Positions 1 through 36,235 of a stretch of 36,235 nt of DNA are shown in pieces (within the stretch, counting starts at the first letter, position 1; each line of letters opens with the position of its first letter). Source of the DNA: a virus. The notes below the pieces were generated by a model that worked only from the letters and a program-made list of their open reading frames with translations, searched no databases and had not been told where the DNA came from. The position numbers and the translations under genes were made by a program. The stretch spans positions 1-36,235 of IMG/VR virus record IMGVR_UViG_3300038825_000850; one strand, 5' to 3'.

Positions 1-176
1 CGGTCGCGAGTGAATCCATCCTCGACGAACACACCCCACAGCACCCGTGCCACGTCAATCGGAAGATCGGCAGGCGGGTCGTACTCTCCACCGATGTACT
101 CGACGATCCGCACGCGATCCCCCCAAGGCTCGAAGGTGGCAGAATCGCCGGTGACTGCATTGGTCAGAATGAACAT
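1..176 (-). CDS. Hypothetical small protein, 3' end cut by window edge
   Basis: Partial gene: 58 codons are visible and the frame is still open at the left edge of the window. It begins MFILTNAVTGDSATFEPWGD and contains an acidic stretch rich in Asp, Glu and Val. The ATG shares one base with the TGA of the upstream 85-aa gene (TGATG), so the two are probably translationally coupled and co-transcribed from the promoter near 456-496. I do not recognise the family. Its position under the repeated promoter/operator makes it an accessory gene rather than a virion gene, by inference. Confidence 0.6.
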   Translation of the reverse strand, partial: MFILTNAVTGDSATFEPWGDRVRIVEYIGGEYDPPADLPIDVARVLWGVFVEDGFTRD

Positions 177-433
177 CAGTATTCTCCTCCGAGCGCCATC
201 TCGCGCTCGCCTTCGATTTCGTAGTCTCGCGTCCAGCCATTAGCCATCATGGCCTTCCATTTAGCGCGTGCCTCACGGCGCAGCAGGATGGCCGTCTCGT
301 GACGACCTTCGTCACGCTCCACTGTAACCGTCACCGTAGGACCGTGAACTTGAAACGTGGCTGACCGGGAATCAGTGGGCCAACCGTTGTTCCAGCCGAG
401 ATAAGTCACGAGGCTGAAGGTTCCGTCGATCAT
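176..433 (-). CDS. Hypothetical 85-aa accessory protein
   Basis: An 85-aa protein of unrecognised family. The start is the ATG at 433 because an AAGGAG ribosome site lies just upstream, in the conserved leader ACCACCACTAAGGAG; a longer frame reaching 700 would read through the promoter and the end of the preceding gene. The N-terminal half looks beta-rich (FSLVTYLGW, then alternating Thr/Val at about 33-40). The C-terminal half is charged and helical (about 48-65, Arg/Lys/Ala rich). It is the first gene after the repeated promoter/operator element and is followed by a one-base-overlap gene, so it is probably expressed independently of the virion genes. Confidence 0.7.
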   Translation of the reverse strand: MIDGTFSLVTYLGWNNGWPTDSRSATFQVHGPTVTVTVERDEGRHETAILLRREARAKWKAMMANGWTRDYEIEGEREMALGGEY

Positions 434-455
434 CTTGTGTCTCCTTAGTGGTGGT

Positions 456-515
456 GTTGATGGTGTCAACCTACTCGTCGCTGTTGCGGGTGTCAACACC
501 CCGAGACAAAAAAAA
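456..515 (-). promoter_or_regulatory. Promoter/operator element, copy A
   Basis: On the minus strand: a T8 tract (508-515) immediately after the TGA of the preceding gene, 11 nt, TTGACA (-35, 491-496), a 17-nt spacer, TAGGTT (-10, 468-473) and the inverted repeat GTTGACACCATCAAC (456-470) overlapping the -10. The leader ACCACCACTAAGGAG then leads into the 85-aa gene. Three other copies occur in the window. A sigma70-type promoter is the natural reading; repressor binding at the inverted repeat is inferred from its position. Confidence 0.75.
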
Positions 516-1178
516 TCAGCGAGCCATCTCCCAAGCGATCGCGCCAGCCAGCGCGGCCCACAGATACCGACGCCACGCGACAGGTTGCTCGTACTTCTCT
601 GGCTCCGACACGACGACCTCTCCGATGTCGAGAGATGCTCTCGGGTGCGTCGATCTCGCGAGCACGACGGTCCTGCCGTCGCCCGTCTCGGACACGACAA
701 GCTCGCCCGGTATCGTGACCCCGTAGGTCAGCGTGTGACGAGCGGGCGGAAGGTCGAACCGCCACGTCGCCGTGAGAAGCCCGTCGTCAATCTCGCCCTC
801 CCAACGCTCGACCGTATCCGCGAGAGCCGTGAGAGAGTCCGTGAGCACCGTCGCTCGTTGCGCTAGTGACTCGACCTCCCCCTGTGCTCTCGCTGAGAGA
901 TCTGTCAGCATTGCGATCTGGATGCCAGCGTCATCAAGACGAGCCACCAGAGCCGCACTCGTGCTGTCCCTCTCGCTGATCGCTTGCGCCAGATCACGCC
1001 GAGTAGATGCAACCGTCGCGCTCCATGCGCTGTCTCGCCGGATCGCGTCGATGGCCGCGTCGGCGGCTATGCTGTCGGCCCGCGTGTCAGCCCGAGCCAA
1101 GCGTTCGCGAGTCGCGACGAGTTGCCACTGCGTCACCATCACGACGACCAAGAGGACAACCGCCGCGATTCGTTCCAC
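516..1178 (-). CDS. Spanin-like membrane/coiled-coil protein
   Basis: A 220-aa protein starting at a GTG directly abutting the TAG of the upstream gene (TAGGTG). Residues about 4-20 form a hydrophobic N-terminal membrane anchor (RIAAVVLLVVVMV). Residues about 25-150 are a long Ala/Arg/Asp-rich helical region with coiled-coil character. Then comes a short beta-like segment, and a second hydrophobic stretch lies near the C-terminus (YLWAALAGAIAWEMA). N-anchored coiled coils of this size are typical of phage i-spanins (Rz-like), but the second C-terminal hydrophobic segment is unusual for Rz and no overlapping o-spanin lipoprotein is seen. It could instead be a tail-associated or superinfection-related membrane protein. 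It is the last gene of the virion/lysis run before promoter copy A. Confidence 0.6.
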   Translation of the reverse strand: MERIAAVVLLVVVMVTQWQLVATRERLARADTRADSIAADAAIDAIRRDSAWSATVASTRRDLAQAISERDSTSAALVARLDDAGIQIAMLTDLSARAQGEVESLAQRATVLTDSLTALADTVERWEGEIDDGLLTATWRFDLPPARHTLTYGVTIPGELVVSETGDGRTVVLARSTHPRASLDIGEVVVSEPEKYEQPVAWRRYLWAALAGAIAWEMAR

Positions 1179-1547
1179 CTAGATCGTTGCCTCGACTGCG
1201 AAGCTGATCCGCTGGGTGCGACCGTTGAAGCCAGTCACCGGATCGACGATGTAGGGCTCCGCGATGTAGTCCCCGGCAACGTCGAAGTCGCTGGCGAGCG
1301 TCGTCGTAACCTTGACCTTGCCGTCCGTGCCCGTGCCGTTCCCACCGTCAGCAGCTTCAGCAAATGCCGCCGTGAAAGTCTGCGGACTCGACGCCGCACC
1401 GTCAGGTTTGCCAACCACCACTTGAAGCGTAGAAGCAGCCGACACATCAAAAGCAGATTCCGTTCCATTCTCGTCCACCTGTACCAAGTCGATGACGAGG
1501 ATCGCGCCGATCTGGCCGACCTTGAATCGACAGTCCGTGCAACTCAC
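1179..1547 (-). CDS. BppU-like Ig-fold baseplate/appendage protein
   Basis: A 122-aa protein starting at GTG 1547, which overlaps the TGA of the preceding 52-aa gene (GTGA). The body reads as an all-beta domain: IGAILVIDLVQVDENGTES, a loop, LQVVVGKPDG, then a TFTAAF strand and VAGDYIAEPYI. This pattern resembles the N-terminal Ig-like domain of the BppU family of upper baseplate proteins, in which the domain attaches fibres to the tail. CxxC near the N-terminus (CTDC, residues 3-6) could bind metal. The family assignment is by eye and moderate. It sits at the end of the appendage module. Confidence 0.6.
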   Translation of the reverse strand: MSCTDCRFKVGQIGAILVIDLVQVDENGTESAFDVSAASTLQVVVGKPDGAASSPQTFTAAFAEAADGGNGTGTDGKVKVTTTLASDFDVAGDYIAEPYIVDPVTGFNGRTQRISFAVEATI

Positions 1548-1702
1548 AACCGTGACTCCTTGAAGAGACGCAGCGCAACGAGGCTATCTCGAAAGCCTCG
1601 CGCCCACGTCGATGACTTGAAAATACGGAGGAGCACCCGCGACTGGTAGAACTCGCGCACCGATACTCGTGAGGTAGCGTATCCACGCAAGGCCATCAGC
1701 AT
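1544..1702 (-). CDS. Small basic protein, 52 aa
   Basis: A 52-aa basic protein, MLMALRGYATSRVSVREFYQ at its start. It overlaps both neighbours: the start lies inside the end of the 49-aa gene, with an alternative ATG at 1696 in a TGATG junction giving 50 aa, and the end overlaps the GTG of the 122-aa gene. The C-terminus LRLFKESRL resembles the LRVFRESC end of the gene before it. In both cases the codons for (R/K)ES supply the AAGGAG/AGGGAG ribosome site for the next gene. Unknown function; likely a minor component or linker of the appendage operon. Confidence 0.6.
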   Translation of the reverse strand: MLMALRGYATSRVSVREFYQSRVLLRIFKSSTWARGFRDSLVALRLFKESRL

Positions 1703-1845
1703 GACTCCCTAAATACGCGCAGCGGTACACACGACCTCACGAACGCCCTGACGGCTCCGATGATCTCAACGATCAAGCTCTTGCTGTACCCGTAGGTCGC
1801 GATGCTGCCCTGCCCGCCGCGTGCGTAGCCGTAGGTCGGGATCAT
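1696..1845 (-). CDS. Small Gly/Tyr-rich protein, 49 aa
   Basis: A 49-aa protein whose ATG overlaps the TGA of the 910-aa spike gene (ATGA). The N-terminal 20 residues hold two near-copies of a Tyr-Gly motif (PTYGYARGG, then ATYGYSKS). The rest is a short hydrophobic helix followed by a basic tail ending LRVFRESC. Unknown family. The tight coupling to the spike gene suggests a small partner of that protein, but no activity can be assigned. Confidence 0.6.
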   Translation of the reverse strand: MIPTYGYARGGQGSIATYGYSKSLIVEIIGAVRAFVRSCVPLRVFRESC

Positions 1846-4574
1846 GTCAGGCGATCCCTGCGGTCCACACCTTGACCGCGATAAGTCTGCGTACCAGCGA
1901 TGTCCTCGTAGATCGGAGCCGTGACGAGCGGCGTCACGCCGTCGTCATCGTAGATCGTTAGCGTGCCCCCGGTCGGGTCAGTCTCCAAGCGATTGCGCTG
2001 GATCTTTTCGATCAACGTCAAGCGGCGTCCGTCGAGCAATTCGTCCACCACGGTCGCGCCGACCGATGAGTCGAGGAGCTTGCCGACTCCACGCACGACG
2101 ACCGTCCCAGAGGTCACGGTCGATTCCAGAATCACCTGACCACTAGCGAGGTCGATGGACGCGCTCTCTGGGCCGGTTTTATTCCGAAGCGTGATGCCGC
2201 CGTGATAGCCGCGCATCGATAAGGTGCCGCCTGCTCCACCCATGTCGAGGATTGGTGTCCCGACTCCCGCAACCCCCGACCAGCAATCGACGATACTGGC
2301 TGTGGCGTTTCCACCGCCGACCGTATTCTTGGTAATCGTTCCCATCAGAGTGCATCCACGAAGCTCACCGTTGCGGATCTCAAGGTCTTCGGCCATGCAG
2401 TTGACGAGCGTGGATTGATTGTCGAGGACGCCCGTCACATACGCCATCGTGATGGTACACTCTTCCAATGTCGCGTCTTCATCGACAATGATATTCGTCC
2501 GACCCATGCCCTCACCCATCAGCGTGAAGCCTGTCATTGAAACGGTTGGGCCTACCGTCAAATCAGACACCGCATGGAGGTGTGTGATGTTGTGCTCTGC
2601 GGCAATCGTAAGCGCATCGGCAACATTATCAACAGGGTAAAGCATCGTACCCTGCGGGTAACGTGTGCCCGATGAGCCGTTGACGGTGTCGATGTGGATG
2701 GCACCGCCGAAGCTCATGTCCTGCTGGAAAGCACCATCAATGAGGTTGTTCACCACGTTGACGTTCGGGCCTGAGTTGTCGATCAGCTTTCCTACGCCTG
2801 TGATGTAGATGGTACAGGCACCCGTCACCGTCGAGTCTAGCTCCAGTGTGCCTGTCACCATGTCGATAGACATAGGCTTGGTGCCGGTTTTGTTGACGAC
2901 TTTCATCTCGCCCGACCAAGCGCGAGCATTTATCATCGCGTCACCGTTGCAGTCGATGATGGCGGGTTGGCCTACGTCGAAAGCGTCTGCGGACGAGCAC
3001 GAATTGAGCATGATGATCCCGCCCCCCGTATTGCCTCTCATGCTGTACGAAAGTCCAGAGGCGAGATCACCACGTACCACGCATCGCTCCGCGTGTCCTG
3101 CAAAATTGTCTACCCCTTTCAGGGCGACAGATGTGATGTAGGTGCCACCGGACAGCGGACCCGTCAAGATGAGGTTGCGGTACTCCGCGCCTGTCACGGT
3201 CGCCCCTGCCGGAATCGTCAGCGCAGTCGTGCGCGGGCTCCTGCCTTGGAAGAGCATATCCGTATGATCGGGGCCGATGTCTACAGTCAGGTGATCGGTG
3301 AGCCGGATGGTCGTTAAACCCTTGGCGTCTGCGATGGCTTGTGCATCTGAACTGTTGTTGACCGGCGAGCGAGAGGTGCCGCTCGGGAAGGTTGTGCCCG
3401 TGCCGCCGCTGGCTGTATTCACCCAGACCGAAGCGTTTGCGTAAGATGCAAACTCCGCGTCCTCTGCTGTCACAAGCCCTGTGATGTCGAGGCTGTCCGG
3501 TGTCCCTTGGTTGTCGATTGGAGCCGTGACGCCACGCACGGCAAAATCGCCACCCGTGACCGAGGAGTTGAGCCGAAGCCAGCCACTCTGGAAGTCAAGA
3601 TTCGTCGTGTCGCCTGTAGACAGGTCGAAAAGCTCCAGCCCCCCGGTATAGCCGAGGATTTGCACGAACGCATCGCTTGTCAGGTTTGCGCCGGAAAGCT
3701 GTGCAGGGTTCGCGCCCGGCACACCGGAACCGAGATTTAGGACCGAAAAATTGCCGCCGAGGTAAACGCGGTTGTCCGCGCCGAGCGGGTCGGGCAGCAG
3801 GAGAGACTCTGTGAAGATGCCTCGCACCCCGGTCGTGCCTCCGTAGAACCCCACATAGTCGCCGTAGAAAAGCTCTGTGCCGCCAAAGTCACCGTCGAGA
3901 TAGATACGCTCGAAGCGAGCCCCGTCCACGTTGTTCCCGGCAGCGAAGAAAATGGACTGGCCCGGTGTCGTCGCGTGAACATCGAACCCGGAAATGTCTA
4001 CATCACAGGTGATTGGGGTCGTAAGCCCTCCAGCGAAAAGCTGGATCTCGTGGATCGCGAACTTGCTGGCAATAGCAACCGCGTCGGCAAAATTATCGAC
4101 CGGCAGAGATGGGGTGCCGTAGGGGTGGTCTTGGACTACGGCTGGACTGCCGCTTACCGTATCAATCCATACGGCACCTTGGAAGTCCAGACGCTCCTGT
4201 AGGCCAGAGATGTCCTGCAGCCCTGCGGAGTTCGCAGACCGTAGCGAGACTTGGTTCACGTTCACCACATCAGCGACATTGGAGTTCGCGCCGACTAGAT
4301 TCACTGCGTACTGACCGTCCTCGAAAGTCACCGTATACCCGTTGATGATTTCGATGACGCGAGCGAGCGTCACGCCCCCGACCGTGACCGTTGTATTGTG
4401 TCGGTGCGTGTCGAGGTAGGCCATGCCGGTCGGGTCGTCCTCAAGGTCTTTCAGTTCAAGCCGGAAATCATTGAGGTCAAGCTGACGAATTTCTGATGGC
4501 GACGATTGGATCAGCACCATATCCGCACGGGGTACATTGATGATCTTTTGACCCCAGTCGATTGATATTGCCAT
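1842..4574 (-). CDS. Tail spike / receptor-binding protein with threefold repeat
   Basis: A 910-aa structural protein. Residues 1-130 are an N-terminal attachment region. Three long repeats follow at about 131-378, 379-620 and 621-865. Each opens with an (I/V)(D/N)T..G motif and a P(V)(D/N)N..DA..IA segment, passes through many short strands and Gly turns that suggest a parallel beta-helix, and closes with a (L/V)(E/R)L(D/E/N)S(S/T)VT segment and a V(G/T)..(I/L)D element. The C-terminus (about 868-900) carries EKIQRNRLETDPTGGTLTIY followed by DDDG, a signature I recognise from the ends of other phage appendage proteins. Beta-helix spikes usually bind or cut surface polysaccharide; no catalytic residues can be named here. 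It lies between a coiled-coil protein and two tiny coupled genes. Confidence 0.75.
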   Translation of the reverse strand: MAISIDWGQKIINVPRADMVLIQSSPSEIRQLDLNDFRLELKDLEDDPTGMAYLDTHRHNTTVTVGGVTLARVIEIINGYTVTFEDGQYAVNLVGANSNVADVVNVNQVSLRSANSAGLQDISGLQERLDFQGAVWIDTVSGSPAVVQDHPYGTPSLPVDNFADAVAIASKFAIHEIQLFAGGLTTPITCDVDISGFDVHATTPGQSIFFAAGNNVDGARFERIYLDGDFGGTELFYGDYVGFYGGTTGVRGIFTESLLLPDPLGADNRVYLGGNFSVLNLGSGVPGANPAQLSGANLTSDAFVQILGYTGGLELFDLSTGDTTNLDFQSGWLRLNSSVTGGDFAVRGVTAPIDNQGTPDSLDITGLVTAEDAEFASYANASVWVNTASGGTGTTFPSGTSRSPVNNSSDAQAIADAKGLTTIRLTDHLTVDIGPDHTDMLFQGRSPRTTALTIPAGATVTGAEYRNLILTGPLSGGTYITSVALKGVDNFAGHAERCVVRGDLASGLSYSMRGNTGGGIIMLNSCSSADAFDVGQPAIIDCNGDAMINARAWSGEMKVVNKTGTKPMSIDMVTGTLELDSTVTGACTIYITGVGKLIDNSGPNVNVVNNLIDGAFQQDMSFGGAIHIDTVNGSSGTRYPQGTMLYPVDNVADALTIAAEHNITHLHAVSDLTVGPTVSMTGFTLMGEGMGRTNIIVDEDATLEECTITMAYVTGVLDNQSTLVNCMAEDLEIRNGELRGCTLMGTITKNTVGGGNATASIVDCWSGVAGVGTPILDMGGAGGTLSMRGYHGGITLRNKTGPESASIDLASGQVILESTVTSGTVVVRGVGKLLDSSVGATVVDELLDGRRLTLIEKIQRNRLETDPTGGTLTIYDDDGVTPLVTAPIYEDIAGTQTYRGQGVDRRDRLT

Positions 4575-4576
4575 CG

Positions 4577-4831
4577 TTACCTCGTCGTAGGCCCGCTACC
4601 AAGCAGGGACATCACGAGCGCCGTCATGGATGTCAACTTGGTTTCGAGTTCGGACACCTTCATCTGCATGGCAGTGATGGAACCATCATGGTCGGACAGC
4701 CTCGCACCATGCTCGTCGCGTATCACCTTCATCGCGTTCGCCAAGGCACGGGAGTTCCGGTACTCATGGGAGCGCGACAAGATGCTACGCTCTTCTGGCG
4801 TCAGGTCGCCGGGGATCAAAGGCTCACTCAT
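4577..4831 (-). CDS. Small coiled-coil protein, 84 aa
   Basis: An 84-aa protein read from the ATG at 4831, which overlaps the end of the 549-aa gene; a GTG one codon earlier is possible. The N-terminus has ERSILSRSHEYRNSRALANA, and residues about 50-75 form a heptad-like helix (MQMKVSELETKLTSMTALVM) ending in a hydrophobic stretch. A trimeric coiled-coil adaptor or small chaperone between two appendage proteins is plausible from size and position. No known family recognised. Confidence 0.65.
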   Translation of the reverse strand: MSEPLIPGDLTPEERSILSRSHEYRNSRALANAMKVIRDEHGARLSDHDGSITAMQMKVSELETKLTSMTALVMSLLGSGPTTR

Positions 4832-6473
4832 CACTAATCAGTAGGACGGTAGTCGAAAAACCCGAGACGGTGATCGTGCCCGTGATGTCAGAAGTTTTGT
4901 AGAATGGCCCCGCCCCAGATGACAACCGTGCCTTCCCTACGACCGGCTGATCTGACACATAGTTGAAGCCTGTGTTTTCGATGACCCCGCTGGCGTTGGT
5001 GGTGCCGCTCAAGATGTCCGTTCCTGCGGCGAGCGGTCCACCGCTGTCGGCCTCAAGCAACACCCTTGCGCCAGAGATCGCTGTCTTGGTGTCGGCGTCC
5101 AACACTGTGACGGATACCGTGACGGTGTTGTTGATGACGACGGTCGCGCCAGCCGTGCGGACAGTCGGAGTATCGCCGCCGTCTGTGATGTTAATTGTGC
5201 AGGTGCCGCTCGTTGCCGACACATAGATCGCCGCATCGTTCGCACCGTCTGAGCCGTACCCGAAAAACCTAATATCCGACAGGGTGTAGGTTGTCGCGGT
5301 ATCAAGTTCAATGGCGTGACCGGAACCCGATTGCGCGAAAGCCGTACCGTACAGACCAGTTCCGAGAGTGGCGTTGCCGAACGTCGGATCTTGCAGGGTG
5401 GCTACACCGGATGCCGACTGTGTGTTGATGACCGCCAGATCGAACTTTGCACCGTTCTGTGTCAGAAGGGTGCATTTCATCACAGAGGCTGTCGCGTCCA
5501 CACTCGACTGCAACGTGATGTTGCGGAAGTTATCGTACACACCAGCAATAAACGCCAAGCCAGACGAGCCGGTGAATATCATGTCTGGGCGCGTATCCTC
5601 GGTCGTAGAGCTACCGAGCCCGATATGTGTCGAGGCGTCGATGAACAGTGTCGTCGCTTGAGACAGATTGACAAGCAACCCGAGGTCGCCCGCCCCGTGG
5701 TAGCCGTCAGGATAGATCACTGTCGCGAAGTCGTCGCGGAAACTTGCCGATGTCGCCGCAGTGCCGATGTCGAGTCGTCCGTTGCAAGTGATGGGCGAGC
5801 CGGACCCTAACGGCTGGAGCACAACACCCCAGCGATTGTTTATGGTGTCTTGATCTTCGGCAATGAAATCTTCGTATGTGCCGACAGGATCAGCACCACC
5901 CCCGCCCGTCAGTTGGAGGCCAGTGCCAATATCAATCGCGTCGAGGCCAAGGTTTTCCGATTTCGAGTTTCCATTTTGGAAAGCAGCCTCAAAACCAAAG
6001 TAATCTACAGCGGTGAGAGACGGTGTTCCGCTGCCTGTCCCCTCGCGCCATGCCGAGACTTCAGGGTTTAGGCCAAAAATAAGAAAGCCGCCTTGGGAGG
6101 GCCAAGCATTAAACCGCGACCTGTTTGCAGCGGTTCCGGCGACTACATAGTGGTAAAACGCATTGTTAGCCGAACCCAGCGTAATCCGAGCCCCGTTTGC
6201 TACCACAAGATCAGCAAAGTCAGTAACCACGCACTTCACGAACCAAAGCTGACGGTTCGCTGCGGTCATATCTACCGCCCCCGCACCGGGGTCGTATTCG
6301 ATTCCGCCATAGGTCGCAGATTGAATCTGCTTATTGACGATGTTTGTGCCTTGATACCTGTTTTGCGGCTCTTGGGATGGGGCCGGACCTGTCGCGTTCA
6401 GGTTAGACCAATTCGTATTACTGTCGGAAGCGTTGACCCGCGTTCCTTGGAAGGCAACGACCACGACAGCCAT
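4824..6473 (-). CDS. Appendage structural protein with C-terminal Ig-like domain
   Basis: A 549-aa protein rich in Gly, Ser, Thr, Ala and Asn, with alternating short strands typical of phage fibre or tailspike proteins. The N-terminus (MAVVVVAFQGTRVNASDSNT) is short. The middle (about 40-430) looks like beta-solenoid or jelly-roll sequence without catalytic motifs. Residues about 448-549 look like a carboxypeptidase-regulatory/Ig-like domain (VSVTVLDADTKTAISGARV, then a TTNASGVIENTG turn). Such domains decorate virions and may bind carbohydrate weakly. It lies in the run of large appendage genes and ends overlapping the next start. The structural role is confident; the exact location on the virion is not. 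Confidence 0.7.
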   Translation of the reverse strand: MAVVVVAFQGTRVNASDSNTNWSNLNATGPAPSQEPQNRYQGTNIVNKQIQSATYGGIEYDPGAGAVDMTAANRQLWFVKCVVTDFADLVVANGARITLGSANNAFYHYVVAGTAANRSRFNAWPSQGGFLIFGLNPEVSAWREGTGSGTPSLTAVDYFGFEAAFQNGNSKSENLGLDAIDIGTGLQLTGGGGADPVGTYEDFIAEDQDTINNRWGVVLQPLGSGSPITCNGRLDIGTAATSASFRDDFATVIYPDGYHGAGDLGLLVNLSQATTLFIDASTHIGLGSSTTEDTRPDMIFTGSSGLAFIAGVYDNFRNITLQSSVDATASVMKCTLLTQNGAKFDLAVINTQSASGVATLQDPTFGNATLGTGLYGTAFAQSGSGHAIELDTATTYTLSDIRFFGYGSDGANDAAIYVSATSGTCTINITDGGDTPTVRTAGATVVINNTVTVSVTVLDADTKTAISGARVLLEADSGGPLAAGTDILSGTTNASGVIENTGFNYVSDQPVVGKARLSSGAGPFYKTSDITGTITVSGFSTTVLLISDE

Positions 6474-6477
6474 GACT

Positions 6478-6891
6478 CTACTCTACCCCTTGAAAGCCAT
6501 CCAATGCACCGTTCAGCGTGAACAGCAACCCGAGGGCATACTCAAACCACGCCATCGTTTCTGCAAGCGTGATGTCCCCGGCTTCGTGACGCGCATCTAT
6601 CGCGTCTAGATGAGCCTCTTGCGATGATATGAATGCGATTGGGTCCGACGCCTCCCCTCGCTTTATCGCCGCAGAGACGGCAACGCGGTCGAAGTCGCCG
6701 CTCGAAAAACGCAGGGCTTCCGGCAGGTAGACGCGCTCGCCTTCGTCAGTCAGCCCTCGCACATTAGCGATAGCCTTAACGCCTTTGCGTGTCTTATCCG
6801 GCCCCGGTGGACAGGAATAGATGAACCGCTGAATGTGGAGTTTGTTGAAAACCACATCCGGGTATCTCCGGTCAGCGACTTCAATCGCCAT
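6478..6891 (-). CDS. Hypothetical 137-aa appendage-module protein
   Basis: A 137-aa acidic protein beginning MAIEVADRRYPDVVFNKLHI. Residues about 10-60 look beta-rich and 85-130 helical, ending in an amphipathic/hydrophobic segment (WFEYALGLLFTLNGAL). It sits two bases from the end of the 571-aa gene and four bases before the 549-aa gene. No family recognised. The size and location between two large appendage proteins would suit an assembly chaperone or a small connector, but this is inference. Confidence 0.65.
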   Translation of the reverse strand: MAIEVADRRYPDVVFNKLHIQRFIYSCPPGPDKTRKGVKAIANVRGLTDEGERVYLPEALRFSSGDFDRVAVSAAIKRGEASDPIAFISSQEAHLDAIDARHEAGDITLAETMAWFEYALGLLFTLNGALDGFQGVE

Positions 6892-6893
6892 GC

Positions 6894-8609
6894 TTAGGCG
6901 TCAGATGTCCGAATCGCCACCGCCGCACCGCCGTTCGAGCCCAGCGTACCTGTCGTCTCGAAGGTCTTGATCCCTACGAGATCGCCTGCTGTTCCGCCGT
7001 CGCGGACTCGAACGAACAAATCGCGATCCGTCGAGTACACACTGGTGAATGTGGCAGTCGTGGCGCTCGCCAACTCATCGACGTAGCTGATGAACACGTT
7101 GTTGCCGATGGATGCGTTCGTCGTGTCGAAGTCGGCAACATTTGCGACATCCGCTTCCGAAGCAGTCGGGTCAATCGTGAACGTGGCACTGGTATACGAG
7201 GTGTAGATCAATCGCCGGAAAACACCAGCGTTGTCGGCCACGCGAATTGTGCCCGACGTAGGCGTGTCGGATGGGATCGTGGTGTTGATCTCGACCGAGG
7301 TGATGTTCGCGGTGGTCAGCGCAGTAGTCGCGACCGTGAACTGCCCCTCCTGTAGCACACCCGCCGCCTCTGGCCCGACGAGTACATAATCTTCGCCCGA
7401 GATAAGTGCGCTTACCGTGAACGTGACGTTGTTCGGGGGGATGATCTGCGTGTTCGTGAGGTCGAATACGCGGTCGTTTGCGGCGAGATCGTCGGAGCCG
7501 ATACCGAGTCCGTATGCACCGATAATCGCGGACCCCGTAGACTGACCGACGAACGGGCTTGAAACTGTCCGCTCGGTGACCGTGACGTTGACATCACAGG
7601 TCGCAGCACCATTCCCCGTGATCGTGACGCCATCAGCGGGAACCGTGCCCTCAAGCAGTTGAATCCACATCTTTGTCGGCGCAGTCGTGGAGTCAATCGC
7701 CAAGAGTTGCGCTCTGCCGCCACCCGCCCAAGTCACCTCTTCCGGCTCGACAAAGGTTCCGGTTGGCGTGTCTACGTCGATCTCATGCGTGATGCCACGG
7801 AAAATCTCACCTGCGAGCCCGTAGATCGTGGTCGCCTCACCATCTCGCGTGAGCCACTTGAGGCGCTCGTAGAAATCGTTCTTACTACGAGAACCAAGCT
7901 CCCAGTTTGAGTAGTAGAACTCGTTCGTCGTGTCACCGTTACCGTCAATGCCAACATAGCCCTCGTTGTCATTCACGATGTCGGTGTAACCTGAGACGGT
8001 TCCGGCTGCAGTCGCGTTGTTGAGGTCAGTAGCTTCAGACAACGCTAGGACGTTATTGCCTCGCGATGTGCCGTTGATCGGGAACTCTGAGTAACCCTGC
8101 CCGTACTGGCGCGACATCCCCAAGAGCCGTCGCCCGTCAAGGTCCGCGCCGGATGTGCGGACTTTGATCATAAAGCGATGGCTGATGCCCTGTGCCGAAT
8201 CGGCGTTGAAACCGGACGGGGAGAACGAGTTCCAAAAGTCGTTCGTTACCCGTGCGCCTTCTTGCAGGACGTTGATCTTCGAGGTGTTCCCGAAGTTGAC
8301 AATACCGTCCCAAATGTCATCGCCGCCAGCCTGAATAATCGACCCATCGTAGAGATGTTCGCTCGCCGTCTGGTCGATGTTGTAGGGCGACAGCAGTTGG
8401 ACAATGTTATCGGTTGATCGATCCGATGGCGTGTCACTCGTGATGTCGAGGATGTCATCGGGAGTCGCGACTGCATCGTCGGCAAGGTCTTGGAGCCAAC
8501 GGTGGAACGCGATCACCGTGTAGTAGCCGGGAGACGCCCCACCGTGGGCATCACCTGTGTACCGGATGTCGCCGTTCAGGGCTACTGAGAAATCGTCACC
8601 AATCGCCAT
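6894..8609 (-). CDS. Large tail-appendage / virion structural protein
   Basis: A 571-aa protein beginning MAIGDDFSVALNGDIRYTGD. It is Thr, Asp, Asn and Gly rich with no Cys-rich or catalytic motif visible. Residues about 1-270 form a folded N-terminal region with repeated aromatic/Asp motifs. The remainder (about 290-571) consists of short beta strands, including VTVTERTVSSPFVG and repeated TTANITSVEI/SATFTIDPT-type strands, ending in Gly/Ala-rich sequence. This composition suits an appendage or tail-decoration protein made in high copy. A 117-bp spacer precedes it, the longest gap in this part of the module, which might hold a promoter of its own. Confidence 0.65.
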   Translation of the reverse strand: MAIGDDFSVALNGDIRYTGDAHGGASPGYYTVIAFHRWLQDLADDAVATPDDILDITSDTPSDRSTDNIVQLLSPYNIDQTASEHLYDGSIIQAGGDDIWDGIVNFGNTSKINVLQEGARVTNDFWNSFSPSGFNADSAQGISHRFMIKVRTSGADLDGRRLLGMSRQYGQGYSEFPINGTSRGNNVLALSEATDLNNATAAGTVSGYTDIVNDNEGYVGIDGNGDTTNEFYYSNWELGSRSKNDFYERLKWLTRDGEATTIYGLAGEIFRGITHEIDVDTPTGTFVEPEEVTWAGGGRAQLLAIDSTTAPTKMWIQLLEGTVPADGVTITGNGAATCDVNVTVTERTVSSPFVGQSTGSAIIGAYGLGIGSDDLAANDRVFDLTNTQIIPPNNVTFTVSALISGEDYVLVGPEAAGVLQEGQFTVATTALTTANITSVEINTTIPSDTPTSGTIRVADNAGVFRRLIYTSYTSATFTIDPTASEADVANVADFDTTNASIGNNVFISYVDELASATTATFTSVYSTDRDLFVRVRDGGTAGDLVGIKTFETTGTLGSNGGAAVAIRTSDA

Positions 8610-8726
8610 ATTTCTACGCGCTAGGTTTGAGGCTGTCAGCGTAGCCGTCGAGCACGCTAGGAATTATGAACGGTGCGGCACCTTTGGAAAATACGGCTAG
8701 AAGCTCAGTCGATCAACTCACATTCA

Positions 8727-9179
8727 TTACGTGTCCTGCACCTCTACCGTGACGCGCTCCTCGCGAGCCCACGCCTCTGCAATCATCGCGTACAAAGCTC
8801 GGTAGGCGTCCGTCGAGGAGCTGACCGTGTACTCGCCATCTTGGTCGCGGTACGAGTAGCCGACTAGGATGCAGCCTTCCGTGTCGTCGTCGGTGTTCCC
8901 TACATGGATGTAAACGTAGGCGAACCCCGGCACGTCACGCAGCCAAGCCATGCCTTGATGCAGGTCAGGGAAGCGTTCGGCGTATCGCTGAGTCATGCCG
9001 CCCGTAGTGCGCGGCGTCACGTCGTAGATATAGCCCGCCGGGATCGCTGTCTCGCCGGGCACTTTCGGCCCGTCGCGCACCTCGTCCTCAAGCGTGTAGA
9101 AAAGAGGCAGGTCATCGACGTACATACGACCGACCGACGAGTCCGCACCATACCCGAAACGGTTGACTCGGATCTCCAT
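8727..9179 (-). CDS. DUF5675 family protein (L,D-transpeptidase-like fold)
   Basis: A 150-aa protein. The N-terminus reads LFYTLEDEVRDG, with GETAIPAGYIYDVTPRTTGG at about 42-61. The key motif is H92-V-G-N95 followed by DDDT and EGC103ILVG, the His...Cys arrangement expected of the YkuD/DUF5675 group. Members occur in phage genomes next to holins and are suspected to act on peptidoglycan, although their activity is poorly documented. Here the gene ends a run of four small membrane-protein genes, which supports a lysis role. It follows the preceding stop by one base. Confidence 0.75.
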   Translation of the reverse strand: MEIRVNRFGYGADSSVGRMYVDDLPLFYTLEDEVRDGPKVPGETAIPAGYIYDVTPRTTGGMTQRYAERFPDLHQGMAWLRDVPGFAYVYIHVGNTDDDTEGCILVGYSYRDQDGEYTVSSSTDAYRALYAMIAEAWAREERVTVEVQDT

Positions 9180-9180
9180 G

Positions 9181-9459
9181 TCAGTCTTTTCGCCAGTAGC
9201 TCAAAACCTCACCGACCGTAATAAGACCGAAGCCCACGAAGGCGGTGAGTACCCCGCCGAGCGCAATCATCAGTTCACCCTCCCACAGAGCAGCGTAACC
9301 TGCAACGCCGACCCCAGCGAACCCCATGACCGCTTGCCCGATGGTCTTGAGCTTCGCTCGCTCATCGGCTTGATCTGCCTCCGCTTCCTTGACGATTCTG
9401 GCGATATACCCATCAACATCCTCCGGTGGGATGTCGTCAGGCACCTGTATGTGTGTCAT
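9181..9459 (-). CDS. Holin-like small membrane protein, 92 aa
   Basis: A 92-aa protein with an acidic, helical N-terminus (about 1-38) and two hydrophobic segments: about 40-59 (IGQAVMGFAGVGVAGYAALW) and 62-84 (ELMIALGGVLTAFVGFGLIT). A short charged tail SYWRKD ends the protein. Size, two-helix topology and position directly before a DUF5675 cell-wall protein make it the strongest holin candidate in the window. Its start overlaps the end of the 137-aa gene by 23 bases. A tail-terminator or scaffold role seems less likely. Confidence 0.6.
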   Translation of the reverse strand: MTHIQVPDDIPPEDVDGYIARIVKEAEADQADERAKLKTIGQAVMGFAGVGVAGYAALWEGELMIALGGVLTAFVGFGLITVGEVLSYWRKD

Positions 9460-9850
9460 GTGCGTCTCTCATCATTGCACGGATGTCTCTAAGAAGTGCG
9501 TCTACCTCGGCCCTCCAGCCGGTCAGGGCATCCACCTGCTCACCCTGTTTTCGCACTGCATCCGCCAGCGTCGTGAGATCGCTGTCCACCGCCGATACGC
9601 CGTCGAGCGCGTCCTGCCACTGCTGCAAGGTTCGGCCAAGTTTGACAAGGTGCTGACCGCCGCGTATCACTGCGCCGACAGCGAACACCGCCGCCACTGC
9701 CAGCGCCCCGAGGGTCAACCCTTGTATTGGTGTATCTGGTCCTACCTGCGCGGCAAGCGTACCAACGGCCGCTGCACTTTCGATGACTGTCACTGATCCG
9801 ATCGCTACTCCCGATGTTGTTAGCAGCAGAGCCCCGGACGTGGCCTTCAT
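9437..9850 (-). CDS. Membrane protein with C-terminal coiled coil, 137 aa
   Basis: A 137-aa protein with two hydrophobic stretches: about 6-35 (Gly/Ala/Val rich, less certain as a membrane helix) and 43-64 (GLTLGALAVAAVFAVGAVIR). A charged helical C-terminal domain (about 66-130) has coiled-coil character. It lies in a cluster of small membrane-protein genes before DUF5675, so an inner-membrane lysis or anti-holin role is plausible; superinfection exclusion is an alternative. No family recognised. Confidence 0.6.
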   Translation of the reverse strand: MKATSGALLLTTSGVAIGSVTVIESAAAVGTLAAQVGPDTPIQGLTLGALAVAAVFAVGAVIRGGQHLVKLGRTLQQWQDALDGVSAVDSDLTTLADAVRKQGEQVDALTGWRAEVDALLRDIRAMMRDAHDTHTGA

Positions 9851-9859
9851 CGTTATACC

Positions 9860-10177
9860 TCAATCCTGTAGCTCGTCGAGGATTGGCAGTAGTCCAGCGG
9901 CTTGAAACATCGGCAGCTTCGTCACCGACGCCTCAATCGTTTTCGCCAAGAACTGCGCCTCCTCATCCTCAAACTCAAACTCATGGGCCAGCACGTCGGA
10001 AGGCAGACGCCACTCTAGCGAGTCGGTGGTCTGAATCTTTTCGGCTGGCTCTTCGAGCTTGTTCAGGACGCGAACACCTGTCCGCAGTTCAGCGATCCCG
10101 CCTTCGGGGTTGCTGAACGCACAGACGGGCCAGACCACGCCCCGGAAAATCTCTGCACTAATGGTCACCTTCTTCAT
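9860..10177 (-). CDS. Hypothetical acidic 105-aa protein
   Basis: A 105-aa protein, MKKVTISAEIFRGVVWPVCA at its start, Glu/Leu-rich and soluble in character, with an acidic central segment (HEFEFEDEEAQF). The start overlaps the last 20 bases of the upstream 54-aa membrane-protein gene. An AAAGGAGG sequence lies about 16 bases upstream. No family recognised. It interrupts the run of membrane proteins and may be a regulatory partner of them or an unrelated small virion protein. Confidence 0.65.
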   Translation of the reverse strand: MKKVTISAEIFRGVVWPVCAFSNPEGGIAELRTGVRVLNKLEEPAEKIQTTDSLEWRLPSDVLAHEFEFEDEEAQFLAKTIEASVTKLPMFQAAGLLPILDELQD

Positions 10178-10322
10178 TTGCGGCCACTGCCTCCTTTACA
10201 TCGTCATGAATGTTGCGGATCACCGTCGAGTGACTACCGCTGAGAAAACGATCAAGCGCCCAACCGATCACCGCGATGAGTACAACGAACGCGACGAGGG
10301 TCGGTAGCTTGTCGTATATCAC
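10158..10322 (-). CDS. Single-pass membrane protein, 54 aa
   Basis: A 54-aa product starting at GTG 10322, overlapping the end of the 45-aa gene (AAGTGATA: stop TGA inside the new start). It begins VIYDKLPTLV, then a membrane helix (about 7-24, TLVAFVVLIAVIGWAL), then a charged tail ending NEEGDH. Topology resembles small phage holin or pinholin-type proteins, but many phage small membrane proteins look like this. The call rests on a good membrane helix and coupling to both neighbours. Confidence 0.6.
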   Translation of the reverse strand: MIYDKLPTLVAFVVLIAVIGWALDRFLSGSHSTVIRNIHDDVKEAVAANEEGDH

Positions 10323-10456
10323 TTCTTGCCGCCCTTGGGTGCGCTGTTTTCAGCGCGGCCACCCTTCGCCTGACGGACCCACTTGAGCCCAGCCGTGGCG
10401 ATGCCGCCAACGATCACCAGTGCGATGACGATTGATAAGAGTTCAGACGTTTCCAT
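10319..10456 (-). CDS. Single-pass membrane protein, 45 aa
   Basis: A 45-aa protein starting METSELLSIVIALVIVGGIA: a membrane helix over about 5-24, then a basic tail (KWVRQAKGGRAENSAPKGGK). A ribosome site (AAGGTGATCCAC before the ATG) fixes the start at 10456. It is followed by an overlapping second single-pass membrane protein, giving a tandem pair. Hydrophobic helix plus basic C-terminus is typical of class II/III holins. Candidate lysis gene, not proven. Confidence 0.6.
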   Translation of the reverse strand: METSELLSIVIALVIVGGIATAGLKWVRQAKGGRAENSAPKGGKK

Positions 10457-10511
10457 GTGGATCACCTTGTGATGCGTTTGGGTGGTTGTGGAATCTAACC
10501 CTCGCCCGCCC

Positions 10512-10772
10512 CTACGAGCCAGAGTTTATCGGGTGGTCGGTGTCCATCCGAGCCGTCATGGCATTGATTAGTGCCACGACTGCTGCCTGTTCGTCGTCGG
10601 CGAGGTCCGCGTATTCCCAATTAAAGCGCTCACTGCGTTCTGGTGCGGCCATCTGAGGGTTGTCTGGGTCTGCCTCAAAGACACACCAGCATCCCAAGTC
10701 TACTCTCGAAATGGCTTGGGTAGCTGTGTCAACGTGGACCTCAAGGTGTCGGACTGTTCTGGTGATTGCCAT
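10512..10772 (-). CDS. Hypothetical 86-aa protein
   Basis: An 86-aa acidic protein starting at the ATG at 10772, behind an AAGGAAACCACG ribosome site; a longer frame to 10862 overlaps the upstream gene and lacks one. It begins MAITRTVRHLEVHVDTATQA, contains an aromatic/Cys pair LGCWCVFEAD, and ends in a helical, acidic half. No family recognised. Lies between the tail-tip genes and the membrane-protein cluster. Confidence 0.65.
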   Translation of the reverse strand: MAITRTVRHLEVHVDTATQAISRVDLGCWCVFEADPDNPQMAAPERSERFNWEYADLADDEQAAVVALINAMTARMDTDHPINSGS

Positions 10773-10783
10773 CGTGGTTTCCT

Positions 10784-11350
10784 TTAGGGCGTGAATCGGA
10801 TATAGACCCAACTGCATTGAATATCTAGCTCCGCGTCGATCCCGTTGGCACAGATCGTCCATGTCGCTTCGACAAACAGGTTATTCCAGTTTGTGACGCT
10901 GTTGATTTCGCTAGTCGTTAGCGCAAAAAAATCACTGCCGAACGTGGTGCCGACCGAGAAGCCGGTACCTATCGCTCGCTGGGTGGTCGTCCCCTCTTTC
11001 AATTCGATGTCTAGCGATACGTTGAACCCGGTCGTGATCGGATCTACGATCTTACTCCGTACAAAAACATCGACGTTCTGGTAGGGTGAAGGCTCTGCGC
11101 TAGGGTTGCCCATCCCAAAGCGGATCACCCGTGTCTCGTTCGTCGGGCAGACGTTCAGAATCCAGCTAGATGAGACGAGCTTGGCATACGTCGTGTCATT
11201 CTGTGTAGTGCTATTAACCGACTGATAGATGTTGGTCGAAGCACCGCCCTCGTCGCGCCAGATAGAGACGCTACTATCGGCGTTCGGGTAGATGTTTTCT
11301 GTGATCGGTGCCGTCGCGATGCCGCCGATCATGGGAATCGGATGCGTCAT
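10784..11350 (-). CDS. Tail-tip partner protein, 188 aa
   Basis: A 188-aa protein starting at the ATG at 11350, coupled by ATGA to the end of the 2055-aa tip protein (an in-frame GTG at 11365 is less likely). Thr, Ser, Asn and Ile rich with alternating strands, including SSVSIWRDEGGASTNIYQSV and a C-terminal LDIQCSWVYIRFTP. This looks like a compact beta domain, possibly a jelly roll. The coupling suggests it binds the distal end of the tip protein as a receptor-binding or capping protein. No named family recognised. Confidence 0.65.
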   Translation of the reverse strand: MTHPIPMIGGIATAPITENIYPNADSSVSIWRDEGGASTNIYQSVNSTTQNDTTYAKLVSSSWILNVCPTNETRVIRFGMGNPSAEPSPYQNVDVFVRSKIVDPITTGFNVSLDIELKEGTTTQRAIGTGFSVGTTFGSDFFALTTSEINSVTNWNNLFVEATWTICANGIDAELDIQCSWVYIRFTP

Positions 11351-14300
11351 TGTGCTAGGAACCAAGAGCCGATGATGCGGGTGTTCGATCCGGCTGTGGT
11401 CTTGAAGAACTGGACGACCGTAATGTCGTTCAGGTCGCCTGCGTTAAGCACAGGCTCAGTGCCGTTAGCCCAGAAGATCGTATCGGTCGAATCCCACGTT
11501 ACGCTTGACGGCGCACTGGTTCCTTCCTGCACCATGAGGATGTAAGACCCTCCGGGCTGCATAGCATCATCGTCAATCGCGATGATCGTGACTGTGTTTG
11601 TGATCGTCAGGTGTAGCTGGTTGCTTCGGTCCCAATCACAAGTCACCGTAGCCGCGACGGTCAGGACGGTCTGATATTCCTCGACGTAGAACTGGGAGTT
11701 TTCGACACCCCACCGACCTAGATCGTTGCCCAAACCGTTGAAGTTCAGTCTGCGGTCAGTAGCGACTACAGCCCCACCGGCATAGAAACTGAAATCGTCC
11801 GTATTGCCTTCAAGCCGGAACCGCATTTGTCCACCGTTGATGTACTGGACTCTGGCCTTGTCAGTGCCGTTTTGCTTGAACCTGACGAGCGGCTGACCCG
11901 TGGCGCTGGTCGTATTGAGCGCCAGAACTGCATCGCTGTTGGAGTTGAAAGTGACAGTATCGGTTCCGTTGTAATCAAAGGTGGCCATGTTGAACGACCT
12001 GCCGAAATCGCGAATGTGAATTGGGGCATCTGCAAGAGCGGTGCCCAAGTACGTCGTGCCATCGTCCTCGCCCTGCCAGTAAGCCTTCGCACCATCTTGG
12101 TTGGCAAGCGTGATGTAGGGTTTTCCGGTCGTGTTCGAGACTCGTAGTGTCAGGATCTCATCAGCGGCTGTTTGCACCTCAAACGCCCCGTTGTTTTCGT
12201 TGACGAGATAGGAGCGACCGTTGTTGTTATAGCTGATATACATCCGGCGATTATTTACTTGATACCACGATAGGTAGGGGTTTCCTGTTGCGCTTGTTTG
12301 CCTCATGCGAATCAGTTCATCTCTTGCTTCCGAAATGAACGCATGACGGTTCATAAAGATGTAATTGTTCGGAGCATCTACATCTATAAAGACATCGTCT
12401 GACCCCGCTGAAAGCCGCAGTGTACCTGTGGCTGCAAGCCGCATCCCGGTGTCTTGGTCGTTGCCAAAGGCATAGGTCGGAGTCAAATTGGTTCCATCAT
12501 AATACGGTCGTACCTGACCGACTGTAGTGAAAACCCACTGCTGTGCCGTCGTGTACGCCAGTTGCTGATTGGGAGCGATGTAGACGTTGCCATCGGAAGC
12601 GAGGTGCAGATTCTCAACAGTCGTGGTCGAAACGATCGACCTGCCCGTCACATAGGCGTCTGTTGTATCACCGGCTAGGATGACCATAGACGAGTCGCAG
12701 CCGATAGAGAAACCACCTTCATCGGTGATCTTCGTCATGCGGGTGTGACCCGTACCACCCCAATCAAGGATGTAGTCGCCTGTAGTGAGCCCGTTGATGT
12801 CGATAGCAGTGGTCGCCCCAGAGGCCATACTGATGTCGAGAACGCGAGTGGATGTCGGGGCAGTCGTGTCGGCCTCGCCGTACCCAAGCCGCATATGGCG
12901 AGCCAGCGTCAGGTAGCCATCTGTGGACAACGCCATCGCACCACCGGACTGGGTGTGATTGTCATGGCCCCACCAGAATCCGCGATTCGCATCGTCGTTC
13001 ATTTGGAACGTCATCGCGTAATTCGTACCAAGTGGTCCGAATGTGAAGCTGTTCTGCATCCCAATGGCGTAGAAACTAGTGCTCCATACCCGAATCTTGT
13101 CGCGGGTGCTTTGGTTTGTGTGGATCAGTACCGACGTACTGCCGCCAGAGAACACAAGGTCGGCGTTCGTGCCAAGCGTTACGTCAGAACTAGCGGCGAG
13201 CGAAACGACGTTGAGCGTGTCGGTCGTGGCGGTGTAAGAGAACTCCGACGCATCCACAAAGTGCGAAACTGCGCCGCTCGTACCGTCCGCCATTATGGGG
13301 TAGTAGGTGTCGGTTTCCGTCGTCAGGTCGGTCACTGTGGAGGAGTCAGCAGAGATGTTCCCCAGCCCTGACCCATCCCCAGTAAAACCGCCCGTGCCAG
13401 CGATGTTTAGGTCCGTCCCGTCCCATGTCAGTTCATTGGAGCCCGGTCCACTCGACCAATCTGCCTCATGGTCTGTGCCGGTAGAGACGAGGAGCTGATC
13501 ACTCGACGCCGCGCCTGTGATGAGCGGGATGTTGCGAACGAGGTCAGTGCCAACAATGGTACGAAGCTCGAACGTGCTCCCGTTGTCGTAAGAGTAGAGT
13601 GTCTGGTAGCCTGCGAGTGCTGCCGTAGGATCGTTGGCCGATGTCTCGTTCTGGAGAGCGAGCCACCCGTTCAAGCGTGGGGCTACGGTGAAGCTGTAGG
13701 TACCCGTGATCGTCTCGTCCACGTTGCTCTCGACGAAGTTACCCGTGTTCATAATGGACAGCGGGATGTCCGAAAACTGGATGCTCTCAACCGCACTCGT
13801 CAGACCGCCGTCACCGATCAATAGAGCGTCGAGTCCGACCGGGATAACGCCCGTGTTCGGCGCGGCCCCGATCAGTCCGTCTGCGCCAGACCCGTAGTTG
13901 ATACGGATGTCGTTAACGACTCGCTGCGCTCCTAGCGAAGCCGTGACGGTCGTGTATCCTAGATCATCGTTGAACGCCGTGAGGTCGATGTCCTCAAACA
14001 AAATCCGACGAGAGTCGCCACCGTCCAGATGAAACGGCAGCGAGTCGAGTCCAGTCGGGCTCGTGGCCGTCAGCGACAGATCAACAATATTGAGGTCGAG
14101 CGTAACGTCGGTCGCCGTGCCACCCACACTGATACCGCCATTCGTAACCGACGTGAGCGTCTCAACGGCATCTCCAGAGGCCAAGAATGGGAGGTCTGAG
14201 ACTTCACCGACTTTCACCCCGCCAGCAGCGTCATCAAAGTCGTGGTAGAGGATGTAGTCAGAGCCTGAAATCGCTGTGCCTACAAGATCCTTTGTCAGAT

Positions 14301-17300
14301 CTGCCCCGCCAGTCTCACTCAGCGTCCTTCTGGCGTTGATGAAGTTCGTCGTGCCGTCGTACTTGATGCCAAGGCGTTGCGTGGTGGAGGTGTACTCGTT
14401 GGTACCTACTCCCGAATCTTCGATGGCGTTGGCTGTCCAGTTCTGATCGTTTAGGAAGGACCCGAGTGGAATGTCGTTCGCCTGTGACTTGAACAGTCCA
14501 GAGCCACGCGAGAATGCCAACTGGTCAGCGCCCAGTAACTTGTCGTCAGGAGCGGTTTCCAGCGTGACATCATCAAGCCCATCGATGTCGAGGGTCAGCG
14601 TTCTTGTTGCCGTGATGTCGCCGCCACCGCTCAAGCCGTCGCCAGTAGAAATCGAAACACCTGAGTGATCGACGTGTTCGTTCGCAACGAAGTTGAGCAA
14701 CGAATCGTGGTCGATTGCGCCGACGTGCTGCGTGACGTTGGACGCCGCGATTAGAGCGTCTGCGAAAGTCCCCGCCGTGATCTTGGCCGCGTCGAGGCTG
14801 GGGATATCACCGGCGACCAGTGTGGTGTTGAGCCACGTCAAGCCGGAGTATCGAAGGAAGTCGCCAGCGCCCGGCGTCGTGATCGTGGTATCGGTCAGGC
14901 CCGCGAGCGTCGTCGCTCCACCACCGCCGCCGCCGCTGGTGACGCTGGCGAGTGCGACCGTGCCATCTGCCTGCCATGTGAACTTGGCGCTCTTGTCAGC
15001 GGCGGGTGCAAGCTGTCGAGTCGGGACGACTTGTGTGCCGAACCGGCGCACATAGAACCCTGCCGCTTGTCGTACAGTCGAGTTCGATACGGTCCACGAC
15101 ACGATCTCCGGTGAGGTCGCCGTGTCGGTCATGTCTGATCCGTTCGGGCTCGACTCGTCCACGCGGATCTGCACGTAGTCGGTCCCACTGCTGTCAATGT
15201 GCTCGACCACGACCCAGTACGAGCCGCCAGCGGTCAAACTCACGCGATCCATATCCAGACGCACGACCTGACCAGACGCGCTAAGCGTGGACGCATCGAC
15301 CGATGTCGTTGCCGCTGCGACGGAGGTGTTCGGCTCGTCAGGTGTCGGCGTCGTGTTGTTGTCGTAGACGTACAAGTTCACGTCGCCAGTTGGCGAGCCG
15401 ACCCGTTGCAAGTAGACCTCGACCGATGCCAGATCGCGGTCGGTCCCGGCTGGCATGGTGAAGCCTTGCGCCCAGTATGCAATAGATGTCGTGAACGAGA
15501 ACCACGCATCACCGTTCGCCTCTGCGTAGTTCGCCTCGACGACTTCAACCTCAGCGTCTACCCGGAAGCCGAGATCGTCCTCTAGCGCGAGGTCGAGGAT
15601 CTGCGTCGTGACAACTGTGCCGTCTTGCCCGCCGCCGCCCGTCGTATCGTTCGGCGTGATCGTGACGCTGATCGCCTCGTCGTATTTGGTGTTCCCGTTG
15701 TCGTCACGAGCGAGGAATATCTGTTCACCGCTCGCACCATCTTCGAGGATATGCGTGACCTCAGAATCCGCGGTGACGTTGATCGTGTAGTTGCGCGAGA
15801 AGTTCGTCGATGTCACGTCCCCAATGTCGGGACGGTCGAAGTCGTAGACGATGTTGACTGAGCGCGTATTGATCCCCGTGCGGAAGTTCAGTCGCCGCTT
15901 CCACTGCTGCGCTGCCACGCCTCCGCTCGTCGTCGCGCCTTGAGACACGAAGCGGTCGCCAGCCATACTAATCGTGATGAACGCACGCTGTGGATCGGGT
16001 AGGTCGATCGCGTCGTCGGCTGATTCTTGATCTGGGGTTGTCAGGGTGTACGCGGTCGAGTCGTACTCCTGCAAGCCGAGCCCGACAAGTCCGTCAGCGG
16101 TGAGCGCAACGCTACGGACCACGAATGGCTTTTGAGCCCACTGAGGGCCGCTGTGCGTGACGTTGACGACATCTCCGACCTGCAAAGTGTATGCGGCTTG
16201 CGTGGCCGTTAGAGTGACGTACACGTCCGCACGCAACTCCTTGAGCATCGTCTCCACCGTGCGCTGCGCTTGGTAGATACTCGTCGTATAGGGGAGCGCG
16301 ATTTCTAGCCGGTTTTCGATGCCGTTGTCTTCGTCCAGATAGGTCGTCGTTCCTACTGGCGGGAACTGGATGCTGTCGGCCACATAGTCGTCGCCCGATT
16401 CATTCGGGAACGTGGCTTCAATAAGGTTCGGTACGCTGGTTCCTTTCCGCGTCCAATCCAACGAGCCGACAATGTTGTCCTCAGTCAACTCAAAAGACTG
16501 AGCCGTCTGCGCCTGTCTGATAATCAGCCGATATTTGCCATTCTGCCAGACGAGTTCGCCTCGGCAAGTCGCCAACATCTCAACGAGGTTCGCGGACACG
16601 ACCCGCGAAGTATCGACCACAGCGTTCATGCGGAACCGCTTCTCCTGCGGTCCTGCCGTGTACGTGTTAACTAACACGTCGCAGTAGTCTGCTGCGTCCT
16701 CGAAGCTCTGCGCGTCAATGAAGTCGAGCGCGCCGCCGTCACGCGCAGCGTAGGGGATGCCTGCCCCGTACCGCTTTGAGGTCAGGTAGTCGAGGATGCA
16801 GAGTGCCGGATTGTCAGACGATGCCCCAGAGGCGTTGTATCCGATCCATGACGAGGTACGTGGATCATAAACACGGTTCCCGGTCACATCCATTGTGATC
16901 TGCGGGACGCCACGCTTCCAGACGTTTTCGTTGTAGAGGCAGAAGAACGCGCCGTATGCTACGCCGCGTGCTTTGTAGTCCGCAGTCCAGCCCATCGCCG
17001 TGCCGAGGTCGCTCGGTAGCGTTTGGGCATCGTCACCGTCTTGAATGATGTACTTGAGATAATTCGTGTACGGTAGCGCGACATTCGTATTGACAGCAGA
17101 AGACGGGAACGCAGCGGGTGACGTGATGGCGTAGTCGCCGTCATCATAGACGCGGATGTTGTCTACTGCTTGGATGCCAGAACCATCCTCGGAACCGATC
17201 GCGATTGCACCCGATTTGACCAGCACATCCTTGCCAGTCGCACCAGCGAAGAACGTGCCGGGGCTGCTGGAATTGCGGACATCGTTAACAATGAGCCCGA

Positions 17301-17514
17301 CGCGCTGGATACCGTAGACGACAGGAAGAGATGCTTGCGTGCTTCGGACGTTAACCTTTTGGCCTTCGATGCGTCGAACGACTGATTCGCGGGTCGAGCC
17401 ACTGAGAGCGTCGGTGGCTTTGTCGAGCAGCTTGCCCGCCAAGTAAACGCCAACCGCTTTGCCTACTTTCAACAGAACCGATTTTACGGTGATACCCGCA
17501 GCGACACTAGCCAT
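11347..17514 (-). CDS. Central tail tip / host-specificity protein (J-like) fused to fibre
   Basis: A 2055-aa protein. The N-terminal ~60 residues are hydrophobic/Ala-rich, then comes the ASLPVVYGIQRVGLIVNDVR segment and a region with SADIP/tail-hub features (to about 500) as in lambda gpJ and the large GTA tail protein. Residues about 500-860 hold beta-sandwich domains. A GGGGGG linker near 862 leads into a fibre region starting TTLAGLTDTTITTPGAGDFL. Three shorter repeats occur near 1742, 1796 and 1869, each with a T(S/T).TG.P motif, then a terminal domain ending RIIGSWFLAQ. The hub sits at the tail end and the C-terminal fibre is expected to contact the host. It overlaps the NlpC/P60 gene by 8 bases. 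Confidence 0.9.
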   Translation of the reverse strand: MASVAAGITVKSVLLKVGKAVGVYLAGKLLDKATDALSGSTRESVVRRIEGQKVNVRSTQASLPVVYGIQRVGLIVNDVRNSSSPGTFFAGATGKDVLVKSGAIAIGSEDGSGIQAVDNIRVYDDGDYAITSPAAFPSSAVNTNVALPYTNYLKYIIQDGDDAQTLPSDLGTAMGWTADYKARGVAYGAFFCLYNENVWKRGVPQITMDVTGNRVYDPRTSSWIGYNASGASSDNPALCILDYLTSKRYGAGIPYAARDGGALDFIDAQSFEDAADYCDVLVNTYTAGPQEKRFRMNAVVDTSRVVSANLVEMLATCRGELVWQNGKYRLIIRQAQTAQSFELTEDNIVGSLDWTRKGTSVPNLIEATFPNESGDDYVADSIQFPPVGTTTYLDEDNGIENRLEIALPYTTSIYQAQRTVETMLKELRADVYVTLTATQAAYTLQVGDVVNVTHSGPQWAQKPFVVRSVALTADGLVGLGLQEYDSTAYTLTTPDQESADDAIDLPDPQRAFITISMAGDRFVSQGATTSGGVAAQQWKRRLNFRTGINTRSVNIVYDFDRPDIGDVTSTNFSRNYTINVTADSEVTHILEDGASGEQIFLARDDNGNTKYDEAISVTITPNDTTGGGGQDGTVVTTQILDLALEDDLGFRVDAEVEVVEANYAEANGDAWFSFTTSIAYWAQGFTMPAGTDRDLASVEVYLQRVGSPTGDVNLYVYDNNTTPTPDEPNTSVAAATTSVDASTLSASGQVVRLDMDRVSLTAGGSYWVVVEHIDSSGTDYVQIRVDESSPNGSDMTDTATSPEIVSWTVSNSTVRQAAGFYVRRFGTQVVPTRQLAPAADKSAKFTWQADGTVALASVTSGGGGGGATTLAGLTDTTITTPGAGDFLRYSGLTWLNTTLVAGDIPSLDAAKITAGTFADALIAASNVTQHVGAIDHDSLLNFVANEHVDHSGVSISTGDGLSGGGDITATRTLTLDIDGLDDVTLETAPDDKLLGADQLAFSRGSGLFKSQANDIPLGSFLNDQNWTANAIEDSGVGTNEYTSTTQRLGIKYDGTTNFINARRTLSETGGADLTKDLVGTAISGSDYILYHDFDDAAGGVKVGEVSDLPFLASGDAVETLTSVTNGGISVGGTATDVTLDLNIVDLSLTATSPTGLDSLPFHLDGGDSRRILFEDIDLTAFNDDLGYTTVTASLGAQRVVNDIRINYGSGADGLIGAAPNTGVIPVGLDALLIGDGGLTSAVESIQFSDIPLSIMNTGNFVESNVDETITGTYSFTVAPRLNGWLALQNETSANDPTAALAGYQTLYSYDNGSTFELRTIVGTDLVRNIPLITGAASSDQLLVSTGTDHEADWSSGPGSNELTWDGTDLNIAGTGGFTGDGSGLGNISADSSTVTDLTTETDTYYPIMADGTSGAVSHFVDASEFSYTATTDTLNVVSLAASSDVTLGTNADLVFSGGSTSVLIHTNQSTRDKIRVWSTSFYAIGMQNSFTFGPLGTNYAMTFQMNDDANRGFWWGHDNHTQSGGAMALSTDGYLTLARHMRLGYGEADTTAPTSTRVLDISMASGATTAIDINGLTTGDYILDWGGTGHTRMTKITDEGGFSIGCDSSMVILAGDTTDAYVTGRSIVSTTTVENLHLASDGNVYIAPNQQLAYTTAQQWVFTTVGQVRPYYDGTNLTPTYAFGNDQDTGMRLAATGTLRLSAGSDDVFIDVDAPNNYIFMNRHAFISEARDELIRMRQTSATGNPYLSWYQVNNRRMYISYNNNGRSYLVNENNGAFEVQTAADEILTLRVSNTTGKPYITLANQDGAKAYWQGEDDGTTYLGTALADAPIHIRDFGRSFNMATFDYNGTDTVTFNSNSDAVLALNTTSATGQPLVRFKQNGTDKARVQYINGGQMRFRLEGNTDDFSFYAGGAVVATDRRLNFNGLGNDLGRWGVENSQFYVEEYQTVLTVAATVTCDWDRSNQLHLTITNTVTIIAIDDDAMQPGGSYILMVQEGTSAPSSVTWDSTDTIFWANGTEPVLNAGDLNDITVVQFFKTTAGSNTRIIGSWFLAQ

Positions 17515-17926
17515 ATCTGTACCACCTCGTCCCTTCGAGGAGTTGAGCCCTCGGGATAGTCGTTGTCCCTTCTGCCGGGTTCGCTATCAGAGCCAATGAG
17601 CGCGGCAGAGCTACATACAGCGACGGCAGTCGATGCCCGTCTAGCTGCGGAGCGATGCCGATGTCGCCCGTCACGATCAGACGATCGCGGACTTCTGGTG
17701 CGCCGTCCCAGATACTCGTCATGTCTACTTGCCGAAACGCACGTCGAGCTTCTCGCAATGTGGTGTAGCGCGGAAATGCGTCACGCCACGGATTCACACC
17801 GAGCATGACGGTCAGTATTCGACGACAGACCGAAGCGCAGTCGGTCTGACCCCAGACGAACGGCTCGCCACGTATCCGCTCTGCCAGTTCTATGACGAGC
17901 ACCTCGTGATTCGCAACTCTTACCAC
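17507..17926 (-). CDS. NlpC/P60 tail-tip peptidase
   Basis: A 139-aa protein starting at GTG 17926, with GGAGGTG immediately upstream and overlap with the preceding stop (GTGGTAA). The frame continues upstream to 18007, but that part overlaps the previous gene. The catalytic Cys is C30 in VWGQTDCASVC, the standard W-G..DC(A/S) motif of NlpC/P60 proteins. The downstream His is less obvious (GHRLPSLYVAL is one candidate). Proteins of this family at the tail tip cleave peptidoglycan peptide bridges during DNA entry. The position between the DUF2163-like protein and the J-like protein matches the GTA-type tail order. Confidence 0.8.
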   Translation of the reverse strand: MVRVANHEVLVIELAERIRGEPFVWGQTDCASVCRRILTVMLGVNPWRDAFPRYTTLREARRAFRQVDMTSIWDGAPEVRDRLIVTGDIGIAPQLDGHRLPSLYVALPRSLALIANPAEGTTTIPRAQLLEGTRWYRYG

Positions 17927-18591
17927 ACCACCTCCGCATCGCCTTCGCCACCCGGTTCTCTGCGCGGTGATGTATAGTCGGACCTCTCGGGGTTCGTCGG
18001 ACCCCACCAGATTTCTTTGTTCGCGAGCGACTTGACCCGAAAGAAAAAGAGATCGGTCGGACTAGCGACACCCGAGCGTCGGATCATCTCTTCGTGCGAG
18101 CGGACGTTCGACCTTGTGGACACCTTCGCGTTGATCTGTGCGAGGTCGGCAGTGACCCGAGTCCTGACCGACACCGCGCCCCCGCTCTCTTGGTTACTGT
18201 GGTCCCGCGTCTCCTGCACGCGCCACTCGCCGTTCTGTCGCCCTACGAACAGGAGGTCGGGTGTGTCTTGTGCTCCGGTCGTCTCGTCGAAGTGCAAGAG
18301 ATATATCCGCAACACATGACCGCGAAAGTTGTTCGCTTGGATTGCGTCTGTGATCGTCTGGTCGATACCGTACAGTTCGAGTTCGACGCCTTGTGCCTTC
18401 CTGTCTGTCGTCTCTTCCGGTGCGCCGTGAACAAGCTGCGCCCCGACTGCGGTCCACGTCTGCGATAGCGCGGTGATGTCGCCCGACGAGTTCGTCAGCC
18501 GCAGTACGCCGCCGCCTGAGTAGTTGATCTCATACAAGTAGGTGAACTCACCGCGCTGATCGCCTATCGGACTGTTTAGCGTCCGAGTCAT
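17920..18591 (-). CDS. Minor tail protein, DUF2163-like
   Basis: A 223-aa protein beginning MTRTLNSPIGDQRGEFTYLY. Features include a TYLYEINYSGGGVLRLT strand pair, GVELELYGIDQTITDAI, and VLRIYLLHFDETTGAQDTPD followed by LLFVGRQNGEW, which is the pattern seen in the DUF2163 N-terminal domain of GTA-type tail proteins. The gene overlaps the previous stop by four bases (ATGA) and the next GTG. It probably forms part of the distal tail hub that carries the NlpC/P60 peptidase. Confidence 0.7.
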   Translation of the reverse strand: MTRTLNSPIGDQRGEFTYLYEINYSGGGVLRLTNSSGDITALSQTWTAVGAQLVHGAPEETTDRKAQGVELELYGIDQTITDAIQANNFRGHVLRIYLLHFDETTGAQDTPDLLFVGRQNGEWRVQETRDHSNQESGGAVSVRTRVTADLAQINAKVSTRSNVRSHEEMIRRSGVASPTDLFFFRVKSLANKEIWWGPTNPERSDYTSPRREPGGEGDAEVVW

Positions 18592-19208
18592 GGCAGCGCC
18601 TCCGTGATGGTCAGCGTGAGCCCGCCGTAATATTGCGGGGCCTCCGATCCCTCAAACTGCGAGCGGTTGAGACAGGTAGCGCGAAACGTCACACCGCTAA
18701 TCGTCAGGGCTGCTCCGTTTGCTGGCGAGACGCGCAGGGCAGGACTGATCTGCAACGTAGCCGCGCCCGCGCCATCCGAGTTCGCGTCTGCGCCGACCAT
18801 ATACACCGCGTTATCTCCTGCGAGCTTGAACACGTCACCGGCTCGCATCACGTTCGACTGCGATGCACCCCAACCGTCCACGTTCAAGGTGTCGCCCGTC
18901 TGGCTCGCGCCATTGACTACCGGCGTGCCCGTACCCGTTCCATTCCGAGCGACACCGCTACCGGGTAGCAGTGGGTGCGTGAAGTCGTGGATCTCGCCTC
19001 GGTTCCACATCTTCGTGACGAACGCGATGAGCGCCATGTCGTCTGCGTTGCGGACGCTCAAGAGGTTCCACTCCTCGGTCCACGTCCAACCGACTTGCTT
19101 GGTGTTGCGGATCTGGAGCAGACCGGCCTGCGAGCGTTGCTTCAGTGCGCCCGGTAGCCACGGCAGACCCACCCGTTCCGGCAGTCTCGTCCTCGGGAAC
19201 GTCGCCAT
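18588..19208 (-). CDS. Distal minor tail protein, 206 aa
   Basis: A 206-aa protein beginning MATFPRTRLPERVGLPWLPG. It has WTWTEEWNLLSVRNADDMAL, a predicted flexible linker rich in Gly/Thr (about 82-105), an inserted small beta domain with RAGDVFKLAGDNAVYMVGAD, and a C-terminal strand GGLTLTITEAL. Position directly after the tape measure corresponds to the distal tail protein slot. The inserted AGD..Y domain is common in phage tail proteins. The family is not named with confidence. Confidence 0.7.
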   Translation of the reverse strand: MATFPRTRLPERVGLPWLPGALKQRSQAGLLQIRNTKQVGWTWTEEWNLLSVRNADDMALIAFVTKMWNRGEIHDFTHPLLPGSGVARNGTGTGTPVVNGASQTGDTLNVDGWGASQSNVMRAGDVFKLAGDNAVYMVGADANSDGAGAATLQISPALRVSPANGAALTISGVTFRATCLNRSQFEGSEAPQYYGGLTLTITEALP

Positions 19209-19209
19209 A

Positions 19210-21669
19210 TTACCCCCTCAACGCTGTCGCGTAGCTAGAACTGCGACGAGCGCCGTCGCTGATGATCGTCATAATCTCTTGCGAATTGCTACGCAGCCAC
19301 GCCTCTCCGTCCGCGCCGTCAATAAACGAAGGCGCGAAGTTTATCGTCTGCTGCACGACTGTTTGCATCTGACCCGTGCCGGTATTTACAGCGAGCGAGC
19401 TAGGACTCTGGACCGGATCGACCCGCAACGAACTCATGCCGCTGCTCGTGGTGAGCTTGTTGTTCCCGGTCAAGTCTTTCCCTGTCGGGATCGCAGCGGG
19501 AGCCAGCATGATATCTGCTGTATCGACAGGACCACCATCGAAAATCCCGACGATCGCATCAGTGAGCGGTTCCGTGATGAGCCTCGTAATCGCTTGTCTT
19601 TGCACCTGTCGAGCGATGGTCGCGAGCAGATCCTTGAAGGCTTGCTCGGTGTTCGAGATGTCTTTGATGATCGACCCAAACGCATCCGCGAAAGCGTCGG
19701 CCATGTCACCCGCCGCTGCACTGATGTCGCGCAGCCGGTTCTGCTCCGCGAGTTGCGCCATGCGCTGCTCGGCTTGGATACGTTTCTCCTCTTGTTCCTC
19801 TAGCTTCTGCCGTAACTTCTGGCGGCGATCTTCGGCACGCTCACGCTCCGCGATTCGGTTTGCGAGCCGCTCACGCCGCAGACGCGCCCGTACCGCTTCT
19901 GCTTGCTTGACTGCCTCAGCCTCGGCTTCGATTGCTTGTATGTTGTCGTATCGGGCGAGGGCTTGCTCTCGTTCGGCGTCCGTCGCTTGCAGCGTTTCTA
20001 ACTGATTCGCCAGCATGGCACGTTCGCCTTGCTCTAGCAGCTCGACCTCTTGCAGTAGCGAGCCGAGAAGCTCGTCGATCGCGTTTTGTCGCTCGGCATC
20101 GCGCTGTTGTTCTAGCTGAGTGCGGATCGCGGCTTGTGCTCGCTCTTGCTCTTCGGTCAACTGCCGTTCTGCTTCGGCCTGTGCGTTCGTCCTTGCCGTG
20201 CGTCGTTGCAGATGTGCGTTGACCTGCACCAGTTCCTCCGCAAGCTCTTTCTGTGCGAGGCGGGCTGCGATCGCGGCGAATGTCGCGCCTTCGGTCTCCG
20301 GCGTGAGATCACGGATCTTTTGACGCAGTTCTTCGACCTTCGTGGTGAGTTCTTGCTCGCTTAATTCCGAAAGCTCTTTCTGTAGTTGCTGGTACGGTGT
20401 GATGTCTACCGGCTCACGGCCTAGCTTTGCGAGTTCTTGGTTGTAGTCGTAGAGCGATTGCGTGGCACTGTCGAGATTGGGTTCGACACCGTGCAGCCAG
20501 TCCACGAAGTCCTGCAAAGGACCGTCAATGTCGCGTGCCAGAATCGCAGCTAATTCGTTGAAGTGTTCGATCAACGCGGTGAACGGTGTGAGTGCCGTCT
20601 GTAGCCCCGTAATCATTAAAGCCAAGCTCGGCAACAAAGCAGAACCAATAGCGAGGCCGAGACCTTCGATTGCCGATCCGAACCTCGCGAACTTCGCGTC
20701 GGCTGTTTCCGAGTACGTCGCAAACGCTTGTGCGGCTGTCCCGGTCGCATCTCGGACATCTTCTTGGATGCGAGCGTACTCCTCGGCCTGCACGACTGCG
20801 GTAGCGAGTACAGCGTTGCTCGCTCGCACGTTCGGCACCGTCTCGCCTAGCTTGTCGATGTTGCCGCCGAGTGCCGTGCTGAGTGCCTCAAGAGCTTGCT
20901 GTAATCCTTGCTCACCCGCTATCTGCCTGAGCCGCTCGACGCTTACCCCGTACTGCTCCATCGCCTCGCGTGCTTTCTTGGGTGGCGCAATTAGCAAGTT
21001 GAATACATTCAGGAGTCCGGTAGCAGCTTGTGCGCTGTCGCCGCCGAGTCGGGTAAATGTCGCCATGAACGCGCCGACATCTTGAAACGATACGCCGAGG
21101 GCTTGCGCTGGACCCAACACACGAGACAATGCGCCCGCAAGCTCTGAGGCTTCGAGGTTTCCTTCTCGCACCGTAGCGGCGAGCGTGTCAGCGGCTGTCG
21201 ATGCGGTCAAGCCTGTGCTGCCGAAGGTTTGCAAAGCAGCGGTCAGCGTTCGACCGATCGTCTGCATATCACCCAAACCGATCGCAGCCAGCTTGGCGGC
21301 TTGTTCGATCGCTTCGATCGCTTCTGCGCCACGCGCACCACCCGACGTGATCGCAAAGCCAGCGCGAGCCACATCTGACGCAGAGGTTCCCGTTACGGAG
21401 GATATTTCTCTGAACGCTCGATCGAACCCTTCAAGCTCGTCTACGCTGATACCGACCAACGTGTTCAGCTTGATTAGTTCGGCTTGATACTCGCGAGTCT
21501 TGCGAATCGCGGCCCCTACCGCTTGGACACCAGCGAACGCGCCCAGCGCACCCGTAGCGAGTCCTGCGGCACCTGCGAACGCTTGCAGCCCTCGCGAGCC
21601 TTGCGCCATACCAGAGACGAACGCTCCAGTATCGGCTGTGATCTTCGCGCCAATCGTTAGCAGGCTCAC
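19210..21669 (-). CDS. Tape measure protein
   Basis: An 819-aa protein starting at GTG 21669, just after the stop of the GT frame. The N-terminal region (about 1-60) has an Ala/Gly hydrophobic segment (AGAAGLATGALGAFAGVQAV). Residues about 75-330 match the TP901-type tape-measure core (AGFAITSGGARGAEAIEAIE, LEASELAGALSRVLGPAQAL). A hydrophobic segment at about 330-360 is followed by long coiled coil (about 420-670, Glu/Gln/Arg/Leu rich). It sets tail length; at about 0.15 nm per residue this predicts roughly 120 nm, which is inference. It directly follows the G/GT chaperones, as in most siphophages. Confidence 0.92.
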   Translation of the reverse strand: MSLLTIGAKITADTGAFVSGMAQGSRGLQAFAGAAGLATGALGAFAGVQAVGAAIRKTREYQAELIKLNTLVGISVDELEGFDRAFREISSVTGTSASDVARAGFAITSGGARGAEAIEAIEQAAKLAAIGLGDMQTIGRTLTAALQTFGSTGLTASTAADTLAATVREGNLEASELAGALSRVLGPAQALGVSFQDVGAFMATFTRLGGDSAQAATGLLNVFNLLIAPPKKAREAMEQYGVSVERLRQIAGEQGLQQALEALSTALGGNIDKLGETVPNVRASNAVLATAVVQAEEYARIQEDVRDATGTAAQAFATYSETADAKFARFGSAIEGLGLAIGSALLPSLALMITGLQTALTPFTALIEHFNELAAILARDIDGPLQDFVDWLHGVEPNLDSATQSLYDYNQELAKLGREPVDITPYQQLQKELSELSEQELTTKVEELRQKIRDLTPETEGATFAAIAARLAQKELAEELVQVNAHLQRRTARTNAQAEAERQLTEEQERAQAAIRTQLEQQRDAERQNAIDELLGSLLQEVELLEQGERAMLANQLETLQATDAEREQALARYDNIQAIEAEAEAVKQAEAVRARLRRERLANRIAERERAEDRRQKLRQKLEEQEEKRIQAEQRMAQLAEQNRLRDISAAAGDMADAFADAFGSIIKDISNTEQAFKDLLATIARQVQRQAITRLITEPLTDAIVGIFDGGPVDTADIMLAPAAIPTGKDLTGNNKLTTSSGMSSLRVDPVQSPSSLAVNTGTGQMQTVVQQTINFAPSFIDGADGEAWLRSNSQEIMTIISDGARRSSSYATALRG

Positions 21670-21670
21670 C

Positions 21671-21889
21671 CTATAGCTCCTCAGCGAGACGGTTGAACAT
21701 TGCCTCCTCGCCCTTTGTCACGCCGTCCGCTGTCAAAGATAGAAGCCGCTGCCCTTCCGAGAGGTTGTCGATCTCCGCGAATGTGACCCCGTAGAGATTG
21801 CCCGGTCCGGTGTACCTGTACCCCTGCGTGTGGAGCCAAGCCTCGACTTCGAGAATACTGTCCTCGAAGCTCCTTCGCGGGCCTACCCG
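21671..21889 (-). CDS. Tail assembly chaperone T domain (reached only by -1 frameshift)
   Basis: Read in the -1 frame from the codon CGG after the slip: RVGPRRSFEDSILEVEAWLH continues for 72 residues to a TAG at 21671. The frame contains no early start codon with a ribosome site, so it is not an independent gene. Joined to the first 124 residues of the upstream chaperone it makes a 196-aa GT fusion. The C-terminal T domain of such fusions recruits the tape measure during tail assembly. The stop lies one base before the GTG of the tape measure gene. Confidence 0.85.
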   Translation of the reverse strand, partial: RVGPRRSFEDSILEVEAWLHTQGYRYTGPGNLYGVTFAEIDNLSEGQRLLSLTADGVTKGEEAMFNRLAEEL

Positions 21890-21895
21890 TTTCCC
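21847..21895 (-). promoter_or_regulatory. Programmed -1 frameshift site with downstream stem-loops
   Basis: The heptamer GGGAAAC (21889-21895) sits in the zero frame as G GGA AAC, exactly X XXY YYZ, two codons before the G stop. Immediately after it is a CGGG/CCCG hairpin over the stop, and 19 nt downstream is a perfect 7-bp stem CTTCGAG/CTCGAAG (21863-21869 and 21847-21853, 9-nt loop). The -1 frame is open for 72 codons after the slip. Lambda uses GGGAAAG at the same place. Stimulation by the stems is inferred. Confidence 0.85.
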
Positions 21896-22260
21896 TGCTT
21901 CTGTCTCCTGAGTGCGCTACCGGCCTGAATCGCGGCGACGAGCACCATGTCAAGATCCCACATCGTCATGTTGTCGATCATTTCATCCATCGTAACCTGC
22001 GAGAGATCGGGCTCGACCACGTGCTCACGCACATACCGAACCTTTTCCTCGATGGGCCACGTGACTGCATCCTTGTCGAGATTCTGGAGCCCTTTGACAG
22101 ACCCGATCGTCGTGGGCAGAACTTTGACCTTCTTGCCCTTCAGACCCGGAACCTCCACCGAGATCGGTACGATCTCGCCCTCTGCTGTGCGACGAACGAA
22201 CAAGTCCTCAAGTTTGAGGTCAGCCCCCTGTCCGTTCGCCGCTCGCTTCTTCTTTGCCAT
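21883..22260 (-). CDS. Tail assembly chaperone G
   Basis: A 125-aa protein, MAKKKRAANGQGADLKLEDL at its start, then a VEVPGLKGKKVKVLPTTIGS beta segment and a helical C-terminal half. It ends RRQKQGNG at a TAG. It precedes the tape measure and follows the tail tube, the normal slot for chaperone G, and a GGGAAAC slip site occurs in its last codons. G is expected in excess over GT, coating the tape measure while the tube assembles. Confidence 0.85.
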   Translation of the reverse strand: MAKKKRAANGQGADLKLEDLFVRRTAEGEIVPISVEVPGLKGKKVKVLPTTIGSVKGLQNLDKDAVTWPIEEKVRYVREHVVEPDLSQVTMDEMIDNMTMWDLDMVLVAAIQAGSALRRQKQGNG

Positions 22261-22275
22261 GCCGTCGTCTCCCTA

Positions 22276-23472
22276 TCAAGTGATCGTGATGCCCGTGCCC
22301 GTGAAGGTGTTGTCACGCTGCATGGTCGCGCTGCCTTTCTCGTAGGTACGCGGCCCCGGCTCGGTCAGCACTGCGCTGTCAAGCTGGAGCGTGCCCCCTG
22401 CCATCTGCCACGTGATGTTGGCCTGCGTGGCCTTCAAGTGGTCGATGGTCGCGTCGTGCGAACCTCGTGCGCTGAACACCGTCGCGCTGGCCGAGCAGTT
22501 GCGGAGTCCTTCGTTCTGAACCTTCATCTTGCCGCGTGTTACCGCATCGCTTTCGATGTTGTTCTGCACCTCGAACGATAGCGTCATCACGTTAACGTCG
22601 AGCGGACTGCCGCCCTTGTTGATCGTGTCGCCGAGGATATGCTCCAGCGCAGTACCGAGCGCCGACTCATATGAGCCCGATCCGAGCAAGGGCAGACCAT
22701 AGTCGCCTTCGATACCCTGCTGCGAATCCGAGCCGAGGATGACGATGCACGTCTCGCCGCCCGTGGTGAACGTCACCGTGATGTCTCCGACCGTCTCAGC
22801 CGACAGCCGGATTGCGCCGATGTCAGAGAACGAAGTTGCCCCAGCGACCGGCGTTGTGCCGTTCAACGAGATCGTCTCGCTTGTGGCCCCCGTCAGATTC
22901 TCGACGGTCACGTCCTGTGTGGTGTCGCTGGCAGATGACGAGACGACCGTCATCGTGGTACCCGCTGTCGGCTGGCTTACCGCATAGGATCGGATCTTCT
23001 CGAAGCGGTAGCTGAGTTCGACCGCGACCGGCTCGCTGTCCCCCGGATCACCACTGACGGAGGCGGTGTCCACCTTGCCGCCTGTGCCGTAGGTGTAGAT
23101 GTGAAGGTCGCCGCCGCTCTGATTGCCCTCCCCAGATAGGATTTGACGCGACAAGAACGAGTGCGTGGCTGGTAGGTATCCATTCGCGTCACGGATCAGA
23201 CCATCATATGACGCATCGCCGCTCGCTGAAGGCCAGCGTTGCAGCTTGTACGCGACGGACAGTTCGTGATCCTCTGCGCCGATACTGAAGCCGGTGATGT
23301 CCGGCGTCCCGATGGCCGTGCGTGCAGCGATGTTCGTGTTGGGCACCCAGTTCCCGACGCTATCAAGCTCGTCGCTATACCGGAGCCATGCTGGATCAGT
23401 TGGGGTCGTGCCTGCGGTCGTCTCCCGAATGAAGTTCGCCCGCAGAGCACCGATGCCACTCTCGAATGACAT
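22276..23472 (-). CDS. Major tail (tube) protein with inserted Ig-like domain
   Basis: A 398-aa protein: MSFESGIGALRANFIRETTA at the N-terminus, then a tube-type beta domain, with an inserted domain at about 168-250 (AGTTMTVVSSSASDTTQDVT to VGDITVTFTTGGETCIVILG), and a C-terminal return to the tube fold (GSGSYESALGTALEHILGDT onwards). Length is well above a minimal tail tube (about 150-250 aa), consistent with the extra domain, which would decorate the tail surface. It sits between the connector genes and the G/GT chaperones. Confidence 0.85.
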   Translation of the reverse strand: MSFESGIGALRANFIRETTAGTTPTDPAWLRYSDELDSVGNWVPNTNIAARTAIGTPDITGFSIGAEDHELSVAYKLQRWPSASGDASYDGLIRDANGYLPATHSFLSRQILSGEGNQSGGDLHIYTYGTGGKVDTASVSGDPGDSEPVAVELSYRFEKIRSYAVSQPTAGTTMTVVSSSASDTTQDVTVENLTGATSETISLNGTTPVAGATSFSDIGAIRLSAETVGDITVTFTTGGETCIVILGSDSQQGIEGDYGLPLLGSGSYESALGTALEHILGDTINKGGSPLDVNVMTLSFEVQNNIESDAVTRGKMKVQNEGLRNCSASATVFSARGSHDATIDHLKATQANITWQMAGGTLQLDSAVLTEPGPRTYEKGSATMQRDNTFTGTGITIT

Positions 23473-23477
23473 GGCGG

Positions 23478-23672
23478 CTACTCCTTACGTGTGGATGATT
23501 TGCGGGTCGCCTTCTTGACGACCTCAATGATGTCCGGGTACGCAGCGACCAGTGCCTCGCCGGTTTCGGCATCAACGCTCGCGATGCCTTTGTCGAACGT
23601 CGCCTCGCACCTCTTGCCATCGACGGTGATGACGAGCGCCCGTACTCCTTCGTTGCTGCATTTGATCTTCAT
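23478..23672 (-). CDS. Hypothetical small protein before tail tube, 64 aa
   Basis: A 64-aa protein starting at the ATG at 23672 because a GGAGG site lies five bases upstream and the ATG overlaps the previous stop (ATGA); the ATG at 23684 is inside the previous gene. It begins MKIKCSNEGVRALVITVDGK, with a beta-rich N-terminal half and a basic C-terminal tail (KKATRKSSTRKE). Unknown family. Position suggests a small connector or tail-tube assembly component. Confidence 0.65.
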   Translation of the reverse strand: MKIKCSNEGVRALVITVDGKRCEATFDKGIASVDAETGEALVAAYPDIIEVVKKATRKSSTRKE

Positions 23673-24130
23673 GTGGTCCTCCATCTGAACCCGACTGTGA
23701 TAGCCTTCCGAAAGACCATCGGATCTATCCCTTCTGGTGGTGCAACATCATCGACTGACGTGATCGACACATAGTCGAGATCCGCGATCGTATCGTAGTT
23801 CGAGAGCACGATCCGACGAACCTCCTCGGCCATGTCATGCACGAGCTTCTTCGGTGATACGCTACTGTCGTCTCGGTACGCCCAGCAGTTCACGAACAAG
23901 ACGCCGTTCGCGATCTGAACCGGACCACTCGCGCCGATCGCACCGTAGCCTGTCTGGCCCTCGAAAGCCTCGCTGCGTCCGCTGAACGTCATCTGTGGCG
24001 AACTCGACTTCGGGTTGAACCAGCCCGTATGAAAGTCCGGGGTCGTCGTGCCAGTCACGTTCGCCGCTACCCAGTTCGTCTTGACCAGATCCTTGACTGA
24101 TACGATCGGGTCCACGCTAGGCACAGGCAT
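23669..24130 (-). CDS. Tail terminator-like protein
   Basis: A 153-aa protein. Residues about 10-20 (VSVKDLVKTNWVAANVTG) are followed by a loop-rich segment and then LVHDMAEEVRRIVLSNYDTI and VFRKAITVGFRWRTT at the C-terminus. The order loop, strand, helix, strand and the position after head-tail connectors and before the tail tube suit a tail terminator (lambda gpU/HK97 gp10-neighbour slot). The start forms a TGATG overlap with the upstream gene. The assignment rests on position and size more than on sequence identity. Confidence 0.6.
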   Translation of the reverse strand: MPVPSVDPIVSVKDLVKTNWVAANVTGTTTPDFHTGWFNPKSSSPQMTFSGRSEAFEGQTGYGAIGASGPVQIANGVLFVNCWAYRDDSSVSPKKLVHDMAEEVRRIVLSNYDTIADLDYVSITSVDDVAPPEGIDPMVFRKAITVGFRWRTT

Positions 24131-24522
24131 CAGTCAAACTCCCGGCGACCGTAGAGCATCAACCCGCCGACCGCTGTCGATTCGAGCCGCTGCGACACGA
24201 CGGTGTACGAGCGCCCGTATGTGTCGGTCAGAGCAGGCAAGCGAGATGTCGTCAGATCGGAGATCGTGACCGCGTTGCCTTGCTCGTCCTTGACCGGATA
24301 CGCGAATAGGACAGCGACATCTGCGACCGATACCTCGCCGGTCTGGTCTATGTACTGCCTCTCAGCGTCTCTGTTGAGCCGTAAGCCGCGAACCTTGGTG
24401 AACCCTGTGCTAGACGTGTACGCGACATCCTCGTAGTCGTCACGGGCTCCTGCGCTGTAAGTCGTCAGCGTGAAAAGCTCGCCCGACCGCTTGAGCATAC
24501 GCACAGCCGCCGACCTGCTCAT
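24130..24522 (-). CDS. Head-closure / connector protein (putative)
   Basis: A 130-aa protein starting in an ATGA overlap with the preceding gene. The middle reads as an all-beta domain (FTLTTYSAGARDDYEDVAYT, VRGLRLNRDAER, TDTYGRSYTVVSQRLES), the composition expected for SPP1 gp16-like head-closure proteins. It lies between the HK97 gp10-like protein and the putative tail terminator, where a stopper or connector is expected. The assignment is moderate and based largely on synteny. Confidence 0.55.
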   Translation of the reverse strand: MSRSAAVRMLKRSGELFTLTTYSAGARDDYEDVAYTSSTGFTKVRGLRLNRDAERQYIDQTGEVSVADVAVLFAYPVKDEQGNAVTISDLTTSRLPALTDTYGRSYTVVSQRLESTAVGGLMLYGRREFD

Positions 24523-24965
24523 GCGTCGATGGTTGTTGCACGTGAAACAGATCGCGAATACGCCTCGTCCTCCGACCGGCCAGCCGCGACAGAGGCGCGG
24601 TAGTTGCCCGTGTCGATGATCTTTTTGGCAGTGATGACCTGCTTGACCCTGCGCTCAATCGCGAGGGCCATCACGTAGGGAGGATTCCCGCCGCTGTCGA
24701 TCTCAGCAGACGCGCCACCCGTGACGGCCTCCATCAGCGACTCCTCCATTTCTCGCTTCAGTCCACCACTACCAGCGGCAGCAATGACTTCGGGGATCGC
24801 AACGCGCCAGTGTGGACGCTCCTGCATCCGCGAGGTGCCGAACTCTTGGTAAGGTCCATACTCGACAGCAGAGCCGACATACGCATCATCGAAGTTCTTG
24901 ATCCGGCCCAGTTGGTTGAAGAACAGCGCAAGCTGCTGAAGCCCCGTGAACTTGATCTTACTCAT
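24519..24965 (-). CDS. HK97 gp10-like tail completion protein
   Basis: A 148-aa protein with VEYGPYQEFGTSRMQERPHW at about 33-52, the conserved (V)EYG..QEFGT motif of HK97 gp10-type neck/tail-completion proteins. The rest is helical, with GNPPYVMALAIERRVKQVIT in the C-terminal half. It overlaps the upstream adaptor gene by an ATGA. It probably acts at the head-tail interface or on the tail end proximal to the head. Confidence 0.8.
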   Translation of the reverse strand: MSKIKFTGLQQLALFFNQLGRIKNFDDAYVGSAVEYGPYQEFGTSRMQERPHWRVAIPEVIAAAGSGGLKREMEESLMEAVTGGASAEIDSGGNPPYVMALAIERRVKQVITAKKIIDTGNYRASVAAGRSEDEAYSRSVSRATTIDA

Positions 24966-25378
24966 AGCAGATCCACGTCGGGTAGCAGGGTGCGGTAGTC
25001 GGTGTTAGTGCGCTCGCTACCGGCGCGATGCTTCCACGTGATGCGGGTTTTGCCGTCGATCTCCTTGAGCACCCCGGAAGAGTCGAGCAGCTTGGCGGTC
25101 TGTCCATAGTGCGACGAGTCGAGGCCCATGCCTGTCTCGCCTTGATAGTCGAACCGGACGCCGCCCGCTGCTTCGCTCTTCACGAGCCGGTCGCGCAGAG
25201 ACACGAAATGCGCGGCGAGGTATGTCTCGACCTCTCGCAGCGCATCGGCAGTCTGGTCGGTGCTGGCGAGGTACGCGGTCACCATGAGGTTCGCCGTCTC
25301 TACGAACGGTGCGACCTCATCCTCGGTGAGCGTCGTGTCCATGACACTGCACACTCGCGACGTAGTTGTCCGAGCCAT
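24962..25378 (-). CDS. Head-tail adaptor (gp6-like connector)
   Basis: A 138-aa protein. It has a helical N-terminal half (DTTLTEDEVAPFVETANLMV, then a DALREVETYLAAHFVSLRDR helix) and a beta hairpin/loop FDYQGETGMGLDSSHYGQTA typical of phage head-tail adaptors that form a ring below the portal. The start has an AGGGAGATAGCAG site. It follows a 190-bp gap and begins the neck/tail run. Confidence 0.75.
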   Translation of the reverse strand: MARTTTSRVCSVMDTTLTEDEVAPFVETANLMVTAYLASTDQTADALREVETYLAAHFVSLRDRLVKSEAAGGVRFDYQGETGMGLDSSHYGQTAKLLDSSGVLKEIDGKTRITWKHRAGSERTNTDYRTLLPDVDLL

Positions 25379-25427
25379 CTGCTATCTCCCTGCGGACTCG
25401 CGATCGTGGCGAGGTGCCGCTTGTCAA

Positions 25428-25448
25428 TGACGCCGAACGTAGGCGTCA
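25428..25448 (-). other. Perfect inverted repeat in capsid-neck gap
   Basis: TGACGCC and GGCGTCA (7-bp perfect stem, 7-nt loop) lie in the 190-bp gap between the 113-aa gene and the head-tail adaptor gene. On the minus strand a TTGACA hexamer follows directly (25422-25427), but no good -10 is spaced from it. There is no T-tract. It may be an mRNA hairpin or a protein site. A second stem, ACTGGG/CCCAGT, lies about 90 bases upstream, inside the 20-codon reading frame. Confidence 0.45.
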
Positions 25449-25509
25449 GCCTAAATATAAAACACCCGCCAGAGGTATCCGCAGACCGTGGCCGCACGCC
25501 TGCTCGGTT

Positions 25510-25572
25510 TTACATAGCGGGGCCTTGGGGACTGGGCGACGGCTCCCAGTTGATTCCCCTCGGATGTTTCAT
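25510..25572 (-). CDS. Possible 20-aa peptide coupled to the preceding gene
   Basis: A 20-codon frame (MKHPRGINWEPSPSPQGPAM) whose ATG overlaps the TGA of the 113-aa gene (ATGA), the coupling used throughout this window. It sits in a 190-bp gap that otherwise lacks a gene. It is too short to recognise, Pro-rich, and may be chance. Confidence 0.3.
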   Translation of the reverse strand: MKHPRGINWEPSPSPQGPAM

Positions 25573-25910
25573 GCCTTCAATTCCTTGATGCGCTTCTTGA
25601 GGGCCTGCACTACGCTCTTCCGGTCGCGCCCCGTCTCTTCCTCGGAGAGCATCGCTGCGAGCGTGTCCAAGTCCTCCGTCTCTTGAGCCAGATCCTTGAT
25701 GTGGCCGACCGAGTGGAACTTCATGCCGTGCTCTCGCGACTCTTCGCGATCCTCGCCACCATCAGCCCGCAGGAACACGTCAGGCATATTCAACACCTGC
25801 CGCTCCGTGGGCGAGCATGGCGTGCCGGTCGGCATCATCTTTCTGATGCCGTTGCCCTGCACCATGAGGTGAGGCTTCGCGAGCACGTGCGTGTAGCTTT
25901 TCTTTGCCAT
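25569..25910 (-). CDS. Hypothetical 113-aa protein after the major capsid gene
   Basis: A 113-aa protein starting MAKKSYTHVLAKPHLMVQGN and containing MMPTGTPCSPTERQV. The acidic, helical C-terminal half (about 75-113) ends KKRIKELKA. It follows the major capsid gene after two hairpins, in a slot that often holds a small head or connector protein. No family recognised. The start has an AAGAGAGAGAAGAGA leader rich in purines. Confidence 0.65.
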   Translation of the reverse strand: MAKKSYTHVLAKPHLMVQGNGIRKMMPTGTPCSPTERQVLNMPDVFLRADGGEDREESREHGMKFHSVGHIKDLAQETEDLDTLAAMLSEEETGRDRKSVVQALKKRIKELKA

Positions 25911-25941
25911 TCTCTTCTCTCTCTTGCCGTCGTGTGAAACG

Positions 25942-25974
25942 AAACCGGGGGCAGGGGCGTGCCCCCACCCCCGG
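25942..25974 (-). terminator. Rho-independent-type hairpin after the major capsid gene
   Basis: Stem CCGGGGG/CCCCCGG (25945-25951 with 25968-25974) extended by GGGG/CCCC with a 5-nt loop, followed on the minus strand by TTTCGTTT. This is a very strong hairpin with a weak T-tract, consistent with a partial terminator that keeps capsid transcript level high relative to downstream genes. Confidence 0.7.
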
Positions 25975-25984
25975 AATCTCAGAT

Positions 25985-26004
25985 CACCTGACTAGGGTCA
26001 GGTG
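25985..26004 (-). other. Hairpin overlapping the major capsid stop codon
   Basis: Perfect 8-bp inverted repeat CACCTGAC/GTCAGGTG with a 4-nt loop. It covers the capsid stop TGA and a second in-frame stop TAG two codons later, and lies 10 bp before the larger GC hairpin. Likely an mRNA stability or termination element. Confidence 0.6.
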
Positions 26005-27011
26005 TAGTGCACCAGTCCCGTCTTGGCGTTAGCCGTGTCGGGGATCTTGATGCGCGGTGCCATCGCAGCCATGACCTTGAAGTTCTGGATCATGCCGCCC
26101 ATCTCGTCCCACTGGACGGTGGTAATGGGCGCTGCTACGGAGAGGTCCACAACGTCACGGGTCATCCGAACAGCGACGACCTCAGACGTGAGTGACGTGG
26201 TTCCCCGAACACCTTGGAAGGCGTCGATCTCTTCGAGACGCTGCATGATCGTCTTGTCTGAGTTCGCCTTGAAGTCGTTCCGAAGCACCTGCATATAGCT
26301 CACGGGAACGTAGAACATGAACTGACCGAAGTAGTTCTCGTTCTCTGCGGCAGCGATCATCGCCAGCACGTCGCTGACAATGTTCTCGCCCGTCACGGTC
26401 GGGAAGGTCGCCCAGTCGCCCGTGAGGGAACCGGTGATCCGGCTCGACGCGGTGGTGTAACCGGCGACGGTGTTGCCACCGATCGCAACGGTCGAACCGT
26501 TGAACAGCATATCCTCCAGCTTCTCAGCAACCCGACGCGCAGCCAGATCGGCGTTCGTCGTGTCGATGCTGGAACCACCTCGGCGCGAAGCCTCAAGGTG
26601 CCTCATGTGAATCTGGAAGTCCCGGTACGTGATCGGGATGGGCACGCTGTTGAGCGTGAACTTCGCGAGGTCGCGCTGGCCCGGTGCAACACCGGACATA
26701 TTCTGCTCGGCCTCGTCGATGTACGAGACTGCCTCGTACTCGTCGAGCAGGACGCCGAGGCTCCCGAGGTTGCGGGTCAGGCCCGCCGCCTGCAAGTCCT
26801 CAATCGCGCCCAACTGACGCTTGGCAACTTCGACGACCGCATCGTCGAGCGCCTTCCACTCGTCCTTCCGAAGAAGGTCGTTTGCCCGCAGAGGCCCGTT
26901 GTCACGCAGAACCGGACGGAGGGCTTTGAGGTCCCAGCCGTTCGCGGCGAGCGTCTTACCCGGCGAACCGGCGAACACGTGCCCCGGAGCGCCCTGTGTC
27001 GTGTCAGACAT
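25998..27011 (-). CDS. Major capsid protein (HK97 fold, encapsulin-like)
   Basis: A 337-aa protein. An N-terminal arm (about 1-45) leads into RKDEWKALDDAVVEVAKRQL, then TLNSVPIPITYRDFQIHMRH and AARRVAEKLEDMLFNG at about 155-175. That run of helix, IP-strand and 'RRVAE..ED..FNG' resembles the encapsulin/linocin branch of the HK97 fold. The C-terminal half includes NYFGQFMFYVPVSYMQVLRN. It is preceded by the cement gene with a one-base overlap and followed by two hairpins, typical of a highly expressed capsid gene. No N-terminal delta domain is obvious; scaffold function may lie in the upstream protease-scaffold. Confidence 0.88.
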   Translation of the reverse strand: MSDTTQGAPGHVFAGSPGKTLAANGWDLKALRPVLRDNGPLRANDLLRKDEWKALDDAVVEVAKRQLGAIEDLQAAGLTRNLGSLGVLLDEYEAVSYIDEAEQNMSGVAPGQRDLAKFTLNSVPIPITYRDFQIHMRHLEASRRGGSSIDTTNADLAARRVAEKLEDMLFNGSTVAIGGNTVAGYTTASSRITGSLTGDWATFPTVTGENIVSDVLAMIAAAENENYFGQFMFYVPVSYMQVLRNDFKANSDKTIMQRLEEIDAFQGVRGTTSLTSEVVAVRMTRDVVDLSVAAPITTVQWDEMGGMIQNFKVMAAMAPRIKIPDTANAKTGLVHYT

Positions 27012-27445
27012 TAGGCCACCTCCATCGGTACAAGAAGGTCGGCAGTGCTCGTCGTGACATCCGACAGCGCATAGCCGATGGGAGATACCGCAGTACCAGC
27101 GACGTCAGTCACCTGACCACCGGCTGCGGAATAGAGGGGTGCGCCGGTCGCCCACGTAAGGCCGACCGCAGCGCGGGCCAGAACCTCGTCACCCTTATGG
27201 GCGACGACGTACTTGACCTGCGAGTTGTCAGGATAGGCGTCGGTGTTGTCGGAGCCGATCTCGCTGTTCTCCACAGCGAAAGCAGCACGGCCACCATCGG
27301 CGGCACCACCAGCAGCGCCCACCCCAACTTCGAGAACTCCAGCGTTCAAGGAGAGGTCGAGCCTGTGACCGGGCAAGATGCCCGAAGCAGCAGCGACCGC
27401 CTCCTTGATGATGCCAGAGCCCTTCAGGAAAATGACGTTAGCCAT
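27011..27445 (-). CDS. Capsid cement/decoration protein (DUF2190-like)
   Basis: A 144-aa Ala/Gly/Val-rich beta protein: IKEAVAAASGILPGHRLDLS, then a VKYVVAHKGDEVLARAAVG segment and SPIGYALSDVTTSTADLLVP at the C-terminus. The pattern 'G...GDEVLARAAVG...IGYAL' resembles DUF2190-type and related small head proteins encoded just upstream of capsid genes and used to stabilise the capsid. It is coupled to the capsid gene by TAATG. Confidence 0.75.
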   Translation of the reverse strand: MANVIFLKGSGIIKEAVAAASGILPGHRLDLSLNAGVLEVGVGAAGGAADGGRAAFAVENSEIGSDNTDAYPDNSQVKYVVAHKGDEVLARAAVGLTWATGAPLYSAAGGQVTDVAGTAVSPIGYALSDVTTSTADLLVPMEVA

Positions 27446-27462
27446 TCTTCATACTTCTCCTG

Positions 27463-28800
27463 TTAGGCGGGGATGGCATCATGCGAAGGCAGCGGCATAT
27501 AGCCGTCGTCCTCACCGATACCGAGTGCGTTGGAACGGGGTCCACCGAGGCCGCTGTAATCGACAGCCTTGAAGGACTTGGAAAGACCGCGCAGGGTCGA
27601 GAGGCCGAGGCCCTTCAGGTCCTGCTCGGAGAGAGCGATCGCCTCATTGGCGAGTAGCTCCACGACAAGCTCGTCGCGCTCCGCGTCCGCAGCAGCCTGC
27701 GCTGCGTTGGCCGCGTCGATCAGCGGGTGCTCGCCACGCATCAGTGCGTCGAGGAACTCGACGTGCTGCGGCGTGACCGACACCATCTGAACCTCTTCGG
27801 GTGCTGCTTCGGGCTCGACGATCTCGTCGGTCTCCTCAGCGTTGGCGGTCGGCTCCTCAGCACAACCACACACACCGGCCAGAGTCGCGAGGCTGGTCAG
27901 CTTCTCGTCGTCCATTGCGCCAAGCTCTTCCGCATCGAAAGGCAGTGACGCAGCGCCGACGAGGGCGTGAATCAGATCATCACGATTCACAGCTTCCTCC
28001 TCTGTTTGTTCCGGGGTGCCACCATCGCCCGGTGTGTCGTCGTTGCTCTCGGCCTCGCTGTTCAAGGCGAGAGGTTCGGTGGCCTCTGACGAGCCGCCCT
28101 CAAGGACTTCGAGGATTGCCTGCGCCAATCTCTTGATTCCGCTCACGGCGTTCTCCGTTGCGTTGTCTCCCTGCTCGGGCTGTTCGATAGCCTGCGCTGC
28201 TCGCGCTGCTCCACAGCCCATCTCGACGCTACACGCGCCGACTGTGCCGATCGGTAGCAACGCCAGATGATCCGGCTCGATACCGACCTGCTCGTAGTCA
28301 AACTTCGATCCCTCGAACTCGCCCTCCATCGCACGAAGCTCGGCACCGTATCCGGTGCTGACCTCCACGTCGGCGCTGCCGTTGAGCAGTGCGCGAACGA
28401 TCCCCCGACCTTCGGTGCTACGGGTCGCCAGCGTGCGGTTGAGACGAGCAGTCACCCAGAGGAAACCGTCGCGCCACTGAGGGTCGCTGATCTCTCCGAC
28501 CTTGACCGCTTCCAAGAACTGAGCATCGCGGTTCGCGTACTCCAGCACTCCGCGTTCGTTGCGCGGGTGGTCGATCGTCAGTGGCATCCCGTCCCATTCC
28601 GAGATCGACTTCTTGATCTCCGTGCCGCTGACGAACTCGCCACCGGGTAGACAGGTCATGCACTCAAGGATCTGCTCGCGGAGTGCCTTGACCGGGAACG
28701 ACAAAATCTCGGTGCCGTCCGAGAGCGTTTCGATCTGGACTAGCGCCGGGTCAATGACACCATTCAAGCGAGCATGGGCTGCGCTGATATGTCTGGACAT
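27463..28800 (-). CDS. Head maturation protease-scaffold (DUF2213-type)
   Basis: A 445-aa protein. Residues about 20-195 are a DUF2213-type domain with LTIDH78PR, ADVEVS148TGY and PDHLALLPIGTVGAC at about 176-190, giving a candidate Ser148/His78 pair. Residues about 200-385 are acidic and Glu/Ala-rich, helical, with low-complexity segments, as expected for a scaffold. Residues about 386-445 are a distinct C-terminal tail. Prohead protease-scaffold fusions are known; here the gene directly precedes the cement and capsid genes. No good ribosome site is seen at ATG 28800, and inverted repeats lie just upstream. Confidence 0.85.
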   Translation of the reverse strand: MSRHISAAHARLNGVIDPALVQIETLSDGTEILSFPVKALREQILECMTCLPGGEFVSGTEIKKSISEWDGMPLTIDHPRNERGVLEYANRDAQFLEAVKVGEISDPQWRDGFLWVTARLNRTLATRSTEGRGIVRALLNGSADVEVSTGYGAELRAMEGEFEGSKFDYEQVGIEPDHLALLPIGTVGACSVEMGCGAARAAQAIEQPEQGDNATENAVSGIKRLAQAILEVLEGGSSEATEPLALNSEAESNDDTPGDGGTPEQTEEEAVNRDDLIHALVGAASLPFDAEELGAMDDEKLTSLATLAGVCGCAEEPTANAEETDEIVEPEAAPEEVQMVSVTPQHVEFLDALMRGEHPLIDAANAAQAAADAERDELVVELLANEAIALSEQDLKGLGLSTLRGLSKSFKAVDYSGLGGPRSNALGIGEDDGYMPLPSHDAIPA

Positions 28801-28863
28801 ACGGGAACTCTGCGGTCACGTGACTGACCGAGGTTCCCTGTATGGGGTTCCCGGTAACGGGAA
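28801..28863 (-). promoter_or_regulatory. Cluster of inverted repeats before the protease-scaffold gene
   Basis: TTCCCG/CGGGAA with a 4-nt loop (28848-28863), a perfect 10-bp palindrome GTCACGTGAC (28815-28824, within GGTCA...TGACC), and further GGTTCCC/GGGAAC boxes on both sides lie in the 70-bp gap. The start codon has no clear ribosome site. A regulator or mRNA structure controlling capsid-module expression is an inference. Confidence 0.5.
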
Positions 28864-28870
28864 TCTTGCG

Positions 28871-29287
28871 CTACTGCTCGGGCCTTGTCAACCGTCGCCC
28901 GCACGTCAGGCAGCGATTGTCTCTGACGCGCTGCTTCGCCTCGTTGATGACCTGCTTCATGTGACTGAGCCCGCGTGACCCGACAGCCAGCCACTTGATC
29001 TGCGCGACGACGCCAGCGAGTCGGTGATCCTCGTAGTGACGAGCGACCCACGCCTCGCGCAACCTGACAGCGTTCTCCTCAGATTCGCTCTCGACGCTGC
29101 CTCCCCGGCGAGCGATCGGAGCGAGCTTCCTGAACTGGTCGTTGCCGCGAATGTTGCCGCCTCGTCTCCAGATCGACGGGTAGTCCTCTTTCAGATCCTC
29201 GGCATAGGCCAGCGGGAATAGCTGCCACTGCGAATTGCGGAGGCTGACCTTCTGGTCGTCGCCTTTACGTGGGAAATCTGTCGCCAT
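28871..29287 (-). CDS. Hypothetical 138-aa protein, start of the capsid run
   Basis: A 138-aa basic protein: MATDFPRKGDDQKVSLRNSQ, then YPSIWRRGGNIRGNDQFRKL at about 36-55 and a helical region that includes WVARHYEDHRLAGVVAQIKW. The C-terminal end has CLTCGRR, a CxxC pair that could bind metal. I recall similar proteins next to DUF2213 genes in other phages, but I cannot name a family. It begins the capsid run after the terminator at 29304-29332. Confidence 0.65.
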   Translation of the reverse strand: MATDFPRKGDDQKVSLRNSQWQLFPLAYAEDLKEDYPSIWRRGGNIRGNDQFRKLAPIARRGGSVESESEENAVRLREAWVARHYEDHRLAGVVAQIKWLAVGSRGLSHMKQVINEAKQRVRDNRCLTCGRRLTRPEQ

Positions 29288-29303
29288 GTCTCTAGCCTAA
29301 CGA

Positions 29304-29332
29304 CAAAACCCCCGACCCCGAAAGGCCGAGGG
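29304..29332 (-). terminator. Rho-independent terminator closing the accessory cassette
   Basis: On the minus strand CCCTCGGCC pairs with GGTCGGGGG (9 bp, two wobbles) around a 6-nt loop, followed by TTTT. It lies between the 146-aa cassette gene and the 138-aa capsid-run gene, so it would insulate the accessory transcript from the capsid genes. Confidence 0.7.
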
Positions 29333-29354
29333 ACTTGTTGCCTCGCCCATTCAG

Positions 29355-29795
29355 CTACAGCGTGATCTTCGCTCCGGTAATCAAGTCCACGACAGTCTCG
29401 CCGGGGCCGAACGCTGCTCGCATCTCGAAAAGCTCCTCCTCAGCAGGACCCGTGTATGTAGCACAGTACCTATCCATCGCCTCCTCAAAGTCTTTTTTGC
29501 TAGCGGCCAGTGTCGCGTCGTAGTCAAACTCGAAGCCGAGCGAGTCCCAGAGCGCGAGGATGTCCTTCGGCGGGATACTGCCGTTGGTGTCCCAGCGCAC
29601 GATCCCGTAGACGACCGTCGCGTCCGTGAAGAACTTGGCGGTCAGGCTCACGGCCTCCCTAACGTCGTGCATCCCGGCGGCCTGCGTGCGGGTCGCGTCC
29701 GTGTAGTAGACCTGTCCCCAGCCACGCGCGGCCAGCGCGAGCTTGGCGTCGCGTCCGTACTTCTCCGTGATCTCGGCTCTGGTCATGTGCTTCAT
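29355..29795 (-). CDS. Hypothetical 146-aa accessory protein
   Basis: A 146-aa protein starting MKHMTRAEITEKYGRDAKLA; the ATG at 29795 follows an AAGGAG site, so the longer frame to 29828 (which reads through the operator) is rejected. The body is mixed alpha/beta: GQVYYTDATRTQAAG, ATVVYGIVRWDTNGSIPP, then a helical C-terminal region and an ending VVDLITGAKITL. Unknown family. The gene follows the operator-only copy B and precedes the terminator, so it is the last member of the accessory cassette. Confidence 0.65.
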   Translation of the reverse strand: MKHMTRAEITEKYGRDAKLALAARGWGQVYYTDATRTQAAGMHDVREAVSLTAKFFTDATVVYGIVRWDTNGSIPPKDILALWDSLGFEFDYDATLAASKKDFEEAMDRYCATYTGPAEEELFEMRAAFGPGETVVDLITGAKITL

Positions 29796-29829
29796 TTCGG
29801 TCTCCTTAGTGGTGGTTGATGGTGTCAAC
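29795..29829 (-). promoter_or_regulatory. Operator/leader element, copy B (no -35)
   Basis: The inverted repeat GTTGACACCATCAAC (29815-29829), one base after the TAG of the 67-aa gene, plus the leader ACCACCACTAAGGAG. Upstream is coding sequence with no TTGACA at the right distance, so this copy may be only a translational leader or a site for the same regulator. Confidence 0.65.
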
Positions 29830-30032
29830 TATGAGCAGTCGTAAAGACGCTGCTTGATCGCCTCTCTCGCGCTTCGGTTGCCATGACGCGCTGCGTGATG
29901 GTCGTTCGCCATCTGGCCGAGCGCAGTCACGGGATCGAACTCCTCGCCTGCCTGCTGCTTGCGGTAAATCTCGCGGAGCGCGGCCCTCAGTACGTATTCT
30001 GCTACCGTGTGATCTGTGCTGGTCATCTTCAT
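29829..30032 (-). CDS. Hypothetical 67-aa helical protein
   Basis: A 67-aa protein, MKMTSTDHTVAEYVLRAALR at its start (an ATG two codons later also fits), mostly helical, with HHAARHGNRSAREAIKQRLY near the end. The AAGGAG site six bases before the ATG fixes the start. Unknown family. It is the first gene under promoter copy C and ends at operator copy B. The helical, basic character could suit nucleic-acid or protein binding, but nothing specific can be assigned. Confidence 0.65.
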   Translation of the reverse strand: MKMTSTDHTVAEYVLRAALREIYRKQQAGEEFDPVTALGQMANDHHAARHGNRSAREAIKQRLYDCS

Positions 30033-30055
30033 CGTTCTCTCCTTAGTGGTGGTGT

Positions 30056-30114
30056 GTTGATGGTATCAACTTAAGCATCCTGTTGCGGGTGTCAACAGGC
30101 GAGGCGAAAAAAAA
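30056..30114 (-). promoter_or_regulatory. Promoter/operator element, copy C
   Basis: T8 (30107-30114) directly after the TGA of the transglycosylase gene, 11 nt, TTGACA (30090-30095), 16-nt spacer, TAAGTT (30068-30073) and the inverted repeat GTTGATACCATCAAC (30056-30070). The leader with AAGGAG leads to the 67-aa gene. The T8 distance to the -35 is the same as in copy A. Confidence 0.75.
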
Positions 30115-30639
30115 TCAATCGACCAGAGCGGCCTCTCGGAGCACTTTGTCCGGGTAGGAGCGACACGGCCCCAGTCGGTTGCAGCCGTTGTAGCGCAGGA
30201 GGCTCTGCGTCAGTGTGCGTCCGCGTCGGAAGTCGGCCAGCACCTCGGCACCGCGACAGACCGATCCCTCTATCGTCGTCAGCGGCGTAGCACACTCGGG
30301 CCAAGCGTCGGCGTGCATCGGCATCACTTGGTACAGACCGCGAGCGCCTGCCGAGCTTACGACGAGCGTGTCGAGCCACGGGTCTTCGACCATCATCACG
30401 CCGACCATCAGATCGACCGGCAAGCCGAGGCGAGCACTGTGTCGATGGATCGCGTCAGCGATGCGGTCGATGTCTTCGCTGTCAGCGCAGTGGTCGAACT
30501 CGCAGCGCCAGCGAGCGGACAGAATGTACTCCGCAATCGGGTCGGGCTCCGCGTAGAGTGGGTCGAGCACTATCGGCTCGGGCTCCATTGCGTGACACGC
30601 TGCGCTGCCGATCGTAGCCGCCATGACTAGGACTCTCAT
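30115..30639 (-). CDS. Lytic transglycosylase (SLT), exported
   Basis: A 174-aa protein. The N-terminus (MRVLVMAATIGSAACHAMEP) is a short signal peptide ending in a weak lipobox, GSAAC, so it may be a lipoprotein. The SLT domain includes the likely catalytic Glu85 (VMMVED), VSSAGARGLYQVMPMHADAW at about 94-113, and a terminal LLRYNGC motif at about 147-153. SLT enzymes cleave the glycan strand of peptidoglycan with formation of 1,6-anhydroMurNAc. It is not next to the lysis cluster or tail genes but in the accessory cassette, so it may act in entry, release or host-wall modification. It overlaps the preceding stop by four bases. Confidence 0.8.
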   Translation of the reverse strand: MRVLVMAATIGSAACHAMEPEPIVLDPLYAEPDPIAEYILSARWRCEFDHCADSEDIDRIADAIHRHSARLGLPVDLMVGVMMVEDPWLDTLVVSSAGARGLYQVMPMHADAWPECATPLTTIEGSVCRGAEVLADFRRGRTLTQSLLRYNGCNRLGPCRSYPDKVLREAALVD

Positions 30640-31142
30640 CCGCTGTCTCCAGTTCGGTACTCGCCCGCGTCTACACCCTCACTGCACTCCGCACAGAGTG
30701 GATCGGCGTCTGTACGGAACGCCGGGCGTTCGCCGCACTCCGTACAACCCTGCGATCCGGTTCCGTCGCACTCCTCGCACTCGCGGGTTCTGATGATCGG
30801 AGAAATGCCGCCGAGCCCTGCTCGGCTCTCGCCAATGATGCGGTCGTGCTCGCCGTGCCCGCCGCACTCGCCGCACTCGACGTGCTCCCTCGGCTCGTTA
30901 TCCACGGCGATCCCTAGCTCTGGCTCACCCGCCCCGTCGATCAGCGCGAGGATGCGGTCGGTGTCGATAGGCGTGTGGACCTGAAGAGCCTTGATCGTTT
31001 CGTCCACGCCAACCTCGCCAGAACCCGCGAGTGCGAGGTCGTGCAGAACCGCTGCACAGGCGTTACCCCATGCGATCACGACAGCCGACTCGACCACCTC
31101 GTCTATCACCTCCGCGATCTGCTCCCGCAGTGTGTCACTCAT
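30636..31142 (-). CDS. Four-CxxC zinc-binding protein (DnaJ-like zinc finger)
   Basis: A 168-aa protein starting at the ATG at 31142, which overlaps the upstream gene; the frame upstream of it is not supported by a ribosome site. The N-terminal half (about 1-80) is helical. The C-terminal half contains four CxxC pairs: C90/C93 (CGECGGHG), C122/C125 (CEECDGTG), C133/C136 (CTECG) and C150/C153 (CAEC). The first three with CxxCxGxG spacing match the DnaJ central zinc finger, which binds two Zn and acts in protein folding or disulfide handling; no J domain is present. Similar stand-alone fingers occur in phage genomes with unknown roles. It is coupled to the transglycosylase gene. Confidence 0.75.
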   Translation of the reverse strand: MSDTLREQIAEVIDEVVESAVVIAWGNACAAVLHDLALAGSGEVGVDETIKALQVHTPIDTDRILALIDGAGEPELGIAVDNEPREHVECGECGGHGEHDRIIGESRAGLGGISPIIRTRECEECDGTGSQGCTECGERPAFRTDADPLCAECSEGVDAGEYRTGDSG

Positions 31143-31476
31143 CGCCCTCCCCCTCTTCTCCTGACCAACAGGTACATTCGGACCACTGCCATCGACAGTG
31201 CGGTCGGTGCCCGGTGTCAGTCCTCCCGACAGGACCATGCACGAGGTCCCCGGCGGGCGGGCCTTTGCGGCGATCCCTAGCTCTGGCGAGCGCGGGGGCG
31301 ATGTCGGCGTGTGTGAAGTCCTCGACCGACTCCAGTTCCGTCGCCTCGTCGAGTGCTGCGCTGGCGATTGCGTACAGGTCGGCGTCTCCGGTCCCTGTGG
31401 CGATCCGCTGGACGCGCACCATCGCGTCTCTCAGAATCGTCGCGCTCGCCACATATTGAAGTCTGTCAGTCATCAT
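31135..31476 (-). CDS. Hypothetical 113-aa protein, helical N-half and Cys-rich tail
   Basis: A 113-aa protein starting at ATG 31476 (or the ATG one codon on), overlapping the stop of the 43-aa gene. Residues 1-70 are predicted helical (LQYVASATILRDAMVRVQRI). Residues 85-113 are disordered and hold CRWQWSECTCWSGEEGEGDE, with three Cys that may bind metal. Unknown family. It sits between the pentapeptide-repeat protein and the zinc protein. Confidence 0.65.
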   Translation of the reverse strand: MMTDRLQYVASATILRDAMVRVQRIATGTGDADLYAIASAALDEATELESVEDFTHADIAPALARARDRRKGPPAGDLVHGPVGRTDTGHRPHCRWQWSECTCWSGEEGEGDE

Positions 31477-31604
31477 CCTAGCTCCAATCCTTCGAGGATC
31501 GTGAGCGTCAGATCCGCACCCCTGAAATTCGCATACCTGAGATCCGCACCCTCTACGACCTCAATGACGTTCCCGTCGCAGTCTTTGATTTCAATCGTGC
31601 TCAT
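31473..31604 (-). CDS. Pentapeptide-repeat miniprotein, 43 aa
   Basis: A 43-aa protein, MSTIEIKDCDGNVIEVVEGA at its start. Residues about 17-34 follow the pentapeptide-repeat pattern A(D/N)LXX: VVEGADLRYANFRGADLT. This gives only three or four repeats, about one coil, much shorter than MfpA/Qnr proteins that mimic DNA and bind gyrase. It starts one base after the previous stop and overlaps the next start. It may be a remnant or a small capping protein. Confidence 0.6.
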   Translation of the reverse strand: MSTIEIKDCDGNVIEVVEGADLRYANFRGADLTLTILEGLELG

Positions 31605-31605
31605 C

Positions 31606-31917
31606 TCAGTCACCTGCCTCTGCCTCATGCGTCACCTCCCTCGGCCTCTGCTCGTCGAGTGATGCCTTGATCGCCTTTACCCAATCGGGCACGAAGGTTT
31701 CACCGAAGGTGGTCAGGGTGAAACGGCCATAGCCAGACCCGTGCCAACTGTCGTGGGTCATTTCAACGAGTTCGTACTTCAAGAGCGACCGCAGAACCCG
31801 GTCGGTAAGGCTCTGTGTCCCGATCACCCACCCCGCCTGTTCGTGCCACTCTCCACGGGCGTGGGTAAACAGCCCCGCCAGCGCCGTCCGTTGATTGTCA
31901 CCTAGTCGGATGCTCAT
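31606..31917 (-). CDS. Winged-helix-like accessory protein, 103 aa
   Basis: A 103-aa protein. Residues about 10-60 (a helix, then TQSLTDRVLRSLLKYELVEM followed by a GYGRFTLTTFGETFV wing) fit a winged-helix arrangement, so DNA binding is possible. It overlaps the upstream gene (ATGA). It is the second gene after promoter copy D and is therefore a reasonable candidate for the regulator that binds the repeated operators, though nothing in the sequence proves this. Confidence 0.55.
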   Translation of the reverse strand: MSIRLGDNQRTALAGLFTHARGEWHEQAGWVIGTQSLTDRVLRSLLKYELVEMTHDSWHGSGYGRFTLTTFGETFVPDWVKAIKASLDEQRPREVTHEAEAGD

Positions 31918-32231
31918 GCGTCACCTCCCTCGGCCACTTCCTTGCGGCGCTCTGCCATGCGACGCTCTGCAATGACCCACTGCGGCTCGATCGTGAACGA
32001 GTATCGACCGGGCATGATCTGCGTATGGCCGACGACCAACTCTTTAGTCACTGCGCGCTTGCCGGTTCGCACGTAGAAGTGCCCAGCGTCGTCGGAGTAC
32101 ACGCGCAGGCTGCGCGCCTTGCCGTCGTCTATCACCGAGATTGTCGAGCTAGCGAACTCACGCTCCTCTAGGAACCGGGTCACGGGGCGGTGGTGCTGCG
32201 CGAGGCGGGTGTATGTCGTGTCGGTGCTCAT
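31914..32231 (-). CDS. Hypothetical 105-aa accessory protein
   Basis: A 105-aa protein starting at the ATG at 32231 after the conserved leader. It has a helical N-terminus (TRLAQHHRPVTRFLEEREFA), a beta-rich middle (ISVIDDGKARSLRVYSDDAG, HFYVRTGKRAVTKELVV) and a charged C-terminal helix (WVIAERRMAERRKEV). Unknown family. First gene of the accessory cassette. Confidence 0.65.
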   Translation of the reverse strand: MSTDTTYTRLAQHHRPVTRFLEEREFASSTISVIDDGKARSLRVYSDDAGHFYVRTGKRAVTKELVVGHTQIMPGRYSFTIEPQWVIAERRMAERRKEVAEGGDA

Positions 32232-32252
32232 CTCTCTCTCCTTAGTGGTGGT

Positions 32253-32292
32253 GTTGATGGTATCAACTTAATCACTCTGTTGCGGATGTCAA
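32253..32292 (-). promoter_or_regulatory. Promoter/operator element, copy D
   Basis: TTGACA (32287-32292), 16-nt spacer, TAAGTT (32265-32270) and inverted repeat GTTGATACCATCAAC (32253-32267), followed by the ACCACCACTAAGGAG leader of the 105-aa gene. It lies just after the stop of the metallophosphoesterase gene. There is no T8 upstream in this copy, but GGGGTG precedes the -35 as in copy A. Confidence 0.75.
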
Positions 32293-32302
32293 CACCCCAA
32301 TT

Positions 32303-33562
32303 TCAACCGATGAGACGCTGGCCTCTGAAGTGGCACTCGCCGTCGATGATCTGCACGTGTTCCATGCCCCACCTGCTCTTGTCCTTCGACCACGTGACGA
32401 CCGCGAGTGATTGCTGCCACGCTGCGTGATCCACGTAGTCCTCGCGGATGCGGCCCATGAGGCCGAGGCACGTCCAGCGGAGTTGACCGTTCCAGTCGCG
32501 ATGATGGTGGCTTGCCATCTTGTGCGTGTGTCCGCTGATGCCCGACTTGCCGTACTTCTTGAACTCGGCCTGTGCCGGATGCGCCCCGGTCGATGCGCCG
32601 TGCTTGCAGACGATCCGGTCGAACAAGAGACAGAAGTTGCGCCGGTCGTGAGTCGCTTGGTACGGGTACTGCTGCCAGCCGAGCGAGTCGAGCCCGAGCA
32701 AGCTGCCCCACTGGAGCGCGTCACGGACGGTCGGGAGTGTCAGTAACTCACCGGCTGCACGCCGGTCAGCTATGTCCCAAATCGTGCGCCTCAGTCGGTC
32801 CTCATGGTTGCCCTCTAGCCAGACGTGCTGACAGTCCGGTCGGGTTAGTGAGGAGATCAGCCCGAAGTGCTCGACGCCCATGCGGATCTCGTCGGCAAGC
32901 GTGACCCTGTTGTGCGGATCTTTCGCCCAGCGACCAAGCTGCTCGGCGTCGAGCGTGTCACCGTGATCTACGACGACGGTCGGGTCGGTGATCTCTAGGA
33001 TCTGGTGCAGGATCGACAGGCATCGCTCGTCGTGGTGCGGGTAATGAACGTCTCCGAAGTGGACCGACACATCTGCGGTCGGCTTGCGCTGTCTGGCGAT
33101 CTTGGGCCGCACGATCTTCACGACGGCTGGCGCGAGGTCGAAGAGGTCGGAGGCTTTCTTGCGGAACCGGACCCGCACGTATCTCGTCTCGACAACGATC
33201 GGCTGGTCATCGACCTTCATGGGAACGTAATGCGAGCGAGCTTCGCCGTCGCGAACGTCCCATACGGTGCGGTCGATCTTCGCCGCCGCGATCAGATCAT
33301 CGACTGTTTTGATCTTGCATGAGGCGGCGACCTGTATCTCTAGGTTGTCAACGTCTTGTACGACGGTGATCTCCTCAGAAACTTCGGAGGCAGGCGCGTC
33401 TAGGTTAGACGCTAGATGCGTCCGACGCTTGGCAAGTGAGCCGAGCGATCTCTCACCGGGGAACCGTTCGCGGAATTGCGCCCAGATTTGCGCGTTGCTG
33501 AGTCCTTGCTCTACGCGGTGCCGGATGAACTGGTCCTGCTCTTCTGTCCACGCTGACGGCAT
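32303..33562 (-). CDS. HTH-metallophosphoesterase
   Basis: A 419-aa protein. Residues about 3-47 look like a SANT/Myb-type helix-turn-helix (WTEEQDQFIRHRVEQGLSNA). A middle domain at about 85-160 (KIKTVDDLIAAAKIDRTVWD) precedes a calcineurin-like phosphoesterase domain with D171-x-H173, GD 201-202, GNHE 251-254, H321 and GHTH 344-347, the complete metal-ligand set. The order matches phage phosphoesterases related to nucleases of the Mre11/SbcD group, though only single-domain similarity is visible. Position among head genes is unusual for a replication enzyme; DNA-end processing during packaging is one possibility. A 7-bp stem lies upstream of the start. Confidence 0.85.
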   Translation of the reverse strand: MPSAWTEEQDQFIRHRVEQGLSNAQIWAQFRERFPGERSLGSLAKRRTHLASNLDAPASEVSEEITVVQDVDNLEIQVAASCKIKTVDDLIAAAKIDRTVWDVRDGEARSHYVPMKVDDQPIVVETRYVRVRFRKKASDLFDLAPAVVKIVRPKIARQRKPTADVSVHFGDVHYPHHDERCLSILHQILEITDPTVVVDHGDTLDAEQLGRWAKDPHNRVTLADEIRMGVEHFGLISSLTRPDCQHVWLEGNHEDRLRRTIWDIADRRAAGELLTLPTVRDALQWGSLLGLDSLGWQQYPYQATHDRRNFCLLFDRIVCKHGASTGAHPAQAEFKKYGKSGISGHTHKMASHHHRDWNGQLRWTCLGLMGRIREDYVDHAAWQQSLAVVTWSKDKSRWGMEHVQIIDGECHFRGQRLIG

Positions 33563-33589
33563 ACCCTCTCACCCCTCATCTGTGGGTCG

Positions 33590-33613
33590 CCGCGAGTGCC
33601 GTCACGCTCGCGG
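33590..33613 (-). other. Hairpin between the 77-aa gene and the phosphoesterase gene
   Basis: Perfect 7-bp inverted repeat CCGCGAG/CTCGCGG with a 10-nt loop in the 59-bp gap. No T-tract follows, so a terminator is not supported. Possible mRNA-processing or translation-control structure. Confidence 0.45.
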
Positions 33614-33621
33614 GCAGGTTA

Positions 33622-33855
33622 TTACAAATACTTCGCTAGAAGCTCCGCAGTGTCCACCTTGCCGTTCCCGTTGTGGTACTCCTCGACGAGATCGTCGGTG
33701 CGCGTCTTGTGATGCGTTTCAATGTTGCGGATCTGTCCGCTGTTGCAGTTGAAGACGATCGTGCCCGTGAAGTTCGAGCCGTTCAGGAACGCGACGATCC
33801 GCTCGGCCACAATCTCGTTCGCTGTCTGTCCGATGTCTGCCCGTCGTTTGCTCAT
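33622..33855 (-). CDS. DUF2292-like small protein, 77 aa
   Basis: A 77-aa protein starting at the ATG at 33855, two bases after the gpF stop (TGACGATG); an upstream in-frame start would lie within gpF. Residues about 15-50 (RIVAFLNGSNFTGTIVFNCN, then IRNIETHHKTR) resemble the DUF2292 fold: a helix, 'G.G.I.(I/V).(D/N)G.I..IE' and a basic end. The C-terminal tail is acidic and helical. DUF2292 function is unknown. It is coupled to the minor head protein. Confidence 0.6.
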   Translation of the reverse strand: MSKRRADIGQTANEIVAERIVAFLNGSNFTGTIVFNCNSGQIRNIETHHKTRTDDLVEEYHNGNGKVDTAELLAKYL

Positions 33856-33857
33856 CG

Positions 33858-34760
33858 TCACCCTACCACTGGAAGCCATACACACCTGCAATTCGGATGG
33901 ACCGGGATGACCCCGCGTGCCTCGTCGAGCGCCAATGCCTCGCCCGTCTCTAGGGCTTGGCACTCGGGGCAGACGAGATCGTCTTGTGCCGTCAGGAACT
34001 CGGCCTGTGCGGTCACGCCATCGACACCTGCGTCCGCGTAACGGTTAAGCGTAGACTCTGCGTGCGCGTTGATGATCTCTGTGCGAGCCATCGTGACCGA
34101 GCGGTTCCTGCCGATCGTCTGCACCGCTCGCCGCATCTCGCGAGCCATATCACGCGGACCCTGACCTGTCGCTAGTCCTTCGGTCAGGACGCGCCCGATC
34201 TGCTGGCTTGCCGACTGCGTGATACCCTGAAGCTCGTTGAACTGACGCGAGTACAAGTTCGCGAGCGTGGCGGCGTTTGTAGGGATGCGGAACAGTTGCT
34301 CGGCTGTTTGCTCGGGGAACGGTATGCCTGTGCGTCTCATGGCCTCCTCGGCGTGCTGTGCGCCACGAGAGAAGCCTGCGCGTACATAGACATCCTGCCA
34401 GCGCGTGTTGCGCGTGATCGCGCCCTGTGGCCCGCGCACGACTTCGAGCACCTCGTCATCCAGCGCGTTGTTCAGCCACGCCATGAACGCCTCGTTCTGG
34501 AGGCCGGGATCGCTCGGGAACCGTCTCGCGGGATTCGCCGCCGCACGGGGTAGCGGGTTGAGCGCATCGTTCTTGACGAGCGTCTGCCAGATCAGCGATT
34601 CGATCCGAGCCCATCTCCGCTTGAGGTCGGCTTGATATGACCGAACGATGCCCGACGTGCCTGACGGGTCAGTCCTGTGCTGTGCGCTCGCTCTGATCCG
34701 CTTCCGGTACTGCGATGCGGACAGACCGCCGCGACTCCTCACGCTTGACGACATCATCAT
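33858..34760 (-). CDS. Minor head protein, Mu gpF / SPP1 gp7 type
   Basis: A 300-aa protein. The ARTE...NAHAE motif is at about 225-235, CPEC at 264-267 and HPNCRC at 288-293, the conserved metal-site pattern of the phage Mu gpF (SPP1 gp7) family. Residues about 41-60 (SYQADLKRRWARIES) are helical. Members bind the portal and stay inside the head, and they influence DNA ejection. The start ATG overlaps the upstream 64-aa gene by 92 bases; a start further in (GTG at about residue 7) is possible, but the family N-terminus begins with helices near residue 40, so either start retains the domain. Confidence 0.85.
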   Translation of the reverse strand: MMMSSSVRSRGGLSASQYRKRIRASAQHRTDPSGTSGIVRSYQADLKRRWARIESLIWQTLVKNDALNPLPRAAANPARRFPSDPGLQNEAFMAWLNNALDDEVLEVVRGPQGAITRNTRWQDVYVRAGFSRGAQHAEEAMRRTGIPFPEQTAEQLFRIPTNAATLANLYSRQFNELQGITQSASQQIGRVLTEGLATGQGPRDMAREMRRAVQTIGRNRSVTMARTEIINAHAESTLNRYADAGVDGVTAQAEFLTAQDDLVCPECQALETGEALALDEARGVIPVHPNCRCVWLPVVG

Positions 34761-34863
34761 CTGTCAGCGCCTGCATCCAGAGTTCGCCGTCGAGGCTGAC
34801 GTACCGTGCTACAACCTCGCCGGTCGCTGGGTCGGTGTACGTCCGCGTGTGCCATGCTGACAT
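34669..34863 (-). CDS. Hypothetical 64-aa protein between portal and minor head genes
   Basis: A 64-aa acidic protein, MSAWHTRTYTDPATGEVVAR at its start, beta-rich in its first half. A GAGG ribosome site and a 9-base gap after the zinc-ribbon stop support the start. Its last 92 bases overlap the minor head protein gene in another frame. Unknown family; it may be a small head or portal-associated protein. Confidence 0.6.
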   Translation of the reverse strand: MSAWHTRTYTDPATGEVVARYVSLDGELWMQALTDDDVVKREESRRSVRIAVPEADQSERTAQD

Positions 34864-34872
34864 CGCTCATCC

Positions 34873-35052
34873 TCAGTTCCGATATTTGATCGACGTGCCG
34901 CCCTGCACTCGGGGTCGCTTCTGAAGTTCGATCCCGGCTCGCTCCATCACGCTACCGCATGAACAGCGCGGTAGCTGGTTACGTTGGTTGATCGGTCGCA
35001 ACGCTTCGAGGCTATTGCCGCAGCTTGTACAGGTGTAGTGGTAGAGCGGCAC
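34873..35052 (-). CDS. FmdB-like zinc-ribbon miniprotein, 59 aa
   Basis: A 59-aa protein starting at GTG directly after the portal stop (TAGGTG). The sequence VPLYHYTCTSCGNSLEALRP with a second RCSCG (C8/C11 and C30/C32) is the pattern of the FmdB-type regulatory zinc ribbon (usual start MP.Y.Y.C..CG..FE....). These small proteins bind Zn; their role is unknown, though stand-alone ribbons of this type are common in phage and bacterial genomes. The link to the portal gene is a coupling at the translational level. Confidence 0.75.
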   Translation of the reverse strand: MPLYHYTCTSCGNSLEALRPINQRNQLPRCSCGSVMERAGIELQKRPRVQGGTSIKYRN

Positions 35053-36235
35053 CTAGTCCTCCTCGTCGTCGATCATCAGATCAAAACCTTCTGGCATCTC
35101 GGGCGGCACTGGGTCGAGCCCGAGCACGTGCTGCCGAAACTCCCACGACGGCATGACGAGATCCGCTGCGCCCGCTGGCGCGACCTTCGCGATCGCGTCT
35201 GCGAACTTCTGAGCCGTCTCTGCGCGGTCTGCCGTCGATGGCGCGTCGATAGGATGCCACATCACGTCGTAGCCGTCTACGGGCGTCTCCAGTGCGCCGA
35301 GGTCTATCAACCTGTCAATAAACTCGCGCACGATGTTCGGCTCGACGTGCTGCTCTTGTCGTGACGCGATGCGTGCCTGCCACTCGCGCTGATCTTGGTC
35401 GGCGGCAAGCTGACCGCGCTCACTGCCGAACAGCACGCGCTCGGGGATGTCGGCGGCGGCAGAGATTACCTGACGCAGAGAGTCATAGACGCCACGCGGA
35501 TCGACAGGCGCACCAGTGATCGCGTCGAGGTCCACGCCTCGCGTCTGGATGAGTCGGGTCAGACCGTGCCGCGCTGCGAGGATGTCATCCTCAAACGCTT
35601 CGAGATCCTCGTCTGACACGTCTATGTCAGATCCGACATTTGCGTGCCAGATGCCCGCGATGTTCTGCCAGTACAACTCGGCTGACGCGCCGAGCACCTT
35701 ACTCAAATCATCGACACGGTTGAGCACGCGAGCGAGTCTCGGCTGTCCGTAAACTTGATCCTCAATCGTCTGCTCGGCCACGTGGATGATCCGCTGCCAC
35801 GGCACTAGCAGCGAGGGGTTCGTCGTCGTGCGTGACGACGAGTCGGTCGTCGTGCCCTGCATCTGGATCTCATAGACCTTCGGCAGTCCGTAGCGCGACG
35901 AGGTGGTGTCCTCCTCCCACTCTTTGATCTCGACCGAGCCTTGATGGTAGGCCCGCAGGTACATGATGTCCTCGGGCGACGTGAGGCCGACCGGCTCCTG
36001 TGTGACCGGCCCGCCTCGCGTCCCGATCAGTACGACCCCGAACTGGCCGATACCGCTAATCTCGTCCAAGCGCGACAGGTGATGCCAGCAGCGCACCCGG
36101 TCGTCGAGCATCGCGATCGTGTCACCGAACGCGCCACCGTCGTCTCCGTAGGCTCGCACGATCGGAGCGTGTCGCCATGATGCCTTCGGTGCCATGTCCA
36201 CGACACGAGCAGCGATGTCGCCGCGCAGGTAGTAG
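35053..36235 (-). CDS. Portal protein, DUF1073-type (5' end beyond window)
   Basis: The frame is open to the right edge, so the N-terminus is missing; at least 393 residues are present. YLRGDIAARVVDMAPKASWR resembles the early DUF1073 portal segment. Further features are GQFGVVLIGTRGGPV, VPWQRIIHVAEQTIEDQVYG, the long helical stem region (IPERVLFGSERGQLAADQDQ, then REWQARIASRQEQ) and an acidic C-terminal tail ending LMIDDEED. The portal ring forms the DNA channel at one capsid vertex. It lies before the minor head gene, the usual order. Confidence 0.9.
   Translation of the reverse strand, partial: YYLRGDIAARVVDMAPKASWRHAPIVRAYGDDGGAFGDTIAMLDDRVRCWHHLSRLDEISGIGQFGVVLIGTRGGPVTQEPVGLTSPEDIMYLRAYHQGSVEIKEWEEDTTSSRYGLPKVYEIQMQGTTTDSSSRTTTNPSLLVPWQRIIHVAEQTIEDQVYGQPRLARVLNRVDDLSKVLGASAELYWQNIAGIWHANVGSDIDVSDEDLEAFEDDILAARHGLTRLIQTRGVDLDAITGAPVDPRGVYDSLRQVISAAADIPERVLFGSERGQLAADQDQREWQARIASRQEQHVEPNIVREFIDRLIDLGALETPVDGYDVMWHPIDAPSTADRAETAQKFADAIAKVAPAGAADLVMPSWEFRQHVLGLDPVPPEMPEGFDLMIDDEED

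Follow-up and report, generated by a model that had tools for sequence, protein, structure and literature searches.

The small genes between the phosphoesterase and the head genes of this phage are best explained as a moron-type cargo slot in the head gene cluster, and it is probable that the slot is maintained by recombination between repeated regulatory modules. The slot is opened by a conserved, putative promoter–operator–RBS module and closed by a conserved terminator, and a single gene, SLT174, is fixed between two interchangeable pockets. This reading is based on gene replacement at the slot, on the borders of the replaced segments, on reuse of the module, on the occurrence of one gene family behind different modules and on short linkers between pocket genes, all of which were observed directly in comparisons with relatives.

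The window, that is the whole stretch of DNA analysed, is a 36,235-base virus record from IMG/VR in which the block and the head and tail genes all lie on the minus strand. A portal, MuF protein, head protease, decoration protein, capsid and tape measure were recognized in it by PHROG profiles. The phage is unclassified, and its closest isolates in capsid sequence, Brevundimonas phages, reach 35 % identity. A DNA search of 50,697 phage records gave no near match to the 26–36 kb part of the window, and tblastn against these records gave no homologues of SLT174 or g105. No capsid relative was found by a capsid search in bacterial and archaeal genomes, and therefore neither a prophage nor a host was found.

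Relatives were collected with the phosphoesterase, capsid and MuF proteins as queries. The alleles are few, three from close genomes and three from distant genomes, all of them metagenomic contigs. The close genomes are G001 (52 kb; contig 3300025889_000166), its twin G002 and the 15 kb G003; the distant genomes are L015, L016 and L024. Both ends of G001 fall inside one gene, which indicates that it is close to complete, and a further fragment, L006, resembles it. Outside the pockets, G001 is overall approximately 90–96 % identical to the window. Three family searches for integrase, resolvase and HTH_3 found none in the window, G003 or the almost complete G001; PADLOC returned only a weak, chance-level match, and Rfam and ARAGORN returned nothing relevant.

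All eight small ORFs reported in the initial annotation were present at the sizes claimed, on the minus strand between 29355 and 32231 (Table 1). The proposal that they form one self-contained unit needs correction, as two swappable pockets flank the fixed SLT174 and its module. Relative to G001, the window is 91 % identical up to 32237, the last base of the module 1 RBS, shows no homology through pocket 1 and becomes homologous again at 30674, 35 bp before SLT174. In the border alignment the last ~11 codons of g168 are common with an unrelated G001 gene at the same place. Identity is 93.5 % over 30049–30674, the segment containing SLT174, and breaks off at 30049, within the module 2 leader and RBS; there is no homology through pocket 2, followed by 92–96 % identity from 29332 across the head genes and further on. 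Towards the left end of the window, homology stops at 440, the last RBS base of the module there, and gene content diverges beyond it.

Table 1. Positions of modules, genes, junction and terminator in the window
Feature	Position	Strand	Remarks
MPE, upstream flank	32303–33562	minus	Metallophosphoesterase gene, 419 aa; Pfam PF00149 2e-5; PHROG metallo-phosphoesterase 8e-22
Module 1	32237–32293	minus	Homology with G001 stops exactly at 32237
Module 1, opA dyad	32279–32293		With TTGACA
Module 1, −10-like box	32265–32270		TAAGTT
Module 1, opB dyad	32253–32267		
Module 1, leader and RBS	32237–32250	minus	CACCACTAAGGAGA
g105, pocket 1 cargo	31914–32231	minus	105 aa; 79 % homologue in G001 replication region
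g103, pocket 1 cargo	31606–31917	minus	103 aa; PHROG 14896, function unassigned
Pentapeptide-repeat protein, pocket 1 cargo	31473–31604	minus	43 aa; Pfam PF00805 7e-6 (51-aa form)
g113, pocket 1 cargo	31135–31476	minus	113 aa; no family match
g168, pocket 1 cargo	30636–31142	minus	168 aa; C-terminal CxxC zinc-finger-like region
Shared junction ahead of SLT174	30640–30674	minus	35 bp; 3′ border of pocket 1 in window–G001 border comparison
SLT174, constant core gene	30115–30639	minus	174 aa; SLT-like domain
T8 tract	30107–30114	minus	Directly on SLT174 stop codon
Module 2	30038–30096	minus	opA 30082–30096; −10-like 30068–30073; opB 30056–30070; RBS 30038–30051
g67, pocket 2 cargo	29829–30032	minus	67 aa; no family match
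Truncated module 3	29801–29829	minus	Dyad and RBS only; overlaps g67 stop
g146, pocket 2 cargo	29355–29795	minus	146 aa; no family match
Intrinsic terminator	29309–29332	minus	Homology with G001 resumes exactly at first base of stem (29332)
g138, downstream flank	28871–29287	minus	99 % identical in G001, 79 % in L024
Fourth module, complete	440–497	minus	After 220-aa gene (516–1178), before 85-aa gene (176–433)

Pocket contents differ among the window, G001/G002 and G003. By BLAST, no pocket gene of the window has a homologue in the G001 or G003 pockets, and besides SLT174 these two genomes have one pocket gene in common (70/72 aa). A likeness seen by eye between the 85-aa gene of the window and a G003 pocket gene was dropped, as it was unconfirmed by BLAST at 1e-3. 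The flanks are intact and highly similar, MPE being 90 % identical in G001 and in G003. The comparison of gene content suggested by the initial annotation showed variable contents between borders at module and terminator. A foreign base composition was not found, GC being 0.628 and 0.602 in the pockets vs 0.618 and 0.621 in the flanks. The predicted closing terminator was confirmed, with a 10 bp stem and a T run that are conserved in a relative, and it stays with the flank when the cargo changes. In a simple scan terminators overall showed no excess, with 4 found vs 4.9 expected.

In the more distant genomes the block position is either empty or differently filled, which rules out a block fixed in all relatives: two distant relatives are without it and another carries different genes. 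In L015 and L016, MuF is followed by a small orf77-like gene and then, after ~125 nt, by the protease; the phosphoesterase, the block and g138 are all missing. The block is thus inserted between genes that are adjacent in relatives, the position being empty in L015 and L016 and its content replaced in G001 and G003. The slot of L024 holds, in order, an orf77-like gene, a 111-aa gene, a 147-aa HD-phosphohydrolase-like gene (PHROG 990, 1e-22), g138, and 85-aa and 76-aa genes. Most of its four extra genes have their own near-consensus TTGACA-N17-TAATAT promoter, belonging to another repeated module, and two of the four are then followed by a strong hairpin-T8 terminator, giving composites of strong terminator then promoter between single-gene units. 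At a second site, G003 carries a module and a 145-aa ORF (4853–5371), and G001 has the joined flanks at 25328, ahead of a terminator that is already there; a single-gene unit is thus seen here both with its site precisely filled and with its site empty.

The repeated module is ~57–65 bp long and consists of a dyad with TTGACA, 16–17 nt, a TANRTT box and an overlapping second dyad, then a leader and RBS with the conserved start sequence CACCACTWAGGAGA, and a start codon. The putative operator dyad reads GTTGATACCATCAAC at 32253–32267 and 30056–30070 and GTTGACACCATCAAC at 29815–29829, and a second dyad copy, GTTGACAYCCGCAAC, bears the TTGACA at 32279–32293 and 30082–30096. With up to three mismatches the dyad had 11 matches in the window vs 1.2 expected, a number reached in 0 of 100 shuffles. 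The composite module pattern gave no match in 300 shuffles, and in IMG/VR it was found only in this phage group, bar two chance coding matches. These two, L057 and L058, were considered as further carriers and rejected, since the matches lie by chance within coding sequence. The complete module near the left end of the window (440–497) had been overlooked in the initial annotation.

Of the three operators previously placed in the block, the first two belong to full modules and the third is truncated, with no TTGACA in place. The promoter/operator said to open the block holds as a conserved TTGACA-N16/17-TANRTT module and fails as a consensus promoter call. The −35 is perfect, the −10 (TAAGTT, 16-nt spacer) is weak and a sigma-70 consensus scan does not report a promoter; because the scan misses the module, the term ‘promoter’ rests on conservation over 10–11 full copies. 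Two of the four window modules, module 2 and the left module, have a T8 tract just upstream, set on the stop of the preceding gene and accompanied by weak hairpins. These are the only runs of at least eight T on the window coding strand, and in G001, for which 0.02 such runs are expected per shuffled genome, they occur at the same two sites only.

Every complete module copy heads a gene. In G001 the same module heads replication-region operons at 12219, 17900 and 20947, and the copy at 20947 (G003 1587) precedes a gene also conserved in G003, so that cargo-exchange sites are not the only places where the module occurs. The module is a putative genome-wide regulatory element, and since it also starts replication-region operons the block is probably under shared early control rather than private control.

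In those close genomes whose sequence extends over them, SLT174 and its following module do not vary; variation is limited to the pockets on either side. The protein is 94 % identical in G001 and 87 % in G003. It has an N-terminal signal with a lipobox-like Cys, and this residue (Cys15) is conserved in all three sequences, as are Glu85 and the SLT motif GLYQVMP. Profile scores were weak (Pfam SLT 0.0013, sub-threshold; PHROG 342, 3.4e-5), the sequence had no match in the PDB, and the predicted structure was poor (pLDDT 52), leaving a fold search with the model uninformative. From its sequence SLT174 looks like a small exported lytic transglycosylase, as a prediction. In g168 the zf-AtTam37 match (0.0014) was below cut-off, and CxxCxGxG motifs are present. 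The wall-acting and zinc products assigned to the block correspond to SLT174 and the 168-aa protein, whose SLT and zinc-finger matches are weak or sub-threshold.

One gene family of the cargo occurs behind different copies of the module. A homologue of g105 (79 %) is found at G001 17959 in the replication region, behind another module, where it is flanked by a DnaB-like helicase gene and a RecE-like exonuclease gene. Within the G001 and G003 pockets, successive genes are joined by a linker of ~28 bp, GCCGAGGGAGGCAACTGAGATGAGCACC or variants of it, which encodes the end of one protein (..AEGGN), followed by an RBS and the first residues of the following protein (MST). Seven copies were found in G001 and G003, all in pockets, with none in 60 shuffles; the window has one weaker copy.

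Under the preferred explanation, the repeated modules, linkers and terminators would supply short homologies for recombination, which could then swap genes without losing promoter, RBS or terminator. The RecE-like exonuclease of G001 is a candidate agent, and phage annealing recombinases act on diverged sequences (PMC3945230). The two dyads of the module, as putative operators, may be the binding sites of a dimeric regulator. No protein was identified as binding them; candidates are the small DNA-binding proteins of G001, a 67-aa sigma region-4-like protein and a 224-aa HTH protein. Since copies of this module also open operons in the replication region, the cargo would probably be transcribed early, with the terminator shielding the head genes downstream. 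More tentatively, these elements might together form an integrase-free exchange architecture in which modules provide 5′ docking, ORF-to-ORF linkers the internal homology and terminators the 3′ homology. An annealing recombinase could then exchange genes, singly or in short runs, among sites and among phages under one early regulator, with the head-operon and replication-region slots drawing on one gene pool; we regard this extended scheme as possible, rather than as the expected outcome.

The same arrangement could arise by ordinary mosaicism, with illegitimate recombination occurring anywhere, selection keeping intact promoters, genes and terminators, and the modules playing no part in recombination. 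Borders at gene edges are what selection alone predicts, some modules head conserved genes, and pocket 1 has its 3′ border within a coding sequence, 35 bp short of SLT174, where there is no module. However, homology breaks off at the same module base at 32237 and at 440, which are separate sites, and within the module at a third (30049), and homology-driven exchange more simply explains both the internal junctions with a common 28-bp linker and the g105 family behind different modules. We therefore consider mosaicism of this kind unlikely. Somewhat less credible still is that the module is a shared regulatory or translation-start signal only, copied before co-ordinately expressed genes, with the variable content being incidental. 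Such a signal would fit a module that in every case immediately precedes a start codon, carries a strong RBS and is also found at conserved genes (the G001 20947/G003 1587 copy), but TTGACA as a −35-like element and dyads placed as operators are needless for a purely translational signal, and content changes exactly behind the module at every cargo site compared.

Misjoins in metagenome assemblies are typical at short repeats, and chimeric contigs misjoined at the repeated modules would be an artefact of this general type. Several observations make this very improbable: the module copies differ, with only about 20 identical bases in a row in common; the G001 arrangement recurs in two other contigs (G002 and L006); the flanks differ by 4–10 % between alleles on both sides of the pockets; and the units of L024 carry another module altogether.

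Of known systems, the slot is closest in arrangement to morons, in which a differing base composition is usual and not obligatory and which in some cases are expressed from a repressed prophage. Measured against the definition given for lambdoid and other temperate phages (PMC4378225), the likeness lies in extra genes that have promoter-like and terminator sequences of their own and separate genes adjacent in relatives, in a late structural region. The single-gene units of L024 and the 145-aa unit of G003 fit this definition closely. The window block departs from it in size, being multigenic, in the constant core gene that it surrounds and in a normal GC content as in the flanks; in addition, its control module is common to replication-region operons, and no sign of a prophage was found. 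As its GC does not differ from that of its neighbours, the block is described as moron-like only and is not filed as a moron; by analogy, the slot may work like a moron site.

Comparable repeated elements are known from other phages. The PeSL (promoter early stem-loop) elements are reportedly those of Arbiol 2010 and Comeau 2014. In T4-like phages, PeSL are described as repeated cassettes at gene borders in ORFan-rich variable regions, with proposed shuffling by recombination (PMC4503421). The likeness is in repeated regulatory cassettes in gene-shuffling regions, and in the terminator–promoter composites between units in L024. In contrast to PeSL as described there, the present module combines paired dyads with a long RBS leader, its stem-loop part in the window is at best the T8 tract with weak hairpins, and the relatives add an ORF-to-ORF linker. 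The phage group is also unrelated, not being T4-like by its PHROG portal, MuF, capsid and tape measure matches, the 35 % identity to Brevundimonas phage capsids and the 52-kb relative.

The SAS of Cluster K mycobacteriophages is a conserved 13-bp sequence, GGGATAGGAGCCC, at translation starts, about half of them with an upstream inverted repeat (PMC3203893). Like the present module, SAS/ESAS lie directly at translation starts before different genes in different genomes; unlike it, they have an unrelated sequence (GGGATAGGAGCCC there vs CACCACTWAGGAGA here), ESAS carry 17-bp inverted repeats, and SAS occur in the non-structural half only (PMC3203893). In the window, by contrast, two of the modules are located within the head gene cluster. 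Cluster O mycobacteriophages have a 17-bp palindrome that repeats genome-wide, mostly not at promoters or starts and in many cases inside genes (PMC4351075). It shares with the present case a genome-wide dyad and some insertions or deletions between copies (PMC4351075), and differs in that every complete copy here is at the head of a gene. The module resembles PeSL in logic and SAS/ESAS in position, and belongs to neither by sequence or phage group.

The way in which morons come and go in phage genomes is still described as mysterious (PMC4378225). Among close relatives of this phage, slots are seen filled, empty and re-filled, with borders that match a repeated module base for base, so that a mechanism by recombination becomes open to testing. 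In addition, the pockets hint at a reservoir of uncharacterized small phage genes, which may act on the host.

Compared with the window phage and its close relative G001, the related phage G003 carried an insertion precisely at the end of MuF. The G003 MuF was extended at its C-terminus by ~320 aa that are absent from the other two and include an HELNH metalloprotease-like motif, and an ORF of ~70–80 aa came next. This insertion resembles a polymorphic C-terminal domain accompanied by a partner gene. Another insertion of ~390 bp, between flanks of 84–92 % identity, separated G003 from G001 and contained a small membrane-protein-like gene resembling one in contig L009. In L009, a 69 % identical phosphoesterase was located beside the tail gene end rather than the head genes, and the phosphoesterase is therefore itself mobile too.

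Coordinates of the features described
Feature	Location	Position
Extended MuF of G003	L008	7646-9538
~390-bp insertion (contig in reverse orientation)	G003	282-670
Counterpart of ~390-bp insertion	G001	20038
Phosphoesterase	L009	1263-2537
tRNA/tmRNA-like sequence	L052	5158-5240
g138 and TAGGCT box	window	28871-29310
Sigma-70 region 4 gene	L051	17688-17891

The second cargo slot was adjoined by a tRNA/tmRNA-like sequence (GGGCGCGGATAGGATTCGACG...GGTTCGACTCTGGGCGCGTCCA), which was recognized by neither ARAGORN nor Rfam. In the window, a TAGGCT box immediately followed the terminator; g138 started 6 nt after this box, lacked an RBS and may be leaderless. In L051, a gene for a 67-aa protein consisting solely of a sigma-70 region 4 domain (Pfam 9e-9) ended 8 bp ahead of the TTGACA of a module, the repeated promoter-like element, and its product is a candidate regulator of the modules.
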